Shown here: one piece after another, positions 1-64,000 of the stretch
Layout of the letters: each line of letters opens with the position of its first letter
How positions within the stretch are numbered: the stretch's first letter is position 1
DNA from: Candidatus Cybelea sp.
Lineage (GTDB): Bacteria > Vulcanimicrobiota > Vulcanimicrobiia > Vulcanimicrobiales > Vulcanimicrobiaceae
Assembly (NCBI GenBank): GCA_036489315.1
Contig: DASXFZ010000059.1
Location: 1-64,000, forward strand
DNA: 64,000 nt
Direction of reading: 5' to 3'
Notes under the pieces: model-generated
Told to the model about the DNA's origin: nothing
Databases searched by the model: none
Seen by the model: the letters and a program-made list of their open reading frames with translations, nothing else
Translations under genes and position numbers: made by a program

Positions 1-234
1 CGTTCCGCCTTTAGCGTAGGCGGCCAGCACCCGGCCCTGCTTGAGGACGTCGGGTTTGGCGTAGACGTGATGATCGTTGTAGAGGATCGGAATCTGGCCT
101 GAGGGCGGGCTGCCGAAGTCCGGCGCACTTGCCTGGGCGACTGGCGTTGCCTGTGTTTCCGCCAGTGCCGGGGACAAGCCGCTCAGAAGCATCGCCGCCG
201 CCAGCAGGCCGGCACGAGCCAAAGTAAATGACAC
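1..234 (-). CDS. Secreted protein N-terminus (partial), possible stalk-type domain
   Basis: A 78-codon reading frame runs off the left edge. It starts at GTG (234) with a good Shine-Dalgarno AGGAGAG (243-249) eight bases upstream. The first 25 residues look like a Sec signal peptide: a hydrophobic run LLAAAMLLSGL followed by an ALA-type cleavage site. The mature part reaches a segment ILYNDHHVYAKPDVL, which resembles the start of copper-amine-oxidase-N (stalk) domains of secreted proteins. That domain assignment is inference because only about 50 mature residues are visible. It is transcribed in the same direction as pstB, about 95 bases downstream of it. Confidence 0.6.
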   Translation of the reverse strand, partial: MSFTLARAGLLAAAMLLSGLSPALAETQATPVAQASAPDFGSPPSGQIPILYNDHHVYAKPDVLKQGRVLAAYAKGGT

Positions 235-242
235 GATATGCT

Positions 243-249
243 CTCTCCT
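243..249 (-). promoter_or_regulatory. Ribosome binding site for the GTG start at 234
   Basis: AGGAGAG on the minus strand with an 8-base spacer decides the GTG start of the left-edge secreted protein, because no ATG is available nearby. Confidence 0.6.
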
Positions 250-328
250 GAGAATTGACGAGAGGGTAACTGCATACTAGTCTAGCGACCGCTTATTAAG
301 GTCGTCTTAAGACTTGTTATTGAAAGCT

Positions 329-1093
329 TTAGCCGAAGCGGCCGGTAATATAGTCTTCGGTACGCTTATCTTTGGGCTTGGTGAAGATCGTGGCCGTGGT
401 GTCGGTTTCCAACAGCTCGCCCAGCAGGAAAAAAGCCGTATTGTCGCTGATCCGGGCGGCCTGCTGCATCGAGTGGGTCACGATGACGACGGTATATTCC
501 TTCTTGAGCGAGTCGATGAGGTCTTCGATCTTGCTCGTCGCGATGGGATCGAGCGCCGAGGCCGGCTCGTCCATCAAAATCACTTCCGGATCGACGGCGA
601 GACAGCGGGCGATACAGAGCCGCTGCTGCTGGCCGCCGGAGAGCGCCAGAGCCGAGCGGTCGAGCCGGTCCTTGACCTCGTCCCAAAGCGCCGCGCGGCG
701 CAGGCTGCGCTCGCAGATCTCCATCAGTGCGGCTCGATTCGTCTCTCCGTGGATGCTCGGCCCGTAGACGACGTTATCGAAGATCGACTTCGGAAACGGG
801 TTTGGCCGCTGGAAGACCATTCCGATGCGATACCGGATCGTCACCGGGTCGACTTCGGGCGCGTAAATGTCGCGATCGTCCAGCAAGACGTGCCCCTCGA
901 CGCGCGCGCCCGGCGTCAAGTCGTGCATGCGGTTGAGGGCGCGAATGAACGTCGACTTGCCGCATCCCGACGGACCGATCAGCGCCATTACGCGATTCAC
1001 GGGTACGGCCAACGACGCGTTGCGAATTGCGTGAAACTGGCCGTAGTACACGTCGAGTTTTTCGACCTTGAGTTTCACGTCTGTCGAAAGCAT
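329..1093 (-). CDS. pstB: Phosphate ABC transporter ATP-binding protein PstB
   Basis: ATPase subunit energising high-affinity phosphate import through PstCA at the inner membrane. Walker A is GPSGCGKST, the Q-loop follows in [10 protein letters not shown], the ABC signature is LSGGQQQR and Walker B is [13 protein letters not shown]. These are typical of PstB, as is the length of 254 aa. I chose ATG 1093 because GGAG lies six bases upstream; a GTG at 1144 would add 17 poorly supported residues. It sits 87 bases after the PhoR-like kinase, so it is probably co-transcribed with the two-component genes. No pstS, pstC or pstA is visible in the window. Confidence 0.95.
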
Positions 1094-1180
1094 GGCCGGC
1101 TCCGCGGTCCTGGCATACATCGCGGTGTGCTGTTCGTCAGGCACACGCGCCGGGCCCGTTACCGTTAAGAAGGTTAAGCC

Positions 1181-2362
1181 TCACGAGGCGTCTCGCTTGA
1201 TACGCATGATCGGCAAGCGGATCGTAAATGCCGTGCCGCGTCCCAGCATGGATTCGGCGGAGATCGCGCCGCCGTGCGCGTCGACGATTCCCTTGACGAT
1301 CGCCAAACCCAGGCCGGCGCCGCCGCTGCCGCGCGTTCGCGACCGGTCGACGACATAAAAGCGCTCGAAGATATGCGGCAGGTCTCGATAGGGTATTCCT
1401 TCGCCCGTGTCGCGCACCCGCAGCACCGCATCGCTGTCGCGTGCGTCGAGTTCCACCCGTATGCGGCCGCCCTCCGACGTATGCCGCAGCGCGTTGTCGA
1501 TGAGATTGACGAACACTTGCGACAACCGGTCGGGATCGGCTTCGACCCGGACGGGACGAAGCGCGGCGAGTTCGAGGGAGACGCCTTTATTCGAGGCCTG
1601 CTGTTCGAAAGAGGCAACGATCGGGCGCGCCACCTCCTCCAAATCGACGTCGCGCAACGCCAGCTGCATCTGCCCCGACTCGGCACGCGCCTGCTCGAGC
1701 AGCTGCCCGACGAGCGCGTTCAATCGATCGACTTGCGCCAGAGCCTGGGGCACGAAAAGATCTCGCGCTTCTTCCTCGGGAGCTTCGAGAACGGTCTCGA
1801 GCATCAGCTTGATCGACGAGAGCGGCGTGCGCAGCTCGTGGGAAACATTTGAAAGAAACTCTTTACGCGCTCGGTCGAGCCGAACGAGAGCCGTCTGATC
1901 GTCCGAGAAGACGACGACGCGGCGCGACTGCCGATTGTCGTCGGTCAGGGGATAGACGGAGACCCGATAGGTTCGCTGCCCGGGCGCACCGGTGAGCATG
2001 AGGGGCGCGACCGATGCCTCGCCGCGCAACGCGTCGCCGATTCTGCGCTCGAGCTCCACGTTGGGTACGGCCTCGATGATGTGCAGCGCGATCGAACGCG
2101 CCGGATCGAAACCGAAGGTCGTTCCGGCGGCCGCGTTGGCAAACTCTATGTGACAGGTTCGATCGACGAGGATCACCCCGATCGGCAAGGCACGCACCAA
2201 CGGCGCGAACGGTGCCTCCGAAGGCGAGGGACTCGAGGCGACGCTCCTTGGCGGCGGCGGATAGGCCGCGGTCTCCCGTCGCGCGACCCGCGGCCTCGCG
2301 ATGAGAACACCGGCGGCGATGCCGACGAGCAACGCCAGGAACGACCACCAGAGCGGCGTCAA
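1181..2362 (-). CDS. phoR: PhoR-like sensor histidine kinase
   Basis: Membrane-bound kinase of 393 aa that probably senses phosphate status. One N-terminal membrane helix (about residues 3-22, WWSFLALLVGIAAGVLIA) is followed by a PAS-like segment and a HisKA H-box, SNVSHELRTPLSS, with the phospho-accepting His. The ATPase domain has N-box NLIDNALRH, G1 DTGEGIP and G2 GGAGLGLAIV. The start is TTG 2362, which overlaps the response-regulator stop as TTGA; a longer frame to 2497 only runs antisense through the regulator. The phosphate role is inferred from pstB next door and the PhoR-like layout (one membrane helix, PAS, kinase). Confidence 0.85.
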   Translation of the reverse strand: MTPLWWSFLALLVGIAAGVLIARPRVARRETAAYPPPPRSVASSPSPSEAPFAPLVRALPIGVILVDRTCHIEFANAAAGTTFGFDPARSIALHIIEAVPNVELERRIGDALRGEASVAPLMLTGAPGQRTYRVSVYPLTDDNRQSRRVVVFSDDQTALVRLDRARKEFLSNVSHELRTPLSSIKLMLETVLEAPEEEARDLFVPQALAQVDRLNALVGQLLEQARAESGQMQLALRDVDLEEVARPIVASFEQQASNKGVSLELAALRPVRVEADPDRLSQVFVNLIDNALRHTSEGGRIRVELDARDSDAVLRVRDTGEGIPYRDLPHIFERFYVVDRSRTRGSGGAGLGLAIVKGIVDAHGGAISAESMLGRGTAFTIRLPIMRIKRDAS

Positions 2363-3099
2363 GCCTTGAACATGTAGCCGCGGCTGCGCACCGTCAAGAT
2401 GTGGCGCGGAGTCCGCGAATCTTCCTCGATCTTCTCGCGTAGCCAGCGAATGTGGACGCTGACCGTCTGTTGCTCGCCCTCGAAATCGTATCCCCAAACC
2501 TTATCCAGCAGGGTTTGACGGGTCACGACGCGGCCGTGGTTCTCCATCAGCACCCGCAATAGGCCAAACTCTTTGGGCGCGAGCGCAACGTCCTTGCCGC
2601 GAACGGTAAGCTGCTGGCGAGACGGATCGAGGACGATCTCGCCCAAGGCGATCGCCTCGTCGTGCCCCGGAGCGATCGCGTTCTGCCGGCGCAGCCGCGC
2701 TTTCACGCGAGCGAGGAACTCGTGGAGCGCAAACGGCTTGGTCACGTAGTCGTCCGCACCGAGCTCGAGCGCCAAGACCTTGTCGATCTCCTGATCTTTG
2801 GCGGTCAGCATGATGATCGGCACGGGGCTGAACTTCCGGATCTCTTTGCAGGCCTCGACGCCGTCGAGCACCGGAAGCATGATGTCCAGCACGATCAGGT
2901 CGGGCTGCTCGCGCTGCGCCATGGCGATCGCGGTACGGCCGTCTCCAGCGGTAACGACCGCGTAGCCGCTGCGCTCCAAGTTGAAGCGCAGGGTCTGCAG
3001 GATCGCCGACTCGTCGTCGACGACGAGAATTTTCTTATTGAAGTCCGGACTTTTGAAAGAGGCGCCCCGCGGCGCCTTAAGCTCCGCAATTCCGTTCAT
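2359..3099 (-). CDS. phoB: OmpR/PhoB-family response regulator
   Basis: DNA-binding regulator of 246 aa, partner of the downstream kinase. The receiver domain starts near residue 23 (KILVVDDE acidic pocket), has the phospho-acceptor Asp in LDIMLP and the conserved Lys in VTKPF. A C-terminal winged helix ends SVHIRWLREKIEEDSRTPRHI-type, as in OmpR/PhoB proteins. I chose ATG 3099; the frame stays open far upstream, but that part is antisense to the dehydrogenase gene. The first 23 bases overlap the preceding gene. Calling it PhoB rests on pstB context, not on a seen binding site. Confidence 0.85.
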   Translation of the reverse strand: MNGIAELKAPRGASFKSPDFNKKILVVDDESAILQTLRFNLERSGYAVVTAGDGRTAIAMAQREQPDLIVLDIMLPVLDGVEACKEIRKFSPVPIIMLTAKDQEIDKVLALELGADDYVTKPFALHEFLARVKARLRRQNAIAPGHDEAIALGEIVLDPSRQQLTVRGKDVALAPKEFGLLRVLMENHGRVVTRQTLLDKVWGYDFEGEQQTVSVHIRWLREKIEEDSRTPRHILTVRSRGYMFKA

Positions 3100-4018
3100 A
3101 CGTTTTCGCAATCGCGCTGTAGTCCAGCGCTCCGTCTCCGTGAGAGCTACGAGTAGTGTAGAGTTGGTACGCGAGCCCCGTCGCGGGCATCGGAAGATTC
3201 TCGGAACGAGCGGCATCGAGCGCGGCTGCGAGGTCCTTGCGCAAGAGATCGAGTGCGAAGCCGCCCTCGAAAGTCCCTGCAAGCCACACCTTCGGCAGCC
3301 ACTTCTCCAGAATATAGTTCGAAGCCGTTGCCGTGGCGAGTACCCCTCTAACCGCGTCGAGATCGGCGCCCGCCTCTTTTGCAAACATCAGACCTTCGAC
3401 GTTGGCGATCATCACGTTCGCAATGATGATCTGATTGACCAGCTTGACGGTCTCCCCCATTCCGACGGGCCCGAGATGGTTCGGCGTCCCCATCGCCGCG
3501 AGGACGGGCCGAGCCTTCTCGAAGGCTTCGGGCGAGGCTCCCACCATGATTGTCAGCTTCCCGTCCCGGGCACGCAGCGGGCCGCCGCTGACAGGGGCGT
3601 CGACGAAGTCAACCCCCCGTTTCGCCAGACGCTCGGCAAACCGGCGGGAGGCAACGGGCGAGATTGTCGACATGTCGATCACCAGCAGCCCCGGTTTTGC
3701 GCCTTCCTCAACGCCGCGCGCCGCGAAGAGCGCCTCCTCGACTTGCGGGGCATCGGGAACGCAGAGGATCACGACCTGCGAATCGGCCGCCAGCGCGGCT
3801 GGGTCTGCCGCCTCGGCGACTCCGTCGCCGCGCAAGCGCTCGAGCGCCTCGCGACTTCGGTGCACCGATGCGGCAACTTCGTAACCGGCGCGGCGCAGCG
3901 AACGCGCCATCGGCTCCCCCATCGTGCCCAAACCGATGAATCCGAGCCGCGTGATCACGAGCGGCGATTTGGTCGTCGCCTCAGGATAACCTCCGGGGTG
4001 CGGCGAAGGCCGCGCCAT
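3077..4018 (-). CDS. NAD(P)-dependent 3-hydroxyisobutyrate dehydrogenase family protein
   Basis: Beta-hydroxyacid dehydrogenase family member, about 313 aa. A Rossmann motif GFIGLGTMG lies near the N-terminus, the substrate-binding motif DAPVSGG in the middle, and the conserved catalytic Lys in GMGETVKLVNQ. Family members act on 3-hydroxyisobutyrate, tartronate semialdehyde or succinic semialdehyde; the substrate cannot be read from sequence. Two starts are possible: ATG 4018, which almost touches the divergent aldolase start, or GTG 3958, just before the Rossmann fold. Neither has a clear ribosome site. It leads the run that continues into the PhoB/PhoR-like genes. Confidence 0.8.
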   Translation of the reverse strand: MARPSPHPGGYPEATTKSPLVITRLGFIGLGTMGEPMARSLRRAGYEVAASVHRSREALERLRGDGVAEAADPAALAADSQVVILCVPDAPQVEEALFAARGVEEGAKPGLLVIDMSTISPVASRRFAERLAKRGVDFVDAPVSGGPLRARDGKLTIMVGASPEAFEKARPVLAAMGTPNHLGPVGMGETVKLVNQIIIANVMIANVEGLMFAKEAGADLDAVRGVLATATASNYILEKWLPKVWLAGTFEGGFALDLLRKDLAAALDAARSENLPMPATGLAYQLYTTRSSHGDGALDYSAIAKTYERNCGA

Positions 4019-4019
4019 T

Positions 4020-4946
4020 ATGACAGCCACCGCATCTCCTACCATCGTGCGTCCTACCTTCGATGAGATGAATCTCTCCATCGGCAAGCGCACGCGCCTG
4101 CACAAATTCATGTACGAGCACGGACCCGCGAACGGGACGCTGATGATGCTGCCGATCGACCAAGGGCTCGAACACGGCCCGATCGATTTTTTCGACAATC
4201 CGGAGGCGCTTGACACCGACTGGATCTATCGGCTGGCCGTCGACGGGAACTTTTCGGGTGTCGCGCTCCACGTCGGCCTAGCGGAGAAGTATCAGAAGAA
4301 GTACGCCGGACGCGTGCCGCTCCTGCTTAAAGTAAACGGTAAGACGAACATTCCCTCGGACGACGACGCGTTTAGTCCGTTGACGTCGTCGGTCGAGGAC
4401 GCGGTTCGCCTCGGCGCCGATGCCGTCGGCTACACGCTATACGTCGGCAGTCCCTCGCAAGAGCTCGATATCGCTCAGTGCAACGACGTCCGGCGCGAGT
4501 GCGAGCGCTACGGCATGCCGCTCGTCGTCTGGGCGTACCCGCGCGGCGCGGCGATCAAAGCCAAAGGGGGAATCGACTCGCTTTACGCCGTGGACTATGC
4601 GGCCCGAGTCGCCTGCGAGATGGGCGCCGACGTGATCAAACTCAACGAGCCCGTATGGAAGCCCGACGACGCCTCCAAACTGCCGAAACCGTACGACACG
4701 CTCTCGTTCGACGATGTCGAAGGGCTTCGCAAGGTCGTGCGCTCCGCCGGGCGCAGCCTCGTGCTCGTTTCAGGCGGGAGCAAAATGGGCGACGACGCGA
4801 CGGTGCATAAGGCGCACGTAGCGATGGCGGCCGGCTGCACGGGCCTCATCTTCGGGCGCAACATGTGGCAGCGCAAGTGGGACGCGGCCACGAGCATGGC
4901 GTCGCGGATTCACGAAGTTCTCTCGAACTACGGCCAGCAGCAGTAG
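4020..4946 (+). CDS. Class I (DhnA-type) fructose-bisphosphate aldolase
   Basis: Glycolytic/gluconeogenic aldolase of 308 aa. It matches the DhnA/FbaB family, with PIDQGLEHGP near the N-terminus, the Schiff-base Lys in ADVIKLNEPVWKP, and a phosphate-binding end SGGSKMGD followed by GLIFGRNMWQR. ATG 4020 or ATG 4068 (MNLSIGKRTRL) could be the start; the first is only two bases from the divergent dehydrogenase start. Together with pyruvate kinase at 20.9 kb it is one of two glycolytic enzymes in the window. Confidence 0.85.
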   Translation: MTATASPTIVRPTFDEMNLSIGKRTRLHKFMYEHGPANGTLMMLPIDQGLEHGPIDFFDNPEALDTDWIYRLAVDGNFSGVALHVGLAEKYQKKYAGRVPLLLKVNGKTNIPSDDDAFSPLTSSVEDAVRLGADAVGYTLYVGSPSQELDIAQCNDVRRECERYGMPLVVWAYPRGAAIKAKGGIDSLYAVDYAARVACEMGADVIKLNEPVWKPDDASKLPKPYDTLSFDDVEGLRKVVRSAGRSLVLVSGGSKMGDDATVHKAHVAMAAGCTGLIFGRNMWQRKWDAATSMASRIHEVLSNYGQQQ

Positions 4947-4983
4947 GTTTGATTTCGGGCACACCGCGGCTCCTGGGACGCTC

Positions 4984-5010
4984 GCTTTTTTCGCATCGGG
5001 CGAGAAAAGC
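4984..5010. terminator. Candidate bidirectional terminator hairpin
   Basis: An 11-bp stem (GCTTTTTTCGC pairing with GCGAGAAAAGC, one G-T pair) with a 5-base loop lies between the convergent aldolase and Zn-ribbon genes. The T/A tracts are inside the stem, not after it, so this is a moderate call. Confidence 0.4.
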
Positions 5011-5037
5011 TGCTCCGTTCGTCGTCGCTTCTGAGTA

Positions 5038-5301
5038 TTAGTGGGCGACTTGTGCGGTCGCACAGTCGCCGCACACGTAGGATACGGCGCCGCCATGGTC
5101 CTGCGCGACCATCGCATCGCGCGCACCGCGACGCCCGCACTGCGCACAGGCAAAGGTTTCGCTGTGCGACGACGGGGCGTGCGCCGGAGCGCGTTCGTGC
5201 CGTTTCGCGATAAAGAACGTGAGATAGATCAGAAGCCCAATAACCCAGGGCGCGCAGGCGAAGAACGCGTTGAAGGCGTCGGGAGAGAGCGTCGGGTTCA
5301 T
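5038..5301 (-). CDS. Small membrane protein with C-terminal zinc ribbon
   Basis: An 87-aa protein with one hydrophobic helix (about residues 15-33, CAPWVIGLLIYLTFFIA) and a C-terminal tail carrying CAQCG and CGDC, about 27 residues apart. This is a likely zinc-binding ribbon facing the cytoplasm. The ATG overlaps the ferredoxin stop by 4 bases (ATGA), so the two are translationally coupled. I do not recognise a family; a role tied to the ferredoxin is inference from the overlap. Confidence 0.7.
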   Translation of the reverse strand: MNPTLSPDAFNAFFACAPWVIGLLIYLTFFIAKRHERAPAHAPSSHSETFACAQCGRRGARDAMVAQDHGGAVSYVCGDCATAQVAH

Positions 5302-5543
5302 ACCTTTTTGAAGTAGTCGGCGTTGATCGCGGTAAACTGCTGCCACTTTTCCGGCAGGTCCGAATCCGCGAAGATCGCTTCTACCGGACAGGCGGAGACG
5401 CAGGCCCCGCAGTCGATGCAAACCTCGGGATCGATGTAGAGCATCTCGTCTTCATCCTTGCCGTGAATGCAGTCGACCGGGCACACGTCGACGCACGATT
5501 TATCCTTGGTACCGATGCACGGTTCGGTGATGACGTAGGCCAT
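5298..5543 (-). CDS. fdxA: 7Fe (3Fe-4S/4Fe-4S) ferredoxin, FdxA type
   Basis: Soluble electron carrier of 81 aa. Cysteines at 9, 17 and 52 fit the [3Fe-4S] site, and those at 21, 42, 45 and 48 (CIDCGAC) the [4Fe-4S] site, the arrangement of Azotobacter FdI-like ferredoxins. The opening MAYVITEPCIGTKD is characteristic of FdxA. It precedes and overlaps the Zn-ribbon membrane protein. The redox partner is not evident here. Confidence 0.93.
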   Translation of the reverse strand: MAYVITEPCIGTKDKSCVDVCPVDCIHGKDEDEMLYIDPEVCIDCGACVSACPVEAIFADSDLPEKWQQFTAINADYFKKV

Positions 5544-5580
5544 GACAGGCTCAACTTCCCTCGTCGAATCGCCGCAACCT

Positions 5581-5841
5581 TCAGGCGGACGAGCGCCCGC
5601 GCACCACGCGAATCAGCCACAGGAGAACGACCGCGCCGATCAACGCGCAGACCATGCTCGGCAAGTTGAACCCGCTAACGCCGGCGTGTCCGAACCAGCC
5701 GTAGAGCCAGCCGCCGATGACCGCGCCGATGATGCCGATGATGATGTCGCCGATCACGCCTCCGGGCCCCTCGCCGGGCACGATCCAGCGAGCGACGAGC
5801 CCCACGAGTAATCCGAAAATAATCCAGGCAAGAAATCCCAA
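5581..5841 (-). CDS. GlsB/YeaQ/YmgE-family (transglycosylase-associated) membrane protein
   Basis: An 86-aa integral membrane protein with three hydrophobic helices and the family Gly-rich motif around PGGVIGDIIIGIIGAVIGGW. Members are small stress-associated inner-membrane proteins of unknown mechanism. It lies 37 bases upstream of the ferredoxin in the same direction and may share its transcript. Confidence 0.85.
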   Translation of the reverse strand: MGFLAWIIFGLLVGLVARWIVPGEGPGGVIGDIIIGIIGAVIGGWLYGWFGHAGVSGFNLPSMVCALIGAVVLLWLIRVVRGRSSA

Positions 5842-5951
5842 GCTTTTCTCCTCCTCGAGGCCGGCGGCGCTCCGTTCGCCTCTCGATCCGCGCCTCGGGC
5901 GCGCCGCGCAAACAGGGAGAGGGCGCCCGAACGGTGGACGTTTGTCGTATT

Positions 5952-6680
5952 ATGAAGCGTACATTCTTTTGCCTGCTCATCGCCGTCGCTGCGACAACCG
6001 GCGGCGCTTTGGCCGCACAATCCGGCGTTACGGAAATCACCGCCTCGGGTACCGGCAGCGTCTCGCTTCCGCCCGACATGGCAACCGTCAACGCAGCGGT
6101 CGAAACCAACGCAGCGCGCGCGGAAGACGCCGTATCGCAAAACAACCAAATCTACGAACGCGTCGTGGCGGCGCTGGAGAGACTCGGCATCGCGAGGGGC
6201 GACGTCACGCTTGCGTACTACAATGTTAATTACAATCCGCCGCCGCAGGTGATACCGCCGGCCCCAAACGGAGAACGCTACGGGTATACCGTCTCGCGCA
6301 CGTTTTCGGTAAAGGTGCGCAGCATCGGTAAAGCCGGCGCAGTCAGCGATGCCTGCATCGGCGCCGGCGCGACCGGGATCAACGGCGTCGCGTTCGGGCT
6401 TGCCGATCCAAGCGTGGCGCGCGCGCAGGCGATCGCCAAGGCCGAAGCGGAGGCGCGCAGCGCAGCACAAGCGCTGGCGCGCAGCGCAGCACAAGCGCTG
6501 GCACGCACCGCAAACGTCCGGATCGTCGCGGTGAAAAGCCTCGAGCTGCAGAACGGCGGGATGGTTGGTCCGCCCGTGCCGATGGGCGCGATGGCCAGAG
6601 CGGCCGCCCCGACGGTCTTCGATCAGTCCAACGTCAGCGTCAGCGTCTCGGTCACGGCCGTCTTCACCGCGCAGCCATGA
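5952..6680 (+). CDS. SIMPL-domain (DUF541) periplasmic protein
   Basis: A 242-aa exported protein. The signal peptide MKRTFFCLLIAVAATTGG ends near ALAA, and the body has the SIMPL/DUF541 pattern: VTEITASGTGSVSLPPD at the mature start, a central TVSRTFSVKV strand, and SVSVSVTAVF at the end. Family members are periplasmic or secreted, with roles reported in stress and interaction with signalling partners. I used ATG 5952; a GTG at 5934 adds six residues. It contains a perfect 24-bp tandem duplication (6452-6499) that lengthens an Ala-rich helix by eight residues. Confidence 0.85.
   Translation: MKRTFFCLLIAVAATTGGALAAQSGVTEITASGTGSVSLPPDMATVNAAVETNAARAEDAVSQNNQIYERVVAALERLGIARGDVTLAYYNVNYNPPPQVIPPAPNGERYGYTVSRTFSVKVRSIGKAGAVSDACIGAGATGINGVAFGLADPSVARAQAIAKAEAEARSAAQALARSAAQALARTANVRIVAVKSLELQNGGMVGPPVPMGAMARAAAPTVFDQSNVSVSVSVTAVFTAQP
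6452..6499 (+). repeat. Two perfect tandem copies of a 24-bp unit inside the SIMPL gene
   Basis: Copies at 6452-6475 and 6476-6499 are identical and in frame, each coding the octapeptide pattern ARSAAQAL. A third, diverged unit (ARTA) begins right after. The lack of any base difference suggests a recent slippage duplication or a collapsed or expanded assembly. Confidence 0.95.
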
Positions 6681-6732
6681 GGCTTTTCCGGCCGCCGAAA
6701 CCCCGGCCCGCTCGATGCAGTAGACTCCGGTA

Positions 6733-8664
6733 ATGAACCCCGAATGCGAACTCTGCGCCGAGCGTCCCTCCGTAACCACGCTGGGCGGCCGGCGGCTCTG
6801 CAGCGTCTGCGCGCAAAAACGCACGATGTCCAGCGCCCTTCCCTTTGTCGGCGCCGCGCTGGCCGCGGCCGGGCTCATCGCCGGCAGCGCGCTGCTGGCC
6901 GAGAAGCTCCAAGGCTCGGGCAGCGATTCACCGCTCGAAGGGATCGGAAAGCGCTTGCGCGGCGGGACCCCGACGCTGGCGGCCTACTCGCGCGATCTCA
7001 CGCAGCTTGCGCGTGAGAACAAGCTCGATCCCGTCATCGGACGCGACGCCGAGATCGAGCGCGTCATTTCGATTCTCGCGCGCCGCAGCAAGAACAACCC
7101 ATGTCTCGTCGGCGAGCCCGGCGTCGGAAAGACGGCGGTCGTCGAAGGTTTGGCGCAACGCATCGCGTCGGGAAACGTACCGGATTCGCTGCGTGGGAAA
7201 CGGCTGCTCGCGCTCTCGCTCGGGCCGCTGGTTGCCGGCACGAAGTATCGCGGTGAGTTCGAAGGGCGCGTCAAACGAATTCTCGACGAGGTCAAGCGCA
7301 GCGCCCGCGACGTCGTCCTCTTCATCGACGAGCTGCACACCTTGGTGGGGGCTGGGGCCGCCGAAGGCGCTCCGCTCGATCTGAGCTCGATGATCAAACC
7401 GGAACTCGCGCGCGGCGACCTGCAGTGTATCGGTGCGACGACCTTCGACGAGTACCGAAAATACGTCGAATCGGATGCGGCGCTCGAACGCCGCTTCCAA
7501 CCGGTGATGATCGAAGAGCCCAGCATCGAGCAGACAATCGAAATTCTGCGCGGATTGCGTCAGCGTTATGCGACGCACCACCACGTCACGATTCCCGACG
7601 AAACGGTCGAGGTTGCAGCGCAGCTCGCGGCGCGCTATATCGCCGACCGGTTTTTACCCGACAAAGCAATCGATCTCGTCGACGAGGCCGCCGCGTCCGT
7701 CGCTCTTGCGAACAAAGGCGCCGTCGTGTCTCCGGCGGTGACGCCCGGCGACGTCGCCGCCGTCGTGACGCGCTGGACCGGAATTCCGCAGAGTTCGCTC
7801 ACCGAATCCCAGGCGAACCGGCTGCTCGAACTCGAGCAGATCCTCTCCAAACGCGTGATTGGGCAAGAGCGCGCGATCGCGTCGGTCTCGTCGGCGATAC
7901 GCCGGGCACGCACCGGGCTGCACGACCCGCGCAAACCGCTGGGCACCTTCCTTTTCCGCGGCCCGAGCGGCGTCGGCAAGACGGAGCTCGCCAAAGCGCT
8001 CGCGGAGGCGCTCTTCGGCACGGAGAGCGCGCTGGTTCGCGTCGATCTTTCAGAATTCACCGAAGCCCACGGCGTCTCGCGACTCCTCGGCGCTCCGCCA
8101 GGATACGCGGGGCACGACGAACCGGGCCAGCTCACCGAGCCGGTCCGCCGGCGGCCGTACTGTGTCGTGCTCTTTGACGAACTCGAAAAGGCGCACCCCG
8201 AGGTCGCAGCGATCCTGCTGCAGATCCTCGACGAGGGCCGAGTGACCGACGCCAAAGGGCGCACGATCGACTTTCGGCACACGATCATCATTCTCACGAC
8301 CAACCTTGCGGAGGACGAGCTCTCCTTCGCACTGCGAAACGAACTGCTCAATCGAATCGAGGAGATCGTTCCGTTCGAGGAGCTCGGCCTCGCGCAGATC
8401 GAAGCGATCGTCACGATTCACGTCGACGCGCTCGCGGAGCGCCTCGGGGCACGCAACGTGAAGCTCGATCTCTCCGACGACGCGAAGCTCTATCTCGCGC
8501 GCGTCTCGATGGGCGCCGGAAGCGGGGCTCGGTACGTCGCGCGGACCGTTTCGCACTACGTGTCGACACCGCTCTCGACCGCGCTGCTCCGCGGCGAACT
8601 GCGCGACGGCTCGGCGGCGCGCGTCACCCTGGAAGGCGACGCCCTACAAGTTCGCGCCGCCTAA
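6733..8664 (+). CDS. Membrane-anchored Hsp100/Clp-type double AAA+ ATPase with N-terminal zinc ribbon
   Basis: A 643-aa protein unfoldase. Residues 4-26 hold CELC and CSVC, a ClpE-like zinc ribbon. Residues about 36-56 form one hydrophobic helix, so it is probably tethered to the membrane. D1 has Walker A GEPGVGKTA, pore loop GTKYRGEFEGR, Walker B FIDELHTLVG and Arg finger ALERRF. D2 has GPSGVGKTE, pore loop PPGYAGHDE, Walker B LFDELEKAHPE, Arg finger in LLNRIEE and sensor-2 SGARYVAR. There is no Clp_N repeat and no coiled-coil M domain. After sensor-1 TTN only about ten residues precede LNRIEE, where ClpC and ClpA carry a longer segment with the ClpP-docking tripeptide. No clpP or mcsA/B lies nearby. 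Confidence 0.85.
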   Translation: MNPECELCAERPSVTTLGGRRLCSVCAQKRTMSSALPFVGAALAAAGLIAGSALLAEKLQGSGSDSPLEGIGKRLRGGTPTLAAYSRDLTQLARENKLDPVIGRDAEIERVISILARRSKNNPCLVGEPGVGKTAVVEGLAQRIASGNVPDSLRGKRLLALSLGPLVAGTKYRGEFEGRVKRILDEVKRSARDVVLFIDELHTLVGAGAAEGAPLDLSSMIKPELARGDLQCIGATTFDEYRKYVESDAALERRFQPVMIEEPSIEQTIEILRGLRQRYATHHHVTIPDETVEVAAQLAARYIADRFLPDKAIDLVDEAAASVALANKGAVVSPAVTPGDVAAVVTRWTGIPQSSLTESQANRLLELEQILSKRVIGQERAIASVSSAIRRARTGLHDPRKPLGTFLFRGPSGVGKTELAKALAEALFGTESALVRVDLSEFTEAHGVSRLLGAPPGYAGHDEPGQLTEPVRRRPYCVVLFDELEKAHPEVAAILLQILDEGRVTDAKGRTIDFRHTIIILTTNLAEDELSFALRNELLNRIEEIVPFEELGLAQIEAIVTIHVDALAERLGARNVKLDLSDDAKLYLARVSMGAGSGARYVARTVSHYVSTPLSTALLRGELRDGSAARVTLEGDALQVRAA

Positions 8665-8804
8665 CTTTCCAAGCCTCGCCCGCCTAACGCTCCAAGCTCA
8701 GCGAATCCTTTAAATGTTCTCGCTTCGGGACGGTTACATTCCGACAAGGACCGTCTGACCGAGCGCCGCAGCCGGATGCGGAAGGCGCGAGGCAGACCCT
8801 TTAC
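8665..8804. other. Convergent intergenic gap
   Basis: 140 bases between the Clp-type ATPase and the NHL-like lipoprotein, which end toward each other. I see no gene and no convincing terminator hairpin with a T-tract. Confidence 0.5.
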
Positions 8805-10682
8805 CTAGGGCAGCACCGCTGCTCCGGCGTTGGTCGCCGGCGAGAGCGCGAGCGCAAGCGGCAGGCTAATGCCGTTGCTGATTGCGGTCCACGATCCGCT
8901 GACGTAAGGCGGCGCGTATACCGTTACCGTGTTGTTGCCGTAGTTGGCAACGTAGAGATTATTGAGGCCGTCGATCGCGAGGGCCACCGGCTGGCTCTGC
9001 CCGCCGGAGATGGTCGCCGGCGGCCCGGTATAGGGCGCGGCGTACTCCGTTACCGTGTTTGCGCCTTGATTGGGAACGAATAGGTTCGCGGCCCCGTTGA
9101 GGCCGATCGCTCCTTGCTCGTTTACGCCGTTGGTGATCGTCGCAACCGGTCCGCTTTGGCTCGAAAACGGCGGTGAGAACTCGACGACCGAATTGGGCGT
9201 CGAGTTTAGGTTAGCTACGAAGAGATTCCCGCGCTGATCGAGCGCCAGCGAGTTCGGAGCGTTCAGCCCTTTGGAGATTATGGTTGGCGGCGAAATATAC
9301 GGCGGCTGATAGATGGTCACCGTGTTCGACGCTTGATTGACGACGAACAGATCGGAGCTCTGGTCGACGGCGACGCTGACCGGATCTCCAACGCCCGTTG
9401 AGATCGTTGCCATCGGCGAACCGCCGTAGGGCGGCGAGTACGCGGTAACCGTATTGCTCCCGCTGCCGTTGGCGACGAAGAGGTTTTCGCGCGAGTCCAG
9501 CGCCAGCGCCTGAGGATGATTGACGCCGCTTGCGACCGTCGTCGAGACGCTGGCGTACGGCGGCGCGTACACGGTGACGTTTCCCGGCAGGTTTGCGACG
9601 AAGAGATTGCCGGTCGAATCGAAGGCCAAGGCCTGTGGGGCCGAGATCGCGCTTTGCACGGTCGTCAGCGGGAGGTTCGCACCGTTTACGTAGATCGTGA
9701 CGTCGTTTGCGTTCGAGTTTGCGACCGCGAGGATTTGGCGAAGGCCGACGCGAGTCGATCCGCTGCACACCGCATTTGGCTGCGAGCACGGGCTGTTGGG
9801 GCCGGAGTACGTCGCCGATGCGCGCAGAAACGCCGAGCTTGAACTGGGCGAGGCCGACGACGAAACGTAGAAGAGATTCGGGGCGAACGTCGCAGCTTGG
9901 GCGACCGTCAGCGCGAGCGGACCGCCGGCCTGATTCAGCGCAAAGGTTCCCTGCCCGCCGGCGACGATGACGTTTTGACTTGCGTCGAGCATTTCCACCA
10001 GAACCGGATGGCGCCCGGCGCCGTATAGATCCAGCTCCCCCTGCGGGTTCGTTGCGCTCAGCGACGAGGCGGGTACGATCTCGAGCGAGGCGGGCACGCC
10101 GCCGGTCGTGATACCGAAGACGTTCTGTCCGTTCGGCGCCACCGTAAACGCGACCGCGACCGGCGTACCGGCGTTGGGAGCGCCGATCGTTCCGATGTAC
10201 GTTCCCACGGGAATCGAGAGAGAGACTTGGCAGCTCGTGCCGCCGGCTGCGGGAGCACAGCCGCCCGCATTCGGTCCGACGGTTACGACTTGACTGATCG
10301 TGGTTGGGCCGGCGAAGTTGATCGAGAGCACTTGTGCACCGGGCGGCGGCGGCGACGTCGGGTTCACGGCCGCTGACGTCGGAACGGGCGTTGGGAAGGT
10401 GCCGATTCCGGGTGCGCCGCTTAGCGTATTGACGCCGGTCGGCGCGGTGTTTTGCGGCTGCGGAAGCGTGGCGGGAGGCCTACCAAATGCGTTGGGCGGC
10501 AATGCCGGCACAAAAATTCGCAGGACCGCGTTTCCCATCACGCCGCTTCCGCCCGAGCCGCCCGCGTTGGAGAGCGGCATCATCGCCCCCGACTGGCCCG
10601 CGCCGGAGCACCCGCTCGTCGAAGCCGCGGCTAGCGCTGCGGCCAGGCTCCAGACCGCGGGTCGGCGTGCAAGCGAAACCAT
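8805..10682 (-). CDS. Lipoprotein with NHL-like beta-propeller repeats
   Basis: A 625-aa exported lipoprotein. The signal peptide ends in a lipobox STSGC (Cys about 25), followed by a Gly/Ser/Pro-rich linker. The C-terminal half has at least six repeats of about 40-45 residues with the pattern 'ALALD..GNLFVAN...NTVTVYAPPY', plus a weaker first one, which fits a six- or seven-bladed propeller of NHL/SMP-30 type. Such proteins are usually surface ligand-binding or scaffold proteins; the ligand is unknown. It is followed by a TlpA-like gene, but transcription comes from that side, so the two may be co-transcribed. Confidence 0.8.
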   Translation of the reverse strand: MVSLARRPAVWSLAAALAAASTSGCSGAGQSGAMMPLSNAGGSGGSGVMGNAVLRIFVPALPPNAFGRPPATLPQPQNTAPTGVNTLSGAPGIGTFPTPVPTSAAVNPTSPPPPGAQVLSINFAGPTTISQVVTVGPNAGGCAPAAGGTSCQVSLSIPVGTYIGTIGAPNAGTPVAVAFTVAPNGQNVFGITTGGVPASLEIVPASSLSATNPQGELDLYGAGRHPVLVEMLDASQNVIVAGGQGTFALNQAGGPLALTVAQAATFAPNLFYVSSSASPSSSSAFLRASATYSGPNSPCSQPNAVCSGSTRVGLRQILAVANSNANDVTIYVNGANLPLTTVQSAISAPQALAFDSTGNLFVANLPGNVTVYAPPYASVSTTVASGVNHPQALALDSRENLFVANGSGSNTVTAYSPPYGGSPMATISTGVGDPVSVAVDQSSDLFVVNQASNTVTIYQPPYISPPTIISKGLNAPNSLALDQRGNLFVANLNSTPNSVVEFSPPFSSQSGPVATITNGVNEQGAIGLNGAANLFVPNQGANTVTEYAAPYTGPPATISGGQSQPVALAIDGLNNLYVANYGNNTVTVYAPPYVSGSWTAISNGISLPLALALSPATNAGAAVLP

Positions 10683-10686
10683 CGGC

Positions 10687-11190
10687 CTACTGTAATAAGC
10701 GCTCGACGCTGTGCCGCATCTCGAGCGGGGACATTTCGCCGACGACGATCCGCTTCACGATGCCGTCCCTGCCGATGAATACGTGGACCGGGAGCCCATT
10801 GACACGATATTGATCGCGCACGGTTCCGCTGTCGACAACGACGGGATAAATCAAACCGTGTTTCTGGCGGAACTCGCCGGCCTTATGCGCGTTCTCGAGG
10901 ATGTCGACGCCGACGACTTGGAGTCCCTTGGCAGCGTAGTCGCGCTGCAGAGCGCTGATCGCCGGGGCCTCCTCGTTGCACGGATCGCACCAGCTCGCGA
11001 AAAGATTTAAGTAAACCGCCTTGCCGCGCAGGCTTGTCAGCGAAAGCGTCGGTCCGGGCAGGCTCGGTTCGGTCCACGGGGGCGCGGGCTGTCCCACCGC
11101 GGCAATCTGCGTGGATCCCGCGCCGCCGCGCGCGCAGGCGCCGAGGATGCACAGCGCGAGGACGCCAAGTCCCGGCACTCGATTAGCCAT
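10687..11190 (-). CDS. TlpA/ResA-like thioredoxin lipoprotein
   Basis: A 167-aa envelope thiol-disulfide oxidoreductase. The lipobox LGAC follows a short signal peptide, and the redox motif is WCDPC. The opening VGQPAPPW and the closing GLPVHVFIGRDGIV segment are typical of TlpA/ResA proteins that keep apo-cytochrome c or other substrates reduced. The ATG at 11190 overlaps the ribF stop by 8 bases, so this gene is the last of the nus/infB operon. No cytochrome-maturation genes are nearby; the substrate is unknown. Confidence 0.85.
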   Translation of the reverse strand: MANRVPGLGVLALCILGACARGGAGSTQIAAVGQPAPPWTEPSLPGPTLSLTSLRGKAVYLNLFASWCDPCNEEAPAISALQRDYAAKGLQVVGVDILENAHKAGEFRQKHGLIYPVVVDSGTVRDQYRVNGLPVHVFIGRDGIVKRIVVGEMSPLEMRHSVERLLQ

Positions 11191-12097
11191 ACGCCGGATA
11201 TCCGACGGCAGCCGCGTCGCGCTCCATCTGGGCGACCAGTTCGCCGACATCGGGGAAAAGCCGCTGCTCGCGGACCCAGCGAAGGTCGCGAAGCCAGAGT
11301 TCCCGGCCGTAGATCGTGTAGCGGAAGTCGCGGAGCCACGCCTCGACCGTGCGGTACTCGCCGGCGAATTGAGGGTTGCTTCCGATCGATACGAGTGAGG
11401 CATAGTCGCGGCCGTCGTAGCGGGCCGTTGCCGAATAGACTCCATCACTCGGTAGCAACTTTTCGGGAACGCGAATGTTTGCAGTCGGAAAACCCAGCGC
11501 GTGTCCCCGGCCGGCTCCGAGTTCGACGACACCACGAATTTCATAGCCGGCGCCGCCCAGCAGACGGTCGGCCGTCTCGAGCTCTCCGCGCTCGATCAAG
11601 CCGCGTATGCGGGTACTGGAGACGCGCTCACCCTCTGCCTCCACCGGCTTGACGGCCACGACCTCAACCTCGCGCCGCGCGCAAAACTCCCGCATCAACT
11701 GCGTATCGCCGGTTCGCTTGTGCCCGAAACGAAACGTTTCGCCGACGACGATGCCGCGGACGCCCATCCGTTCGACGAGGAGCTTCAGAAACGCATCCGG
11801 CGAAAGCGTGGCAATGCGTTCGTCGAAGCGCACGAAGAAGCACTCCTCAAACCCGGCGTTCGCGAAAAGGCAGAGCCGCTCGAGCGGCGTCGAGATCAGC
11901 GGCGGTTCCGTTCCGGGGCGCAGATGCGCCGCGGGATGCTGGGCAAACGTCAGGACGCCGGCTCGCCAGCCTGGCCGTCGCAGCCGCATCGTCGCTTTCG
12001 CAAGCTCGCGATGGCCGAGATGAAACCCGTCGAAAAAACCGATCGTCAGCACGAGCGGGCGTTCGTTCTCGCGCGTGAGTTCGTGGTTGAGCTTCAC
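11183..12097 (-). CDS. ribF: Bifunctional riboflavin kinase / FAD synthetase RibF
   Basis: Makes FMN and FAD from riboflavin. The FAD-synthetase half has the nucleotidyltransferase motif GFFDGFHLGH and SSTRIRGLI. The kinase half has GFPTANI and VEAWLRDF. Its 304 aa is normal. It overlaps truB by ATGA and lies in the usual distal position of the nus/infB operon. Confidence 0.95.
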   Translation of the reverse strand: MKLNHELTRENERPLVLTIGFFDGFHLGHRELAKATMRLRRPGWRAGVLTFAQHPAAHLRPGTEPPLISTPLERLCLFANAGFEECFFVRFDERIATLSPDAFLKLLVERMGVRGIVVGETFRFGHKRTGDTQLMREFCARREVEVVAVKPVEAEGERVSSTRIRGLIERGELETADRLLGGAGYEIRGVVELGAGRGHALGFPTANIRVPEKLLPSDGVYSATARYDGRDYASLVSIGSNPQFAGEYRTVEAWLRDFRYTIYGRELWLRDLRWVREQRLFPDVGELVAQMERDAAAVGYPAYG

Positions 12098-12975
12098 ACG
12101 AAAACCTTTCGCGGCGCGAGCAGCGTTCCGAGCGCTTCACCAACACCGACGAGGACGCGCGTGTGGTCGCGAACGAAAACATGGCGTCCCGTCGCGCCGG
12201 TCGGTAGCGGCACGACGCGTCCCGCACGAAAATCCGCCGAGCCGCGCAGATCCAAGACGATGGTTGGAAAAGGAATGATGTGCTCGGGCGCAATAAGCGC
12301 GCGCTCCGGCGCCTCGGCGATCTCTTCCATCGCGTGCGCTTCGTAGAGCACGAAAGGACCGGAAGCTTCGCGAACGAGCGCCCCCATGTGCGCGGGAACG
12401 CCGATCGCGGTCCCAAGATCGTGGCAGAGCGTTCGGACGTACGTCCCTTCGCTGCAGGCAACGCGCATCCGCGCAGTCGCCGGCCGGCCGCTCTGCGTGC
12501 CGAGCAGCGTCAAGCCGTAGATCGTCACGCCGCGCGGCTTGCGTTCGACGCTCTTTCCCTCGCGCGCGAGCTCGTACAGGCGCCGTCCCTGATGATGTGC
12601 CGCCGAGTACATCGGCGGCGTTTGCGCGATGCGTCCGATAAAGCCGGACACCGCTTCGCCGAGAAGCTGCGGCCAGGTTTCGGGGACGTCGCCCTCGGCG
12701 ACGGTCTCACCGTGGGCATCCTGCGTTGTCGTCGATCGTCCGAGCACGAGCGTAAAAGCATATCCCTTGCGCTGGTCCTCCAGCAGCGGAATCAAGCGTG
12801 TCGCCTTTCCGATCGCGACCGGAAGCACCCCCGCGGCCTGCGGATCGAGCGTTCCGAGATGTCCGGCGGCAATTTTACGGTCGCCGCCGGCGATCGCGTA
12901 GATTCGGCGTACGCGAGAGACTGCACGTGCCGAGGTTGGCCCCGCGCTCTTGAAAAGATTGACGAAACCGATCAC
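12094..12975 (-). CDS. truB: tRNA pseudouridine-55 synthase TruB
   Basis: Forms pseudouridine 55 in the T-arm of tRNAs. The catalytic motif HLGTLDPQAAGVLP with the essential Asp is present, and GTYVRTLCHDLG fits the family. Its 293 aa is normal. It lies 24 bases after nrnA and overlaps ribF by ATGA. Confidence 0.95.
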   Translation of the reverse strand: MIGFVNLFKSAGPTSARAVSRVRRIYAIAGGDRKIAAGHLGTLDPQAAGVLPVAIGKATRLIPLLEDQRKGYAFTLVLGRSTTTQDAHGETVAEGDVPETWPQLLGEAVSGFIGRIAQTPPMYSAAHHQGRRLYELAREGKSVERKPRGVTIYGLTLLGTQSGRPATARMRVACSEGTYVRTLCHDLGTAIGVPAHMGALVREASGPFVLYEAHAMEEIAEAPERALIAPEHIIPFPTIVLDLRGSADFRAGRVVPLPTGATGRHVFVRDHTRVLVGVGEALGTLLAPRKVFV

Positions 12976-12999
12976 GTCTCTAACGACGGACGGGCTTCG

Positions 13000-13980
13000 C
13001 TACAAACCTTCCGCGACCAGCGCCGCTTCGACGTTCTCGATCGCATCGCCGAGCGGGCCGGTGTACGTTAGTCCGGAAGCGCGAAAATGCCCGCCGCCTC
13101 CCAAACGGCCGGCAGCGGCCTGGACGTTAAGGCATCCGTTGGAGCGCAGCGAGACGCGGATTTCGCCGGCGATCGCTTTGAAGAGCGCGGCAACCTCGAC
13201 GCCTTCCTGACCGAGCAGCACGTTAACCGTGTCTTCGGTATCCTCTCCGTCGGCGCCGGTCTGCGCGAGCATCGCATCGTCGACGTACGAATAACAATAT
13301 CTTCCGTTGTGTTCGAAGCGCATTACATCGATGATCCGGCCGAGCAGCTTCGTCGCCGCCACTCGCTTATTGGCAAAGATCTCGCGGGTGATCCGCTCCT
13401 TGTCCGCCCCGGCACGCATCAGCTCTGCGGCGTCCTCGAGTACCTCCGGCGTCGTGTTCGAATGCATGAACCCGCCGGTATCGGTCATGATCGCCGCGAG
13501 AATGCATGTAGCGATCTCGCCATCGAGCTTCATCCCTAGCGCGCGCAGGATTCGCAGAACGACGCTGCCGGTCGAGCACTCGCTCTCGAGCACGAAGTTG
13601 AGTTTTCCGAAGAGCATATTGCCGAGATGATGGTCGATATCGAGCATATTCTCGCGCGAGACCCGCGGCAGCTGATCCCCCGCACGCTGCCAGTCGCTCA
13701 TATCGCAGAAGACGTAGAGCGTGTCGGGCGGCAAAGATTCGGGGACCTTGTTGCTGACCGACTGCGCTCCAGGCAGAAAGCGCAGGTTGCGGGGCACGCT
13801 GTCCTGCTGGAAGTAGCAAACGCGCTTGCCAAGCTTTTGGAGCGCGAGGCCGAGCGCCAATCCCGCACCGAGCGTATCGCCGTCGGGCTTGACGTGACTG
13901 ACCATCACGAACGAACTGCGGCCACGCAGCTCCTCGACGACTTCTTGTACCGAGGCAACGCGGGGCTTACTCTCGATCAT
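13000..13980 (-). CDS. nrnA: NrnA-type DHH/DHHA1 bifunctional oligoribonuclease / pAp phosphatase
   Basis: A 326-aa phosphodiesterase that degrades nanoRNA and/or 3'-phosphoadenosine-5'-phosphate. The metal motifs are HVKPDGDTLG, a central CDMSDW, and DIDHHLGN. The DHHA1 domain ends with the RNA-binding RLGGGGHFRASG. ATG 13980 overlaps the rbfA stop (ATGA). Its place between rbfA and truB is the standard Gram-positive-style order. Confidence 0.92.
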   Translation of the reverse strand: MIESKPRVASVQEVVEELRGRSSFVMVSHVKPDGDTLGAGLALGLALQKLGKRVCYFQQDSVPRNLRFLPGAQSVSNKVPESLPPDTLYVFCDMSDWQRAGDQLPRVSRENMLDIDHHLGNMLFGKLNFVLESECSTGSVVLRILRALGMKLDGEIATCILAAIMTDTGGFMHSNTTPEVLEDAAELMRAGADKERITREIFANKRVAATKLLGRIIDVMRFEHNGRYCYSYVDDAMLAQTGADGEDTEDTVNVLLGQEGVEVAALFKAIAGEIRVSLRSNGCLNVQAAAGRLGGGGHFRASGLTYTGPLGDAIENVEAALVAEGL

Positions 13981-14342
13981 TCGCTCTCCTTCGATGGCGA
14001 TTGCGCCACGGCGGCGCGCAGCGTCTTCGCGAGTTCGATCGCGCGCTCGGCCGAGCGATCCTCGACGAAGACCAGCTCGGGCGTATAGCGCAGATCGATC
14101 TTGCGGCCAAGTTCGCCGCGCAGAAAGCGTCCGGCGTGCTGGAGCGCGTCGAGCGACTGACGCGCTTGGTGCCGGTCGCCAATCACCGAGACGAAGACCT
14201 TGCAGCGGCGCAGGTCGTCTCCGACCTCGACGCGCGTTACGGTGACGAACGCGAGGCGAGGATCCTGCAGCTCCTGCGAGATCAGCATGCCGAGGATCCG
14301 TTGGATCTCGTGGTCGATCTTGGCGATTCGTTGTGCCTTCAC
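13977..14342 (-). CDS. rbfA: Ribosome-binding factor A
   Basis: A 121-aa 30S maturation factor with a KH-like fold. The family patterns are RIAKIDHEIQRILGMLI near the start, the LQDPRLAFVTVTRVEV strand and LRYTPELVFVEDRSAE. GTG 14342 overlaps the infB stop as GTGA; a longer frame upstream runs antisense to infB. Confidence 0.92.
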   Translation of the reverse strand: MKAQRIAKIDHEIQRILGMLISQELQDPRLAFVTVTRVEVGDDLRRCKVFVSVIGDRHQARQSLDALQHAGRFLRGELGRKIDLRYTPELVFVEDRSAERAIELAKTLRAAVAQSPSKESE

Positions 14343-17005
14343 GCGCGCACGAGCTCCGCGGCAACGTGCTCGAGAGCGTAGGCTTCGATGACGTCGCCCT
14401 CTTTGAGGTCTTGGAACTTCGCGATCTGAATGCCGCATTCGTAGCCCTCGGCAACTTCGCGAACGTCGTCCTTGAAACGGCGCAGGCTCTCGACCTCGCC
14501 GTCGAATACGACCGCCGCATCGCGGATGACGCGCGCCTTCGCATTGCGCGTGATCTTGCCCGAGCTGACGTAGCAGCCGACGATCGTACCGACGCGGCTG
14601 ACCTTGAAGACCTGCCGCACTTCGGCGCGGCCGAGCACGACCTCGCGCTCCACCGGCGAAAGCATGCCGCGCATCGCCTTCTTGAGATCGTCCTCGATCT
14701 CGTAGATCACCTGATAGAAGCGCAGATCGACGCCTTCGTTCTCCGCCAGCCGCCGGGCCGTCTCGTCCGGCCGGATATTGAACCCGATGAGCACCGCATT
14801 CGAAGCGCTCGCCAAGTTGACGTCGTTGGGCGAGATCGCGCCGACGCCGCCGTGGATGACGCGAATCTCGACGTCATCGGTAGAGAGCGACTCCATCCGC
14901 GCCCGCAGCGCTTCGAGCGAGCCTTGACCGTCGGCCTTGATGATCAGATTGAGCACCTTTTTGCCTTCGGCCGGCATCGACATGAAGGTCTCGAGCGAGA
15001 CCCGCTGCGATCCGGCCGCGGCCATGCGGACGTCGCGCCGCCGCGTTGCCCGCTTCTCGGCCGTCTCGCGCGCCACTCGCTCGTCGCTGACGACGCTGAG
15101 GACGTCGCCGGCAGCGGGCACATCGGAAAGCCCCATAACCTCGACGGGAATCGACGGACCTGCCTTCTTGACTTGTTTGCCTTTGTCGTCGATGAGCGCG
15201 CGCACTTTTCCGAAAGTCCCGCCGGCAACGACGATATCGCCGACGCGAAGGGTGCCGTTCTGTATGAGAACGGTCGCCACCGCGCCGCGCCCGCGATGGA
15301 GCGCGGACTCGATGACAACACCGGTCGCACGCCGCGTCTTGTTGGCTTTGAGTTCGCGAATGTCGGCTTCGAGCAGAACGGTATCGAGCAGTCCGTCGAT
15401 CCCGTCGCCCGTTCGCGCCGAGACGGGCACCATTTCGACGGTACCGCCCCAGTCGACCGCTTGCAGACCATCTTCGGCCAGTTGCTGCTTGACGCGGTCG
15501 GGTTGCGCGTCCGGCTTATCCATCTTGTTGATGGCGACGACGATCGGAACGTTCGCCGCCTTCACGTGCGCGATCGCTTCCTTCGTCTGCGGCATAACGC
15601 CGTCGTCGGCCGCCACGACGAGGATCGCGACGTCGGTAACCTTTGCACCGCGCGCGCGCATCGCCGTGAACGCCTCATGACCGGGCGTATCGACGAACGT
15701 GATCTTCCGATCGTTTCGCTCGACGGTGTACGCACCGATCTTTTGCGTGATTCCGCCGGCTTCGCCCCCCGCGACGTTGGCTTGACGAATCTTATCGAGC
15801 AGCGACGTCTTCCCGTGGTCGACGTGGCCGAGCACCGTGACGACCGGCGGGCGCGCGGTCAGCATCTCCGGCTTGTCCTCTTCCTGCTCGACCGTAACTT
15901 CCTCGCCGGCCTCTTTGACGACCGCATTGAAACCGAAGCGTTTTGCAATCTGCGTCGCAACGTCGCTGGAAATGTTCTGATTGATCGTCGCCATCGTTCC
16001 GATCTTGATCAGCTCGGTGATGACGTCGCGCGCGGGAACGATCATCGACGTCGCCAGCTCCTGCACCGTGAGCAGGTCCGGGATCTCGATGGTTTCGAGG
16101 GCGCGTGCCGGCGCGGAGGCGGCCGCGTCGCCCTTCTTTTTGCGCTGCCGCTCTTTCTCGAGCAGCAGTTCCTTTTCGCGATCTTTCTTGGCGGCGGCCT
16201 TGTCCTCGTGAATGCGCGAACGATCGCCCGGGCGCGCACCGCTCGAGGGCGCGGGAGACTCGACGGCGGGCGCCGCACCGGGGCGGTTTACCCCCGGACG
16301 CGTGCCCGGCGTTATGGCACGGAACGGCCCATTCCCCGCCGGGCGGCGGGCAGGCGGCATCGGTCGAGGCGTTGCGGCTCCACGCGGCGGCGCTGCGCCT
16401 TTACCGCCTTGCCCGGGCAGAACCTCGCCGGGGCGCGGCGCGACGCCGGGCCGGCCCGGAAGCCCTGTTTGAGGCCCAGGCGAGGCCGAAGCCGCGGACG
16501 GAGGCGGAGTCTGACGCTTGACGATCGATGGCTGCCCGGCGGGCACCGGGCGAAGCTGCGGGATCGGCTCGGCGGCCCGGCGCGGCTGCGCGACGCGCGG
16601 CGGCTGGGGCGGAGGGGCAACGATGGGGGCGGGTTCGGAAACGGGCTGAGGAGCCGCCTGCGCGGCCGGCGGGCGGGCGACGCTGCGGGCGCCCGTCGCA
16701 ACCGGGCGCAGACGCGTGACCGGCGGAGCCAACGGCGTCGCGGGTGCCTCCGGTTTTGGCGGCGCGGCTTTCGGCGCGGCCGCGGGCGCCGCGGCCGCCG
16801 GTGGAGCGCTCGCCTTAGCCGGCGCCTGCGGCTTGGGTTTGAGCAGCACGCTGCGGACCAGATCGGCGATCTGGTCCGGCACGACGCTGAGCTGGTTTTT
16901 GGCCTCGAAGATCCCGCCCAGGCGCTCGTTAAAGAGTGTCGTCAGTTCCTTCGAGGTGAGCCCGACCTCTTTGGCGAGCTCGAAAATCCGTACTTTTCCG
17001 GCCAA
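14339..17005 (-). CDS. infB: Translation initiation factor IF-2
   Basis: An 888-aa GTPase that delivers fMet-tRNA to the 30S subunit. An IF2_N domain (residues 1-50, starting AGKVRIFELAKEVGL) is followed by about 250 residues rich in Pro/Ala, a short charged helix, then the G domain with GHVDHGKT (G1), DTPGHEAF (G3) and NKMDKPD (G4), and the C1/C2 domains. The start codon is TTG (17005) with AGAGGA just upstream; no ATG or GTG is available before the IF2_N domain. It overlaps rbfA by GTGA. Confidence 0.96.
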   Translation of the reverse strand: MAGKVRIFELAKEVGLTSKELTTLFNERLGGIFEAKNQLSVVPDQIADLVRSVLLKPKPQAPAKASAPPAAAAPAAAPKAAPPKPEAPATPLAPPVTRLRPVATGARSVARPPAAQAAPQPVSEPAPIVAPPPQPPRVAQPRRAAEPIPQLRPVPAGQPSIVKRQTPPPSAASASPGPQTGLPGRPGVAPRPGEVLPGQGGKGAAPPRGAATPRPMPPARRPAGNGPFRAITPGTRPGVNRPGAAPAVESPAPSSGARPGDRSRIHEDKAAAKKDREKELLLEKERQRKKKGDAAASAPARALETIEIPDLLTVQELATSMIVPARDVITELIKIGTMATINQNISSDVATQIAKRFGFNAVVKEAGEEVTVEQEEDKPEMLTARPPVVTVLGHVDHGKTSLLDKIRQANVAGGEAGGITQKIGAYTVERNDRKITFVDTPGHEAFTAMRARGAKVTDVAILVVAADDGVMPQTKEAIAHVKAANVPIVVAINKMDKPDAQPDRVKQQLAEDGLQAVDWGGTVEMVPVSARTGDGIDGLLDTVLLEADIRELKANKTRRATGVVIESALHRGRGAVATVLIQNGTLRVGDIVVAGGTFGKVRALIDDKGKQVKKAGPSIPVEVMGLSDVPAAGDVLSVVSDERVARETAEKRATRRRDVRMAAAGSQRVSLETFMSMPAEGKKVLNLIIKADGQGSLEALRARMESLSTDDVEIRVIHGGVGAISPNDVNLASASNAVLIGFNIRPDETARRLAENEGVDLRFYQVIYEIEDDLKKAMRGMLSPVEREVVLGRAEVRQVFKVSRVGTIVGCYVSSGKITRNAKARVIRDAAVVFDGEVESLRRFKDDVREVAEGYECGIQIAKFQDLKEGDVIEAYALEHVAAELVRA

Positions 17006-17050
17006 GTTTCCTCTCGAACGCGAGGCGCCCGAGTCCCATCAGTTGGAGTG

Positions 17051-17080
17051 CGCGGAGCCCCAACCGACGGCTTGGCTCCG
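17051..17080 (-). promoter_or_regulatory. Hairpin in the infB leader
   Basis: A perfect 8-bp inverted repeat, GCGGAGCC with GGCTCCGC, separated by 14 bases, 46 bases upstream of the infB TTG. With the second hairpin at 17097-17114 it fills most of the 134-base rnpM-infB gap. It could be an attenuator, a processing site or a translational control element. No T-tract follows. Confidence 0.5.
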
Positions 17081-17096
17081 CTAAGTAATCAAAGGT

Positions 17097-17114
17097 TTGC
17101 CCTCATCGGAGGGC
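17097..17114 (-). promoter_or_regulatory. Second hairpin between rnpM and infB
   Basis: A perfect 7-bp stem, TGCCCTC and GAGGGCA, with a 4-base loop, 25 bases downstream of the rnpM stop. No run of T follows on the minus strand, so a classical intrinsic terminator is unlikely. Confidence 0.5.
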
Positions 17115-17139
17115 ACGGTCGTCACAAATCATCATCGAA

Positions 17140-17403
17140 TTATCTTTGGCACGAGTTATCTATTAAACCATATTCGACCGCCGCCGCGCCAAGACCCGGA
17201 TAGCGTTTGTTTTTTGCGGCGCGCTCGACACACGGCTCCGAGCACAGGTAGGCGCCGCGCCCGGGCTGGCGGCGGCCGCTTTTGTCGGGACGCCAGCCGG
17301 CAGCCGTCCGCACGTACCGCTTGAGCTCCGCTTGAGCGAATCGCTGCCGGCAGCCGACGCAGGTGCGGACCGGCTTATGCTTCGCCGTCCCCGAGCCGCT
17401 CAC
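17140..17403 (-). CDS. rnpM: RnpM/YlxR family RNA-binding protein
   Basis: An 87-aa protein. The motifs KPVRTCVGCRQR and GRGAYLCSEPCVERA are diagnostic of YlxR, now called RnpM, an RNase P modulator. GTG 17403 overlaps the end of nusA by 29 bases; the frame further upstream is antisense-like. Its position between nusA and infB is standard. Confidence 0.9.
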   Translation of the reverse strand: MSGSGTAKHKPVRTCVGCRQRFAQAELKRYVRTAAGWRPDKSGRRQPGRGAYLCSEPCVERAAKNKRYPGLGAAAVEYGLIDNSCQR

Positions 17404-18595
17404 GGCGGAACTCCTCGAGCCGGCGAATGAGCTCGGCGTCGATCTCTTCACCCTCTGCCGGTCCCGCGCCGGCCTCGACGGCCTCGGGGGCGGTGCCTGA
17501 CGAAACACGCTCGGCTCGCTCTGCGAGGTACCGCTCGCGAAGCGCAGGCGACTCAGTTTCGCTCGCGATATCCAGGCGCCAGCCGGTCAGCCGCGCGGCA
17601 AGGCGCACGTTCTGTCCGTCGCGCCCGATGGCGAGCGAGAGCTGATAATCGGGAACGATGACCAGCGCGACGCTGTCGTCCTCGAAAAGCTCTACGCCGA
17701 TCACCTTTGCGGGTGCTAATGCGTTCATGATAAAGGTCGCCGGCGTTGGATCGTAGCGGATGATGTCGACCTTCTCCCCCCGCAGATTGTCGGTGACGTT
17801 GGCAATCCGGCTCGACTTCGGACCGAGGCACGCGCCGATCGGATCGACTTCGGGCCGATTGCTCTTCACCGCCACCTTCGAGCGGCCGCCGGGGTCGCGC
17901 GCGATGGCCATGATCTCCACGGTCCCGTCGGCAATTTCCGGAACTTCCAACTCGAGCAGCCGCTGCACGAGTCCCTCTGCCGCACGCGAGAGGATCACTT
18001 GCGGTCCCTTCGGCGACTTCTTGACGTCGAGAACGTACGCCCGGATGAAATCGTTGATGCGATAGGCTTCGCCGGGAACTTGCTCGTCGAGGTACATGAC
18101 CGCCTCATCGCGTCCCTCGAGCGTCACATACATGTTGCGCTGCTCGTAGCGCTGTACCGTTCCGGTCACGAGATCGTTGAGCTTGCGGACGTATTTGTTG
18201 TAGACCGTGTCGCGTTCTGCTTCACGAATGCGCTGGACGATCACTTGCTTTGCCGTCTGGGCCGCGATCCGGCCGAAGTCTTTCGGCGTCACTTCCTCGT
18301 CGTAGAAGTCGCCGACCTGGTACGGACTGCCGGCCCGCTTCGCCGAAATCTCGAGCTTGGGATCTTCGACTTCCTCGACGACGTTGCGGCGATGATAGAC
18401 GCGATACGCGCCGCTCTGCCGGTCGACGATCACGATCGCGTTCGACTCGCTGCCAAAGTGACGCTTGTACGCCGTCAGCAACGCTGCTTCCAGCGCCTCG
18501 AGCAGCATCTCAAACGAGATGTTGCGTTCCCGCGCGATGAACTGCAGGACGTCGATGAGTTTATCTTCAGTTCCGGTGTGGTCTATCGTAGCCAT
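17375..18595 (-). CDS. nusA: Transcription termination/antitermination factor NusA
   Basis: A 406-aa RNA-polymerase-binding factor. The N-terminal domain (KLIDVLQFIARERNISFEML) is followed by an S1 domain and two KH domains with DPIGACLGPKSSRI and LAIGRDGQNVRLAARLTGW. The C-terminal tail is short and acidic and has no AR repeats. I chose ATG 18595 with AAGGA directly before it. It overlaps rimP by 29 bases and rnpM by 29 bases. Confidence 0.95.
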   Translation of the reverse strand: MATIDHTGTEDKLIDVLQFIARERNISFEMLLEALEAALLTAYKRHFGSESNAIVIVDRQSGAYRVYHRRNVVEEVEDPKLEISAKRAGSPYQVGDFYDEEVTPKDFGRIAAQTAKQVIVQRIREAERDTVYNKYVRKLNDLVTGTVQRYEQRNMYVTLEGRDEAVMYLDEQVPGEAYRINDFIRAYVLDVKKSPKGPQVILSRAAEGLVQRLLELEVPEIADGTVEIMAIARDPGGRSKVAVKSNRPEVDPIGACLGPKSSRIANVTDNLRGEKVDIIRYDPTPATFIMNALAPAKVIGVELFEDDSVALVIVPDYQLSLAIGRDGQNVRLAARLTGWRLDIASETESPALRERYLAERAERVSSGTAPEAVEAGAGPAEGEEIDAELIRRLEEFRRERLGDGEA

Positions 18596-19094
18596 GTCCT
18601 TGTTTCCGTCGTTGTTTATCGCGTTGTAAATCGAGGCGAGCGTCATATTCGAGATTTGCCGATTTTACGGCCGCCAGCGGCAGCAGCAGTTCGCCGCGGT
18701 CGGTTTGGAGCACGGCGCTCTCTCCCCGCAGCCCGCGCAGCATTCCACGATGCGTCTTGCTTCCGTTGACGGCGAGCGACGTCACGATGCGCGCGCGCTC
18801 GCCCGCAAAACGCTCGTAGTCGCCCGGACGAACCAACGGCCGATCGAGACCGGCCGACTCGACGACGAGACTGTACCCCGAGTCGATCGCGGCGAGATTC
18901 GCATTAAGGCGTGCGGCGAGGCGCTCGCAGAGCGCGAGATCCGCACCGCCCGGGGCGTCGATGGTTACGCTGAGTTCGGGGGCTCCGCGTACCGAACGCG
19001 CATGGTGCGCAACGATTTCGAGCGAGCCAAAGCTCTTGTCGTGTGCAATCGCATCCAGCTCGCGTTCGAAAGCCGCTGCAATCTCCGCTTTCAT
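18567..19094 (-). CDS. rimP: Ribosome maturation factor RimP
   Basis: A 175-aa 30S assembly factor and first gene of the nus/infB operon. The motif SLVVESAGLDRPL is diagnostic. ATG 19094 matches family starts; a GTG at 19145 would add 17 residues and has AGAGGAG only one base away, too close for normal use. The promoter at 19167-19195 leaves a leader of about 65-70 bases. Confidence 0.9.
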   Translation of the reverse strand: MKAEIAAAFERELDAIAHDKSFGSLEIVAHHARSVRGAPELSVTIDAPGGADLALCERLAARLNANLAAIDSGYSLVVESAGLDRPLVRPGDYERFAGERARIVTSLAVNGSKTHRGMLRGLRGESAVLQTDRGELLLPLAAVKSANLEYDARLDLQRDKQRRKQGHGYDRPHRN

Positions 19095-19166
19095 TGTTGC
19101 CGTCAAATTGCTCTCTTGAAGCAGCGAAGCGCGGGACGAACCCACGCTCCTCTAACTCCGTCCTTA

Positions 19167-19195
19167 ACAATACCGAAAACAGCGACGGACCGCAA
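19167..19195 (-). promoter_or_regulatory. Sigma-70-like promoter of the rimP-nusA-infB operon
   Basis: On the minus strand -35 TTGCGG (19190-19195), a 17-base spacer and -10 TATTGT (19167-19172). Spacing is optimal, with three to four matches in each hexamer's key positions. Transcription should start near 19160. Confidence 0.6.
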
Positions 19196-19214
19196 CCCCA
19201 CGTGGGCGCGGTCC
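19187..19214. promoter_or_regulatory. Long inverted repeat overlapping the -35 of the rimP promoter
   Basis: GGACCGC and GCGGTCC flank a central 10-bp perfect palindrome CCCACGTGGG (19197-19206). The repeat covers the -35 hexamer and the region just upstream, where a repressor or activator dimer would bind. No regulator is known for it. Confidence 0.45.
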
Positions 19215-19369
19215 CTCGCTCTGTTTTCTATCGTACGACTGGCGCGCCGCCGGAAATCGTCCGGCCGTCGTGGGCGCGCTTTGGGCGCCCTCAGTCGGCG
19301 CGTTTTTCGCGGGCTCGGTAGCCCGGCGGATTTTGCGGTTCCAACCGCCCTCCTTCGTACCGACAAATC

Positions 19370-19389
19370 GTGCCGGCCTTTTCCGGCAC
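19370..19389 (-). terminator. Candidate terminator hairpin after the TonB-like gene
   Basis: A perfect 7-bp stem GTGCCGG/CCGGCAC with a 6-base loop, about 50 bases past the stop of the TonB-like gene. A second hairpin GCGTTTC/GAAACGC is at 19416-19435. Neither is followed by a clear T-tract, so the call is weak. Confidence 0.35.
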
Positions 19390-19441
19390 AACGCAATTGT
19401 AGTGCGACTTATGTCGCGTTTCAAGAGGGAAACGCAGCAGG

Positions 19442-20815
19442 CTACGGCGACGGAGCGGGCGACGGTGCGTATCGTACCAGGAGCCGTCCGTCGCACGGCT
19501 GTGAAACCATGCCGTCTACGATCGGCGCGACGCCGGCGGCAAATGGCGAGAGAGGTTCGCCGCTTGCGCCGCCCCCGCCGACCGAAATCTGCGTTCCGTT
19601 TGCCGGCCCCGCGTGAACGTTGCTCTGAACGTTGCCCGAGGTCGCTTGTTCGGCATATCCGCCGCGCACTGCCTGTGGATATCTAACGAGCCAACCCGTA
19701 CAGATCGTCGTCGGGCCGGCTTTACGCGCCGCTACCACCCACATTTTCACGCGCGCCTCGTTGCCGGTACCCTTCACCTCGTACATGTATTGCGTCTTCG
19801 CGAGCACCTCCGGCGGAGGCGTCGGCTCCAGACGGCCGCGCAGCGAGTAACTCGGCGTGTAGGTACCGACGGTGGGATGCACCGGGTTGTTCGGCAGCAG
19901 CGCGCGCAGCTTGGCGTTGATGTTCGGCGCGTTCCGCTGTTTCTTTGGAGCGGCCGTCGGCCGCGGGCCGGGCGATGCCGTCGGGCGCACCGCGATCGGA
20001 CGGTTCGCCGCGTTCTGCGGCTTTGGCCCGGTGCCTTCGCGCGGCCCCGGTGAGGCGGCGGCCCCACTCGGCGCCGGCTTCGGCGCCGTCCCCGCCGTGT
20101 GCGCCACGGCCGCGGTGCTCGTTGGGCTCGGGCTGGGCACGCCGCTGACCGGCGCTGTACTGGCTCGGGCGACGGCTGCCGGGCTCGGCGATGCCTTGGG
20201 GAGTACTGGAGCCGGCGTCGCCGGCCTCGCACTCGGACGGGCGGTCGGCGCGGGCGGCCGTGGCGACGGATGCTCGACGGGCGCCGTCGAGGGTGAAGGC
20301 GAGGGGGCGGCGGTCGGTGGGGCCTTCACGGCAACCGCGACCGGCGCCACCGTCGGCACGTTGATCGGGGCTGCCGGGATTTCGTTGGAGGGCTTAGTCT
20401 CAAAGACGTTTTGCGTCGGCTCGGGGTTGGGCTGAGGCGTGGTTTGCGGTATCGGCTGCGGGTTCGGCGGCGCGCTGGGCGCCGTCTTCGCCAGCTCGTG
20501 ACGGTTCGTGGGCTGGCGCTGCGACTGCGGTACGGCCAGGGGCGCGTGCTGCGGCGGCGCGATCACGCGCACGTGCGGTACCGGCACGGCGGCGTGAGTC
20601 GCTGCGGGCTGATTTGCCACGACGACCGGCGACGTCCGCGAAACCGTGACGACTTCCCCGCCTTGGACGTTCTCGTTCGCTCCTTGCTCCGAAGAGCTGA
20701 CGAGCACGGTGAAGAGCAGTAAGGCGAGCAGCGCGTGGATCAGCAGCGACGCGAGAAAGCTGCCCGTCAGTCGCTCGGGATAGCGGCGGTCGCGCGAATC
20801 TCGCGTGAACTTCAC
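19442..20815 (-). CDS. TonB/TolA-like Pro-rich membrane-anchored protein
   Basis: A 457-aa protein with a short cytoplasmic N-terminus, one membrane helix (about residues 20-40, ASLLIHALLALLLFTVLV) and a periplasmic spacer of about 270 residues rich in Pro, Ala, Ser and Thr. The C-terminal part of about 120 residues (from RALLPNNPVHPTVG) has two Cys but no clear TonB_C motif. The layout fits an energy transducer or envelope-spanning protein. It is divergent from pyk and unlinked to the ExbB/ExbD genes at 39.7-41.2 kb. Confidence 0.65.
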   Translation of the reverse strand: MKFTRDSRDRRYPERLTGSFLASLLIHALLALLLFTVLVSSSEQGANENVQGGEVVTVSRTSPVVVANQPAATHAAVPVPHVRVIAPPQHAPLAVPQSQRQPTNRHELAKTAPSAPPNPQPIPQTTPQPNPEPTQNVFETKPSNEIPAAPINVPTVAPVAVAVKAPPTAAPSPSPSTAPVEHPSPRPPAPTARPSARPATPAPVLPKASPSPAAVARASTAPVSGVPSPSPTSTAAVAHTAGTAPKPAPSGAAASPGPREGTGPKPQNAANRPIAVRPTASPGPRPTAAPKKQRNAPNINAKLRALLPNNPVHPTVGTYTPSYSLRGRLEPTPPPEVLAKTQYMYEVKGTGNEARVKMWVVAARKAGPTTICTGWLVRYPQAVRGGYAEQATSGNVQSNVHAGPANGTQISVGGGGASGEPLSPFAAGVAPIVDGMVSQPCDGRLLVRYAPSPAPSP

Positions 20816-20885
20816 GACGACGCCTTAAGTGCGCTTAACCGAACGCAGGAGCCTGCCGGCTCCGGCGCACAAGCCTGCGCGGTTG

Positions 20886-22319
20886 ATGGAACCGATCATT
20901 AAAAAACGTACGAAGATCGTCGCGACTGTCGGACCGGCGTCGCAGGACCCCGCGACGCTCCGCTCACTCTTTCTTAGCGGCGCGAACGTCCTTCGTTTGA
21001 ACTTCTCGCACGGAAAACCGCAAGAGCACGCCGCGGTTATCCGTTCCGCGCGGGAGATTTCGGCCGAACTGGGCATCCACACGGCCGTTCTTCAGGATTT
21101 GCCCGGGCCGAAGGTGCGCACGGGTCCGCTCGCCGACGGCTTGTCGTCGGTTCGGCTCGAGCGCGGCGACCGCTTCATCATCACCGCCGAATCCGTAGCC
21201 GGATCGCGCGAGCGGGTCGGCACGACCTATCAGGATTTACCCGCCGACGTCGAGATCGGCAAGCATCTCTATCTGCAAGACGGTCAGATTCTACTTCTCA
21301 TCACCGGTAAGAGCGCCGACGACATCGAGACGACCGTCGAAGTCGGCGGCGATCTTCGTCCCTCGCAGGGCATCAGCTACTGCGAAGGTTCGCTCAATAT
21401 CACGTCGGTGACGCCGCGCGACTTCGAGTATCTCGCCTTTGGACTGGATCACGGCGTCGACTATGTCGCGATCTCGTTCGTGAGATCGGCGTCGGATGTC
21501 GAAAGCGTCAAGCACTTCATCGCGCAGCGCGGCCAACGCGTGCCCGTAATTGCCAAGATCGAAAAGCACGAGGCGCTCGCCGAGCTCGACAGCATCATCG
21601 AAAGCGCGGACGGTATCATGGTCGCGCGCGGCGATCTCGGAACCGAAGTGCCGATCGAAACAGTGCCGATCATTCAGAAAGAGATCATCGCAAAGTGCAA
21701 TCGCGCGAGCAAGCCGGTCGTCACGGCGACGCAGATGCTCGAATCGATGATGGCGGCACCGCGTCCCACCCGCGCGGAGGCGACCGACGTCGCCAATGCC
21801 ATTCTCGACGGTACCGACGCCGTGATGCTCTCGGGCGAAACGGCGATTGGCGCCTACCCGATCCACGCAGTCCGCATGATGGCGCAAATCGCCCGCGAAG
21901 TCGAGCGCCACTATCCGCACGCGGCGCTGCGCGATCGCCGGCTGGAGAACTTCGCGCCGACGGTTGCCTCGTCGATCGCTGAAGCCGCGACTCGCGCCAG
22001 CGCCGAGCTGAAGATTCCCTACATCGTCACCGGTACCACGACCGGAAATACCGCCCACCACATAGCGGCTTTTCGACCGCAGGCGCACATCGTCGCGCTC
22101 ACTCCCGAACCGCGCGTCGCGCGGCGCCTGGCGCTGCTGTGGGGCACCGAGGCAATCATGATCGACTCGTACGCGTCGATCGAGGTCTTGCTCTATATGA
22201 CCGAGCGCCAGATGCTCAAAGCCGGCCTCGTTCGCCAGGGCGAGCAAATCGCGTTCACCACCGGCATGCCCGTCGGCTCGGGTGGTACCAACGTGCTCAA
22301 GATCCACCAGATTCCTTAG
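20886..22319 (+). CDS. pyk: Pyruvate kinase
   Basis: A 477-aa enzyme converting phosphoenolpyruvate and ADP to pyruvate and ATP. Motifs are TKIVATVGPAS, LRLNFSHG, the catalytic VIAKIEKHEAL and MVARGDLGTEVP, and TATQMLESM. A normal C-terminal allosteric domain follows. I chose ATG 20886; a GTG at 20829 would add 19 unlikely residues. It ends convergently with recN, overlapping by 23 bases. Confidence 0.96.
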   Translation: MEPIIKKRTKIVATVGPASQDPATLRSLFLSGANVLRLNFSHGKPQEHAAVIRSAREISAELGIHTAVLQDLPGPKVRTGPLADGLSSVRLERGDRFIITAESVAGSRERVGTTYQDLPADVEIGKHLYLQDGQILLLITGKSADDIETTVEVGGDLRPSQGISYCEGSLNITSVTPRDFEYLAFGLDHGVDYVAISFVRSASDVESVKHFIAQRGQRVPVIAKIEKHEALAELDSIIESADGIMVARGDLGTEVPIETVPIIQKEIIAKCNRASKPVVTATQMLESMMAAPRPTRAEATDVANAILDGTDAVMLSGETAIGAYPIHAVRMMAQIAREVERHYPHAALRDRRLENFAPTVASSIAEAATRASAELKIPYIVTGTTTGNTAHHIAAFRPQAHIVALTPEPRVARRLALLWGTEAIMIDSYASIEVLLYMTERQMLKAGLVRQGEQIAFTTGMPVGSGGTNVLKIHQIP

Positions 22320-23988
22320 CGGCGTTGCGGCTGCGCACGAGGAGCGCGCGGGCGTGCCGCAGCGCAGTTTCGTGCGTCTCGCCGGAGAGCATTCGCGCGA
22401 CCTCCGCCTCTCGCTGCTTGGTCCCTGCGAGCTCGCGCACCCCGATCGTCGTCTCTCCTTTGCGCTCCAGCTTGTCGAGAACGTAGTGGCGGTTCGCGAA
22501 GGTGGCGATCTGCGCCAGATGGGTTACGCAGACGACCTGGCCACGCCGCGCAAGCTGACCGATGCGTTCGCCGACGGCCGCCGCCGTCGCGCCGCCGATA
22601 CCGGCATCGATTTCGTCGAAGATCAGCGCTGCCGGCGAACGCTCCGCCTGCGCGACGACGAGCGCAAGCAGAACGCGCGAGAGTTCGCCCCCGGAAGCAA
22701 CGCGGGCGATCGGCCTCGGCGCCTCGCCGGCGTTGGCGGCAAAGAGAAACTCGACGCGATCGCCTCCCGCCGGGCCGATTCTCTCCGCAGGCTGCAAGCC
22801 GATATCGAAGCGTGCCGATCCGAGCGCAATTTCACCTAGCTCCCCGAGCACGCGTTTCACGAGTTCGTTCGCGGCCTTCTGCCGCACCTTGCGCAGGGCG
22901 GCCGCGAGACGCTCGAGCTCACGCGACGCGCCGGCCATTTCGCTGCGCGCGCGCTCCAGCAGCTCGTCACGGTTTTCGAACTCCTCGATCGTCCGGCGTG
23001 CAGCTCGCGCTCGCGCGATAACCTCGTCGAGATTTCCCCCATAAAGCCGCGCGAGCCGCTGCAGCAGCGCGAGCCGCGCGTTGATCGTCTCGAGCTCGCT
23101 GGGATCGAACTCGGTGGCTTCGAGTGCGCGCGCGACGTCGGCAGCAAGCTCGCCGGCCTCGCTCTGCAGTGCCGCAGCACGCTGCGCCATTGCCCGAAGC
23201 TCGTCGCCGAACTTCGCGACGCTCGCCAGCGCTGCTGCGGCGGCACCGAGCGCGTTGGTCGCCCCCGGCTCCTCCTGCGACAGCGCATTGGCAGCCGCGC
23301 TCAGCGCCGTCGCGATGCGCTCGACGTTGTCGAGATAGGCGCGCCGCCCTGCGATCCGCTCGAGTTCGGCGCCATCGATGCGCGCCTCTTCGACCTCGCG
23401 GACGATGAACAAGGCTTCGTCGTAGCGTACGCGCGCGTCAGCGTCGTCGCGCGTCAGACGTTCGAGCGATCGCCCCGCTTCATCGTAGAGCCGGTAGGCG
23501 TCTGCGGTCGCCTCGCGCAGCTTGCGCGCCTCCTCGCCGGCGAACCGGTCGAGAAGCTCTAAGTGATACGCGGGAGAGACGAGGTGCTGCGCTTCGTGCT
23601 GCCCGACGATTTCGGCGATCGCCTCGGCCAGCTCACGGACGTAGCCGGCGGTCGCGGCGCGCCCGTTGACGCGCACGCTCGATCGCCCGGCATCGGTCAT
23701 CTCGCGCGCGATGCTGCCCTCTTCCCCAGCGTCGAGTTCGAAGCCGTCGGCTTCCAGGCGCGCGCGCAGCGCACTCCCGGGATCGAAGGCGATCGTCACG
23801 CCGGCCTTGCGCGCCGCGCGTCCGACGATATCGGCCCCTGCCCGCGCGCCGAGCGCGAAATCCAGGGCGCCCAGCAGCATCGTCTTGCCTGAGCCGGTCT
23901 CGCCGGTGAAGATCGTCGCGCCGGGCGAAAACTCGACACCGGCTCGTGCGATCAATCCGTAGTTCTCGATCTCGAGGCGCCGCAGCAT
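22297..23988 (-). CDS. recN: DNA repair protein RecN
   Basis: A 563-aa SMC-like ATPase for double-strand-break repair. Walker A GETGSGKT (residues about 29-36), a long coiled-coil middle, ABC signature VASGGELSRVLLAL, Walker B LIFDEIDAGIGG and the H-loop in VCVTHLAQIA. It is followed upstream by nadK and tlyA, the common tlyA-nadK-recN order. Confidence 0.95.
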   Translation of the reverse strand: MLRRLEIENYGLIARAGVEFSPGATIFTGETGSGKTMLLGALDFALGARAGADIVGRAARKAGVTIAFDPGSALRARLEADGFELDAGEEGSIAREMTDAGRSSVRVNGRAATAGYVRELAEAIAEIVGQHEAQHLVSPAYHLELLDRFAGEEARKLREATADAYRLYDEAGRSLERLTRDDADARVRYDEALFIVREVEEARIDGAELERIAGRRAYLDNVERIATALSAAANALSQEEPGATNALGAAAAALASVAKFGDELRAMAQRAAALQSEAGELAADVARALEATEFDPSELETINARLALLQRLARLYGGNLDEVIARARAARRTIEEFENRDELLERARSEMAGASRELERLAAALRKVRQKAANELVKRVLGELGEIALGSARFDIGLQPAERIGPAGGDRVEFLFAANAGEAPRPIARVASGGELSRVLLALVVAQAERSPAALIFDEIDAGIGGATAAAVGERIGQLARRGQVVCVTHLAQIATFANRHYVLDKLERKGETTIGVRELAGTKQREAEVARMLSGETHETALRHARALLVRSRNAAKESGGS

Positions 23989-24005
23989 TTAAAAGCCGCT
24001 CTTCC

Positions 24006-24839
24006 TTACCGCCGTGGATCTTTGAACGAAACACCCCAGAGCATCTTGGTTTCCAGCCGCTCGAGGAAATGCAGCGGGGCCGTCCGTGCGAAACGAACCC
24101 GCTTGGGATGGCATCGGATGAAGACGCTGGCGCTCGGCTCGACCTCGCTGAGCACCTCACCGTCACACTCGAGATGGGCGTGCGCACTCTCCTGACCCGA
24201 GGTAATCTCGATCTTCGACCGCGTCGGGACGATCAGCGGCCGCGAGAACAGCGTATGCGGCAACAGCGGAACGACGCCAAACGCGTCGACGGTCGGAGCG
24301 ATCAGCGAGCCGCCTGCGGAGAGAAAGTACGCCGTCGAGCCGGTGGGCGTGGCGACGCAGATTCCGTCGGCAGCGATGCGAGTCGTGGCGCCGTTGTCGA
24401 CGCTCAGGCCAAAAGGGACGATGCGCGACACTTCGCCCTTTCGCACGACGACGTCGTTGAGCGCGAAATAACGGCGGTCGTCGTACTCTGCCTCCAGCGC
24501 GGTGCGTTCGTCGGTGAAGAGTCCCCGCTCCACGAGCGCCGGCAGATCGCCGAGTCGAGGATCGTCTTCGTCGAACTCGGTGAGAAACCCCAACCGTCCG
24601 GTATTGACGCCCAATAACGGCAGATCGTGCTGGACGGCTAACCGCGCGGCACGCAGCAGCGTTCCGTCGCCGCCGATCGTGATCAGCAGCGCCGCGCTTT
24701 GGTCCTGCGCGCCGTCCACCACGTCGAATCCAGCTGCTCGAAAATCTTCCGCTACTCGGTTCGCGATCGAGCGGGCGTGCTCGCGCTCCCGGTCGACGAA
24801 GAGCGCGATGACCTTGCGTTCGATGGCCAGGATCGTCAT
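24006..24839 (-). CDS. nadK: NAD kinase
   Basis: A 277-aa enzyme phosphorylating NAD to NADP. The motifs are GGDGTLLRAAR, NTGRLGFLTE and TPTGSTAYFLSAGG. ATG 24839 lies four bases after the tlyA stop; a longer frame is antisense to tlyA. Confidence 0.95.
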   Translation of the reverse strand: MTILAIERKVIALFVDREREHARSIANRVAEDFRAAGFDVVDGAQDQSAALLITIGGDGTLLRAARLAVQHDLPLLGVNTGRLGFLTEFDEDDPRLGDLPALVERGLFTDERTALEAEYDDRRYFALNDVVVRKGEVSRIVPFGLSVDNGATTRIAADGICVATPTGSTAYFLSAGGSLIAPTVDAFGVVPLLPHTLFSRPLIVPTRSKIEITSGQESAHAHLECDGEVLSEVEPSASVFIRCHPKRVRFARTAPLHFLERLETKMLWGVSFKDPRR

Positions 24840-24843
24840 AGTG

Positions 24844-25638
24844 CTACGATTCGTCGAGGACCGCTTCGATTCGTGCGTCCCCGAACGGAGTTCCGCTGCG
24901 CCGCAGCTCAAGGAAGAACTCGCGATTTCCGGCCGGCCCCAGCAACGGCGAGGCGAGCAGTCCGACCGGCACGAGGCCGAGGTGCAGCGCCGCATCGCGA
25001 ATTTCTGCCAGCACCGCGCGATGCGTCTCTCGGCGGCGGACGACGCCGCCCGAATCGACGCGTTCCCGCCCCGCCTCAAACTGCGGCTTGACGAGCGCGA
25101 CGACGACGCCGCCCTCGCGGAGGTACTTCACGGCGCGCTCCAGGATCGTGCGAAGCGAGATAAACGAAGCGTCGATCGCGACCAAATCGAAACCATCCGG
25201 AAACGCGTCGTCGGGAAGAAGCCGGAAGTTCGTTCGCTCGATCGCTTTGACGCGCGGATCGTTTCGCAGCCGCCAGTCGAGCTGGCCGTAGCCGACGTCC
25301 AACGCGGTAACGTGCGCCGCGCCATGCTGTAAAAGGCAATCGGTAAAGCCGCCGGTCGAAGCGCCGACGTCGAGCGTTTGACTGCCGCGCGCGTCGATGG
25401 CGAAGTTACGCAGAGCGTGCTCGAGCTTTTCGCCGCCGCGGCTGACGAAACGACGCGGACGCTCGATTTCGATCCGCGACGCTGCCGCGACGCTCTGTCC
25501 AGCTTTCGTTGCGACGAGGCCGTCGACGGTGACGCGCCCTTCCATGATGAGGCTGCGGGCCTGCGAGCGCGAGATATCGGCCTGCTCGGCGACGGCGTCG
25601 TCGAGACGGAGGCGCCGGCCGCGCCTTACCTCCGGCAC
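24844..25638 (-). CDS. tlyA: TlyA-family S4-domain rRNA 2'-O-methyltransferase
   Basis: A 264-aa protein. An S4 RNA-binding domain (residues about 8-65, SRSQARSLIMEGRVTVDG) is followed by a Rossmann methyltransferase with DVGASTGGFTDCLL and LVKPQFEAGRE. TlyA proteins methylate cytidines in 16S/23S rRNA; some were first described as hemolysins. The start is GTG without an obvious ribosome site. Confidence 0.93.
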   Translation of the reverse strand: MPEVRRGRRLRLDDAVAEQADISRSQARSLIMEGRVTVDGLVATKAGQSVAAASRIEIERPRRFVSRGGEKLEHALRNFAIDARGSQTLDVGASTGGFTDCLLQHGAAHVTALDVGYGQLDWRLRNDPRVKAIERTNFRLLPDDAFPDGFDLVAIDASFISLRTILERAVKYLREGGVVVALVKPQFEAGRERVDSGGVVRRRETHRAVLAEIRDAALHLGLVPVGLLASPLLGPAGNREFFLELRRSGTPFGDARIEAVLDES

Positions 25639-25660
25639 CGCCGCGGCCGCGACCCCGGCA

Positions 25661-26038
25661 TCAGCACGCCGAGAGTGCGGGCGGCTTAAAGAGCAGCAGA
25701 GCGATCTTATTGTCGCCGTCCAACTGGATCGTTACGTCGTCGGTGCCTTTTGCAAAATACGCGACGAACTTCGTCTGCACGACCTCAACCTTTTCGAAAG
25801 CGCCGAGCGAGCTCTTGAGGTTGGCGATGACGTCATCGATTTTGCTTGCGGGTATCTGGGCGAGAAACTCGGCGCTAAACCAAGCCGGGTCGGCGTGACC
25901 GTTGCGCAGCATCGTCTCCAGCCGGCTCTTAGCGATATCGGTCGCCGAAGTCGGTGCCGAAGTCTGTGCCAAAGCCGGCACCGCCGCCGCCAAAAACCAG
26001 ACGGCTAGCAGAGCGAGGATTATTGGTCGACGCATCAT
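25661..26038 (-). CDS. Small secreted protein of unknown function
   Basis: A 125-aa protein with a clear signal peptide (MMRRPIILALLAVWFLAA, cleavage near ALAQ). The mature part of about 100 residues has a helix of charged and aromatic residues followed by two or three strands (KVEVVQTKFVAYFAKG, VTIQLDGDNKIALLLF). It resembles the small cystatin-like domains often fused to secreted serine hydrolases, but here it stands alone; that resemblance is impressionistic. It lies upstream of tlyA in the same direction. Confidence 0.65.
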   Translation of the reverse strand: MMRRPIILALLAVWFLAAAVPALAQTSAPTSATDIAKSRLETMLRNGHADPAWFSAEFLAQIPASKIDDVIANLKSSLGAFEKVEVVQTKFVAYFAKGTDDVTIQLDGDNKIALLLFKPPALSAC

Positions 26039-26110
26039 CGACGCTTCTCTCTTGCCTCATAGTCGCTTCCCTGCTTGGGCCCGCATCTTTATCATGAGGC
26101 CCTAAAGAAA

Positions 26111-26142
26111 TCTACGCAAAATGCTGTAGACTTTGATAGACT
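26111..26142 (+). promoter_or_regulatory. Repeats directly upstream of the AAA ATPase gene
   Basis: An inverted pair TCTAC/GTAGA (26111-26115, 26126-26130) and two TAGACT copies spaced ten bases (26127-26132, 26137-26142) lie within 40 bases of the ATG. Either TAGACT could act as a -10 box; no good -35 is seen. Weak evidence. Confidence 0.25.
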
Positions 26143-26150
26143 AGAGCGCG

Positions 26151-27356
26151 ATGGAACCGGAGAAGAACCCGTACGTTCCGACTGCCGGAGCCCCGCCTGC
26201 CGTTCTGGTGGGCCGCGAACCGCTCATCGAGGCTTTCCGAACGACCCTCGCGCGGGTCATGGCCGGGCGCGCCGAGCAAAGCGTCATCCCCTACGGGCTG
26301 CGCGGGGTGGGCAAGACCGTTCTGCTCAATTCCTTTGTCGGCGATGCCAAGCGAGCCGGCTATATCGTCGCCTATCTCGAGGCCGACGAGCAGCGATCGT
26401 TTCTGCACAAACTCGCCATCGAGCTGCAGTCGATTCTCTTTTCGCTCGATACACCGGCGCGGGTGAACGAGTTCGCCAAGCATGCAATGCGCGTATTCAA
26501 GTCGTTCACCGTTCGCCTCGGCTTCGACGGACTGAGCGCTAGCATCGGTGTCGAGCCGGAGCGCGGCCTCGGCGACAGCGGCGATCTTCAGGTCGACCTA
26601 ACGGCCCTATTGGTCAGCATCGGCGAAGCGGCCCGCGCTCAGGAAACGGCCGTGCTCCTCGCCGTCGACGAGGCGCAGTATCTATTGGAGGCCGAGCTTT
26701 CGTCGATCATCATGGCGATGCATCGAATCAATCAGCTTTCGCTCCCGGTACTCTTCGTAGCGACCGGGCTGCCGCAGATTCTCCAGCGCTTGGGCGAAGC
26801 GAAATCGTACGCAGAACGCCTCTTCAACTTTTGTCCGATCGGTGCGTTGAGCAAAAGCGAGGCGCGCGAGGCGATCGTTGTGCCGGCGAAGTCCGAGCGC
26901 GTCGCCTACACTGCGAGCGCGGTAACGCGCATCATCGCGGTCAGCGGCGGGTATCCGTTCTTCGTACAGCTCTTCGCCTACGACGTGTGGAATGCGGCGA
27001 GCTCGTCGCCCATCGACGTCGACGTCGTGAACGCAATCGAGCCGGTGACGCTTTCCAAACTCGACAATGGCTTCTTCAGCGTCCGTTACCGGCGCTGCAG
27101 CCCGCGAGAGCGGTTCTACCTGCGAGCGATGGCCGAACTCGGAGCGGGGCCGTATAGTTCGCAAGAGGTCGCCGACATTGCCGGCAGCACGCAGCGTCAG
27201 CTCGGTCCGCCGCGCGACTCGCTCATCAAAAAAGGCATGATCTACAGCCCCGAACACGGGCGGATCGATTTTACCGTTCCGCTTTTCGACGCATTTATGC
27301 GGCGCATCGAACCCGATTTCAGGCCGATGCCGCAAACCGCTGCCGACGAGAGTTAG
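26151..27356 (+). CDS. Orc1/Cdc6-like AAA ATPase with C-terminal winged helix
   Basis: A 401-aa stand-alone P-loop ATPase. Walker A is GLRGVGKTVLLN, Walker B LLAVDEAQYL, followed by sensor VLFVATGLP and a lid domain. The last 90 residues look like a winged helix (SSQEVADIAGSTQRQLGPPRDSLIKKGMI). It resembles the AAA_16/STAND-related ATPases that are common in bacteria but poorly understood. It is flanked on both sides by genes of the other strand and is therefore monocistronic. No partner gene is visible. Confidence 0.75.
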   Translation: MEPEKNPYVPTAGAPPAVLVGREPLIEAFRTTLARVMAGRAEQSVIPYGLRGVGKTVLLNSFVGDAKRAGYIVAYLEADEQRSFLHKLAIELQSILFSLDTPARVNEFAKHAMRVFKSFTVRLGFDGLSASIGVEPERGLGDSGDLQVDLTALLVSIGEAARAQETAVLLAVDEAQYLLEAELSSIIMAMHRINQLSLPVLFVATGLPQILQRLGEAKSYAERLFNFCPIGALSKSEAREAIVVPAKSERVAYTASAVTRIIAVSGGYPFFVQLFAYDVWNAASSSPIDVDVVNAIEPVTLSKLDNGFFSVRYRRCSPRERFYLRAMAELGAGPYSSQEVADIAGSTQRQLGPPRDSLIKKGMIYSPEHGRIDFTVPLFDAFMRRIEPDFRPMPQTAADES

Positions 27357-27370
27357 TTAAGAGCGCCGCC

Positions 27371-27625
27371 TTAGAAGGGCAGTTCGCCGTCGAGCTCCGC
27401 AGCGTTTGCAGCACCTTCGGAGGGACGAGCCTCGGCCATTGCCTCTTCCACCTGCGTCTGCGCGTTCTTGAGCAGCGCCTCGCACTCGCGCGCAAGGCTC
27501 TTGCCCTCTTTGAACAACGCGATCGACTCTTCGAGGCTGGGCTGGCCGTTCTGAAGGAGGTTGACAATGGCATCGATTCGATCCAGCTTTGCCTCGAAGC
27601 TCTTAGGGTCTGACGCCTTACTCAT
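27371..27625 (-). CDS. xseB: Exodeoxyribonuclease VII small subunit
   Basis: An 84-aa helical protein. The family pattern FEAKLDRIDAIVNLLQNGQ and LEESIALFKEGKSLARECEALL is clear. It overlaps xseA by 8 bases (ATGAGTAA), so the two subunits are coupled. Confidence 0.93.
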   Translation of the reverse strand: MSKASDPKSFEAKLDRIDAIVNLLQNGQPSLEESIALFKEGKSLARECEALLKNAQTQVEEAMAEARPSEGAANAAELDGELPF

Positions 27626-28949
27626 CGAGGCTCACCGTTTCCACGCGCGCCTCGACGCTCCCGCGCGCCAGTTTCGCATCGATGGAGTCTCCCGGCGCGA
27701 CGTCGCCTGCGTCCCGCAGCGCGCGGCCGGCGAACGTTACGATCGCATAGCCGCGCTGCAGGGGCATCTCGGGATCGGATGAGTCCAGCCGGCTTCTCGC
27801 TAGGGCGAGCGCGTTCTGGCGTTGCGCAAAGACGAGCCTCGATACGGACGCGAGGCGTTCGTGCCGAGTCCCGACGGCTCGCTCGCGCTGTCCGAACGCA
27901 TTCGCCGGCCAGGCGCCCAACCGCGTGCTGGATTCCGTCAAACGCCGCGCCTGGCGCCCGACTCGAGCGACCGGATTGTGATCCGAGACCCGGCGCTGCG
28001 CGTCGCTAACGCGTCTTTGGAGCACCATGAGCGTCCGCTCCCAAGCCCGACCGACAAGTTCGTCCGCGCGATCCGCGCGCTGCGAGCGGTCGGCCAGAAT
28101 CTCCGCGATGCCGTTGTCGAGCAAGATTCGCAAGCGCGCGAGTTTTTCGTCGCCCGATTGCCAGAGGTTCGCGATGAACTGCGCCGCGTTCGACGGCGTT
28201 TCGCACTCGAGATCGGCAACTTCATCGGCCAGATGGTGATCCGCGGTGTGGCCGATCCCGGTGACGACCGGCGTTTTCGTCCGGACGATCGCCCGGACGA
28301 CCGGCTCGCAATTGAACGAAAATAGATCCTCGTACGAGCCGCCGCCGCGAGCCAGAACGATGACGTCGGCGCCCAGCACGTCGGCTTTGTCGAGCGCTTG
28401 GGCGAGGTCGACGTCCGCGCCGAGTCCTTGCACTCTGGTTTCGATGAAATGAATCCGGACGTACGGTGCGCGCGCCTTCATCGTTTGCAAAAAGTCTTCG
28501 GCGCCTTTACCCCGCGCCGAAACCAGCGCGACGACGTTCGGAAAGCGCGGAATCTTGCGTTTGCGGCTCTGCTCGAAGAATCCGAGCGCGCGAAATCGCT
28601 CTTTGAGTGCCTCGTACTGGCGAAAGAGCTCGCCGATCCCGGTGAACTCGACGCTGTCGACGAGCAGCTCGTAGCGGCTGCGCCATTCGGCTAAGCGCAC
28701 CTTGCCGTAAGCGACGACCGCCGAACCGAGCGTCACCGGTGGAAAATTTCGGGCGCGGCTATGGTGGGCGAAACACTGCAATACCGCCTGGGAATCCTTG
28801 AGCGTGAAGTAAATGCCGTTCGCTCTGGGCGTCCATTCCGAGACTTCGCCGCTGATTCCAATATAATCGAAGGCGCGAACGCGGCGGAATACTTCCTGCA
28901 GACGCTTTGAGAACTCGCCGACGGTAACGACGACTTTGGCCGGCGTCAC
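27618..28949 (-). CDS. xseA: Exodeoxyribonuclease VII large subunit
   Basis: A 443-aa nuclease subunit degrading single-stranded DNA. An N-terminal OB-fold (ISGEVSEWTPRANGIYFTL) is followed by the catalytic core with ALVSARGKGAEDF, ARGGGSYEDLFSFN and GIGHTADHHLADEVAD. A helical C-terminal region follows. GTG 28949 overlaps the PBP1A stop as GTGA; upstream frame is antisense to the PBP tail. Confidence 0.94.
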   Translation of the reverse strand: MTPAKVVVTVGEFSKRLQEVFRRVRAFDYIGISGEVSEWTPRANGIYFTLKDSQAVLQCFAHHSRARNFPPVTLGSAVVAYGKVRLAEWRSRYELLVDSVEFTGIGELFRQYEALKERFRALGFFEQSRKRKIPRFPNVVALVSARGKGAEDFLQTMKARAPYVRIHFIETRVQGLGADVDLAQALDKADVLGADVIVLARGGGSYEDLFSFNCEPVVRAIVRTKTPVVTGIGHTADHHLADEVADLECETPSNAAQFIANLWQSGDEKLARLRILLDNGIAEILADRSQRADRADELVGRAWERTLMVLQRRVSDAQRRVSDHNPVARVGRQARRLTESSTRLGAWPANAFGQRERAVGTRHERLASVSRLVFAQRQNALALARSRLDSSDPEMPLQRGYAIVTFAGRALRDAGDVAPGDSIDAKLARGSVEARVETVSLDE

Positions 28950-31069
28950 GGCGGAGCGGATGGTGAAGGCTCCGTGAGCGGTGGCGCGGGCGTCGGCGGA
29001 AGCGTCGGAGGCGGAGGGAGCGTCGGCGGCGGCGTCGCGTCTGCGGGCGGCACCGTCGGCTGCGCGAGCCCTTCGGTCGCCGGCTGCGAGACGTCGTCGG
29101 GCATTTGCGCGGTGTAGCCGCCGCAACCGTACTGCGGTTCGGTTCCCTTCAAGAAGTACTCGTATCCGCGGCCGCACCCCGCAACCTTCGCAACCTCATC
29201 GGCGGGGAACGGGAAGTCGTGCGCCGGCGTCCCCGCCAGCGCCGCTTTCATGAAACGGGCCCAGACGCGCGCGGGAATATTTCCACCGTACGATTCATTC
29301 ATCGGCGTGTAATCGTCGTTGCCCAACCAAACGGCGGTGACGAGATCGGGCGTATAGCCGACGAACCACGCATCGCGGAAGTTGGAGGTCGTGCCCGTCT
29401 TTCCGGCGGCGGGGCGCCCGATGATCGCGTTGGGATAGCCGGTTCCGTGATTGATGACGTCTTCGAGCATCGAGGTCATGATGAAGGCGGTTCCGGCGCT
29501 TACGACGTCGTTTGCCGTCGGATAGCGGTTATCCAGGACTACGCTGCCCAGCGAGTCTTTTACGATGCGGAACGGTGTGGCGTCGACGTGCAGCCCTTGA
29601 TTTGCCAGCGTCGAATAGCCGCTGGCCTGATCGAGCACGGACACGACCGACGATCCGAGCGCGAGGGAAAGGTTCGCTTCCAGCGGCGCGGTGATCCCCA
29701 TGCGATGGGCGTAGTCGATGACCCGGTCGAGGCCGACGCGCTCGGCCAGCTTGACCGCGACGACGTTACGCGAAAGCGTGAGAGCCTCGCGAAGCGAGAT
29801 CGCGCCCATATAGCTGTGATCGTCATCCTGCGGCGACCACTGCGTACCGTCTCCCATCGGATAGCTCACCGGCGTGTCGTCGATGATCGTGCTCGCCGGC
29901 ATGCCGGAATCGATCGCCGCGGTGTAGTCGTAGATCTTAAACGACGAGCCGGGCTGTCTCCGTGCCTGCCAGGCCCGATTATACTGATTGGTGAGGGAGA
30001 ATCCCGTGCCGCCCACCATTGCGAGGATCTCGCCGGTCGACGGGCGCAAAGCGACGAGCGCCGCTTCGTGCGCTCCAATCCCTTCGGCGGCCGCCTGATG
30101 CACGCCCCACGTTACGGCGTCTTGGGCGATGTCTTGCATGTGCTGGTCCAGCGTGGTGTAGACCTGTAGCCCGCCTTCCTCGACGGCGCTCGCACCGAAA
30201 AGGTGTTCGAGCTGCGCGATTGCGTAGGTCGTAAAGTACGGATAGCGGTAACCCTGCAAGCCCGTCGCCCGCTCTGTAATCAGGCCGAGCGGCTCGTCGT
30301 ATGCTGCATCCGCCTGCGCCGCGGTGACGTAGCCGCTCTCGACCATACGATCGAGTACGTGGCGTTCGCGCTCCCGAGCCAAGTCCATATTGGCAAAGGG
30401 CGAGTAGTCGGAGGGTGCGGCCACGACGCCGGCCAGCATCGCCGCTTGTCCGAGGCCCAGTCCGCTCAGGCCGCGCCCGAAATAAGTATGCGCGGCGGCG
30501 TCGACGCCGTAGGCGCCCCCGCCCAGGTAGATGATGTTCAGGTAACGTTCGAGGATCTCGTCCTTCGTGTAGTAGCGCTCGATCTCGATGGCAAGCAGCG
30601 CCTCTTGAACCTTGCGCGAGAGACTGACCTGATCGCTGAGAAAGAGCCGACGCGCCAACTGCTGGGTGATCGTCGACGCGCCCTGTATCTGCTGGTGCGT
30701 GAGGTCCGCGAACGCCGCTCTGATGATTCCGCCGGCGTCGACGCCGTGGTGCGAGTAAAAGTTATGGTCCTCATTGGCGATGAACGCCTCGCGCACCACC
30801 GTGGGAATGCGCGCGAGCGGCACCCAGACGCGATTCTCCTTGTAGACGGCCGCAAGCTGCGTTCCGTCGCGAGCGAAGATGCGCGTCGTGCTGGCCGGCT
30901 GGTAGTCGGCCATCCGGCTGATATCGGGAAGGTTGCGCCCGTAAGCGGCGACCATCCCGGCGACGGTGCCGACTGCAAAGAGCACGACGAGAAAGACCGC
31001 GATGCCCAAGCCGCGCAGGAAGCGCATCGACGGGCTGCGACGCTTACCCTTTCGCGTTGACGACCGCAC
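28946..31069 (-). CDS. Class A penicillin-binding protein (PBP1A type)
   Basis: A 707-aa bifunctional peptidoglycan synthase. One membrane helix (about 17-40) is followed by the GT51 glycosyltransferase with catalytic Glu in ANEDHNFYSHHG and GASTITQQLARR, and the transpeptidase with active-site SSFK, SRN and KTGTT. The C-terminus is a Pro/Thr-rich tail of about 50 residues after CGRGYEYFLKG. I chose GTG 31069, since GGAG lies six bases upstream, which overlaps nusB by 26 bases; ATG 31027 is an alternative. Confidence 0.93.
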   Translation of the reverse strand: MRSSTRKGKRRSPSMRFLRGLGIAVFLVVLFAVGTVAGMVAAYGRNLPDISRMADYQPASTTRIFARDGTQLAAVYKENRVWVPLARIPTVVREAFIANEDHNFYSHHGVDAGGIIRAAFADLTHQQIQGASTITQQLARRLFLSDQVSLSRKVQEALLAIEIERYYTKDEILERYLNIIYLGGGAYGVDAAAHTYFGRGLSGLGLGQAAMLAGVVAAPSDYSPFANMDLARERERHVLDRMVESGYVTAAQADAAYDEPLGLITERATGLQGYRYPYFTTYAIAQLEHLFGASAVEEGGLQVYTTLDQHMQDIAQDAVTWGVHQAAAEGIGAHEAALVALRPSTGEILAMVGGTGFSLTNQYNRAWQARRQPGSSFKIYDYTAAIDSGMPASTIIDDTPVSYPMGDGTQWSPQDDDHSYMGAISLREALTLSRNVVAVKLAERVGLDRVIDYAHRMGITAPLEANLSLALGSSVVSVLDQASGYSTLANQGLHVDATPFRIVKDSLGSVVLDNRYPTANDVVSAGTAFIMTSMLEDVINHGTGYPNAIIGRPAAGKTGTTSNFRDAWFVGYTPDLVTAVWLGNDDYTPMNESYGGNIPARVWARFMKAALAGTPAHDFPFPADEVAKVAGCGRGYEYFLKGTEPQYGCGGYTAQMPDDVSQPATEGLAQPTVPPADATPPPTLPPPPTLPPTPAPPLTEPSPSAPP

Positions 31070-31445
31070 TGAGTACTCCGTTCACAAAGCGCCCCGAATC
31101 CTCGGTCGAGAACCGTTTCGCAAGCGCGACGGCTTCGTTGATCGCGACCGCCGCCGGCGTCTGCGGACGGCAGCGTATCTCAAAGGTCGCCATTTCCAGC
31201 AGCAGGCGATCGATGGTCGGCAGACGCTCGAGTGCCCACCCCTCCAAGAGAGGGCTGACGATGCGATCGGCCTCCTGCGCGTACTCGAGCGTTCCCAGCG
31301 TGAGCTCCTTGACGAAAGCGCGCTGCTCGCCGTCGGCCTCTTCCCCAACGACCTCGCGCAGCGCGTCGTGCGGCTCGCGATCGCCGATGACGACGCAATA
31401 GAGCGCCTTGAGCGCCTGTTCGCGGCCTTCGCGGCGCGACGTCAT
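31044..31445 (-). CDS. nusB: Transcription antitermination factor NusB
   Basis: A 133-aa all-helical protein of rRNA antitermination. The family patterns are REGREQALKALY at the start and RLPTIDRLLLEMATFEI followed by AINEAVALAKRFSTEDSGRF. It overlaps accC by ATGA. Confidence 0.92.
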   Translation of the reverse strand: MTSRREGREQALKALYCVVIGDREPHDALREVVGEEADGEQRAFVKELTLGTLEYAQEADRIVSPLLEGWALERLPTIDRLLLEMATFEIRCRPQTPAAVAINEAVALAKRFSTEDSGRFVNGVLSAVVNAKG

Positions 31446-32785
31446 CGCAGCGCGAGCTCGTTGGGAAGAAACTCGACGTCGTACCGGCCTTGGCGAAACT
31501 GCGGGGTGGCGAGAATCTCCAAACAGAGTCCGATCGTCGTCTGTACGCCTTCGACGAGCGTTTCGCGCAGCGCGCGCTCCATGCGCGCAATGGCGATTTC
31601 GCGGGTATCTCCGTACGCAATAATTTTGGCGATCATCGAATCGTAATACGGCGGAATCGTCGCCCCCGCATACATGTGCGTGTCGACGCGAATTCCCGGC
31701 CCCCCTGGAAAGACCAGCTTGGTCACGGTACCCGCAGCCGGGGCGAAATGGTTATTCGTGTCTTCGGCATTGATCCGGCATTCGATCGCGTGCCCGCGGG
31801 CGACGAGGTCGCCTTGCGTGTAGCCGAGCGGTTCGCCCGCCGCGATTCGAATCTGCTCCTTGACGAGATCGATGTTGTAGACCATCTCGGTCACCGGGTG
31901 CTCGACCTGAATGCGCGTATTCATCTCCATGAAGTACACGTCGTCACCCGCCGCCAGAAATTCAAGAGTACCCGCGTTGGTGTAACCGACGGAGCGGCAA
32001 GCGCGCAACGCCATCTCGTGCAGTGAGTTTCGCACCGTCTCGGGCACGTGCGGTGCCGGGGTTTCTTCGATGATCTTCTGATGGGCCGGCTTCTGCACCG
32101 AGCAGTCCCGCTCGCCGAGGTGAACGAGGTTGCCGAATTCGTCCCCCAAGACTTGGACTTCGATGTGGCGCGGGGAGCGGATCAGCTTTTCGATATAGAC
32201 CCGTCCGTCTTTGAAGCTCGCTTCGGCCTCCGCCGTCGCGCCCGCGTAGGCGCGGGGCAGCTCGCCGGGATCGGAGACGACCCGCATCCCTCTGCCGCCA
32301 CCGCCCGCCGTCGCCTTGAGGAGGATGGGATAGCCGATCGATTCGGCCGCTGCGTAGGCGTCTTCGAGTGAAGCGAGCACGTCGGTTCCCGGTGTCGTCG
32401 CTACGCCGGCGTCGCGCAGCACCCGCTTCGCGGTCGCTTTGTCGCCCATCAGGGAGATCACCCGCGGCTTCGGTCCGATGAACTCGAGACCGTGATCGGC
32501 GCAAATCTCGGCGAAGCGCGCGTTCTCGGCAAGAAAACCATACCCTGGGTGGATCGCGTCGCAGCGGGTGATCAGCGCGGTTGAAATGATGTTGGGAATG
32601 TTGAGATAGGAACGCCCCGCGGGACCCGGGCCAACGCAGAACGCCTCGTCCGCTTGCCGGACGTGCATCGATTCGCGGTCAGCTTCGGAAAAGATCGCGA
32701 CGGTCGAAACACCGAGTTCCTGACACGCGCGATTGATTCGTAGCGCGATCTCGCCGCGATTTGCAATCAGTACCTTACGAAAAAT
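31442..32785 (-). CDS. accC: Biotin carboxylase subunit of acetyl-CoA carboxylase, apparent ATT start
   Basis: A 447-aa enzyme carboxylating biotin on the carrier protein for fatty-acid synthesis. The ATP-grasp motifs are KATAGGGGRGMR, HIEVQVLGDEFGN, EMNTRIQVEHPVTE and the catalytic HPGYGFLAEN. The first ATG in frame (32668) would remove 39 residues, but those codons read FRKVLIANRGEIALRI, the invariant N-terminus of the family. The only codon in the start position is ATT (32783-32785), with AAGGA seven bases upstream. So the start is either a true ATT or an ATG hit by a sequence error. It overlaps nusB by ATGA. Confidence 0.93.
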   Translation of the reverse strand: MFRKVLIANRGEIALRINRACQELGVSTVAIFSEADRESMHVRQADEAFCVGPGPAGRSYLNIPNIISTALITRCDAIHPGYGFLAENARFAEICADHGLEFIGPKPRVISLMGDKATAKRVLRDAGVATTPGTDVLASLEDAYAAAESIGYPILLKATAGGGGRGMRVVSDPGELPRAYAGATAEAEASFKDGRVYIEKLIRSPRHIEVQVLGDEFGNLVHLGERDCSVQKPAHQKIIEETPAPHVPETVRNSLHEMALRACRSVGYTNAGTLEFLAAGDDVYFMEMNTRIQVEHPVTEMVYNIDLVKEQIRIAAGEPLGYTQGDLVARGHAIECRINAEDTNNHFAPAAGTVTKLVFPGGPGIRVDTHMYAGATIPPYYDSMIAKIIAYGDTREIAIARMERALRETLVEGVQTTIGLCLEILATPQFRQGRYDVEFLPNELALR

Positions 32786-32792
32786 GACGGGA

Positions 32793-32800
32793 TCCTTCTC
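32793..32800 (-). promoter_or_regulatory. Ribosome binding site placing the ATT start of accC
   Basis: GAGAAGGA on the minus strand, 7 bases before ATT 32785 and just after the stop of the folK fusion. Its position fits initiation at the ATT and not at the downstream ATG. Confidence 0.6.
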
Positions 32801-32806
32801 GCCCCT

Positions 32807-33730
32807 TTAGCCTCGGGCGATGGAAAAGAGTGGCTGTCCATATTCGACGGGCGCGTCGTCGGCGGCTGCAATCAAAACCAGACGCCCCGAACCCATGCTG
32901 TGAATGGGCGTTCGAATTCCGAGCGCCTCAATATAACCCAGCTCTCGATCGCCGTCGAGCTGATCGCCCTCCGCCGGGGCGGGACGTCCCAAATGAAAGA
33001 TTCCGACAAGGTCCGCCTTGATCGTATCGACGCGCAGCGGCGGCGCCTCGGAGGAATGACCGTCGGCCGAGCCGCGACGCGCGCTCCGGCGCGGCGCGGT
33101 AAGTTCGATCTCTTCAACGCCCCGCTGGACACGCAGCCGGACGGCATCCCCTTCGCTCAAGAACGCCGCCAGCGCGCGAACTCGATCGCTGACGCTTGCG
33201 GCGTCTGTGCTCGACATCAGGCTATCGCTTTCACGCGGCACCGCGCCGGACCTGGAAAGGCCGCGTTCCCCTAGGCGTGTTACGCCTGCCAGCTCGCTCG
33301 AATCGAGCGCATCGCGCATCGCTGCGAAGCGATCGTCGAGCTCGGCAAGCGGAACGAGCACGAACGCCCGCTCGGCCAGGTGCTCGTGCGGCAGACGCAG
33401 ATTCGCCTCGGAAACCGTCAGGTCGTCGAAGAGTAGAAGGTCGAGATCGATCACGCGCGGACCCCATCGTTCGGCGGGCGCGCGTCCCAACCGCCGCTCG
33501 ATCCCGCGCAAGACGTCGAGCAGTTCGTGGGGGCCCGACCCGGTCTCGAGCGAGACGACCGCGTTGAAAAAGTCCGGTTGATCCCGACGCCCCCACGGTT
33601 TGGTTCGGTACAGCGCCGAGCTGCGCACGATCGTGCCGTTCTCGCGCAGCGCTTCGCGCGCGCGCTCGAGGTTAGCGGCGCGGTCGCCGAGATTGCTTCC
33701 GAGTCCGACGTACGCGAGGTGTGCCGTCAC
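32807..33730 (-). CDS. folK: FolK pyrophosphokinase fused to an AccB-like domain lacking the biotinyl lysine
   Basis: A 307-aa fusion. Residues about 4-140 are 6-hydroxymethyl-dihydropterin pyrophosphokinase, with VGLGSNLGDR, the RTKPWG loop and RVIDLDLLLFDD. After a linker, residues about 180-307 follow full-length AccB: an N-terminal helix-strand part (DRVRALAAFLSEGDAVRL), a linker, and the biotinyl fold from IKADLVGIFHLG to PVEYGQPLFSI. Where AccB has EAMKM or EAMKL, this protein has IEALGIRTP, so the biotin-accepting Lys is Gly. GTG 33730 overlaps folB as GTGA. An internal ATG at 33217 could make the carrier domain separately, but has no ribosome site. accC follows 21 bases later. Confidence 0.85.
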   Translation of the reverse strand: MTAHLAYVGLGSNLGDRAANLERAREALRENGTIVRSSALYRTKPWGRRDQPDFFNAVVSLETGSGPHELLDVLRGIERRLGRAPAERWGPRVIDLDLLLFDDLTVSEANLRLPHEHLAERAFVLVPLAELDDRFAAMRDALDSSELAGVTRLGERGLSRSGAVPRESDSLMSSTDAASVSDRVRALAAFLSEGDAVRLRVQRGVEEIELTAPRRSARRGSADGHSSEAPPLRVDTIKADLVGIFHLGRPAPAEGDQLDGDRELGYIEALGIRTPIHSMGSGRLVLIAAADDAPVEYGQPLFSIARG

Positions 33731-34092
33731 GGCCGATCGCAATGCGGATTGCCGCGCTCAAGCGTAACCGACGGCGTCGCTCCATCGAGAATGGCGGGCT
33801 TCGAGATCGTGAGCGTCGCGCGCGCGATGCGGGAATCCTCGAAGACGGTCTCGAGAACCTCGCCCGCGAGGCGCTCGAGCAAAGCAAAAGAGGTGCGTTC
33901 GACCACTCCGCTGATACGGCGGCACAGCGCCGCGTAGTCGACCGTCTCGTGGAGGTCGTCGCGGGCCTCGGCGCCGCGCAAGTCGACCTCCACGCTCAAC
34001 TCCAGCTCGAAGGGTTGGGCGCGGTCGCGTTCGCCGGGCAGCCATCCATGGCGTCCGAGCGCGCGCACGCCGCGCAGTGTTATTCGATCCAC
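33727..34092 (-). CDS. folB: Dihydroneopterin aldolase
   Basis: A 121-aa folate enzyme. The opening DRITLRGVRALGRHGWLPGER and the DDLHETVDYAALCRRI segment match FolB. GTG 34092 overlaps the folP end by 13 bases. Its active-site Lys is probably in TLTISKPAIL. Confidence 0.88.
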   Translation of the reverse strand: MDRITLRGVRALGRHGWLPGERDRAQPFELELSVEVDLRGAEARDDLHETVDYAALCRRISGVVERTSFALLERLAGEVLETVFEDSRIARATLTISKPAILDGATPSVTLERGNPHCDRP

Positions 34093-34919
34093 TTCGCGGG
34101 CCGCCAACCCCGAACGATCGCGTCGGATACCGCGATCGAATCGCGCGCGGCGGCGACGTCGTGTACTCGAACGATGTCGATGCCGGCCGCGATTGCCAGC
34201 GCCGTCGTCGCAACCGTACCGTAGACGCGATCGCCGACCGCTCTCCCCGTCAGTCTCCCGATCGTCGATTTTCTCGAAGTGCCGATCATCGTCGGAAAGC
34301 CGAGTGCGACCAGACGATCGAGCCGTGCGAGCACGGCGAGATTCTGCTCGGCGTTCTTGCCAAAGCCGATTCCCGGGTCGAGAACGACGCGCTCGGGCGG
34401 AATTCCGCGCGCTACCGCGCGCGCGGCGCAGTCTTCGAGATAGCGCAGGACCGCATCGACGACCGGCGCATCGTAGTGCGTCGTGCTTTGATTGTGCATC
34501 GCCACGATGGGCATCTCGAGCTCGGCCGCAACGTCGAGAAGCTCTGCCGGAGCTCCCCACACCGAGTTGATCAGGTCGGCCCCAGCGATTCGGGCGGCGC
34601 GCGCGACGTCGGGCTTGTACGTGTCGACGGAAATCGGCGCGCTGGGACGAGCGCGGCGCACGGCGTCGATCACCGGAATCACGCGCGCCATCTCCAGGCG
34701 TTCGCCGACGGGCTCGTGGCCGGGGCGAGTCGACTCTCCGCCCAGGTCGAGCAGGTCGGCTCCCAGGCGCAGCTGCGACAGGGCGTGCTCCGTGGCCGCA
34801 GCTTCGCTTTCGATGCCGTCGCCCGAAAACGAATCGGGCGTGACATTGACGATGCCCATCAAATAGGTTCGTTCCCCCCACCGCAGCTGCGCGTCGCGCA
34901 GCTGCACGGAGCCTCTCAC
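34080..34919 (-). CDS. folP: Dihydropteroate synthase
   Basis: A 279-aa enzyme joining dihydropterin pyrophosphate to p-aminobenzoate. Signatures are MGIVNVTPDSFSGDG, LDLGGESTRPG, SVDTYKP, LDPGIGFGKN and GTSRKS. GTG 34919 overlaps the folC stop as GTGA; a GTG at 34940 is possible. Confidence 0.94.
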   Translation of the reverse strand: MRGSVQLRDAQLRWGERTYLMGIVNVTPDSFSGDGIESEAAATEHALSQLRLGADLLDLGGESTRPGHEPVGERLEMARVIPVIDAVRRARPSAPISVDTYKPDVARAARIAGADLINSVWGAPAELLDVAAELEMPIVAMHNQSTTHYDAPVVDAVLRYLEDCAARAVARGIPPERVVLDPGIGFGKNAEQNLAVLARLDRLVALGFPTMIGTSRKSTIGRLTGRAVGDRVYGTVATTALAIAAGIDIVRVHDVAAARDSIAVSDAIVRGWRPAKWIE

Positions 34920-36232
34920 ACGGACGCGGGTACGAACCACTCGCGAAGCCCCGCGACGATGAACGTCGAGCCCGTTACGACGACGACGTCTTCGATTGCG
35001 GCGACACGCCGCGCGACCGTCAACGCTTCGATCGGGTCGGAGACGGCACGCCCCCAGCTTCCGAACGACTCGGCGATCGTCGAAAGGCGCGATGCAGGGA
35101 TCGCTTTGCGTCCCGCGGTCGAGTACGCAGTAAACGTGAAGGTGGACGGGAGCGTGGAGAGCACCTCGAGGATCCGGCGCGCGTCCTTCGATTCGCCGAT
35201 CGAGACGACGTAGTGAATGCGGCGCCCGGCAAAACTCTCTTGCAGCGACGCGACGAGTGCTTCGGCTTTCTCAACGTTGTGAGCGATGTCGAAGACCACC
35301 GGCGGTCTGCTTGGGACCAGCTCCATGCGCCCCGGAATCGTGAGGGCGGCGAAGCCGCGGCGGATCGCTTCCCGCTCCGGGCGCAGATCGCCGAGGCGTT
35401 CCAATACCGCGATCGCCGTCGCTGCATTGGAGCGCTGAAAGATCCCGAGGACCGGAAGCTCGATGGAATACGTGTCGAAGGCCGTTTGCAGATTCAAGAC
35501 GGCGCCGTGCACGTCGCTCTTTTGGACGCCGATCTTCACGACATCGCGCACGAGCACCACAGGAGCACCCACCTCTGCGGCGTAGCGTTCGATGACCGCA
35601 CGCGCCGCCTCGGGCACGCTTCCGACGACCAGCGGCACGCCGGGCTTCGCAATGCCGGCCTTTTCCAGCGCGATGGCCTCGAGCGTCGTTCCCAATATCT
35701 CCACGTGATCGTAGCCCACGGAGGTAATCGCCGCGATGACCGGCTCGAGCACGTTGGTGCCGTCGAGCCGCCCGCCGAGCCCGACCTCGATCACCGCGAC
35801 GTCGACCCTCTCCGCGGCAAAATAGGCAAACGCGAGGCCCAGCAGCGTTTCGTAGTACGTCGGCTGCCCGTACTGCGCGATCGTTCGCTCGATCGCCGGC
35901 ATCGAATCGGCGAGCAGCCGCGCAAAGCGTTCGTTTTCGATCGAGACGCCGTCGATTTGGGCGCGCTCGGTCATCGAGCGAAGGTGCGGCTTGGTGTGCA
36001 GGCCGGTGCGCTTACCGGAGGCCTGCAATGCGGATGCGATCATCGTCGCGGTCGATCCCTTGCCGCTCGTGCCGCCGACGTGAATCGTCGGATAAGCGCG
36101 GTGCGGGTCGCCGAGATTTCGCAGGAAGGCCTGCATTCGGTCGAGCTTGTACGAGGTTCGCGGCGAGACAACTTCGTCGATCGTGCCGAGCAAATAGCTC
36201 TGCGCCGCTTGGAAACTCGTGATTCTGATCAC
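34916..36232 (-). CDS. folC: Folylpolyglutamate / dihydrofolate synthase
   Basis: A 438-aa Mur-ligase-family enzyme that adds glutamate to folates. The P-loop is VGGTSGKGST, followed by TKPHLRSMTER, EVGLGGRLDGTN and the VFDIAHNVEKA segment of the C-terminal domain. Its start overlaps the mog stop by ATGA. With folP, folB and folK it forms a complete lower folate block. Confidence 0.94.
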   Translation of the reverse strand: MIRITSFQAAQSYLLGTIDEVVSPRTSYKLDRMQAFLRNLGDPHRAYPTIHVGGTSGKGSTATMIASALQASGKRTGLHTKPHLRSMTERAQIDGVSIENERFARLLADSMPAIERTIAQYGQPTYYETLLGLAFAYFAAERVDVAVIEVGLGGRLDGTNVLEPVIAAITSVGYDHVEILGTTLEAIALEKAGIAKPGVPLVVGSVPEAARAVIERYAAEVGAPVVLVRDVVKIGVQKSDVHGAVLNLQTAFDTYSIELPVLGIFQRSNAATAIAVLERLGDLRPEREAIRRGFAALTIPGRMELVPSRPPVVFDIAHNVEKAEALVASLQESFAGRRIHYVVSIGESKDARRILEVLSTLPSTFTFTAYSTAGRKAIPASRLSTIAESFGSWGRAVSDPIEALTVARRVAAIEDVVVVTGSTFIVAGLREWFVPASV

Positions 36233-36711
36233 TCGTGCACGGCCTCGTCGTTGAGCAGCTCCAGTGCGTGCGGGATCACCGGCAGCACGATGTCCAGTGC
36301 TTCGGCGACCGCTTTTGGACTCCCCGGAAGATTGACGATCAACGTGCGAAGGCGAACGCCGGCCTGCGCGCGCGAGAGTAGCGCCGTCTTCACGTTCGCA
36401 AACGATACCATTCGGATCGCTTCGGGGATTCCGGGGACCTCATAGTCGAGAATCGCGGCCGTCGCCTGGGGTGTGCGATCGCGCGACGTGAGCCCCGTTC
36501 CGCCGCTGGTGAGCACGAGATCGGCCTTGTTTGCGTCGGCCAGGTCGATGAGTTCGGCCTGCAGCGCGGCGGGCTCGTCGGCCATCACGCGCTCGCGCAC
36601 GATCTCATAGGCGCCGCCCAGGCGCTCCTTCATCAAGGCAATACACGTGTCGGGGCGCTTGCCCGAGGCGGCACGGTCGGAAAGGACGATCAGCGCGACG
36701 CGATTTCTCAC
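36229..36711 (-). CDS. Molybdenum cofactor protein of the MogA/MoaB family
   Basis: A 160-aa molybdopterin adenylyltransferase-type protein. The signature LTSGGTGLTSRDRTP and the later LPGSPKAVAEAL segment are conserved. It overlaps moaC by GTGA. MoaC is next to it and moeA is at 62-63 kb, so molybdenum cofactor synthesis is likely active in this organism. Confidence 0.9.
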   Translation of the reverse strand: MRNRVALIVLSDRAASGKRPDTCIALMKERLGGAYEIVRERVMADEPAALQAELIDLADANKADLVLTSGGTGLTSRDRTPQATAAILDYEVPGIPEAIRMVSFANVKTALLSRAQAGVRLRTLIVNLPGSPKAVAEALDIVLPVIPHALELLNDEAVHE

Positions 36712-37196
36712 CGGGCGTCCTCAGCGGCGCCGGCGGCATCGAAGGAATCCTTACCGCCGGTCTTGCGCAGCAGGCGTACCGCTTCGATCGTTATGCCCCG
36801 GTCCAGCGCCTTCGCCATGTCGTAGATCGTCAGCGCCGCGACCGTCGCCGCGACGATCGCCTCCATCTCGACGCCGGTTTGCGCCGTCGTCCTCGCCTCC
36901 GCCTCGATCGCAAGCGCGCCGTTCTCCTGCCATGCGAAGCTGACGTCGACGCTGCCCAGCGGGAGCTGATGGGCGAGCGGAATGAGTTCGGCCGTGCGTT
37001 TGGCCGCCATGATTCCCGCTATTTGCGCCGCGACGAAGGCGTCGCCTTTTGCCAAGACCGCGTCGCGGATCGCGGCGCGCGCGGCGTCGTTCAAACGCAC
37101 CAGCGCCTGCGCGCGCGCAAAACGAACCGTCGCCTCTTTACCCGAAACGTCGACCATAGCGATGCTGCCATCGGGCGCGACGTGCGAGAGCTTCAT
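36708..37196 (-). CDS. moaC: Cyclic pyranopterin monophosphate synthase accessory protein MoaC
   Basis: A 162-aa enzyme of the first molybdenum cofactor step. Signatures are GIMAAKRTAELIPLAHQLPL, TGVEMEAIVAATVAALTIYDM and a conserved KTGGKD. ATG 37196 overlaps the small membrane gene by ATGA. Confidence 0.95.
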   Translation of the reverse strand: MKLSHVAPDGSIAMVDVSGKEATVRFARAQALVRLNDAARAAIRDAVLAKGDAFVAAQIAGIMAAKRTAELIPLAHQLPLGSVDVSFAWQENGALAIEAEARTTAQTGVEMEAIVAATVAALTIYDMAKALDRGITIEAVRLLRKTGGKDSFDAAGAAEDAR

Positions 37197-37384
37197 CGTC
37201 GCGGCGCGCTCTGAAACCGAACCCAGATCAGGCAGAGCAGCGCGAGCACCCACAAGATCACCATGTGGGTGATGTGATGTGAATGCCCGGCTCCCGACTC
37301 CGTAAAGAAATTGATCCTGCCCATCCCGTAGAGAATGCCGAGAATGAAAAAGACGACGGCCAAAACGAGGGCGAGAGCTTTCAT
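37193..37384 (-). CDS. Small two-helix membrane protein
   Basis: A 63-aa protein with two hydrophobic helices (residues about 3-22 and 41-56) separated by a His-containing loop (GAGHSHHITH). I do not recognise a family. It is locked between uppP and moaC by ATGA overlaps on both sides, which supports its being a real gene. Confidence 0.65.
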   Translation of the reverse strand: MKALALVLAVVFFILGILYGMGRINFFTESGAGHSHHITHMVILWVLALLCLIWVRFQSAPRR

Positions 37385-38241
37385 GTAATGACCCCCTTTC
37401 GTGCGAGCACGAAGCAGACGGAACCCAAGATTACGCAGTACCAGCCGAACGGGCGCAGATCGTTCGAGCGGAAATAACGCGTCAAGAACGCGACGGAAAG
37501 ATAGGCGGCGATACCCGCTGCGATCCCGCCGGCGATCGCCTGAACGAGCACGAGATGCGCGTCGGGCGCAAAAAGCCTCGGAATCTCCAGCAGCGCGGCC
37601 GCACCGATCACCGGCGTTGCGAGCAGAAATGAAAAGCGCGCTGCGTCCTCGTGATCGAGGTCGCAGAGCAATCCCGCAACCATCGAGCTTCCCGAGCGGG
37701 AGATGCCCGGAAGCAGCGCCGTTGCTTGCGCGAGCCCGATGAAGAGGCTGGCGGGATAGCTCAGCCGTTCGATCGGCTTAGCGGCGCGCGCGAGGCGCCG
37801 TTGTTGAAGACGGCGCAACGCTTCGCCGGCAAACATCACGAGGCCGTTGACGACCAAGAAGAGCGCGGCCGTCGCCGGGTGGGCGAAGAGGCGCCGTACC
37901 GGATGCTCGAGTAGGACCCCCAGGATTCCGACCGGGATCGTTCCGACGACCAGAAGCCAGCCAATTCGCTCGTCGCGGTCATCGCTGAGCCTCCCGCGGA
38001 CGACGCTGCGTACGAGCGAGCGAACGATCGCCGCCCACTGCGCGCGATAAAAGACGAGCAGCGCGAGCGCAGTGCCCAGGTGCAGGACGACGACGAAGGC
38101 GAGAAACGATGGGCTCGTGCGATCGATGTTGCGCCACTGCAGCAAGGCCGGTACGAGGATCGTATGACCGAGGCTCGAGACCGGAAAAAGCTCGCTCACG
38201 CCCTGCAACAGGGCCAAAACAAACGCTTGGAAGAAGGTCAC
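37381..38241 (-). CDS. uppP: Undecaprenyl-diphosphatase UppP (BacA)
   Basis: A 286-aa inner-membrane enzyme recycling undecaprenyl pyrophosphate for cell-wall synthesis. The conserved motifs are GVSELFPVSSLGH (commonly SSTGH) and LLPGISRSGSSM. Six to eight hydrophobic helices. It overlaps the small two-helix gene downstream by ATGA. Confidence 0.93.
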   Translation of the reverse strand: MTFFQAFVLALLQGVSELFPVSSLGHTILVPALLQWRNIDRTSPSFLAFVVVLHLGTALALLVFYRAQWAAIVRSLVRSVVRGRLSDDRDERIGWLLVVGTIPVGILGVLLEHPVRRLFAHPATAALFLVVNGLVMFAGEALRRLQQRRLARAAKPIERLSYPASLFIGLAQATALLPGISRSGSSMVAGLLCDLDHEDAARFSFLLATPVIGAAALLEIPRLFAPDAHLVLVQAIAGGIAAGIAAYLSVAFLTRYFRSNDLRPFGWYCVILGSVCFVLARKGVIT

Positions 38242-38281
38242 GGCCCTTGGCGTTTACCCGACGCCGCGCGACGGCCTGCCG

Positions 38282-38899
38282 CTACCACGCGACAAACTTC
38301 ACGCTGAAGGTTGCGCTGCCGGCGATCGGTTTGCAGTCGTGCAGCGGCGGATCGTAGCGCGCCTGGCGCGCCATCGAAACGGCGACGAGGTCGAGAGAAG
38401 AGTTGCCGGTACTCTGCGCCACGCTGGCGCTGAGCACCTGACCGGTCGCGTCGAGCTGCACCTGCACGCTCGCAAGCCCGCTGGTCGCCTCGGTGCGCGC
38501 CTCGGGCGGAATGTTCGGCGGCGGCGGCGTCGCGACGACCGTCGCAGCCGCTTCCGGAGAGGCACAAGCGGCGGTCGCCAGCTTCGGAGGGGCGGTCGCC
38601 GGCGGCGGGGTCGGCGCGGGAGTAGCCTTGCCGCGTCCCCCTCCGGGGGGGCCGGCGGAGCCTGCGATCCGAGCGTGCGGCCGCGCAACTGCGCCACGGT
38701 GCGGGGCCGGGGTCTGCCTGGGCTTAGGAGGCGGCGGGGTTTGCTTCGCTACCGCTATCGAAGAACGCCGGACGATCGAAACGACCTCGGTTTGGTTCTG
38801 AAAATCGGCGTGTGCCGGATGTACGATCAACGCGACGATCGCGTGCAGCAGCAGCGACAGCGCGAAGGCAACGACCAGAAAGCGCCCAGTACGCCTCAT
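38282..38899 (-). CDS. TonB-family energy transducer (short)
   Basis: A 205-aa protein with an N-terminal membrane helix (about 6-26), a Pro-rich spacer and a TonB C-terminal-like domain (VQVQLDATGQVLSASVAQSTGNSSL then ARQARYDPP). It is the second TonB-like protein of the ExbB/ExbD cluster, 33 bases after the longer one. Confidence 0.82.
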   Translation of the reverse strand: MRRTGRFLVVAFALSLLLHAIVALIVHPAHADFQNQTEVVSIVRRSSIAVAKQTPPPPKPRQTPAPHRGAVARPHARIAGSAGPPGGGRGKATPAPTPPPATAPPKLATAACASPEAAATVVATPPPPNIPPEARTEATSGLASVQVQLDATGQVLSASVAQSTGNSSLDLVAVSMARQARYDPPLHDCKPIAGSATFSVKFVAW

Positions 38900-38932
38900 C
38901 TTGCATGGGGCGCGGAGCAGCTTCTAACCCGG

Positions 38933-39667
38933 CTAGTCTCCTGGCGTGAAGTCGGCGCGAAAGAGATAGTCGCCCTGCGACGGCGCGCAATCAATCAGCT
39001 TCGGAGAGTACGTGGATTCCCGAGCGGCCCGCAGCGCAGCTTGATCGATGGCCATGTTGCTCGAACTCTTGTAGACTTTCGCTCCGAGGAGATTGCCCGA
39101 CGGTCCGACCGTGACCTCGACCTGCACGGTGACCGCACCGAGCCCGATCTCCTTCGCCGACTCAGGATACTCCGGCTGCACCGGGTTGGTAACCGTCGCT
39201 TCGACGTTGGGATTTGCGCAAGAAGGCTTCGGAGTTCCAGGCGGCGCGGTAGCCGCGGCGGGCGCGGGCGTTCCTTGGCCCGACGGGGCGCCTTTTTCGC
39301 TTCCGCTGTTTGGTGCGACGTACGCGTTCTCAGTCGAGCTGCTCGACTTGCTGTTGCTCGTCGTCTTCACCACGTTGAGCTTGAGCTTGGGCTGCGGCTG
39401 CTTCTGCTGTTTGGGCGGCGGCGTCTTTTCCGGCGGCGGGGTCGGCGTCGGCGGCGGGGTCGGCGTCGGCGGCGGCGGCGTGTGCACGATGACCTTGTGA
39501 ATCTTCGAAACCGTCACTTCTTCGGTCTTCTGATCTTCCGCGTGCTTGTTGATGTTCGGAAACACCGAGGCCACGCCTAAGTGCACGACCAGTGCGATGA
39601 CGAAGGCCCAGCCGATGTAGCTGCGGACCCGTTCGCCGGTTGTGATGTAACCGCCGCGATTAGCCAT
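38933..39667 (-). CDS. tonB: TonB-family energy transducer (long, Pro-rich)
   Basis: A 244-aa protein with one membrane helix (about 18-34), a Pro/Thr spacer made of PPPTPT repeats and a TonB_C domain (NPVQPEYPESAKEIGLGAVTVQVEV). It couples the proton motive force from ExbB/ExbD to outer-membrane transport. It lies three bases after exbD and carries an 18-bp tandem DNA repeat in its spacer. Confidence 0.9.
   Translation of the reverse strand: MANRGGYITTGERVRSYIGWAFVIALVVHLGVASVFPNINKHAEDQKTEEVTVSKIHKVIVHTPPPPTPTPPPTPTPPPEKTPPPKQQKQPQPKLKLNVVKTTSNSKSSSSTENAYVAPNSGSEKGAPSGQGTPAPAAATAPPGTPKPSCANPNVEATVTNPVQPEYPESAKEIGLGAVTVQVEVTVGPSGNLLGAKVYKSSSNMAIDQAALRAARESTYSPKLIDCAPSQGDYLFRADFTPGD
39431..39466 (-). 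repeat. Two tandem 18-bp units in the tonB spacer
   Basis: Identical units at 39431-39448 and 39449-39466 code PPPTPT twice, with a partial third unit after them. Spacer length in TonB commonly varies by such slippage. Confidence 0.85.
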
Positions 39668-39670
39668 AGA

Positions 39671-40096
39671 CTATTGGGTTGCTCCTGGGGGCGCGCCTTG
39701 AACGTGGTTGGCCAGGCCGAAGTCGGTCAGATCGACCTGCTTTGCGGCGTCCATCACTTGAAGGATCGTGCCATAGGTCGCATGCGGATCCGCCTTGACG
39801 ATCACGCTCTTGAAGCGGTGATCGGTGGCATCCTGCAGCTGCGCGAAGGCGGCCTTCGCGTCCTTGATATCGACCTGGTTCGAGCCGATTTGAATGTGAT
39901 CTTTCTCGTCGATCATCACCACGATCTGCGAAGGCTGCACCTTATCCTTATTGTAAGCGTCGGGCAGCTTCGGCTCTTTGGTGACCGAGGCCAGAATGAT
40001 GAAGATAATGAGGAGCACCAACAGCACGTCCGTAAACGGCGTGATGTTGATCGTCGACATTACCTCATCTTCGCCTCCGCCGGTGGAAACGGCCAC
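39671..40096 (-). CDS. exbD: ExbD/TolR family biopolymer transport protein
   Basis: A 141-aa protein with one membrane helix carrying the proton-path Asp in INITPFTDVLLVLLIIF, and a periplasmic ExbD domain. Forms a motor with ExbB. It is the second of two exbD genes. Confidence 0.92.
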   Translation of the reverse strand: MAVSTGGGEDEVMSTINITPFTDVLLVLLIIFIILASVTKEPKLPDAYNKDKVQPSQIVVMIDEKDHIQIGSNQVDIKDAKAAFAQLQDATDHRFKSVIVKADPHATYGTILQVMDAAKQVDLTDFGLANHVQGAPPGATQ

Positions 40097-40116
40097 GTTC
40101 TCTTACCCTCCTATCC

Positions 40117-40527
40117 CTACGACGTAACGAAGCCGACGTCTTCGAGCCCGGACTGTTTGGCGGCGTCAAGGATCCGAATGATGATCCCGTACGGCGCCTT
40201 CGCATCGGCGATGATCGAGACATGGTGGTGCGGTTTTTTCTTCGACGCATCGTACATTACTCGATAGATGCCGGTCTCGTCCGTCTTTGTCCCGTCTACG
40301 AAGATAACGCCCTTATTGTTGACGTCGACCTCGATGTCGTTGTGGTTCTTCGTTTGGGTCGAGTTATTGGGATTCTTGTTGGGAAGTTCTTTCTCGAAAC
40401 CCGGCGGCGCGACGAGCGCCGCAAGAATCATGAAGATGATGAGCAGAACCAAGAGGACGTCGGTGAACGGCGTGATGTTGATCTCCGCCATTACCTCCTG
40501 ATCTTGCTGTGACGATAGAAGCGACAC
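40117..40527 (-). CDS. exbD: ExbD/TolR family biopolymer transport protein
   Basis: A 136-aa paralogue of the next gene, with the same INITPFTDVLLVLLIIF membrane helix and catalytic Asp. It has an Asn/Lys-rich stretch (NKNPNNSTQTKN) unlike its neighbour. Two ExbD types in one cluster suggest a mixed motor or two alternative motors. Confidence 0.92.
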   Translation of the reverse strand: MSLLSSQQDQEVMAEINITPFTDVLLVLLIIFMILAALVAPPGFEKELPNKNPNNSTQTKNHNDIEVDVNNKGVIFVDGTKTDETGIYRVMYDASKKKPHHHVSIIADAKAPYGIIIRILDAAKQSGLEDVGFVTS

Positions 40528-40545
40528 GGTAGTGTCCTGCGATCC

Positions 40546-41217
40546 TTACTTCGTGCGCGCCCCGGTCGGCTGATACAGCTCGGTCGGGATCGGCGCTCCC
40601 GTGTTGTGAAAGTGCAGCATCTCCGCAAGCTGATTTGCCGCGACAATCATCTCTTGGTTATAGTTCTTGATCCGCGACTTGAAGAAGTTGAAGAACACGA
40701 CCGCGATGACCGCAATGATAAGACCGGTTGCCGTCGTGATCAGCGCTTCGGAGACGCCGGCGGCGACGACGGCCGGAGTCGAGTTGCCCTTCAGAGCGAT
40801 ATCTTGGAACGCGCGGATGATACCGAGCACCGTTCCGAAGAGGCCGACGAAGGGGGCTATGACGGCGATCGTGCCGATGATCGGCAGATTACGCTCGAGC
40901 GAGTTGAGGTGCTCCATCAGCGCTATCGAAAGGGCGTCGGTGATGTCGGCACGATTTTTCTCGCCGCGACGAAGCCCGAACTCGAGAATGCGCGGAAGCA
41001 TCCCACGGTTTTTCTTACAGATTTCGATTGCGCCGTCGAGGTCGTTGGCCGAGACCTTGGCTCCGATCTGTCGCAGCAAGCCCTTGGTATCGGAGTGCTG
41101 CATTTGAAAGAAGACAAGGCGTTCGATGACGACCGCGAGACCGACGATAGAGATGAGCAAGAGCAGCCACATATCCCAGCCGCCCTGCTGCATGAGACCC
41201 AAAAATCCCGAAAACAC
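40546..41217 (-). CDS. exbB: ExbB/TolQ family proton channel protein
   Basis: A 223-aa inner-membrane protein. Three helices and the conserved GTIAVIAPFVGLFGTVLGI and GVSEALITTATGL segments are visible. GTG 41217 is the start, with GGAGGG 12 bases upstream. First gene of the exbB-exbD-exbD-tonB-tonB set. Confidence 0.93.
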   Translation of the reverse strand: MFSGFLGLMQQGGWDMWLLLLISIVGLAVVIERLVFFQMQHSDTKGLLRQIGAKVSANDLDGAIEICKKNRGMLPRILEFGLRRGEKNRADITDALSIALMEHLNSLERNLPIIGTIAVIAPFVGLFGTVLGIIRAFQDIALKGNSTPAVVAAGVSEALITTATGLIIAVIAVVFFNFFKSRIKNYNQEMIVAANQLAEMLHFHNTGAPIPTELYQPTGARTK

Positions 41218-41313
41218 GGTGTGCTACCACCCTCCAATTAACGTTGCTGCGCGGCGACCATCCGCCCCGTGAGGGCGACCCATTGGCCTACCCCCGGATA
41301 AAGTCCTGGTGAT

Positions 41314-42696
41314 TTACGGCCCGCTTCCCGGCCGGGCACCGGCTCCGCCGTTGAGGTTGTTCTTCACGAACGTTTCCACTTGAAGCGCGAGGGCTTCGTT
41401 GCCGTCGGCTTTGGCTTGCTGGTCGGCTTTGGCCAGCGCGTCGGCGGCCTGCTTCTTGATTCCATCGTTGTGGCTGCCGGCCCATTGCCCCGTCAGCGCG
41501 ATCCCTTCTGCAAAGTTGGCCTGAGCGTTGTTCGGCTGAAGAGCGAGTGCTTTGTCTGCATAACTCTGCATCCGCTTGTAGTCCGGCTTCGCGCTCTGCG
41601 CTACTGCAAACGCAGCCGAGACGTTCGCTGTGACCGCGATCTGGGGGTCGCCCAGGGCCGCCGCCTGGTCGAAGTCTTTTAATGCGGTTTCGCTGTCTTT
41701 GGCGGCCACTGCCGCCTGGCCCGATTTCAGCAGGCTGGCGCCCATTGCGCGAGCGCCGGCCGTGCTCGAGGGATCGAGCTGCTTGATCTGCGCCGAGAGT
41801 GCTTGCGCACTTTGTACGTCGTTGTTCGCAAGGTAGGCTTGCAGCAGCTCGGAGTCGATGTTCACCTTCGACGAGACGGGAATTTTCGAATCCGCCATCG
41901 CGGAGTCGTGCGCCGCCTTCAGCGAGGCCAGCGCCGCGGCGTTATCGTTGCTGGCTAACTGCGCGACGCCGAGCGCGAACCGGGAGTTGGTGTCCGGAGC
42001 GAGGCTCATCGCCTTGTTCGCATAGCTCATCGCTTGCTCGGGGCTGCTCGACGCCGCTTTCACGGCGGCTGCCGCGAAGCTCTGGGCGGCTACCGCTTTG
42101 AACTGTGGAGCGATCGAAGGGACCTTATCGAACGCCTGCGCGGCGCCGTCGAAGTCTTGCGTATCGTACGACGCGATCCCGAGCATTTCGCGCAGCCCCT
42201 GGTCGTCCGGCGAGTTGAGGAGGGCGGCCTGCGCCTTCGATTTGGCTTGCGCATACTGCTTCTGGCGGATCAGCGTTGCGATCTGGGTTGCCGCCGGCGA
42301 AAGCGTCCCGCTTGACGGCATGCTGATTCCCCCAGTCTCGCTCGGATTCTGGGCGACCGATTTGCCGTTGAACTTCAGCGTGAAGTCGTAGAAAGCGGTG
42401 ATCGGCGTCGCGCCGCGGTGAGCCGGACGGTAGCTCGAGCTTTGGGCGATCTGCATCGCCGCCTGATTGTCGGCGGAGTTCGTCGAGCTGATCACGCGAA
42501 TGACTTTGTGGGAGCCGTCGGCGTTCACCTGAACCTGCACGACGACCTTGCCGCTGCCGGCGATGCCGGCCGTAGTCGAGCCTTGCTTGATCAGCTTCGC
42601 GGGCGTGTATTCGTTCGCATACTGCGCGAGAGCCCGGTCGCCGAGAACGCAAGACGCGATGGCGGCGATCGCAGCGATTTGAAAGAAGCGGTTCAT
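41314..42696 (-). CDS. Periplasmic TPR protein with N-terminal TonB_C-like domain
   Basis: A 460-aa exported protein. After the signal peptide (cleavage near RALAQ), residues about 35-110 resemble a TonB C-terminal domain (KVVVQVQVNADGSHKVIRVISST then SSYRPA). Residues 130-440 are tetratricopeptide-like helices, followed by a Gly/Pro tail. It has no membrane anchor of its own. It sits 96 bases before exbB, so it probably serves the same TonB system, for example as a periplasmic adaptor; that role is inference. Confidence 0.75.
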   Translation of the reverse strand: MNRFFQIAAIAAIASCVLGDRALAQYANEYTPAKLIKQGSTTAGIAGSGKVVVQVQVNADGSHKVIRVISSTNSADNQAAMQIAQSSSYRPAHRGATPITAFYDFTLKFNGKSVAQNPSETGGISMPSSGTLSPAATQIATLIRQKQYAQAKSKAQAALLNSPDDQGLREMLGIASYDTQDFDGAAQAFDKVPSIAPQFKAVAAQSFAAAAVKAASSSPEQAMSYANKAMSLAPDTNSRFALGVAQLASNDNAAALASLKAAHDSAMADSKIPVSSKVNIDSELLQAYLANNDVQSAQALSAQIKQLDPSSTAGARAMGASLLKSGQAAVAAKDSETALKDFDQAAALGDPQIAVTANVSAAFAVAQSAKPDYKRMQSYADKALALQPNNAQANFAEGIALTGQWAGSHNDGIKKQAADALAKADQQAKADGNEALALQVETFVKNNLNGGAGARPGSGP

Positions 42697-42700
42697 TGCA

Positions 42701-43456
42701 TTACCTCAGGCGATTGGTACGAGGCGATTGCGCCGGCGGCCTGCGATGCCGTTTGAGCGCCTCGAGCTCTTTCTCGGTAAGGCCGCGTACGTGACCGGGC
42801 GGCAGCGAGCCGAGCCGCAACGGCCCAAATCGGGTACGCGTGAGAGCCAGTATCGGGTGACCGATCGCTTCGAACATTCGCCGCACTTGCCGATTGCGTC
42901 CCTCATGAATGGTCACGTCGACCACGGAGTGCTCGCGCCTGACCGCGAGCACCCGCAGCTTTGCGCCGGCCGCGCGGCCGTCTTCCAACGAAATCCCTTC
43001 CATCAGGCTGCGCACCTGATCGGGAGAGAGCCGCCCGGCGATCTCCGCTCGATACGTTTTATCTACCCCAAATCGCGGATGGAGCAATTGATGTGCCAGC
43101 TCACCGTCATCGGTCATCAGCAAAGCGCCGGCGGTCGCGTAGTCGAGCCGGCCTACCGGAAAGACTCTCGGCCGGCCGGCGACGAGCTCGGCGACGGTCC
43201 GCCGGCCCTGTGGATCGTGCATCGTCGTTACGACCCCGAGCGGCTTATTCAGCAGAAGATAGGTCGGTTCGGCCGGCAGCGCGACGGGCGTGCCGTCGAC
43301 CCGCACCTCGCTCCCCGGCTCGACTTGGGTCCCGAACTCTCGGACGGTCCTCCCGTCGATGTTGACTCGTCCGGCTGCGATCAGCTCGTCCGCGTGCCGC
43401 CGCGACGCGACCCCGGCCTGCGCAAGAAACCTGTTCAGCCGAATCGCCTGCCGCAC
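42701..43456 (-). CDS. RsuA/RluB-family pseudouridine synthase
   Basis: A 251-aa rRNA pseudouridine synthase. An S4 domain (IRLNRFLAQAGVASRRHADELI) precedes the catalytic motif VGRLDYATAGALLMT with its Asp. The C-terminal GRNRQVRRMFEAIGH is typical. Whether it acts on 16S or 23S rRNA cannot be told. Confidence 0.92.
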   Translation of the reverse strand: MRQAIRLNRFLAQAGVASRRHADELIAAGRVNIDGRTVREFGTQVEPGSEVRVDGTPVALPAEPTYLLLNKPLGVVTTMHDPQGRRTVAELVAGRPRVFPVGRLDYATAGALLMTDDGELAHQLLHPRFGVDKTYRAEIAGRLSPDQVRSLMEGISLEDGRAAGAKLRVLAVRREHSVVDVTIHEGRNRQVRRMFEAIGHPILALTRTRFGPLRLGSLPPGHVRGLTEKELEALKRHRRPPAQSPRTNRLR

Positions 43457-43509
43457 CCAGCCTCGTCTCTACTCGTTAATTTCGAGCTTAAACTACGGGC
43501 TAACCTGAC

Positions 43510-43599
43510 GGCGAGGAGACTCGGACCGGCGAGCGGAGCCGCGGATTCGCGGGAGCGAGGAGGCCAAGCAGCAGGAGCGGAGCGGGGACGGCGGAGCGA
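43510..43599 (-). terminator. C-rich, G-poor tract after rho, candidate Rho-utilisation region
   Basis: On the transcribed (minus) strand sense, about 46 C, 22 G, 19 T and 3 A in 90 bases by hand count, directly after the rho stop codon. Such a C-over-G bubble is what Rho loads on. No intrinsic hairpin with a T-tract is seen in the 143-base gap before the pseudouridine synthase. Confidence 0.4.
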
Positions 43600-44901
43600 C
43601 TAGTACTTTCCGTTATTGTTGTCTTCGTAACCGCGCGACATCGAGAGCGCCTCCTTGGTAACCGTTTGGAGGAACTCTTCGTTCGTCCGCGTTTGCGCCA
43701 TCTTGTCGAGGATGATCTCGGTGATGTCGCCCGTGTTGAGCACGGCCGTCGCGCGCCGCAGCATCCAGATCTTGCGCATCTCGTCGGGCGTGAGCAGAAG
43801 CTCTTCGTGCCGAGTGCCCGAGCGTTTGATATCGATCGCCGGAAAGACGCGCGATTCCGCGAGCTTGCGGGTGAGATCGATCTCCATGTTCCCGGTGCCC
43901 TTAAACTCTTCGAAGATCACGTCGTCCATCTTCGAGCCCGTCTCGATCAGCGCGGTCGCGATGATCGTGAGCGAACCGCCCTCTTCGATTTTGCGGGCGG
44001 CACCGAAGAATCGTTTCGGCTTGTGCAGCGACGCGGTGTCGAGCCCGCCGGAGAGCGTCCGGCCGGAGCTCGCGACGACCTGGTTGTACGCACGCGCCAG
44101 ACGAGTGATCGAGTCGAGGAGGATCACGACGTCTTTTCCGAGCTCGACGAGACGCTTCGCGCGTTCCATCGTCAGTTCGGCAACTGCGGTGTGGTTCTCC
44201 GGATGCTCGTCGAACGTCGAGGCGACGACGTCGCCGTCGATCGTGCGCTGCATGTCGGTGACCTCTTCGGGCCGCTCGTCCACCAGCAGCGCGATGATGT
44301 GCGCGTCCGGATGATTGATGGAGATCGAGTTTGCGATGTTCTTGAGAAGCGTCGTTTTGCCGGCCTTCGGCGGCGAGACGATCAGCGCGCGCTGGCCCAT
44401 GCCGATCGGCGAGAACAGATCGATGACGCGAGTCGAAAGCTGCGTCGAGCGGACCTCGAGCTTGAAGCGTTCCTGCGGATAGATCGGCGTCCCCTTTTCG
44501 AAGAGTCGCCGCCCCTTGATCGCCTCGGGGTCTAAGTCGTTGACTTTGTCGACGCGGATGAGCCCGAAATACTTTTCGCTCTCTTTGGGGCGCCGTGCCT
44601 GACCTTCGACCATGTCGCCGCGCCGCAGCTCGAAGCGGCGGATCTGCGACTGGCTGACGTAGATGTCGTCGTTTCCGATATAGTAACCGGCACGCCGTAA
44701 GAACCCATAACCTTCCGGCAACACGTCGAGTATGCCGCTGGCAACTTCGATGCCCGAGCGGGCGATCTGTCCCTGCACGATCAGCTCGACGATTTCGTCC
44801 TTCTTGAGCTTCGCGGGGGTGAGAATCTCGATCTCGAGTTCTTTCGCGACCTCGATCAACTCGTTCTTCGTCTTATCGGCGAGCTGGGCCGCGGTGGTCA
44901 T
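43600..44901 (-). CDS. rho: Transcription termination factor Rho
   Basis: A 433-aa hexameric RNA helicase. An N-terminal Rho_N/SAP-like helical part (KNELIEVAKELEIEI), the cold-shock RNA-binding domain (GYGFLRRAGYYIGNDDIYVSQSQ) and the RecA-like motor with Walker A SPPKAGKTTLL, RPEEVTDMQR and the Q-loop region. ATG 44901 was chosen because the longer frame upstream is low-quality. Confidence 0.96.
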   Translation of the reverse strand: MTTAAQLADKTKNELIEVAKELEIEILTPAKLKKDEIVELIVQGQIARSGIEVASGILDVLPEGYGFLRRAGYYIGNDDIYVSQSQIRRFELRRGDMVEGQARRPKESEKYFGLIRVDKVNDLDPEAIKGRRLFEKGTPIYPQERFKLEVRSTQLSTRVIDLFSPIGMGQRALIVSPPKAGKTTLLKNIANSISINHPDAHIIALLVDERPEEVTDMQRTIDGDVVASTFDEHPENHTAVAELTMERAKRLVELGKDVVILLDSITRLARAYNQVVASSGRTLSGGLDTASLHKPKRFFGAARKIEEGGSLTIIATALIETGSKMDDVIFEEFKGTGNMEIDLTRKLAESRVFPAIDIKRSGTRHEELLLTPDEMRKIWMLRRATAVLNTGDITEIILDKMAQTRTNEEFLQTVTKEALSMSRGYEDNNNGKY

Positions 44902-45234
44902 TGGCGGAACGTCTACCTGCGGGAGCTGTTCGTGATACGCCCCAGGATTCTGCCCAAAGTGGTGACGCCGGCGCGTACGGCGCCGCCGTCCTCCGCCGGG
45001 CGCGGGGCGCATATCAGTATTATTTACACGGTGTTCTGGGTTGGGCCGATGTTCGGTTTGCAGGACGCTATCTCTCTCATAGAGCTGCGCACGTCAAGCT
45101 TCGATCAGCGAAGGAGAGGCGGCCGTCGCAATCAGATCGGAGACGTGAGCGTGAGGATGTCAAATGATGTCGCGGCTGTCGACAAACGACCGCGACGCGA
45201 CGACTCACACTATAGCACAGGCGCCCGGCCGGGT
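44902..45234 (-). other. Untranslated leader of rho
   Basis: About 330 bases without a supported gene on either strand. With the promoter at 45209-45238 the rho transcript would have a leader of roughly 300 bases. It has no recognised riboswitch or tRNA. Long leaders before rho are often used for autoregulation. Confidence 0.55.
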
Positions 45235-45238
45235 TCAA
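45209..45238 (-). promoter_or_regulatory. Sigma-70-like promoter of rho
   Basis: -35 TTGAAC (45233-45238), 18-base spacer, -10 TATAGT (45209-45214) on the minus strand. The -35 lies in the stop-codon region of mpg and in the loop of a 7-bp inverted repeat GCCCGGC/GCCGGGC (45223-45229, 45239-45245). Confidence 0.6.
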
Positions 45239-45834
45239 GCCGGGCTCAACCGAGCCGGTCCGCTAACAAACGGGCTCCCGGCCGCGTAGAATCGCAGCCG
45301 GCGCTGTGCGGCTTTCGTGAGACCGATGCGGCAACTGAGTCGCACGCGCGCGGGAACGCCGTCCGCGCGGGCCAGCCAAAGGCTGCGATCGGCAAAGAGA
45401 TCGGTTCCGTCGAACGCCCGGTCGATCGCCAGCGCTTGGCAGAGCCGGCCCGGGCCGCGGCAGAGATCGCGCATCTCGCCGGCGCCGCGCCGCCGCTGCA
45501 TCAACGGAACTCCGAGAAGCGGCTCCAGAGCGCGAATCAGCACTCCGGCACCCTCCCCGTCGGGCTCGCTGGAAAGGTTGAAGCAAAACGACGTGCCGTA
45601 GATTTGGTAGACGTAGGCGCGATGAGGCGGTCCGAAGAGCGTGGCGTTGCGAGGACTCCGCCCGGTGAAGGCGTGGCACGCCGGGTCGCCCGGCAGGTAG
45701 GCCTCCGTTTCGACGATGCGGCCGGCGACCGTGCCTTCTTCGCTCTCACGCACGAGAACGCAACCAAGAAGCGCGCGTGCTAACGCTTTGGTTTCTACCG
45801 GGAGATCCTGCGCGCCGAGGCGCACCAGCTTCAC
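45235..45834 (-). CDS. mpg: DNA-3-methyladenine glycosylase (Mpg/AAG family)
   Basis: A 199-aa base-excision repair enzyme removing alkylated purines. Motifs are GRIVETEAYLPGDPACHA (catalytic Glu), GTSFCFNLSSE and the CRGPGRLCQAL segment. It is second in a two-gene run behind a promoter with a LexA-like box, which suggests DNA-damage control. Confidence 0.94.
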   Translation of the reverse strand: MKLVRLGAQDLPVETKALARALLGCVLVRESEEGTVAGRIVETEAYLPGDPACHAFTGRSPRNATLFGPPHRAYVYQIYGTSFCFNLSSEPDGEGAGVLIRALEPLLGVPLMQRRRGAGEMRDLCRGPGRLCQALAIDRAFDGTDLFADRSLWLARADGVPARVRLSCRIGLTKAAQRRLRFYAAGSPFVSGPARLSPA

Positions 45835-46250
45835 GCTGCTTGGTTCAGCGCTACTTCGGCCCTCGCCCTTTGCATCAAGTCGTCAGTCGGTCCGGCCGCT
45901 ATTTCGAAGTTGCCGAGCGCATTGAGCGCACAGCGCAAACGGACGTAAGGAAGCACGAGATTATCCGGCACCTCGGCGCGGGACGCCACCTCGCGAACAA
46001 AGTCTTCATCTGCCAGCACGAAGCGGACACCGGTGACGCCGAGCCGATGAATCGCTCGCGCAACGACCACCAGAGCCGCATAGCCCGCAGCACGCTCGAC
46101 CGACGGGGAGATCTGCTTGATCCGAAATGGAAGGCGCAAAACGTCCTGAGCGCCGGCGCGTTGGAAGGTTGCATAGGCCACGCCCCCTCCCGCCGGCCCG
46201 ACGGCGTATCCGATCGCTACCTCGCTCGCCCGCTGCCCCGATTTTTGCAT
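45831..46250 (-). CDS. Uncharacterised protein, possible RNase H-like fold
   Basis: A 139-aa protein, first gene of the mpg operon and overlapping mpg by ATGA. An N-terminal strand pair (AIGYAVGPAGGGVAYATF), a helix with SVERAAGYAALVVVARAIHRL, and a VRFVLADEDFVREV strand-helix resemble the RNase HI/reverse-transcriptase-like fold, including one Glu and one Asp in suitable places. The first expected acidic residue is absent, so catalysis is doubtful. I do not recognise a named family. Its control by a LexA-like box implies a role under DNA damage. Confidence 0.7.
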   Translation of the reverse strand: MQKSGQRASEVAIGYAVGPAGGGVAYATFQRAGAQDVLRLPFRIKQISPSVERAAGYAALVVVARAIHRLGVTGVRFVLADEDFVREVASRAEVPDNLVLPYVRLRCALNALGNFEIAAGPTDDLMQRARAEVALNQAA

Positions 46251-46270
46251 GTCATCACCCTCGTACCCTT

Positions 46271-46299
46271 ATTTTATGCGAACGTATGTTCGAGGTCAA
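46271..46299 (-). promoter_or_regulatory. Promoter of the mpg operon
   Basis: -35 TTGACC (46294-46299), 17-base spacer, -10 TAAAAT (46271-46276) on the minus strand. This is a near-consensus sigma-70 promoter, and the -35 overlaps the stop codon of the GT4 gene upstream. Its spacer contains the LexA-like box. Confidence 0.7.
46279..46292. promoter_or_regulatory. LexA-type SOS operator
   Basis: CGAACGTATGTTCG matches the Gram-positive LexA consensus CGAAC-N4-GTTCG exactly. It sits between the -35 and -10 boxes, so bound LexA would block RNA polymerase. lexA itself is not in the window. Confidence 0.7.
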
Positions 46300-47438
46300 G
46301 CGATCCGAGCCGGGTGCATCAAGCTAGCGTAGAGGCCTAGGGTCCGAGAGATCTGCTCCTCGACGGAAAAGCGGGCAGCGGCGGCGCGAGCGTCGGCGGC
46401 ACGTCGCGGGTCCGGCAGTAAGGGCACCGCCGCCAAAGCCGCCGCGAACGCCGCCGGTTCGGCCGCGACGAGTACGCCGGCCGCACCGAGCACGTCGCGG
46501 TTCTGCGGCGCGTCGGCGGCGATCACCCAAAGCCCGGCCGCAAGCGCCTCTGCCTGCACGATGCCTTGGGTCTCGGTGATGCTGGGCATCACAAATGCGT
46601 CGGCGCTGGCATAGAGGTCGGGCAGCCGCGCCTGCTCGACCAGCCCGAGAAACCGGATCCGGTTCTCGAGCCGAAGCGACTTCGCACGGCGACCCAACTC
46701 CTCGCGCAACGGACCATCGCCGGCGACCGCCAGGCACGCCTCCGGATCGCCGGCTCGAGCGAGGGCTTCGAAGAGAATCTCGATGTTCTTTTCCTTCGCG
46801 AGGCGTCCGACATAGAGGAAAAGCCGCGAGCCGTTTCGGGCGCCGGCCTGCCTGCGCAGTTCTTCACTGCGCCGCCCGGCGGCGAAGCGCGCGACGTCGA
46901 TTCCACTGGGAACGGTTTCGACGCGCACGGTTACGCCAAGCTCGCGCAGGCGCGCCGCCATCGCCGGCGTCGGTGCGATGACCGCGTCGGCGAGGTTTGC
47001 GAATCTTCGCGTCAGCTGCGATGCGGCGAAGCGCGTGGCGTTTGCTTCAAACGGTACGTAGTGCGCGTAGGCCTCGAGCTGCGTGTGGTACGTGTAGATC
47101 AGCGGCATCCCGTAGCGGCGGGCGTAGCGCATCCCCATCCAGCCGGTGATAAACGGCGAGTGAACGTGAACGACACTGAGCCGTTCGATGACCGATTTGA
47201 CTTCGCGCCGGCTGATGAGGGGCAGCGTGAGGCGATACGGAGTGGCGGGCAGCGGCAGTGATGGAATGCGGACGATCCGGCTCTCCGAACCGGTCGCGCC
47301 GGCCATCCTCGGGGCGAAGCAAAAGACCTCGTGGCCCGCCAGCTGCAGGCCTTGCGCCAGCGTCTCGACCGAGGCCACGACGCCGTTGACGACGGGGCGG
47401 TAAATTTCGGTAAACAGCCCCACGCGCAGGCGCTCCAT
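46296..47438 (-). CDS. GT4 glycosyltransferase
   Basis: A 380-aa GT-B transferase. The N-terminus MERLRVGLFTEIYRPVVNGVV and the VHVHSPFITGWMG segment resemble diacylglycerol or phosphatidylinositol-type sugar transferases. The C-terminal motifs are LYVGRLAKEKN, VAGDGPLREEL and the EX7E region ITETQGIVQAEAL. The likely product is a glycolipid, but the substrate is not determined. I chose ATG 47438; the frame extends 26 residues upstream. Confidence 0.85.
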   Translation of the reverse strand: MERLRVGLFTEIYRPVVNGVVASVETLAQGLQLAGHEVFCFAPRMAGATGSESRIVRIPSLPLPATPYRLTLPLISRREVKSVIERLSVVHVHSPFITGWMGMRYARRYGMPLIYTYHTQLEAYAHYVPFEANATRFAASQLTRRFANLADAVIAPTPAMAARLRELGVTVRVETVPSGIDVARFAAGRRSEELRRQAGARNGSRLFLYVGRLAKEKNIEILFEALARAGDPEACLAVAGDGPLREELGRRAKSLRLENRIRFLGLVEQARLPDLYASADAFVMPSITETQGIVQAEALAAGLWVIAADAPQNRDVLGAAGVLVAAEPAAFAAALAAVPLLPDPRRAADARAAAARFSVEEQISRTLGLYASLMHPARIA

Positions 47439-47488
47439 AGGCGGAATCTCTTCGCTTTGCTGCCCGAGGCGCCCGGTTCCGGAAAAGG

Positions 47489-47516
47489 AGCTTAGCAAGA
47501 AGGTGGCACCTTGCAA
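47489..47516 (-). promoter_or_regulatory. Candidate promoter of the GT4 gene with a 13-base palindrome
   Basis: -35 TTGCAA (47511-47516), 16-base spacer, -10 TAAGCT (47489-47494). The spacer contains AAGGTGGCACCTT (47500-47512), a perfect inverted repeat with a single central base, a possible operator. The gap of about 50 bases to the ATG fits. Confidence 0.4.
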
Positions 47517-47554
47517 ATTGTTACTTTTGACATATTTTCGCGCCGAGACGAGTG

Positions 47555-47563
47555 TGGTATAGT
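47555..47563 (+). promoter_or_regulatory. Extended -10 promoter of the 3D-domain gene
   Basis: TGnTATAGT at 47555-47563 on the plus strand. A perfect TTGACA (47527-47532) lies 25 bases upstream, too far for normal pairing, so the extended -10 would carry the promoter. Confidence 0.45.
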
Positions 47564-47755
47564 GCCCGGGTCAGCCGGGCCTGCCCAAATCGGCGAGCGG
47601 GCCACTCTAGTCTCGGCGTCTCCGTCGGATCCGTTGCCCCAGCGGCCGCACACGCCGCTTCACGTACAAAACGCGAATTGCGTTCATCGTCCGCCTCTCT
47701 GCGTGGTGTAGATTTGCAGACCGTGACGCGTTCCGGGAAGGAAAGGAACTACGGA

Positions 47756-48442
47756 TTGATCGGACGCGTACTCTGTGCCGCTTTCCTGGGCACCGCCCTC
47801 GCGGTGAGCCCTGCCTGGGCGGCCGCACCAACTGACCAGCCCGTCGCGGCCGGCGTCACCTGGCACGGCAACGGCCTCATCAGCTGGGAGCGAGTCGAAC
47901 GGCGTTCGATCGCCCCGAAGACTATCACCCGCTTCAACTCGTCCCTCCAGCCCGGCACTTCCAAAGTCATCGCCCGCGGTCACGCTGGTTTGCGCGAAGT
48001 TCGCGTCGAGTATTTACAGCGCGACGGTGGGCGTGTGCGCGCTACGATCGTTTCGTCAGTCGTAATTCGGCCTGCAAAGCCGCGCATTTTGGCGCAAGCC
48101 ATCGGTGCGTCGGCGCTGGCAGCGTTTGAAGCGCGCGGCATCTCGCAGATGGCGGAGCTCGCGCGCGGCGCGATGCTGATGTTCGCGACGGCGTACACCG
48201 CCGGAAGTGCGGGAGGAAGCGGGATGACCGCGATCGGACGGCGCGCGGGTTACGGAATCGTCGCCGTCGATCCGAGAGTGATCCCGTTGGGGACTCACCT
48301 TTACATTCCAGGTTACGGAATCGCCGTTGCAGGCGACACCGGCGGCGATATCGTCGGCCGGCGGATCGATCTCGGCTTCGACACGCTCGGCGCGGCGATG
48401 GCCTTTGGCCGGCGCGCCGTTACCGTTTATCGTTTGAAGTAA
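47756..48442 (+). CDS. Secreted G5/3D-domain cell-wall protein
   Basis: A 228-aa exported protein. TTG 47756, preceded by AAGGAAAGGA, gives a clean signal peptide (MIGRVLCAAFLGTALAVSPAWA). A central part (RGHAGLREVRVEYLQRDG) resembles a G5-like domain. The C-terminus is a 3D domain with AVDPRVIPLGTHLYIPGYG, AGDTGGDI and RIDLGF, whose three Asp are typical of double-psi-barrel lytic transglycosylases such as resuscitation-type and YuiC-like wall enzymes. It probably cleaves peptidoglycan. Confidence 0.85.
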   Translation: MIGRVLCAAFLGTALAVSPAWAAAPTDQPVAAGVTWHGNGLISWERVERRSIAPKTITRFNSSLQPGTSKVIARGHAGLREVRVEYLQRDGGRVRATIVSSVVIRPAKPRILAQAIGASALAAFEARGISQMAELARGAMLMFATAYTAGSAGGSGMTAIGRRAGYGIVAVDPRVIPLGTHLYIPGYGIAVAGDTGGDIVGRRIDLGFDTLGAAMAFGRRAVTVYRLK

Positions 48443-48460
48443 GCGGCGTAAAATAAGGGG

Positions 48461-49291
48461 ATGCCGAGTCCCCGAACGATGCTTGCCCGATCGGCGCTGC
48501 GCCCGAAGAAACGCTTGGGGCAAAACTTCTTGCTCAGCGAGTCGACGGCGAATCGCATCGCCGAGTGCGCGCTGGACGGCGCTGCGAAGGAACTCTCCGT
48601 TTTCGAGATCGGCGCCGGCACCGGCGTCTTGACGCGCGCGCTGCTCGATCGAGGCGCCAAACTCACCGCGCTCGAGATCGACCCGGAGCTCGTCGAGATC
48701 TTGCACTCGCGCGCGGATCTCTCCGGCGCGCAGATCGTCTGCGGCGACGCGCTGGCGTTCGACTACGGCGCGTGGGCGGCCGGCAAGCCTTGGCGCGCCG
48801 CCGGCAATCTTCCGTACAATATCGCGACGCCACTGCTGCTGCGTCTGATCGAAATGTACGGCGGCCCGGATTCGATTACGGTAATGGTCCAGAAAGACGT
48901 TGCGGAACGTTTTGCGGCGCTGCCGGGTACGCGAGCCTTCGGAAGCCTCTCGCTCGCCGTCCAGTACGCGATGCGGGTCGAGCCGCTATTCACCGTACCC
49001 CCGCAAGCCTTTTACCCAGCGCCAAAAGTTTACTCGAGCGTCGTGCGGCTCGTTCGGCGCTCGCAGCCGGCAGTGCAGGTTCGCGACCTCGAACTCTTCT
49101 GGAAGGTCGTACGCGGTGCGTTCGCGTACCGGCGCAAGACGCTCCTCAACAGTCTCGCGCTCGCAACCGAACTCGACCGCGCGACGATTGCGCGGGCGCT
49201 TTCTTCTTGCAATTTCGCACCGGAGCTTCGTGGTGAAAGACTCGACCTCGGCGACTTCGCCCGGCTGGCCGACGAGCTGGCCAAAGGATAG
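48461..49291 (+). CDS. rsmA: 16S rRNA (adenine-1518/1519-N6) dimethyltransferase RsmA (KsgA)
   Basis: A 276-aa methyltransferase. KKRLGQNFL at the start, SAM site VFEIGAGTGVLTRALL, and catalytic AGNLPYNIATPLL are diagnostic. ATG 48461 directly follows AAGGGG; ATG 48479 is an alternative. It lies 18 bases after the 3D-domain gene, probably in the same transcript. Its end overlaps the next gene by 59 bases. Confidence 0.95.
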   Translation: MPSPRTMLARSALRPKKRLGQNFLLSESTANRIAECALDGAAKELSVFEIGAGTGVLTRALLDRGAKLTALEIDPELVEILHSRADLSGAQIVCGDALAFDYGAWAAGKPWRAAGNLPYNIATPLLLRLIEMYGGPDSITVMVQKDVAERFAALPGTRAFGSLSLAVQYAMRVEPLFTVPPQAFYPAPKVYSSVVRLVRRSQPAVQVRDLELFWKVVRGAFAYRRKTLLNSLALATELDRATIARALSSCNFAPELRGERLDLGDFARLADELAKG

Positions 49292-49976
49292 CTTCAAGGG
49301 CTTTTGGACCTGGTTCCTAGCCGTCTCGATCGCGCTGCTGTTCGTCTTTATTCTCGTACTCCAGATCGTCTTTCCACCCCCGACGAAAGTTACGGCCGAA
49401 CAGCTAAACGAACTTCTGATCATCCAGCTGATACTCGACGCGCTGCTGGTTGCTATCGTACTGCTCGCACTCCCGCGGCTCTCGAAGCGCAGCCTGCGCG
49501 ATCTCGGCTTTCGCGTCCCAGACGGCATGACGCTGCTTATCGCCTTGGCCGGCGCCGTCGGAATGTTCGTCGCGGCCGACGGGACGGCAATTCTTATAAA
49601 CTACGTCTTCCACGCCGCGCACCAGCAGGACATCGTGCAGATATTCCGGGGGCTTCACGATCGCACGACGATCGGGCTCTTCGCTTTCTTCGCCATCGTC
49701 CTGGCGCCGTTCGCGGAAGAGGCGCTGTTCCGAATCTTCTTCTTCAACCTCGGGCTGCGCTACGGCGGATTCTGGGTAGGCGCCGTCGTGAGCGGGCTGC
49801 TCTTCGGAGTCGCGCACGGAGACCCGTTCGAAGTTATCCCGCTGGCGCTCGGCGGAATGGTACTTTGCGGCGTCTACTACATCACGCGCAACGCGTACGC
49901 TTCGATGATCTCGCACGCGCTCTTTAACTCGATCTCGATATTCGCGCTGCTCTTCGCGCCGCAGCTCACGCAGTAA
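49233..49976 (+). CDS. CPBP-family intramembrane glutamic protease
   Basis: A 247-aa polytopic membrane protein. The abortive-infection/CAAX protease motifs are EEALFR, FGVAHGDP and SHALFNS. GTG 49233 has GGAG seven bases upstream; no later ATG, GTG or TTG precedes the first membrane helix, so the long overlap with rsmA seems real. Family roles range from prenyl-protein processing to bacteriocin immunity; the substrate is unknown. Confidence 0.85.
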   Translation: MKDSTSATSPGWPTSWPKDSFKGFWTWFLAVSIALLFVFILVLQIVFPPPTKVTAEQLNELLIIQLILDALLVAIVLLALPRLSKRSLRDLGFRVPDGMTLLIALAGAVGMFVAADGTAILINYVFHAAHQQDIVQIFRGLHDRTTIGLFAFFAIVLAPFAEEALFRIFFFNLGLRYGGFWVGAVVSGLLFGVAHGDPFEVIPLALGGMVLCGVYYITRNAYASMISHALFNSISIFALLFAPQLTQ

Positions 49977-51057
49977 CCGTTAGCGCCGCTTCCACTACGG
50001 CCGCAGCCGGAATTCCGGTCGAATCGAGATAGCGCAGCCGGTGCTGAAGCGACGGCGGCTTGCTCGTCGTTGCAATGCGCCGCTCGAATTTCCGATCGCG
50101 CACGAACCGGCCGACCAGATGGACCGCGCTGGGATTCGGCTCGTCGTACCAATCGGGATGATGCGCCGCCCACAGCCCGACGACCGGAATGCCGCCGCGC
50201 GCCATGACGAGGTGCAGCGGCCCGGCGGGTATGCCGACGAAGAGATCGATCCGGTTTGCGAGGGCTTTGAAAAGACGCGCGAACGGTTCATCGAGGTCGC
50301 CGAAGAGCGAGCGAAAGCCGGTCACCGCTTCGCCAAGGTCCTCGTTCTCCATCGAAACGAAACGCCACCCCGGCGATTGCCGCGCGAGCGCGGCGACGAA
50401 CTCGCGCGCCTCGCCGCCCTCGCCCCAGTTCTTGCGAGCCGCCGTCACGCCGGATCGCGAGATGACGCACAGCCGCCTGCCGGGCAAAAAGCGCGCGAGC
50501 CGCTCGTCGAGCCGGTTCTGCGCCTCGCGTGAAACCGCAAAATCGAGCGTACTGGGCAACGGCCGCGAGAGATCGAACGACGCCAGCCGTTCGGGGCGAA
50601 CGAGCAGTCGCGCGAGGTTGCGCGCTTTGGTGTGAAACGGAAACGCGGTTCGACCTTCGGTCTCGGGATAGTCGGTCCACAGCAGGCGTTCGGGGCCGAA
50701 CGCTTCTACCGCCGCACCCAGCCGCGGCGGCAAGCTCAAGTGCAGCGGCTTGCCATTGCACTCGCGCAGCACGAGCCCCAGGTCAGCGGCACCCAGTTCC
50801 GATCCGCTTTCCGGCGTCGCGACGCCGCTGTAGAGCGGCAGAACGATTGGATTGTTCTCCATCACGCTGACGTAATCGTCGCCGAAGCGCGTCATCGCGT
50901 AGGCGTTCGACGGCTCGAGCAATGGCGCCACATAGCCGAAATGAATCCAGTCGCCCAGCCCGTGCGGCCAGTAGATCAGCACGCGGGCGTCGCGCACCGC
51001 GGCGAAGCGGCCGCGATCTTCGCGCGTCGCCGGTATCGGTCCGTACGAGAGCGTCAC
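49966..51057 (-). CDS. GT9 (heptosyltransferase-like) glycosyltransferase
   Basis: A 363-aa GT-B protein. The N-terminal LIYWPHGLGDWIHFGYVAPLL and the C-terminal DLFVGIPAGPLHLVMARGGIPVVGLW match the GT9 fold of LPS heptosyltransferases. GTG 51057 overlaps the DUF2079 stop as GTGA. It suggests surface polysaccharide or LPS-like synthesis with the GT4 and DUF2079 genes upstream. Confidence 0.8.
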   Translation of the reverse strand: MTLSYGPIPATREDRGRFAAVRDARVLIYWPHGLGDWIHFGYVAPLLEPSNAYAMTRFGDDYVSVMENNPIVLPLYSGVATPESGSELGAADLGLVLRECNGKPLHLSLPPRLGAAVEAFGPERLLWTDYPETEGRTAFPFHTKARNLARLLVRPERLASFDLSRPLPSTLDFAVSREAQNRLDERLARFLPGRRLCVISRSGVTAARKNWGEGGEAREFVAALARQSPGWRFVSMENEDLGEAVTGFRSLFGDLDEPFARLFKALANRIDLFVGIPAGPLHLVMARGGIPVVGLWAAHHPDWYDEPNPSAVHLVGRFVRDRKFERRIATTSKPPSLQHRLRYLDSTGIPAAAVVEAALTVTA

Positions 51058-52289
51058 GGAGCGACGGGCACGCCGCCGCAGAGCGCACGCGGGGCGCGCC
51101 CCGCAAGGCTTGCAAAAAAGGCGCGCGCGTTCGTATCGTAGGCGGGGCAGGAAAGGGCTCCGTCGTCGCGATGCGGGTCGAGACGGATCAAGGGATTGGC
51201 GGCGGCAATCGCCCAGGTTCCCTCGTCGCGCCGCAAGAGCAGCACGGGGCGGCCGCCGTCCCGCAACGCGACGGCACGCGCGTACGCCGGCCAATCGACG
51301 ATATACGGCCATCGGCCCGGGCGCAGAACCGTGTCGTTGAAGATCAACAGCATCACGATCAGCGCACACGGCACCATCGCGCGCGCCGTCAACGGCCAGC
51401 GTCTCATACCGAAGGCCGCGGCCACCGCAGTCGCCGCGAGCAGCGGCGCGGTATAGTGCGAACCGACTCGGCTCGGTTCGTAGTTCCAAGGCTGCATGAA
51501 GACGATTTCGCCGAGCATCGGCACGCCGAGCAGCAGCCATCGTCCAATTCCCAACGGCGCGAACGCAAACGGCGCCAGCAACAGCGCTACCAGGGTAAAC
51601 TTGCCGCTGACGTCGTGAACCGCGAGGCCGTAGGGCGGGAGATTTGGGTGCACGCCGGCGATTCTTTCGGTAAGCCAAAATCCAAGGCCGCTCGCCAGCG
51701 CAACGGCGCCTGTGGCGAGGCCGATGCGACGATCCCACCACAACAGGCTCGCCGCTGCAAGCCACAGCACAAACAGGATCTCGTCTTCTTTCAAACCCGC
51801 GAGCAAAAGCGCGGCGAGCGCCGTTGGCCACACCAGGCGCCGGCGCGCAAACAACGCTCCGCCGCACGCCAATACCGGCACGAAAACGTTCTCCGAGAAG
51901 TTATCGTAACTCATCCCCTGCGCCGACGGCGTTAACAGGTAGGCGATTCCGAGCAGGTTTGCCGCACGCGGGCTCACTCCAAGTTCCCGAGCCAGAAGGA
52001 CGAGCGGTACCGCGGCCGCCGCGATCGCGACGACCTGCACGACGATCAGCGTTTCGGCCCGGGGAATCAACGCGACGAGCGGAACGAGGAAGAGCAGCGC
52101 CCACGAACTGTGCACCTGAAGGTGTGGGCGCCACTCCCCGTAGTTCCAGGAGGAGCCGTGGCGCAGATTTACCAGGGTTTGCAGATAGGTGCCAAGGTCG
52201 GCGCCGTATCGCAGCGCGTAGAGTTTGTTTAAATCGAGCGCGACGTAGACCAGCACGAAGATCGCGACGGCCCAGTAGAGCGGCCGCAT
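51054..52289 (-). CDS. DUF2079 polytopic membrane protein
   Basis: A 411-aa protein with about ten membrane helices and the DUF2079 features YALRYGADLGTYLQTLVNLRHG and SAQGMSYDNFSENVF. This family is related to GT-C mannosyltransferases. It is between a GT4 and a GT9 gene and may transfer sugar from a lipid carrier; that is inference. ATG 52289 lies one base after the GT4 gene ends. Confidence 0.82.
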   Translation of the reverse strand: MRPLYWAVAIFVLVYVALDLNKLYALRYGADLGTYLQTLVNLRHGSSWNYGEWRPHLQVHSSWALLFLVPLVALIPRAETLIVVQVVAIAAAAVPLVLLARELGVSPRAANLLGIAYLLTPSAQGMSYDNFSENVFVPVLACGGALFARRRLVWPTALAALLLAGLKEDEILFVLWLAAASLLWWDRRIGLATGAVALASGLGFWLTERIAGVHPNLPPYGLAVHDVSGKFTLVALLLAPFAFAPLGIGRWLLLGVPMLGEIVFMQPWNYEPSRVGSHYTAPLLAATAVAAAFGMRRWPLTARAMVPCALIVMLLIFNDTVLRPGRWPYIVDWPAYARAVALRDGGRPVLLLRRDEGTWAIAAANPLIRLDPHRDDGALSCPAYDTNARAFFASLAGRAPRALCGGVPVAP

Positions 52290-52290
52290 C

Positions 52291-53379
52291 CTACGCGAGC
52301 GGCCGTTGTGCGTAGACGCGGTCGACGATCGCGTGCAGACGTTCGATGAACTGCGCCGGTGCGAAGGCCCGCGCGTGGTTACGCAGACGCTGGGGTGAGA
52401 AGCGTGAAGCGTCGAATGTGCGTAAGACCGCGGCCAGCGACTCGGGGGCGGGTTCGTCGAAAAAGCTTCCGGTTTCGTCCTCGACGATCGTCTCGAGGGC
52501 ACCTCCGCCGCGATAGGCGATCGCCGGGCGTCCGGCGGCCGCAGCCTCCAGCGGCACCAAGCCAAAGTCTTCCTCTCCGGGGAGAACCGCCGCCCGCGCG
52601 TTCCCGATCAGCGCGTTGAGCTGCGCGTCGGAGACGTAGCCCAGCATCTGCGTCGTCGTGCCGCGCGCGATCTCGCGCAGCGACCGCTCCGCCGGGCCGG
52701 TCCCGGCAACGAGCAGCGGGACGTTCGCGAGCGCGGCCGCTTCGATCGCGAGGTCGATGCGCTTGTAGGGCAGCAATCGAGACGCGACGATGTAATAGTC
52801 GCCGGCTCCGGCCCCGACGCTGAAACGATCGACGTCGACGGGACAGTGCAGCACGTCGGCGTCGCGGCCGTAGTACTTTCGAATTCGCTCGGCGACGTTG
52901 CGCGAATTCGCGACGAAGTGCGTCGGGCGGGCGGCGGCCGCTCGATCCCACGCCGCCAGGCGGTCGACGACCGGGCGCGCCATCGCGGCCGGCATCATGC
53001 GCCCGACATACTCGTCGTACGCGAACGCAAATCGGCTGACCGTGTTGATGTAGCACACGTGAACGGCCGTGCGCGCAAAGCGCACGCCCTTTGCCCACGC
53101 GGTCGTAGAGCTGACGATCGCATCGAAAGGGCGGAGGTCGAAGCTTTCGAAGGCGCGCGGATAAAACGGCGCGAGCGCGCGAAAGTAACGGTTGGCCAGC
53201 GGAATTCGCGCCAAGTACGAGCTCCTGATACGTTGGGCGGGAAACGCTTCGCCCGAGACGCGCTCGTCGTAGAGCGCGGTATAGATCGGGGCCTCGGGCC
53301 ACGCCTGCGCGATTCGGGCAAAGACGCGCTCGGCGCCGCCGCGCTGATTTAGGTAATCATGAACGAGCGCGACTCTAAT
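52291..53379 (-). CDS. GT4 glycosyltransferase, apparent ATT start
   Basis: A 362-aa GT-B enzyme. From the chosen start the protein reads IRVALVHDYLNQRGGAERV, the usual N-terminus of this family, and later LLPYKRIDLAIEA and the EX7E motif EEDFGLVPLEAA. There is no ATG, GTG or TTG at that point; the codon is ATT, whose last T is part of the TAG stop of the previous gene. The nearest upstream TTG would add about 19 residues from another gene's frame. It probably acts on surface polysaccharide. Confidence 0.8.
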   Translation of the reverse strand: MRVALVHDYLNQRGGAERVFARIAQAWPEAPIYTALYDERVSGEAFPAQRIRSSYLARIPLANRYFRALAPFYPRAFESFDLRPFDAIVSSTTAWAKGVRFARTAVHVCYINTVSRFAFAYDEYVGRMMPAAMARPVVDRLAAWDRAAAARPTHFVANSRNVAERIRKYYGRDADVLHCPVDVDRFSVGAGAGDYYIVASRLLPYKRIDLAIEAAALANVPLLVAGTGPAERSLREIARGTTTQMLGYVSDAQLNALIGNARAAVLPGEEDFGLVPLEAAAAGRPAIAYRGGGALETIVEDETGSFFDEPAPESLAAVLRTFDASRFSPQRLRNHARAFAPAQFIERLHAIVDRVYAQRPLA

Positions 53380-54712
53380 CTTGAAGGTTGGTGCCGCGAG
53401 GCAGCACCAAGGCGATCGTCGGGTTTCCAAGATAGGTGCGCGCAACGCGCTGCACGTCGGCCGGCGTCGTTGCAGCAATCGCGGCCAGCGCGTGATTGAT
53501 GAAATCCGGCGACGCGTTCTCGCGCGAGAAAACCGCTGCCAACCAGGTCCGCGACTCCAGGGTCGTCGCATCGCCGGCGAAGTCGCCGGCGGCGACGGCT
53601 TTGAAATCATCGATCGAGCCCTGCAGCGGCGTCGCAGCCAGCACGCTGACCACCGAGAGCGCGGTCGCGAATGCTCGAGTGGGATTGGCGATCAGGCCGC
53701 CGTTGACGTACAAGACGAGGCTCGAAGGATACCGGTCGTACACGTAGTCGGCCCCGACCGAACGCGACGCGAATGTCGGCGAGACGACGCCGGGAACCTG
53801 AGCGATATCGGAGATCGTGCGTCGCAGAAACGCCGCGAGGACGAGCATCGGACCGAAGTCACGGCTGTCGACCTTCGGAGCCGAATACTGTGCGATGAGC
53901 CAGGGGGAAGCGATGTCGCGATGCGCGACGATTTCGTGCATCGCGCCGCTAAGCGGGGAAACGTGCACGGCGACCGGAGCGGTATCCCCAACTGGAAGCG
54001 CGCTCGCCAGCGAAGCGAGCGCACCGGCGGGAAGCGAATCGAGGCGCCCCGCGGCGCTAACGAGTGCCCCGCCGCGGCGGTAATACGCGTGATAGAACCT
54101 TGCGACATCCTCGGGAACGAGCTGAGCGAGCGAGGCCGGCGTTCCGAGCTCGGGCAGCCCGGTGTTGGCCTGCGGCGCCGACGCCGCGTAGAGCATATCG
54201 AGCCCAACCTGCAATGCGACCTGTTGACTCTCGGCGATCTGTTTGCCGAGCGCCGCGCGCGCCGATCGTACCGTTGCGGGTGAAAGGTCGGGAGCGGCAA
54301 TGGCGGTCTGCAGCAGCTGCAGCACAACGGGCGCGTCTTCGGCAAGCGCCTCGACGTAGAAACGGACGTCTCCCGGATCGACGTTGAAATGAATCGAACC
54401 GCCGTGAGCGGCGATCGCCTCTTCGAGCGCAACCGTATTCTTATCGCCGGGCGACGGCGCGACCGGCGTGCGCAGGATCGTCTCGGCGACCAGTGCCGCC
54501 AGACCGTTCTCTCGCATCGTCTGACGGTCGAGACCGGCGCGGACGAGCAGCGTTATGCCGGCGAGTGAGGCCGCGGAATCGAGCTGCTGCACGACGGTCG
54601 CGCCCGCCACCGTGTCGACGCTGGGAGCGGGAACGGCCGGTGCTGCAGCCGCTGCCGAGAGCGGCGCTATCGCCAACACAGCGGCGATCGCTGCGCAACG
54701 CGCATAATTCAC
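53375..54712 (-). CDS. Secreted M16-like peptidase homologue lacking the zinc motif
   Basis: A 445-aa exported protein. The signal peptide ends near AAAAP. The body has the M16 double-domain layout. At the expected HxxEH site it reads NGLAALVAETIL, so the zinc ligands are missing. It is coupled to the upstream gene by ATGA and its TAG overlaps the next gene's ATT. It may be the non-catalytic half of a dimer. Confidence 0.75.
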   Translation of the reverse strand: MNYARCAAIAAVLAIAPLSAAAAAPAVPAPSVDTVAGATVVQQLDSAASLAGITLLVRAGLDRQTMRENGLAALVAETILRTPVAPSPGDKNTVALEEAIAAHGGSIHFNVDPGDVRFYVEALAEDAPVVLQLLQTAIAAPDLSPATVRSARAALGKQIAESQQVALQVGLDMLYAASAPQANTGLPELGTPASLAQLVPEDVARFYHAYYRRGGALVSAAGRLDSLPAGALASLASALPVGDTAPVAVHVSPLSGAMHEIVAHRDIASPWLIAQYSAPKVDSRDFGPMLVLAAFLRRTISDIAQVPGVVSPTFASRSVGADYVYDRYPSSLVLYVNGGLIANPTRAFATALSVVSVLAATPLQGSIDDFKAVAAGDFAGDATTLESRTWLAAVFSRENASPDFINHALAAIAATTPADVQRVARTYLGNPTIALVLPRGTNLQD

Positions 54713-56019
54713 TGGGACGGCTCCTTCGGAGTGGAGGCGAGCAACGTCACGACGACCGGCGCCTGCAGGTATCGCTTCACGACGTCGGCCACGTAGGCCG
54801 GATCGAGTTGGCGCACCAAGTGGACGTAGGTTCCACCGGCGATTCCCGGCGCGTACGAAACGTCGCCTTCGACGCTGTACCAGCCGAGATTGTCGGCACG
54901 TTCCTGCGGCGTCTGGGTGTCGGCCGCAACGTGATAGAGAAACGCTTCGCGAGCGGCGTCGAACGTCTGCACGTCGAGCGGCGTTTGCATCGAGGATAAG
55001 GCGGCGAGGACGCGGTCGCGAGCGTCCTGCTCGCGATCGCCGCCGATCGTCACGACCATGACGCCCGGATCGTGCAGGGTAATGAACTGTCCGACGACGA
55101 GCGCACTGCTGGCGGAGCGGTCGAGCGCTTTCGTGACCAAGCCCGTCTCTTCTCGGAAGAGGTAGTCGGCGACGAAGTCGAGCGCGGTTGCGGCTTTTTC
55201 ATCGCTCATCGGGGGGCCCAGCCAAGCAAGACCGATTCCACCGACGAGGCCCGAGGCGGTCGAAGCGGCAGGCGAGGGCGCGATCGCCGAGTCGAACGGC
55301 GGGTCCATATTTCCTGAGCCGTTTCCGTCGGTCACGGCCGTAACGTTCGAGGTATCGACGTTACCCGTCAGCGTCAGTACGGCGTTATTGGAGCGAAATG
55401 CGCGTTTTGCGAAGTCGCTGATCTGCGCCGTGGTGATTCCGGTGATTTGAGGTATGCTCGCCGGAAGCGGCGGATAGTGCTCGGGACCGCGCGCGAACAG
55501 CTGTTTGAAGAGCAGGTCGTGCAGGGCCGCGTCCGATTCGTAGCGCTCCTGTACGCCGAGCACCGCAGCGTTGGCTCGCGCCACCTTCACCGCAGCGTCG
55601 TTGACCGAGGGCGAGAAATACGCTGCAGTCATTGCCGCCACGACGCGGCGCGTTGCCGATGCCGGCACCGTGACGGCGATTCCGACGATATCGGGATAGA
55701 CCTGGACGTTCAGCTCGCCGCCGACGCCGTGAACGAGCGTGTACAACGTTTTTCCACTCGCCAGCGGCGCGACCGCAACGGCAGTCGCCGCGAGGTTGGC
55801 GATCCCGGGCGTTGCGTTATCGTAGCCGGCGCCAGGCGCCCGAAACCAAAGCCCGATCGCGGCCGAACCGACGGTCGGATCCGGATAGACGACGTACGTT
55901 CCGCCGCGCGGCAGAGCGCCCGTCTGCTGCGGCGCCGGGCCGACGGCAGCGGCCGCGAGCGTAGGAAACGCTGCAGCCGCGACGAGCGCAGCTGCGGATA
56001 AACAGGCCCGAAGCATCAT
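54709..56019 (-). CDS. Secreted M16-like peptidase homologue lacking the zinc motif
   Basis: A 436-aa exported protein with a signal peptide cut near LAAAA. It shows GAGYDNATPGIANLAATAVA where active M16 enzymes have the HxxEH helix, and keeps the later GGELNVQVYPDIV strand. Thus it is a second inactive-looking M16 protein, overlapping ftsH by ATGA. Two such genes in tandem are normally an active/inactive pair, which is not the case here. Confidence 0.75.
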   Translation of the reverse strand: MMLRACLSAAALVAAAAFPTLAAAAVGPAPQQTGALPRGGTYVVYPDPTVGSAAIGLWFRAPGAGYDNATPGIANLAATAVAVAPLASGKTLYTLVHGVGGELNVQVYPDIVGIAVTVPASATRRVVAAMTAAYFSPSVNDAAVKVARANAAVLGVQERYESDAALHDLLFKQLFARGPEHYPPLPASIPQITGITTAQISDFAKRAFRSNNAVLTLTGNVDTSNVTAVTDGNGSGNMDPPFDSAIAPSPAASTASGLVGGIGLAWLGPPMSDEKAATALDFVADYLFREETGLVTKALDRSASSALVVGQFITLHDPGVMVVTIGGDREQDARDRVLAALSSMQTPLDVQTFDAAREAFLYHVAADTQTPQERADNLGWYSVEGDVSYAPGIAGGTYVHLVRQLDPAYVADVVKRYLQAPVVVTLLASTPKEPSQ

Positions 56020-57941
56020 GCCGGTTCCGGAGAGATCTTTGGCGGGAAGCGTGTCGGCTTTTCGGCGCGTTTGGTCTCGTCGCTTGCGGGCCGGTCGTTC
56101 GATGAATCCGGCGCGGTCGTCGTAATCTCTTGGTTGCGTTCGCGATCGTACGGCTTGTCGTCGAGAATCGCTCGGACTTCTTCGGTTTCGACGGTCTCGA
56201 ACTCCATCAGCGAGGCCACCATCCGTTCGACTTTGGCCCAGTTCTCGTTCAAGATGCGTTTGCCGGTCTGGTAGGACGACTCGATGATCTTGCGCACCTC
56301 GTTGTCGATCTGGCTCGCGACCTCTTCGGAATAGTTTCGCTCTTCGCCGATATCGCGGCCGAGGAAGACCTGGTGCGCACCGCGACCGAACGTGATCGGG
56401 CCGAGTTCGCTCATGCCGAACTGCGTGACCATCCGTCGCGCGAGCTCGCTGGCCTTCTCGAAATCGTTGCTCGCACCGGTCGTGACGTCGCCGAACTTGA
56501 TCTCTTCGGAGAGGCGGCCGCCCAGCGACATCGTGATCTGCGCGATCAGCTCTTCCTTCGTCCGGTTGTGCCGGTCGTCTTCGGGAAGCGACCAGGTGAT
56601 GCCGAGCGCCATTCCGCGCGGGATGATCGTCACTTTGTGTACCGGATCGGCTTTGTCGAGCAGGCCTCCGACGATCGCGTGGCCCGATTCGTGATACGCG
56701 GTCACTTCTTTTTCTTTATGAGACATTACGAGCGACCGCCGTTCCGGACCGACCATCACGCGATCGATGGCCTCGTCGCAGTCGATCATCTCGATAACGC
56801 TCTTGTTGCGCCGCGCCGCGAGCAATGCCGCTTCGTTGAGCAGATTCTCAAGATCAGCGCCGGAGAAGCCCGGCGTACGTTTGGCGAGCGTCTCGAGCGA
56901 GACTTCCCGGCCGAGCGGCTTATTGCGGGCGTGCACCTCGAGGATCTTCTCGCGGCCTTTGAAATCGGCTCGACCGACGACGATCTGCCGGTCGAAGCGG
57001 CCGGGGCGCAGCAGCGCCGGGTCGAGCACGTCGGCGCGGTTGGTTGCGGCAATCAAAATGACGCCGGTGTTTTGATCGAAGCCGTCCATCTCGACGAGCA
57101 GTTGATTCAGCGTCTGTTCGCGCTCGTCGTGGCCGCCGCCCAAACCGGCTCCGCGCTGGCGACCCACCGCGTCGATCTCGTCGATGAAGACGATGCACGG
57201 GGCAGACTTCTTCGCCTGATCGAAAAGATCGCGGACGCGAGAGGCTCCCACGCCGACAAACATTTCGACGAAATCGGAGCCGGAAATCGAGAGGAACGGC
57301 ACGCCGGCTTCGCCGGCGATCGCCCGCGCGAGCAGCGTCTTGCCGGTGCCCGGCGGCCCAAGAAGCAGCACGCCTTTGGGGATCCGCGCGCCGAGCGACT
57401 GGTACTTCTTCGGATACTTGAGAAAGTCGACGATCTCGGCGAGCTCTTCTTTTGCTTCGTCGACGCCGGCAACATCGGCGAAGGTAACCTTCGGCCGGTT
57501 CTCCGAGAGCATCTTCGCGCGGGAGCGCCCAAAGGAAAGGGCTTGGCTTCCCCCGCCCTGCGCCTGTCGCAAGATAAAGAAGAGCAGCAGCACCATAATC
57601 GCCAGCGGACCGAGCGTCATCAGGCCTGAGAGCAAACCCGCACTCGATTGCTGGTCGAAACTGATCGCGCCGCTTTTTACCTTGCGGTAGACCTCATCGA
57701 CGAAGGTATGATCCAGGTTGGGAACGGCGACCGAGTACTTCGTCCCGTTCGAGAGATCGCCGATGGCGTTGAGTCCCGTAGCGTGGAACGACTGTACCTG
57801 GCCTGCCTCGAGCTTCTGGTAGAACGCGCCGTAGTCGAGCCGGGTCTCCCCCTCGCTGGGCGCAACAAAGCGTTCGACGAGGATAAAGACCGCGATGACC
57901 GCTAGGATGATGAGGATGATGGATCGGAGATGCTTGTTCAC
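56016..57941 (-). CDS. ftsH: ATP-dependent zinc metalloprotease FtsH
   Basis: A 641-aa membrane AAA+ protease. Two membrane helices (about 6-24 and 107-124), Walker A GPPGTGKT, Walker [10 protein letters not shown], second region of homology [19 protein letters not shown] and protease HESGH with the later Asp. GTG 57941 is the start. The C-terminal tail of about 45 residues is Pro/Glu-rich. It follows tilS-hpt, the common order. Confidence 0.97.
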
Positions 57942-57948
57942 GTTGTCG

Positions 57949-58518
57949 TCAGACCGTTTGACCCTCTCGAAGCTCGGCTAGGCAGGGAAGATTGCGATAG
58001 AGTTCCTGGTAGTCCAAACCGTAACCTATTGCAAAAAGGTTCGGCACGGGATGGCCCAGGTAGTCGATTAGGACCTCCGCCTCCCTCGGCACCTGCTTTT
58101 CGAAGAGCACGCAGGTGCGTAGGGCCGCCGGATGCCGGCTCTCTAGTAACGCGCGGACGAACCCCAAGGTTTGACCCTGGTCGACAATTCCGTCCACGAC
58201 CACGACGTTGGCCCCGGCCAGCGGAAGGGTTACATCCATCGCCAGCCGCGGCTGCCCGCCCCGCGCGCCCCGGAATCCGTAACGCTCGACGCAGACGTAG
58301 TCCACGAGCACCGTACTCGGACCGTCCGTTCTGCGGGCCAGCTCTCTCGCGAGGTCGGTCGTAAGGCACAGCGCCCCTTTTAACACACCGACGAGGACCA
58401 GCGGTTGCCCACGGTGATCGGCGGCGATTTCGGCCGCCAGGCGAGCGACCGCCCCGGCGATCTGATCGGCGCGGTAGATCGGCGAACCCACGGAGTGCTC
58501 GAGGCGTGCCACGGTCAT
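57949..58518 (-). CDS. hpt: Hypoxanthine phosphoribosyltransferase with unusual PRPP loop
   Basis: A 189-aa purine salvage enzyme. The N-terminal VLVGVLKGALCLTTDLARE and the C-terminal LFAIGYGLDYQELYRNLP match bacterial HPRT. The PRPP motif reads VVVVDGIVDQGQTL, where the family norm is VEDIIDTGxT, so one acidic residue is replaced by Gly and the DTG Thr by Gln. Activity may be retained but altered. It lies between tilS and ftsH. Confidence 0.9.
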   Translation of the reverse strand: MTVARLEHSVGSPIYRADQIAGAVARLAAEIAADHRGQPLVLVGVLKGALCLTTDLARELARRTDGPSTVLVDYVCVERYGFRGARGGQPRLAMDVTLPLAGANVVVVDGIVDQGQTLGFVRALLESRHPAALRTCVLFEKQVPREAEVLIDYLGHPVPNLFAIGYGLDYQELYRNLPCLAELREGQTV

Positions 58519-59405
58519 CGTTCGGTAATAATACCCTTCATCGCCCCGCGTTCGATTCTCAGGCTAATCCCAGGCTTCATAAGGTAGGTGCCGGTCCGGC
58601 CGCCTTCGAGCGCGCGGACCGCGGCTTCGACGTGCGCGAAGTCCACGTTGCGCAGGTCGCTGTCGTCGGCAAAACGCTCGCGGACCGAACGCCGGAGCCG
58701 TGCGCGCGGGTTTCCGGCCTGTTCCGCGGCGATCGTTTCGGCGGCACGCGCTACCGCGCGATCCAGACCCGGAAAGAGCGGACGCAGCGTCTCGAGCGCC
58801 TCGCGCACGGCGTTACGCCGCTTCGATGAATCGGCGTTCGTGGGATCCACGGCATACGGCAGCGCCTTTGCGTGGCAGTAAGCGCGCAGCTTATCCGGTG
58901 CGACGCGCAAGAGCGGCCGTGCGAGGTCGACCCCCGGCTCGAGCGCTCGTCGCGGTGCAATCCCGCTCAAACCCGCGGGACCGGTTCCGCGCAGCAGCGC
59001 CAATAGAACGGTCTCGCTCTGATCCTGCGCGTGGTGAGCGGTTGCGACGACGGAACAGCCGTTGCGCCGCGCAGACTCTGCCAGCGCCGCGTAGCGCGCG
59101 ACGCGCAGCGATTCTTCATCGCCGGCGACTTCCGGCAGAACGAGGATGTCGACCGCGACGCCGAGCCGTGCGGCGAGGTCGAGGACGACGCACTCGTCCT
59201 GCCAGGCCGAAGAGCGAAGCGCGTGATTGACGTGGGCGAGGCAAAGCTCGAGCTGCAAGCGCGCTGCCGCGGCGTGCAGGGCTACCGCGAGCGCGATCGA
59301 ATCGGCGCCGCCGCTGCATGCGACCAGCACGTGCTCGCCCTTCGCAAAGACGCCGCTGCGTTCGATCGACGCTTCGACTTCGCGCTGCGGCTTGGCGCCT
59401 CTCAC
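58515..59405 (-). CDS. tilS: tRNA(Ile)-lysidine synthetase
   Basis: A 296-aa PP-loop enzyme converting C34 of tRNA-Ile(CAU) to lysidine. The ATP motif SGGADSIAL and HVNHALRS, ATAHHAQDQSETVLL and the YAVDPTNADSSKRRN region are clear. It lacks the long C-terminal domains of E. coli TilS, as many short forms do. Coupled to smpB and hpt by ATGA overlaps. Confidence 0.93.
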   Translation of the reverse strand: MRGAKPQREVEASIERSGVFAKGEHVLVACSGGADSIALAVALHAAAARLQLELCLAHVNHALRSSAWQDECVVLDLAARLGVAVDILVLPEVAGDEESLRVARYAALAESARRNGCSVVATAHHAQDQSETVLLALLRGTGPAGLSGIAPRRALEPGVDLARPLLRVAPDKLRAYCHAKALPYAVDPTNADSSKRRNAVREALETLRPLFPGLDRAVARAAETIAAEQAGNPRARLRRSVRERFADDSDLRNVDFAHVEAAVRALEGGRTGTYLMKPGISLRIERGAMKGIITER

Positions 59406-59839
59406 GCGCGCCGCACGTGCGCGGCAATCTCACGTTCGACGTCGCGCTTGGCGGCGTCGGCCCGCTTGTCCCACAGCTTCTTACCGCGCGCGACGCCGAG
59501 CATTACCTTCGCGATGCCGCGCGTGAAGTAGAGCCGCAGCGGGACCACCGTTAGGCCTTTTTCGCCGACCCGGCTCTGGAGCCGCGCGATCTCTTCCTTA
59601 TGCAGCAGCAGCTTGCGCGGCCGGTTCGGTTCGGAGTTCGAAAAACTCCCCTGCTTGTACGGGGGAATGTGCATGCCCATCAACCAGGCCTCGCCGTCCC
59701 GAAAGCGCGCGTAGGCCTCGGTAAGGCTTGCACCGCCGCCCCGGATGGACTTCACCTCGCTTCCGTTGAGCACGACGCCCGCTTCAAGGGATTCCATGAT
59801 GTGGTACTCGTACCGCGCGCGGCGATTCTCAACGACCAT
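59402..59839 (-). CDS. smpB: SsrA-binding protein SmpB
   Basis: A 145-aa tmRNA partner in trans-translation. RARYEYHIMESLEAGVVL, LNGSEVKSIR and the C-terminal basic tail KKLWDKRADAAKRD are diagnostic. The tmRNA gene ssrA is not seen in this window. Confidence 0.95.
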   Translation of the reverse strand: MVVENRRARYEYHIMESLEAGVVLNGSEVKSIRGGGASLTEAYARFRDGEAWLMGMHIPPYKQGSFSNSEPNRPRKLLLHKEEIARLQSRVGEKGLTVVPLRLYFTRGIAKVMLGVARGKKLWDKRADAAKRDVEREIAAHVRRA

Positions 59840-60290
59840 CGGCGCTGCTCGTGAAGGGGTTTCGGCGATCGTCGACGGCTTCGAGCCGGCCGCGCGAGAC
59901 GAAGCTGCCTTGCGCGTGCGCGAGCAGGTTTTGCGCCGCGTCGTAGATATCGCCCTCGACGCCGACTACGCTGCGGCGCTGCCACGTAACGCGCCCGCGG
60001 ATTACGATCGGCGCCTCCAGCGGCACCGGCCGGCGAAACCGTACGTTGACCGATGCCGTGACTCCGCGATGCCCGGCAAAGCCGGCCGCGTGCGCCATCG
60101 CTTCGTCGAGCAATGCCATCACGATTCCGCCGTGCGCGATTCCGCGCCAGCCCTGGTAGTTCGAACTCAAATACGCCTCCGCATAGACGCCGTCGCCATC
60201 GGCGGCGCGATCGAAGTGCAGGTGCATCCCGATGGGGTTCTCAGGACCGCACGCAAAGCAGTTCCCATCGTCGAAGGGTACGTCGCTCAC
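59829..60290 (-). CDS. PaaI-type hotdog thioesterase
   Basis: A 153-aa protein. An N-terminal NCFACGPENPIGMHL motif with two Cys is followed by the hotdog helix GIAHGGIVMALLDEAMAHAA. Such proteins hydrolyse acyl-CoA thioesters; the substrate is unknown. GTG 60290 is the start, and it overlaps smpB by 11 bases. Confidence 0.85.
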   Translation of the reverse strand: MSDVPFDDGNCFACGPENPIGMHLHFDRAADGDGVYAEAYLSSNYQGWRGIAHGGIVMALLDEAMAHAAGFAGHRGVTASVNVRFRRPVPLEAPIVIRGRVTWQRRSVVGVEGDIYDAAQNLLAHAQGSFVSRGRLEAVDDRRNPFTSSADGR

Positions 60291-60307
60291 AAGCCGTCTG
60301 GAGACCC

Positions 60308-61033
60308 TTAACGCCCGACCGTCAGCCGGTCGGCAAGGTAAGGCGGGAGTTTGGCAGCGCGCATCTTCCGCTGCACTTCTTCGATCGGATAGGGGTAGCG
60401 AGTCCACTCGACGCGCTTGTTCTCCGGATCGTAGACCACGAACGATCCCTCGGGATTGAGGTCGCGGGGTTGACCGACGCTGCCGACATCCACGATGTAC
60501 CGCTTTCCGTCCTCCAGCTTCAGCTCGCCGCCGTGCTGCATGTGCTTGTGTCCGATGACCCCGTCGGGCTCGCAAACCCAGTACTCGGCGATGTGCGTGT
60601 GCCCCACGAAGACGATCCGCGCGTCGGTGCGATCGAAGGCAGCCGCTGCCGTATCCTTGTCGAGGATGTAGTCGAAATACCGTTCGGGCGCGCCGTGGAC
60701 GAGCAGAAAGTCAGGGAAGCGGAGCTCGTACGGCAGCGAGTTCAGCCAGGCGCGGCTCGGTTCGTCGAGGACACCTTGCGTCCACGCGATCGCGGCGCGC
60801 GCTGCCGCGTTGAAGCTTTCCACGCCGAAGTTTTCGATTGCCGCCAAATCGTGATTGCCCAAAACGGCGTGACCGCAGCGATCGCGAAGCTTGGCCACGA
60901 CCTCGTTGGGGTTCGGCCCGTACCCGACGACATCCCCAAGGGATACCAGGGTATCGTCGGGCGCGATCGCCGCCAGCGCGCGTTCGAGCGATTCGAGGTT
61001 TGCGTGCACGTCGGAGACGATTGCGTACCTCAC
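60308..61033 (-). CDS. Metallophosphoesterase (YfcE/ serine-threonine phosphatase-like)
   Basis: A 241-aa calcineurin-fold enzyme. The metal motifs are SDVHANLES, LGDVVGYGPNP, LGNHD, LLVHGAP and VGHTHI. GTG 61033 overlaps hisC as GTGA. The substrate (protein, nucleotide or phosphodiester) cannot be told. Confidence 0.88.
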   Translation of the reverse strand: MRYAIVSDVHANLESLERALAAIAPDDTLVSLGDVVGYGPNPNEVVAKLRDRCGHAVLGNHDLAAIENFGVESFNAAARAAIAWTQGVLDEPSRAWLNSLPYELRFPDFLLVHGAPERYFDYILDKDTAAAAFDRTDARIVFVGHTHIAEYWVCEPDGVIGHKHMQHGGELKLEDGKRYIVDVGSVGQPRDLNPEGSFVVYDPENKRVEWTRYPYPIEEVQRKMRAAKLPPYLADRLTVGR

Positions 61034-62133
61034 CGGCCCACGCTCGTCTCGGCGAGTACCGCCCGCAGCGAGGCGGCGAAAGCGGCGCGCATCGGCGGCG
61101 TTCCGGCACTCACGCGAATGTAGCGATCGAGCGGCGGCGCTCCGGGCTTGCGAATCCAGACTCCGCGCGCGAGCAGATCGTTCATCACCGCGGTCGCGCG
61201 CTGCGCTGAGCCCATATCGATGCAGACGAAGTTCGTGCGCGACTCGATGTAGCGGGCGCCGAGCTCGCGGGCCAATTCGTAGTAGTCCTCCCTGGAGCGC
61301 GCCGTTTCGGCGACGACGTGACCGCGAAACGCGTCGTCGTGCAAGGAGGCCAGCGCGCCGATCTGAGCGTTGCGGTTGATACCGTACTGCAAGCGAACCT
61401 TTTGAAACGTCTGCACGTTCCGCTGCGTGGTCAGCGCGTAGCCGATGCGCGCGCCGGCCATTCCGTAGGCCTTCGAGAACGTCCGCAAGCGAATGAGCCG
61501 GTCGGAAAATGCGGGCGGCAGCAGCTCGCCGTCGTCGACGAAGTCCGCGTAGGCTTCGTCGAGCAGCAAGAGCGAGTCGTCGCTCAGCGACTCGTAGAAA
61601 CGCTCGATCTGGGCGCGCGCGACGAACCGCCCACTCGGGTTATCCGGATTGGCGAGATAGACGATCTTTGGCTGCTGCGCGTTTGCGATGTGTATCAGTG
61701 CTTCGATGTCCGGCGATCCGTCTTCGCGATAGCTCGCGTACAAGGGCGCTCCGCCATACCCGATGACGTGATACAGGAAAGTTGGATACGTGCCGTGCGT
61801 CGTCAGTGCCGGCTCGCCGGCTGCTACGAATGCGCGAACCGCCAAACCCATCAAGTCGTCGATGCCCGAACCAACGACGATCTGCGCCGGCGAGCAGCCG
61901 TGCTTGGCGGCTAGCAGGTCGCGCAGGTCGAGCGACTCAGGGTCACCATACCACGAAAGCCGCGGCAGCTCGGCCGCCATCGCGGCCACCGCTTTCGGCG
62001 ACGGGCCGAACGCGCTCTCGTTTGCGCCCAAACGAACGAGCTCGCCCTGACCGGTCTCCCGCATCAGCTGCTCTGGCCCGATAAACGGCGTCGTCACCGG
62101 AATCGCTTCGACGGCGGGCGTCGGCCGGATCAA
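61030..62133 (-). CDS. hisC: Histidinol-phosphate aminotransferase-type class I/II aminotransferase
   Basis: A 367-aa PLP enzyme. LGANESAFGPSP, YLANPDNPSGR, DEAYADF and the PLP Lys in RTFSKAYGMAGARIGY fit HisC. The start is uncertain: TTG 62133 lies five bases past the moeA stop with GGGAGG upstream, and GTG 62097 gives a shorter N-terminus. No other his gene is in the window, so a different aromatic or phosphonate substrate remains possible. Confidence 0.85.
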   Translation of the reverse strand: MIRPTPAVEAIPVTTPFIGPEQLMRETGQGELVRLGANESAFGPSPKAVAAMAAELPRLSWYGDPESLDLRDLLAAKHGCSPAQIVVGSGIDDLMGLAVRAFVAAGEPALTTHGTYPTFLYHVIGYGGAPLYASYREDGSPDIEALIHIANAQQPKIVYLANPDNPSGRFVARAQIERFYESLSDDSLLLLDEAYADFVDDGELLPPAFSDRLIRLRTFSKAYGMAGARIGYALTTQRNVQTFQKVRLQYGINRNAQIGALASLHDDAFRGHVVAETARSREDYYELARELGARYIESRTNFVCIDMGSAQRATAVMNDLLARGVWIRKPGAPPLDRYIRVSAGTPPMRAAFAASLRAVLAETSVGR

Positions 62134-62137
62134 GAGT

Positions 62138-63406
62138 TTAGCAGCCTCCCAAAAAGCGAAAAACGGTGACCGGCGCACCGGCCGGCCAGGCGTCGTCGCG
62201 CTCGCTCATGATGATGAATCCGTCGGCGCGGGCGGCAAGGCTAACCGAGAACGAACGCATCGCCAGAGGATGCGCGAGAGGAAGCCCTGCATCATGCTTG
62301 AGGGCGACCGGAATATACCACGTCCAGCCGGCCCGGCTGGCGACCGGCGCGGCGAGGCGCGCCGCAACGGTCGACGCTTCAACGGGAGCCCCGGTCAGCG
62401 CGGCGACGATCGGCGCGGCGACCGCCTCAAGAATGAAGAGTGCCGAGGCCGGATTTCCCGGCAGTCCGACGATCGGTTTGCCGCCGTGCGCGCCAAACAG
62501 CGTCGGCTTTCCGGGCTTCACCCGTAAGCCGTGGACGATCACGCCCGGATCGGCTATCCTCGCCACCGCATCGGGCAGCCGGTCGCGTTCGCCGACCGAG
62601 GATCCGCCGGTGAGGACGACGCCGTCGCATTCTGGCAGCGCCGACGCCAGGGTCCGCTCGAACTCATCGGCTTCGTCGCGCATCGTCGGATAATGGCGCG
62701 GCTGCGCACCCATCGCACGCAGCGAGGTCGCGACCGCGTAGCGATTCGAATCGCGGATCTGGCCGGGCCGCGGCTGCTGCGACGGCGCGACGAGCTCGTC
62801 CCCGCTCGAGAGCACGGCGATCCGCGGACGGCGGTAGACCGTTACTTCCGTGGCTCCCACCGTTGCCAGCACGCCGATCTCCGCGGCGGAAATTCGCCGT
62901 CGGCCTTCGAGCAGCGCCTCACCTTTGCGCATATCGGCGCCTTTTTGCGCCACGTTCGCGCCCATCTGGACGGCTTCATCGATGCAAACGCGCTCGTCCT
63001 CGACGCGTACGTCCTCGATCGGTACGACGGCGTCGGCTCCGGCCGGCAGCACCCCTCCGGTCGGAATGCGCATCGCGCAATCGCCGGTCAGCGCCGTGTG
63101 CGGCGCGACTCCCATCGCAATATCGCCGACGATTTTCAGACGGCCCGGCGCGCAACGCGCCGCTATTGCGAAGCCGTCCATCAGGGAACGCGGAGCGTTA
63201 GGATAATCGTCGTCGGCGACGACCGCGGCGGCGAGTACCCGTCCGGACGCGTCCTCGAGCTTTACCGTCTCCGTGCCGGGCGGCGTCAGGCAGACGCGCG
63301 AAAAGAACGCCACCATCGCCTGCTGCGGCGCTAACAATCTCTCGGCGATAAATCCGACCTCCGGTAGGACTGGATTTACGGGCTGCGTAATGGCGCGCTT
63401 CTCCAT
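62138..63406 (-). CDS. moeA: Molybdopterin molybdenumtransferase MoeA
   Basis: A 422-aa enzyme inserting molybdate into molybdopterin. SLMDGFAI, RIPTGGVLPAGADAVV, the conserved LTGGSSVGERD and LPGNPASALFI are diagnostic. ATG 63406 shares its bases with the divergent serS ATG (CATG); an internal ATG at 63316 would also preserve the core domain. It leads the 13-gene minus-strand run. Confidence 0.94.
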   Translation of the reverse strand: MEKRAITQPVNPVLPEVGFIAERLLAPQQAMVAFFSRVCLTPPGTETVKLEDASGRVLAAAVVADDDYPNAPRSLMDGFAIAARCAPGRLKIVGDIAMGVAPHTALTGDCAMRIPTGGVLPAGADAVVPIEDVRVEDERVCIDEAVQMGANVAQKGADMRKGEALLEGRRRISAAEIGVLATVGATEVTVYRRPRIAVLSSGDELVAPSQQPRPGQIRDSNRYAVATSLRAMGAQPRHYPTMRDEADEFERTLASALPECDGVVLTGGSSVGERDRLPDAVARIADPGVIVHGLRVKPGKPTLFGAHGGKPIVGLPGNPASALFILEAVAAPIVAALTGAPVEASTVAARLAAPVASRAGWTWYIPVALKHDAGLPLAHPLAMRSFSVSLAARADGFIIMSERDDAWPAGAPVTVFRFLGGC

Positions 63407-64000
63407 GCTCGATATCGCTTTGATACGCCGCGATCCCGACCGCGTGCGACGAGCTCTCGCTCGTCGCGGGCAGGACCCGTCGGTCGTTGACGACGTTCTG
63501 CGCTACGACGAGGAGTACCGCTCTGCGTTGACCGCTGCGGAACGGGCGAAAGCCGAGAAGAACCGCCTGTCGGCGTCGATCGGAAAGGCGCAAGACAAGG
63601 GCGCGGCGGCGCGCGAACTGCGGCCGCAAATCGACGCACTTTCGCAGGAGATCGCCGGCGCCGAAGAGAGAGCGCGCGCGCTTTCGATCGACGACCCTTC
63701 GCCGTTGCGCGCGACGCTTGAGTTGATTCCCAACCTGCTCGACGATTCGGTACCACCGGGAAGCGACGAAACGTGCAACGTCGAGCTTCGGCGCTGGGGG
63801 ACGCCGCGCGTCTTCGAGTTCGAGCCAAAGCCCCACTGGGAAATCGGCGAGAACCTCGGCATCATCGACTTTGCACGCGCCGCGAAGCTCTCCGGAAGCC
63901 GCTTCGCGGTCTTGAGCGGCGCGGGTGCGCGCCTGTCGCGCGGGCTCGCCGCGTTTTTCCTCGATCGCGCGAACGCGCGCGGGTATTTGGAGATCGCACC
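63405..64000 (+). CDS. serS: Seryl-tRNA synthetase (partial, N-terminal)
   Basis: The first 198 codons run off the right edge. MLDIALIRRDPDRVRRALARRG and the following coiled-coil arm (SALTAAERAKAEKNRLSASIG) are the typical N-terminus, and NLGIIDFARAAKLSGSRFAVL begins the catalytic core. ATG 63405 matches family starts; an in-frame ATG at 63390 would add five residues. Confidence 0.93.
   Translation, partial: MLDIALIRRDPDRVRRALARRGQDPSVVDDVLRYDEEYRSALTAAERAKAEKNRLSASIGKAQDKGAAARELRPQIDALSQEIAGAEERARALSIDDPSPLRATLELIPNLLDDSVPPGSDETCNVELRRWGTPRVFEFEPKPHWEIGENLGIIDFARAAKLSGSRFAVLSGAGARLSRGLAAFFLDRANARGYLEIA

Follow-up and report, generated by a model that had tools for sequence, protein, structure and literature searches.

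The window analysed here, a stretch of 64,000 nucleotides from Candidatus Cybelea sp. (contig DASXFZ010000059.1), carries on its minus strand, in this order, folP, a folB-like gene, folK, an AccB-like gene, accC, nusB and a penicillin-binding protein gene; names other than folK and accC were read from the translations. FolK and a lysine-less AccB-like domain share one open frame of 311 aa (32807..33742, minus strand, TTG start as listed). A reading made earlier from the sequence alone had described an uninterrupted frame running from FolK into a complete AccB layout, N-terminal part included, and both domains were indeed matched within 33742-32807. The end given there, 32807, was correct, while its start, 33730, was not, as the ORF begins at 33742. 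The FolK/HPPK domain covers aa 10-136 (33335..33715, minus strand), passing the TIGR01498 equivalog cut-off (142.4 vs 54.1 bits) and matching Pfam HPPK with E 2.5e-39. The AccB-like protein of 136 aa, called AccBL in this work, corresponds to aa 176-311 of the frame (32807..33217, minus strand, stop codon included) and comprises an N-terminal part, a linker and a biotinyl-like core. A GGA codon (Gly; 32918..32920, minus strand) occupies the biotinyl-lysine position within the motif EALGIRTP, so that the absence of a Lys codon from the biotinylation site was read correctly from the start. Codon 176 of the frame is an in-frame ATG (33215..33217, minus strand) and a probable independent start for AccBL; a Met is found near this place in nearly all fused genomes and in unfused ones as well. 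The stretch upstream of it, CGCGTGAAAGCGATAGCCTG (33218..33237, minus strand), has a GCGAAAGC-like motif in many relatives. The accC gene, encoding biotin carboxylase (31442..32785, minus strand), is the sole stand-alone copy found in the genome. Its start codon was read as ATT (32783-32785, minus strand) and is preceded by the Shine-Dalgarno-like GAGAAGGA (32793..32800, minus strand).

A divergent AccB beside the only stand-alone accC

On its own, the AccB-like part stays below the thresholds of the curated models (TIGR00531, 20.9 bits vs a cut-off of 115.2; Biotin_lipoyl, 16 bits vs 22). A phmmer search of the single domain against PDB gave just one unrelated weak match, AccB being reached by the family profile only, and AlphaFold on the single domain with no alignment returned a pLDDT of 37. 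A profile built from 27 accC-linked relatives aligned, through its positions 11-139, with Escherichia coli AccB (4hr7_B; E 1.4e-23), and so the N-terminal part and the core of AccB are both present. HHalign of AccBL against the AccBs of the same genomes gave 98.4% probability and E 6.8e-15 over 132 columns, at 23% identity. Judged by these profiles, AccBL is a divergent AccB that retains the N-terminal part plus the core.

A functional carrier has its biotinyl-lysine in E-A-M-K-M/L, where AccBL has Gly. The sequence-only reading had reasoned that a genuine, biotinylatable AccB must then be encoded elsewhere, and the genome search located one: a 147-aa AccB, containing VLEAMKLFNEI, that lies on a different contig and is flanked by histidyl-tRNA-synthetase-like and sedoheptulose-phosphate-isomerase-like genes (named from translations). 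The cell thus has what characterizes a BADC-like arrangement, a BCCP homologue without the biotinylation motif together with a genuine BCCP. An accA gene and one biotin ligase were also found. Stand-alone AccC occurs once, beside the lysine-less protein, the remaining two Biotin_carb_C matches being frames of 559 and 754 aa; since it is single, this AccC presumably also serves the biotinylated AccB. The canonical-AccB query was matched in 60/60 relatives, but for G004, G018 and G039, three genomes that are fragmented or less complete, the best match was weak and non-canonical. A third AccB type (EVMKL) adjoins or overlaps a second, more distant AccC at loci L148, L174, L175 and L176 (G022, G023 and G040).

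Distribution and evolution of the linked copies

AccBL was matched at E <= 1e-3 in 55 of the 60 relatives, and it is present at greater distance in G058 and G059, which are not among the 55. Three assemblies of the same family (G008, G011 and G019) gave no AccBL match, and none of their accC matches exceeds 52% identity, which suggests that these assemblies lack the stand-alone accC locus too. A contig scan with the whole fusion listed matches to the FolK part only. In the linked copies inspected in the phylum, which may be Eremiobacterota (WPS-2), accC lies directly downstream, with a gap of -13 to +45 nt.

The residue in the lysine column depends on the family. Gly is kept in all 38 linked copies of f1 and f2, which belong to the same order, while Asn occurs in f5-f8. 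The sequence-only reading had held that Lys at this site in close relatives would speak against it; the close relatives all have Gly, and Lys appears only in the more distant families f3 (8 Lys and 6 Arg, n=14) and f4 (1 copy). Twenty further linked copies, mostly from deeper families, have Gly (12), Asn (4), Arg (2) or Ser (2). All adjoin accC, and the unlinked copies read beside them retain EAMK. Summed from the separate tallies with repeats left out, the 77 linked copies of the phylum have Gly in 50, Lys in 9, Arg in 8, Asn in 8 and Ser in 2. Canonical AccB has Lys in 55/55 tallied. A frameshift or assembly error between the two halves of the frame, named earlier as something that would refute the reading, is contradicted by recurrence of the same frame in many congeners. 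With Gly in 38/38 copies of f1 and f2 and a FolK join that recurs in-frame, neither chance nor an assembly fault accounts for the locus.

A second phylum has the same pairing of linked and unlinked copies. Nearly all of 101 Armatimonadota genomes have two or more AccB matches. Among 50 linked copies inspected there, the lysine column holds Lys in 21, Gly in 14, Arg in 9 and Thr, Asn or Asp in 2 each, and a same-strand accC lies within about 630 nt in 42/50; the unlinked copies have Lys in 21/21 inspected (EAMK or ESMK). In Armatimonadota the linked accB copy is often separated from accC by a small pilin-like frame with an N-terminal hydrophobic stretch and a Cys-containing NNL.QLR-like pattern (L211, L213, L215 and others). 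Elsewhere the best AccB matches keep Lys, in 28 of 29 readable cases in Planctomycetota and in 30/30 sampled in Bacillota. One planctomycete locus (L305, G189) has a best AccB match reading EAMSVPNEI, with Ser at the lysine position.

Within the phylum, a single branch parts the linked from the canonical copies (support 96/89), and one branch again splits them when Armatimonadota are included (SH-aLRT 92, tree computed without the lysine column). Placing the Lys/non-Lys label on the tree requires at least 15 changes, whose order and direction are unsure because support is low at many deep nodes and the tree has several long branches. In close pairs, dN/dS was 0.06-0.31 for the AccBL domain and 0.04-0.26 for its core, values comparable to those of canonical AccB (0.16-0.38) and higher than those of AccC (0.04-0.08) in the same genomes. 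By these ratios AccBL is under purifying selection.

Proposed role of AccBL and alternatives

We propose that AccBL is a conserved, non-biotinylated AccB paralog encoded together with AccC. It would most likely bind AccC, biotinylated AccB or both and, as a subunit that carries no biotin, would help to assemble or adjust the biotin-carboxylase subcomplex in the manner of plant BADC proteins, acting as assembly factor or as brake; the in-frame FolK extension would be a lineage-specific addition, and the internal ATG probably also gives free AccBL. We assign a probability of about two in three to AccBL being such a BADC-like subunit of AccC. Binding to AccC or AccB, a structural or regulatory role and the lack of biotin on AccBL itself are what we infer from the comparisons above. 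The sequence-only reading had already put forward a possible BADC-like subunit beside accC that could be linked to folate synthesis: its non-carrier AccB paralog is supported, with the lysine lost and an EAMK AccB elsewhere, but the folate link in the form given there is not.

Four residues of the hairpin tip (E, L, G and R) do not vary among 38 copies, and the tip ranks with the best conserved regions of AccBL, conservation being 0.86 there vs 0.56 domain-wide. Such constraint on a former biotin tip suggests a docking role. The same anatomy would serve a competitive brake, in which AccBL takes the places of AccB on AccC and lowers carboxylase activity, an effect of opposite sign to assembly; the conserved Lys-less tip could dock at the biotinyl-lysine site, and plant BADC has been interpreted as a BCCP competitor (PMC7712654). 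However, the plant literature is divided (PMC11926652), and AccBL is found in nearly every genome with stand-alone accC, a pattern no less compatible with a core subunit than with a brake. We regard a brake as unlikely, although it is the most probable of the alternatives.

Some members may still be carriers, since Lys is present in 9/77 linked copies of the phylum and in 21/50 of Armatimonadota. The Lys forms of f3 (8/14), f4 and Armatimonadota would then be biotinylated and would function in another state or with another partner. This could not apply to Gly, Asn, Ser, Thr and Asp forms such as that of the window, and Lys and Arg interchange inside a single genus (Lys in G045, Arg in G050). 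As an account of the system it seems quite improbable.

The fusion itself might be the functional unit, tethering folate synthesis to acetyl-CoA carboxylase. A search for the same fusion in relatives, as proposed earlier, found that almost every congener with both genes in view has the in-frame join. Within the window genus the FolK frame is open into AccBL in every locus showing both genes except L014, and it stays in register despite linker lengths that vary by whole codons. FolK-AccBL frames are likewise open and in register in G029 and G024. In most other genera, however, a stop lies between folK and AccBL, the two are in different frames, or there is no folK nearby, and the internal ATG with its upstream motif is retained in the fused genomes. 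The start codon heading AccBL and the GCGAAAGC-like motif are common to fused and some unfused genomes, and from this conserved ATG AccBL can probably be made alone. A tether between folate and fatty-acid synthesis, also suggested by the sequence-only reading, is unsupported by these data and appears very doubtful. We read the fusion as real yet local and secondary, occurring in a few genera and also permitting free AccBL. At locus L014 (G004) the FolK frame ends three codons past the internal ATG, and AccBL would need ATT or another start; this genome is incomplete (68%) and the stop may be an error.

Finally, that AccBL is a former accB in decay, superseded by another copy elsewhere, had been offered earlier as an alternative. 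This could draw on the many changes of Lys state and on the thumb region shortened in some members, but it is contradicted by phylum-wide conservation, open frames, dN/dS well below 1, invariant tip residues and constant accC linkage, and we reject it as extremely improbable.

The start of accC may bear on how the two proteins are produced. The aligned first accC codon is ATT, ATC or GTT in 21/34 f1 loci, and in about half of the non-standard loci ATG, GTG and TTG are missing between the preceding in-frame stop and the first codon of accC. Downstream of this codon the window has no standard start before codon 40, although many relatives have a possible TTG at codon 6. A standard start is found near the expected place in 30/33 canonical accB and 33/34 AccBL. 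The non-standard accC starts, seen in the window and at loci L009-L033, have a Shine-Dalgarno-like sequence upstream. The prevalence of ATT or ATC in the window genus hints at coupled translation, and accC translation may possibly be IF3-sensitive as well as coupled. The coupled sigR-rsrA pair of Streptomyces owes the ratio of its partners to a non-standard GTC start (PMC5472188), and by analogy a near-cognate start might play a similar ratio role for AccC and AccBL. Taken broadly, we lean towards the view that in two phyla a BADC-like subunit that is not a carrier has become part of acetyl-CoA carboxylase: a copy of accB, duplicated long ago, would have been fixed beside accC and its lysine lost repeatedly, with a near-cognate accC start tuning translation in one family, and the counterpart of the plant regulator would have arisen by convergence or have an older origin.

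Comparison with known carboxylase systems

Acetyl-CoA carboxylase catalyzes the first committed step of fatty-acid synthesis. Compared with the AccB/BCCP of its heteromeric form (TIGR00531, 4hr7_B), AccBL has the N-terminal part and the biotinyl core in a full-length profile match, but lacks the biotinyl-lysine, has a thumb about 5 alignment columns shorter and scores far under the family cut-off. The N-terminal part of the frame is an ordinary FolK (HPPK), and it is the AccB-like extension that sets the window genus apart. The acetyl-CoA carboxylase of Chloroflexus (PMC11077971) is a different system, with a BCCP that is fused and biotinylated. The non-catalytic assembly subunits of bacterial acyl-CoA carboxylases cited in PMC11926652 resemble AccBL by description, as non-catalytic partners said to aid assembly. 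Bacterial BADC-like proteins or non-biotinylated AccB paralogs were not found in the open-access literature searched. In both phyla, an annotation of AccB beside AccC should be taken with caution, as the protein is often not a biotin carrier.

The closest likeness is to BADC1-3 of plant plastids, which are also BCCP homologues without the biotinylation motif and occur together with a heteromeric acetyl-CoA carboxylase and a genuine BCCP. Identity to BCCP is low in both cases, 22% between AccBL and its own AccB and 25-30% for plant BADC (PMC11926652). Unlike the plant proteins, AccBL is bacterial and encoded beside accC, and its Lys is replaced by Gly, Arg, Asn, Ser, Thr or Asp according to lineage. 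We liken AccBL to BADC in its probable working, by comparison with the published description, and do not file it as a BADC. Plant BADC proteins bind both BC and BCCP and have been interpreted in two ways, as glue for assembly or as inhibitors (PMC11926652, PMC7712654). A small bacterial system with the candidate subunit encoded beside accC would allow this glue-or-brake dispute to be tested by reconstitution.

Follow-up and report, generated by a model that had tools for sequence, protein, structure and literature searches.

A putative LexA operator conserved class-wide upstream of a predicted RNase H-fold gene in Vulcanimicrobiota

Here we report that a palindrome lying between the promoter hexamers upstream of ORF139 in Candidatus Cybelea sp., a soil organism from a little-studied bacterial phylum, the Eremiobacterota, almost certainly serves as a LexA operator (SOS box). 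Judging from comparison of related loci, its conserved SOS target is ORF139, which encodes a small protein with a predicted RNase H fold, and mpg, the gene for DNA-3-methyladenine glycosylase, is a frequent downstream partner. The joint explanation that we favour, with a probability of roughly 0.9, is a LexA operator set in a sigma-70-type promoter, damage-induced production of ORF139 and Mpg, and an ORF139 protein that does not cut. The operator type itself is ordinary. What we believe to be new is an outline of the SOS regulon for the Eremiobacterota/Vulcanimicrobiota, the first of its kind; finding a Bacillus subtilis-type box, together with lexA and a yneA-like gene in divergent orientation, outside the Gram-positive bacteria bears on the age of that arrangement. 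The LexA box is no less constant at ORF139 than at imuA and recA, and a gene that lies outside the curated families and has kept its predicted SOS control class-wide is a candidate, and a testable one, for a new effector of the DNA-damage response.

The window, by which we mean the whole stretch of 64,000 nucleotides that was analysed, carries the promoter on its minus strand, where positions 46299-46271 read TTGACC-TCGAACATACGTTCGCA-TAAAAT and the 17-bp spacer is filled by CGAACATACGTTCG (Table 1). A preceding sequence-only reading had described this promoter with a box in its spacer and had claimed a full match to the Gram-positive LexA consensus. Both descriptions are borne out: a separate promoter scan recovered this very site, matching at 10 of the 12 hexamer positions, the two arms of CGAAC-N4-GTTCG are exact, and the centre fits RNRY. 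No other exact CGAAC-N4-GTTCG occurs in the window, where about 0.02 would be expected at its base composition. The start codon of ORF139, an ATG, follows 28 bases past the end of the box, while on the other side the -35 element overlaps the stop codon of a glycosyltransferase gene. This gene is a conserved neighbour on the same strand and, being upstream of the box, does not belong to the regulated unit.

Table 1. Features at the ORF139 locus, in window coordinates
Feature	Position	Strand	Remarks
-35 element TTGACC	46294..46299	-	sequence reading and promoter scan
-10 element TAAAAT	46271..46276	-	17 bp from the -35 element
Putative LexA operator (SOS box) CGAACATACGTTCG	46279..46292	-	both 5-base arms equal the consensus
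ORF139, 139 aa, predicted RNase H fold	45831..46250	-	homologues in 104/149 genomes of the phylum
mpg, DNA-3-methyladenine glycosylase	45235..45834	-	PF02245 3.5e-61; NF002003 above cut-off
GT4-type glycosyltransferase gene	46296..47441	-	ATG taken at 47441; longest ORF from 47516

Conservation of the box was read at 86 ORF139 loci, with genes in the other loci called by a simple codon model on draft genomes. The box is exact in 85 of them and has one mismatch in the remaining locus, against no exact box, and typically 3-4 mismatches, in shuffles of the same 86 upstream regions. These loci share ancestry and do not represent 86 independent events; with ORF139 proteins diverged to 22-60% identity, however, unconstrained intergenic sequence would have diverged as well. 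The surrounding architecture is retained to a similar degree: hexamer spacing is 17-18 bp in 79 of the 84 promoters measured, the centre fits CGAAC-RNRY-GTTCG in 76/84, and TTGA starts 6-9 bp ahead of the box in 81/84. No homologue from outside the class appears among the matches listed. A search with an alignment of eight closer ORF139 members found the gene in 34 named contigs, the majority of which bear the label Candidatus Eremiobacterota or Vulcanimicrobiota, and the box is exact in all 34; the ORF139 protein of the window, used alone as the query, gave no matches in named contigs. Two contigs titled Rhodospirillales bacterium (L199 and L202) also hold the ORF139 locus with its box and probably come from mislabelled genomes.

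The genome holds one lexA, identified by the TIGR00498 equivalog (2.2e-68) and both Pfam domains (LexA_DNA_bind and Peptidase_S24). Its product has the Ala-Gly site and the Ser/Lys residues, and in the DNA-binding domain it shares 63% identity, across 62 residues, with an approximate reference sequence of B. subtilis LexA. Two boxes, CAAACATACGTTCG and CGAACAGGCGTTTG, each with one mismatch and 60 bp apart, occupy the region between lexA and a short, divergent LysM gene (L016:1096-2165; G000 C57), and boxes within one mismatch precede lexA in 39/39 class loci with enough upstream sequence. The short LysM protein has a hydrophobic N-terminus and matches PRK14125 (YneA) at 9.8e-12, below the cut-off; 39 lexA loci proved to hold a gene of this kind, always in divergent orientation to lexA. 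YneA is an SOS division suppressor, and the lexA-divergent arrangement matches that of Bacillus. Ten lexA promoters from outside the class contain no CGAAC-N4-GTTCG within one mismatch; two of them (L168 and L170) have TGAAC-N4-GTTCA, a possible variant with the same GAAC-N4-GTTC core.

The same box recurs before other genes of the presumptive regulon. It stands as CGAACGTACGTTCG upstream of ftsY-recA-recX (L017:398-2973; G000 C12) and is present in 30/30 class loci, 29 of them exact; the region directly before recA has no box in this genome, where recA would be controlled from 1.08 kb upstream, at the ftsY promoter. One genus includes three genomes with a box directly before recA. Upstream of imuA-imuB the box reads CGAACATATGTTCG and is exact in 30/30 (ImuA itself was recognised by NCBIfam at 4.2e-16, below its cut-off), and upstream of the class II ribonucleotide reductase gene nrdJ it reads CGAACACGCGTTCG, with 24/30 exact and three more with one mismatch; shuffled controls of the imuA and nrdJ upstream regions gave no exact match. 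An exact box also lies 122 bp upstream of mraZ in the division cluster (L030:5046-5059; G000 C49), but is found in only 11/30 genomes, which indicates both that parts of the regulon vary and that the conservation test can fail. A search for lexA and a scan for the box thus found lexA present and no different box before lexA or recA, and the SOS/LexA reading is supported by a canonical lexA and by the same box before lexA, ftsY-recA, imuA and nrdJ, here and in relatives. These boxes likewise uphold the earlier proposal that this organism, presumably a diderm from what is generally known of the phylum, uses a Gram-positive-type LexA site. The box-bearing nrdJ (L034:2-3091; G000 C26) has intein and LAGLIDADG matches, and its homologues from other genomes give piecewise matches, suggesting that the inteins vary.

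ORF139 of the window has no match in Pfam or NCBIfam, and RVT_3 matched weakly in two of 44 family members, with a best value of 0.0011. An AlphaFold2 model built on an alignment of 35 natural homologues (mean pLDDT 88, pTM 0.84) has the element order b-b-b-a-b-a-a-b-a, and its top structure matches in Foldseek and VIA-align 2 are RNases H, among them 3hst_B (7e-7) and 3aly_A (Z 14.5, rmsd 2.7 over 129 residues, 12% identity). On the strength of this model we are confident in assigning ORF139 an RNase H fold. The predicted fold, size and element order agree with the RNase HI family (3aly, 4e19 and the N-terminal domain of Rv2228c, 3hst), from which ORF139 differs in its identity of 10-17%, its mostly missing catalytic acids and the lack of a Pfam match. 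F42, D81, Y102 and C107 are invariant. A profile comparison with E. coli RNase HI (approximate sequence) by hhalign yielded no usable alignment, and equivalences to the catalytic positions of RVT_3 were read from the motifs E-Y-x-A-L and N-x-x-A-D-x-L-A. On this reading, the position of the expected catalytic Glu holds Gly, Ala, Ser or Thr, with one Ile, across the 44 members, and that of the last catalytic Asp holds Arg in 43 of the 44.

Two readings would deny that the box is a LexA site. Coincidence within a promoter might be argued from the whole genome (3.09 Mb, 64 contigs), where the regulon was read via pattern searches only: these returned 19 exact palindromes against 11 for a reversed-pattern control, so that an exact match alone is weak evidence, and nine of the 19 have centres other than RNRY and several are intragenic, so that at any one site the motif by itself is no proof. 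The box in the window stands above chance because of its placement in the promoter, its RNRY-fitting centre and its conservation; exactness at all but one of the ORF139 loci despite the divergence of the protein, and its absence from shuffled promoters, reduce the prospect of a chance palindrome to almost nothing. Many regulators bind palindromes, and the site could alternatively be the operator of another repressor, distinct from LexA, that shares the GAAC-N4-GTTC core. That the same box occurs twice before lexA, and class-wide before recA, imuA and nrdJ as well, makes this very improbable, as does the DNA-binding domain of LexA, which resembles its counterpart in B. subtilis, where LexA recognises CGAAC-N4-GTTCG (PMC3091678).

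Two further readings accept the operator and dispute what it serves. The sequence-only reading had placed an mpg operon under DNA-damage control, and in its strongest form this would make mpg the real SOS target and ORF139 a mere leader, the operator having evolved for damage-inducible alkylation repair. The gene order is in keeping with that: mpg directly follows ORF139 in 71 of the 86 loci, and in the window the GTG start of mpg overlaps the TGA stop of ORF139 as GTGA. Yet no mpg was detected in G080 or in any of the ten g11 genomes (in all, 18 of the 117 genomes of the class gave none), g11 being a genus, and the ORF139 loci read from g11 and G080 keep the exact box nonetheless. In the regions read from family f3, mpg lies about 1-9 kb off behind opposite-strand genes, and in the f3 genomes read (L283-L287) ORF139 and its box stand alone, followed by opposite-strand genes. 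Moreover, none of the 14 regions read upstream of a stand-alone or second mpg gene contains an exact box, three of them having a one-mismatch match somewhere in 700-800 bases. A box kept with ORF139 where mpg is missing or distant, with no exact copy at the stand-alone or second mpg genes read, belongs to ORF139, and we hold the primacy of mpg to be quite unlikely; the reading of SOS control for the operon stands, but the emphasis on mpg does not, the box tracking ORF139. The other reading leaves the operator as it is and makes ORF139 an active RNase H-type nuclease. Its RNase H fold, matched over most of its length, would allow this, as would an invariant D81 in the place of the catalytic Asp after strand 4 and the presence of D18 in 25 of the 44 members. 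However, the 44 sequences share no invariant acid besides D81, the DEDD set is incomplete, and a single invariant acid together with the replaced Glu and last Asp renders a working RNase H site unlikely. We accordingly give an active nuclease little credence and regard ORF139 as probably a pseudo-RNase H and an undescribed core SOS gene of the class.

For the favoured explanation, a LexA operator controlling ORF139 and, through it, Mpg, the site, the promoter position, the conservation at ORF139, lexA, recA, imuA and nrdJ, the lexA gene and the predicted fold were computed here; LexA binding, cleavage and induction at the ORF139 promoter we infer from the LexA family, and we likewise infer repression and the co-translation of ORF139 and Mpg. 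A dimer of LexA sitting on the spacer between the two hexamers would block access of RNA polymerase; upon DNA damage, RecA filaments would trigger self-cleavage of LexA and free the promoter, leading to synthesis of ORF139 and then, by GTGA-coupled translation, of Mpg. By its position in the operon, mpg is probably co-induced as the partner of ORF139, and alkylation repair is likely to be under SOS control in this genome through operon membership. As to what ORF139 does, the role that seems likeliest to us is binding, with no cleavage, of a repair partner or of a nucleic acid structure (a hybrid, an R-loop or the DNA of a stalled fork), although we rate this slightly below an even chance. More speculatively still, ORF139 could be the founder of a class-wide family of SOS effectors with a dead RNase H fold, switched on when LexA is cleaved and often coupled in translation to an alkyladenine glycosylase, which would recognise R-loops, hybrids or stalled forks and channel them to repair uncut.

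The B. subtilis LexA site has been described as CGAAC-N4-GTTCG (PMC3091678) and the same motif, CGAACN4GTTCG, for Gram-positive bacteria generally (PMC3323433), while LexA motifs vary widely between phyla (PMC8565304, PMC7739468). The box described here has the identical palindrome and spacing, with the RNRY centre in most ORF139 promoters. The LexA boxes of cyanobacteria have been described as resembling the B. subtilis ones, so a Gram-positive-like box in a diderm has precedent; the cyanobacterial form RGTACNNNDGTWCB is a related 14-bp palindrome from a diderm phylum, but its half-site is GTAC, whereas the half-site here is GAAC, as in B. subtilis (PMC3091678). With Gram-positive SOS systems the present regulon shares a core of lexA, recA, an error-prone polymerase cassette and the YneA-like LysM gene divergent from lexA; it differs in its occurrence in the Eremiobacterota/Vulcanimicrobiota, in reaching recA via ftsY and in the addition of ORF139-mpg and nrdJ. 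The Mpg of the window is a full-length match to the Mpg/AAG family (PF02245) above curated cut-offs, and is set apart by its place in a predicted LexA-controlled operon. A literature search, with most subscription papers outside it, found no description of a LexA-controlled mpg operon and no paper on LexA in the Eremiobacterota/Vulcanimicrobiota.

Several other palindromes of this genome were considered and set aside. Sites that do not fit RNRY, on contigs C8, C10, C13, C48 and others, are mostly intragenic and probably due to chance, and the extra sites returned by the looser pattern GAACRNRYGTTY are mostly intragenic or in unclear contexts. A box on C53 has no clear target gene in the surrounding stretch. 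Exact boxes also occur in two regions resembling phages or mobile elements, at L031:2639-2652 (G000 C14) and L018:2001-2014 (G000 C60).
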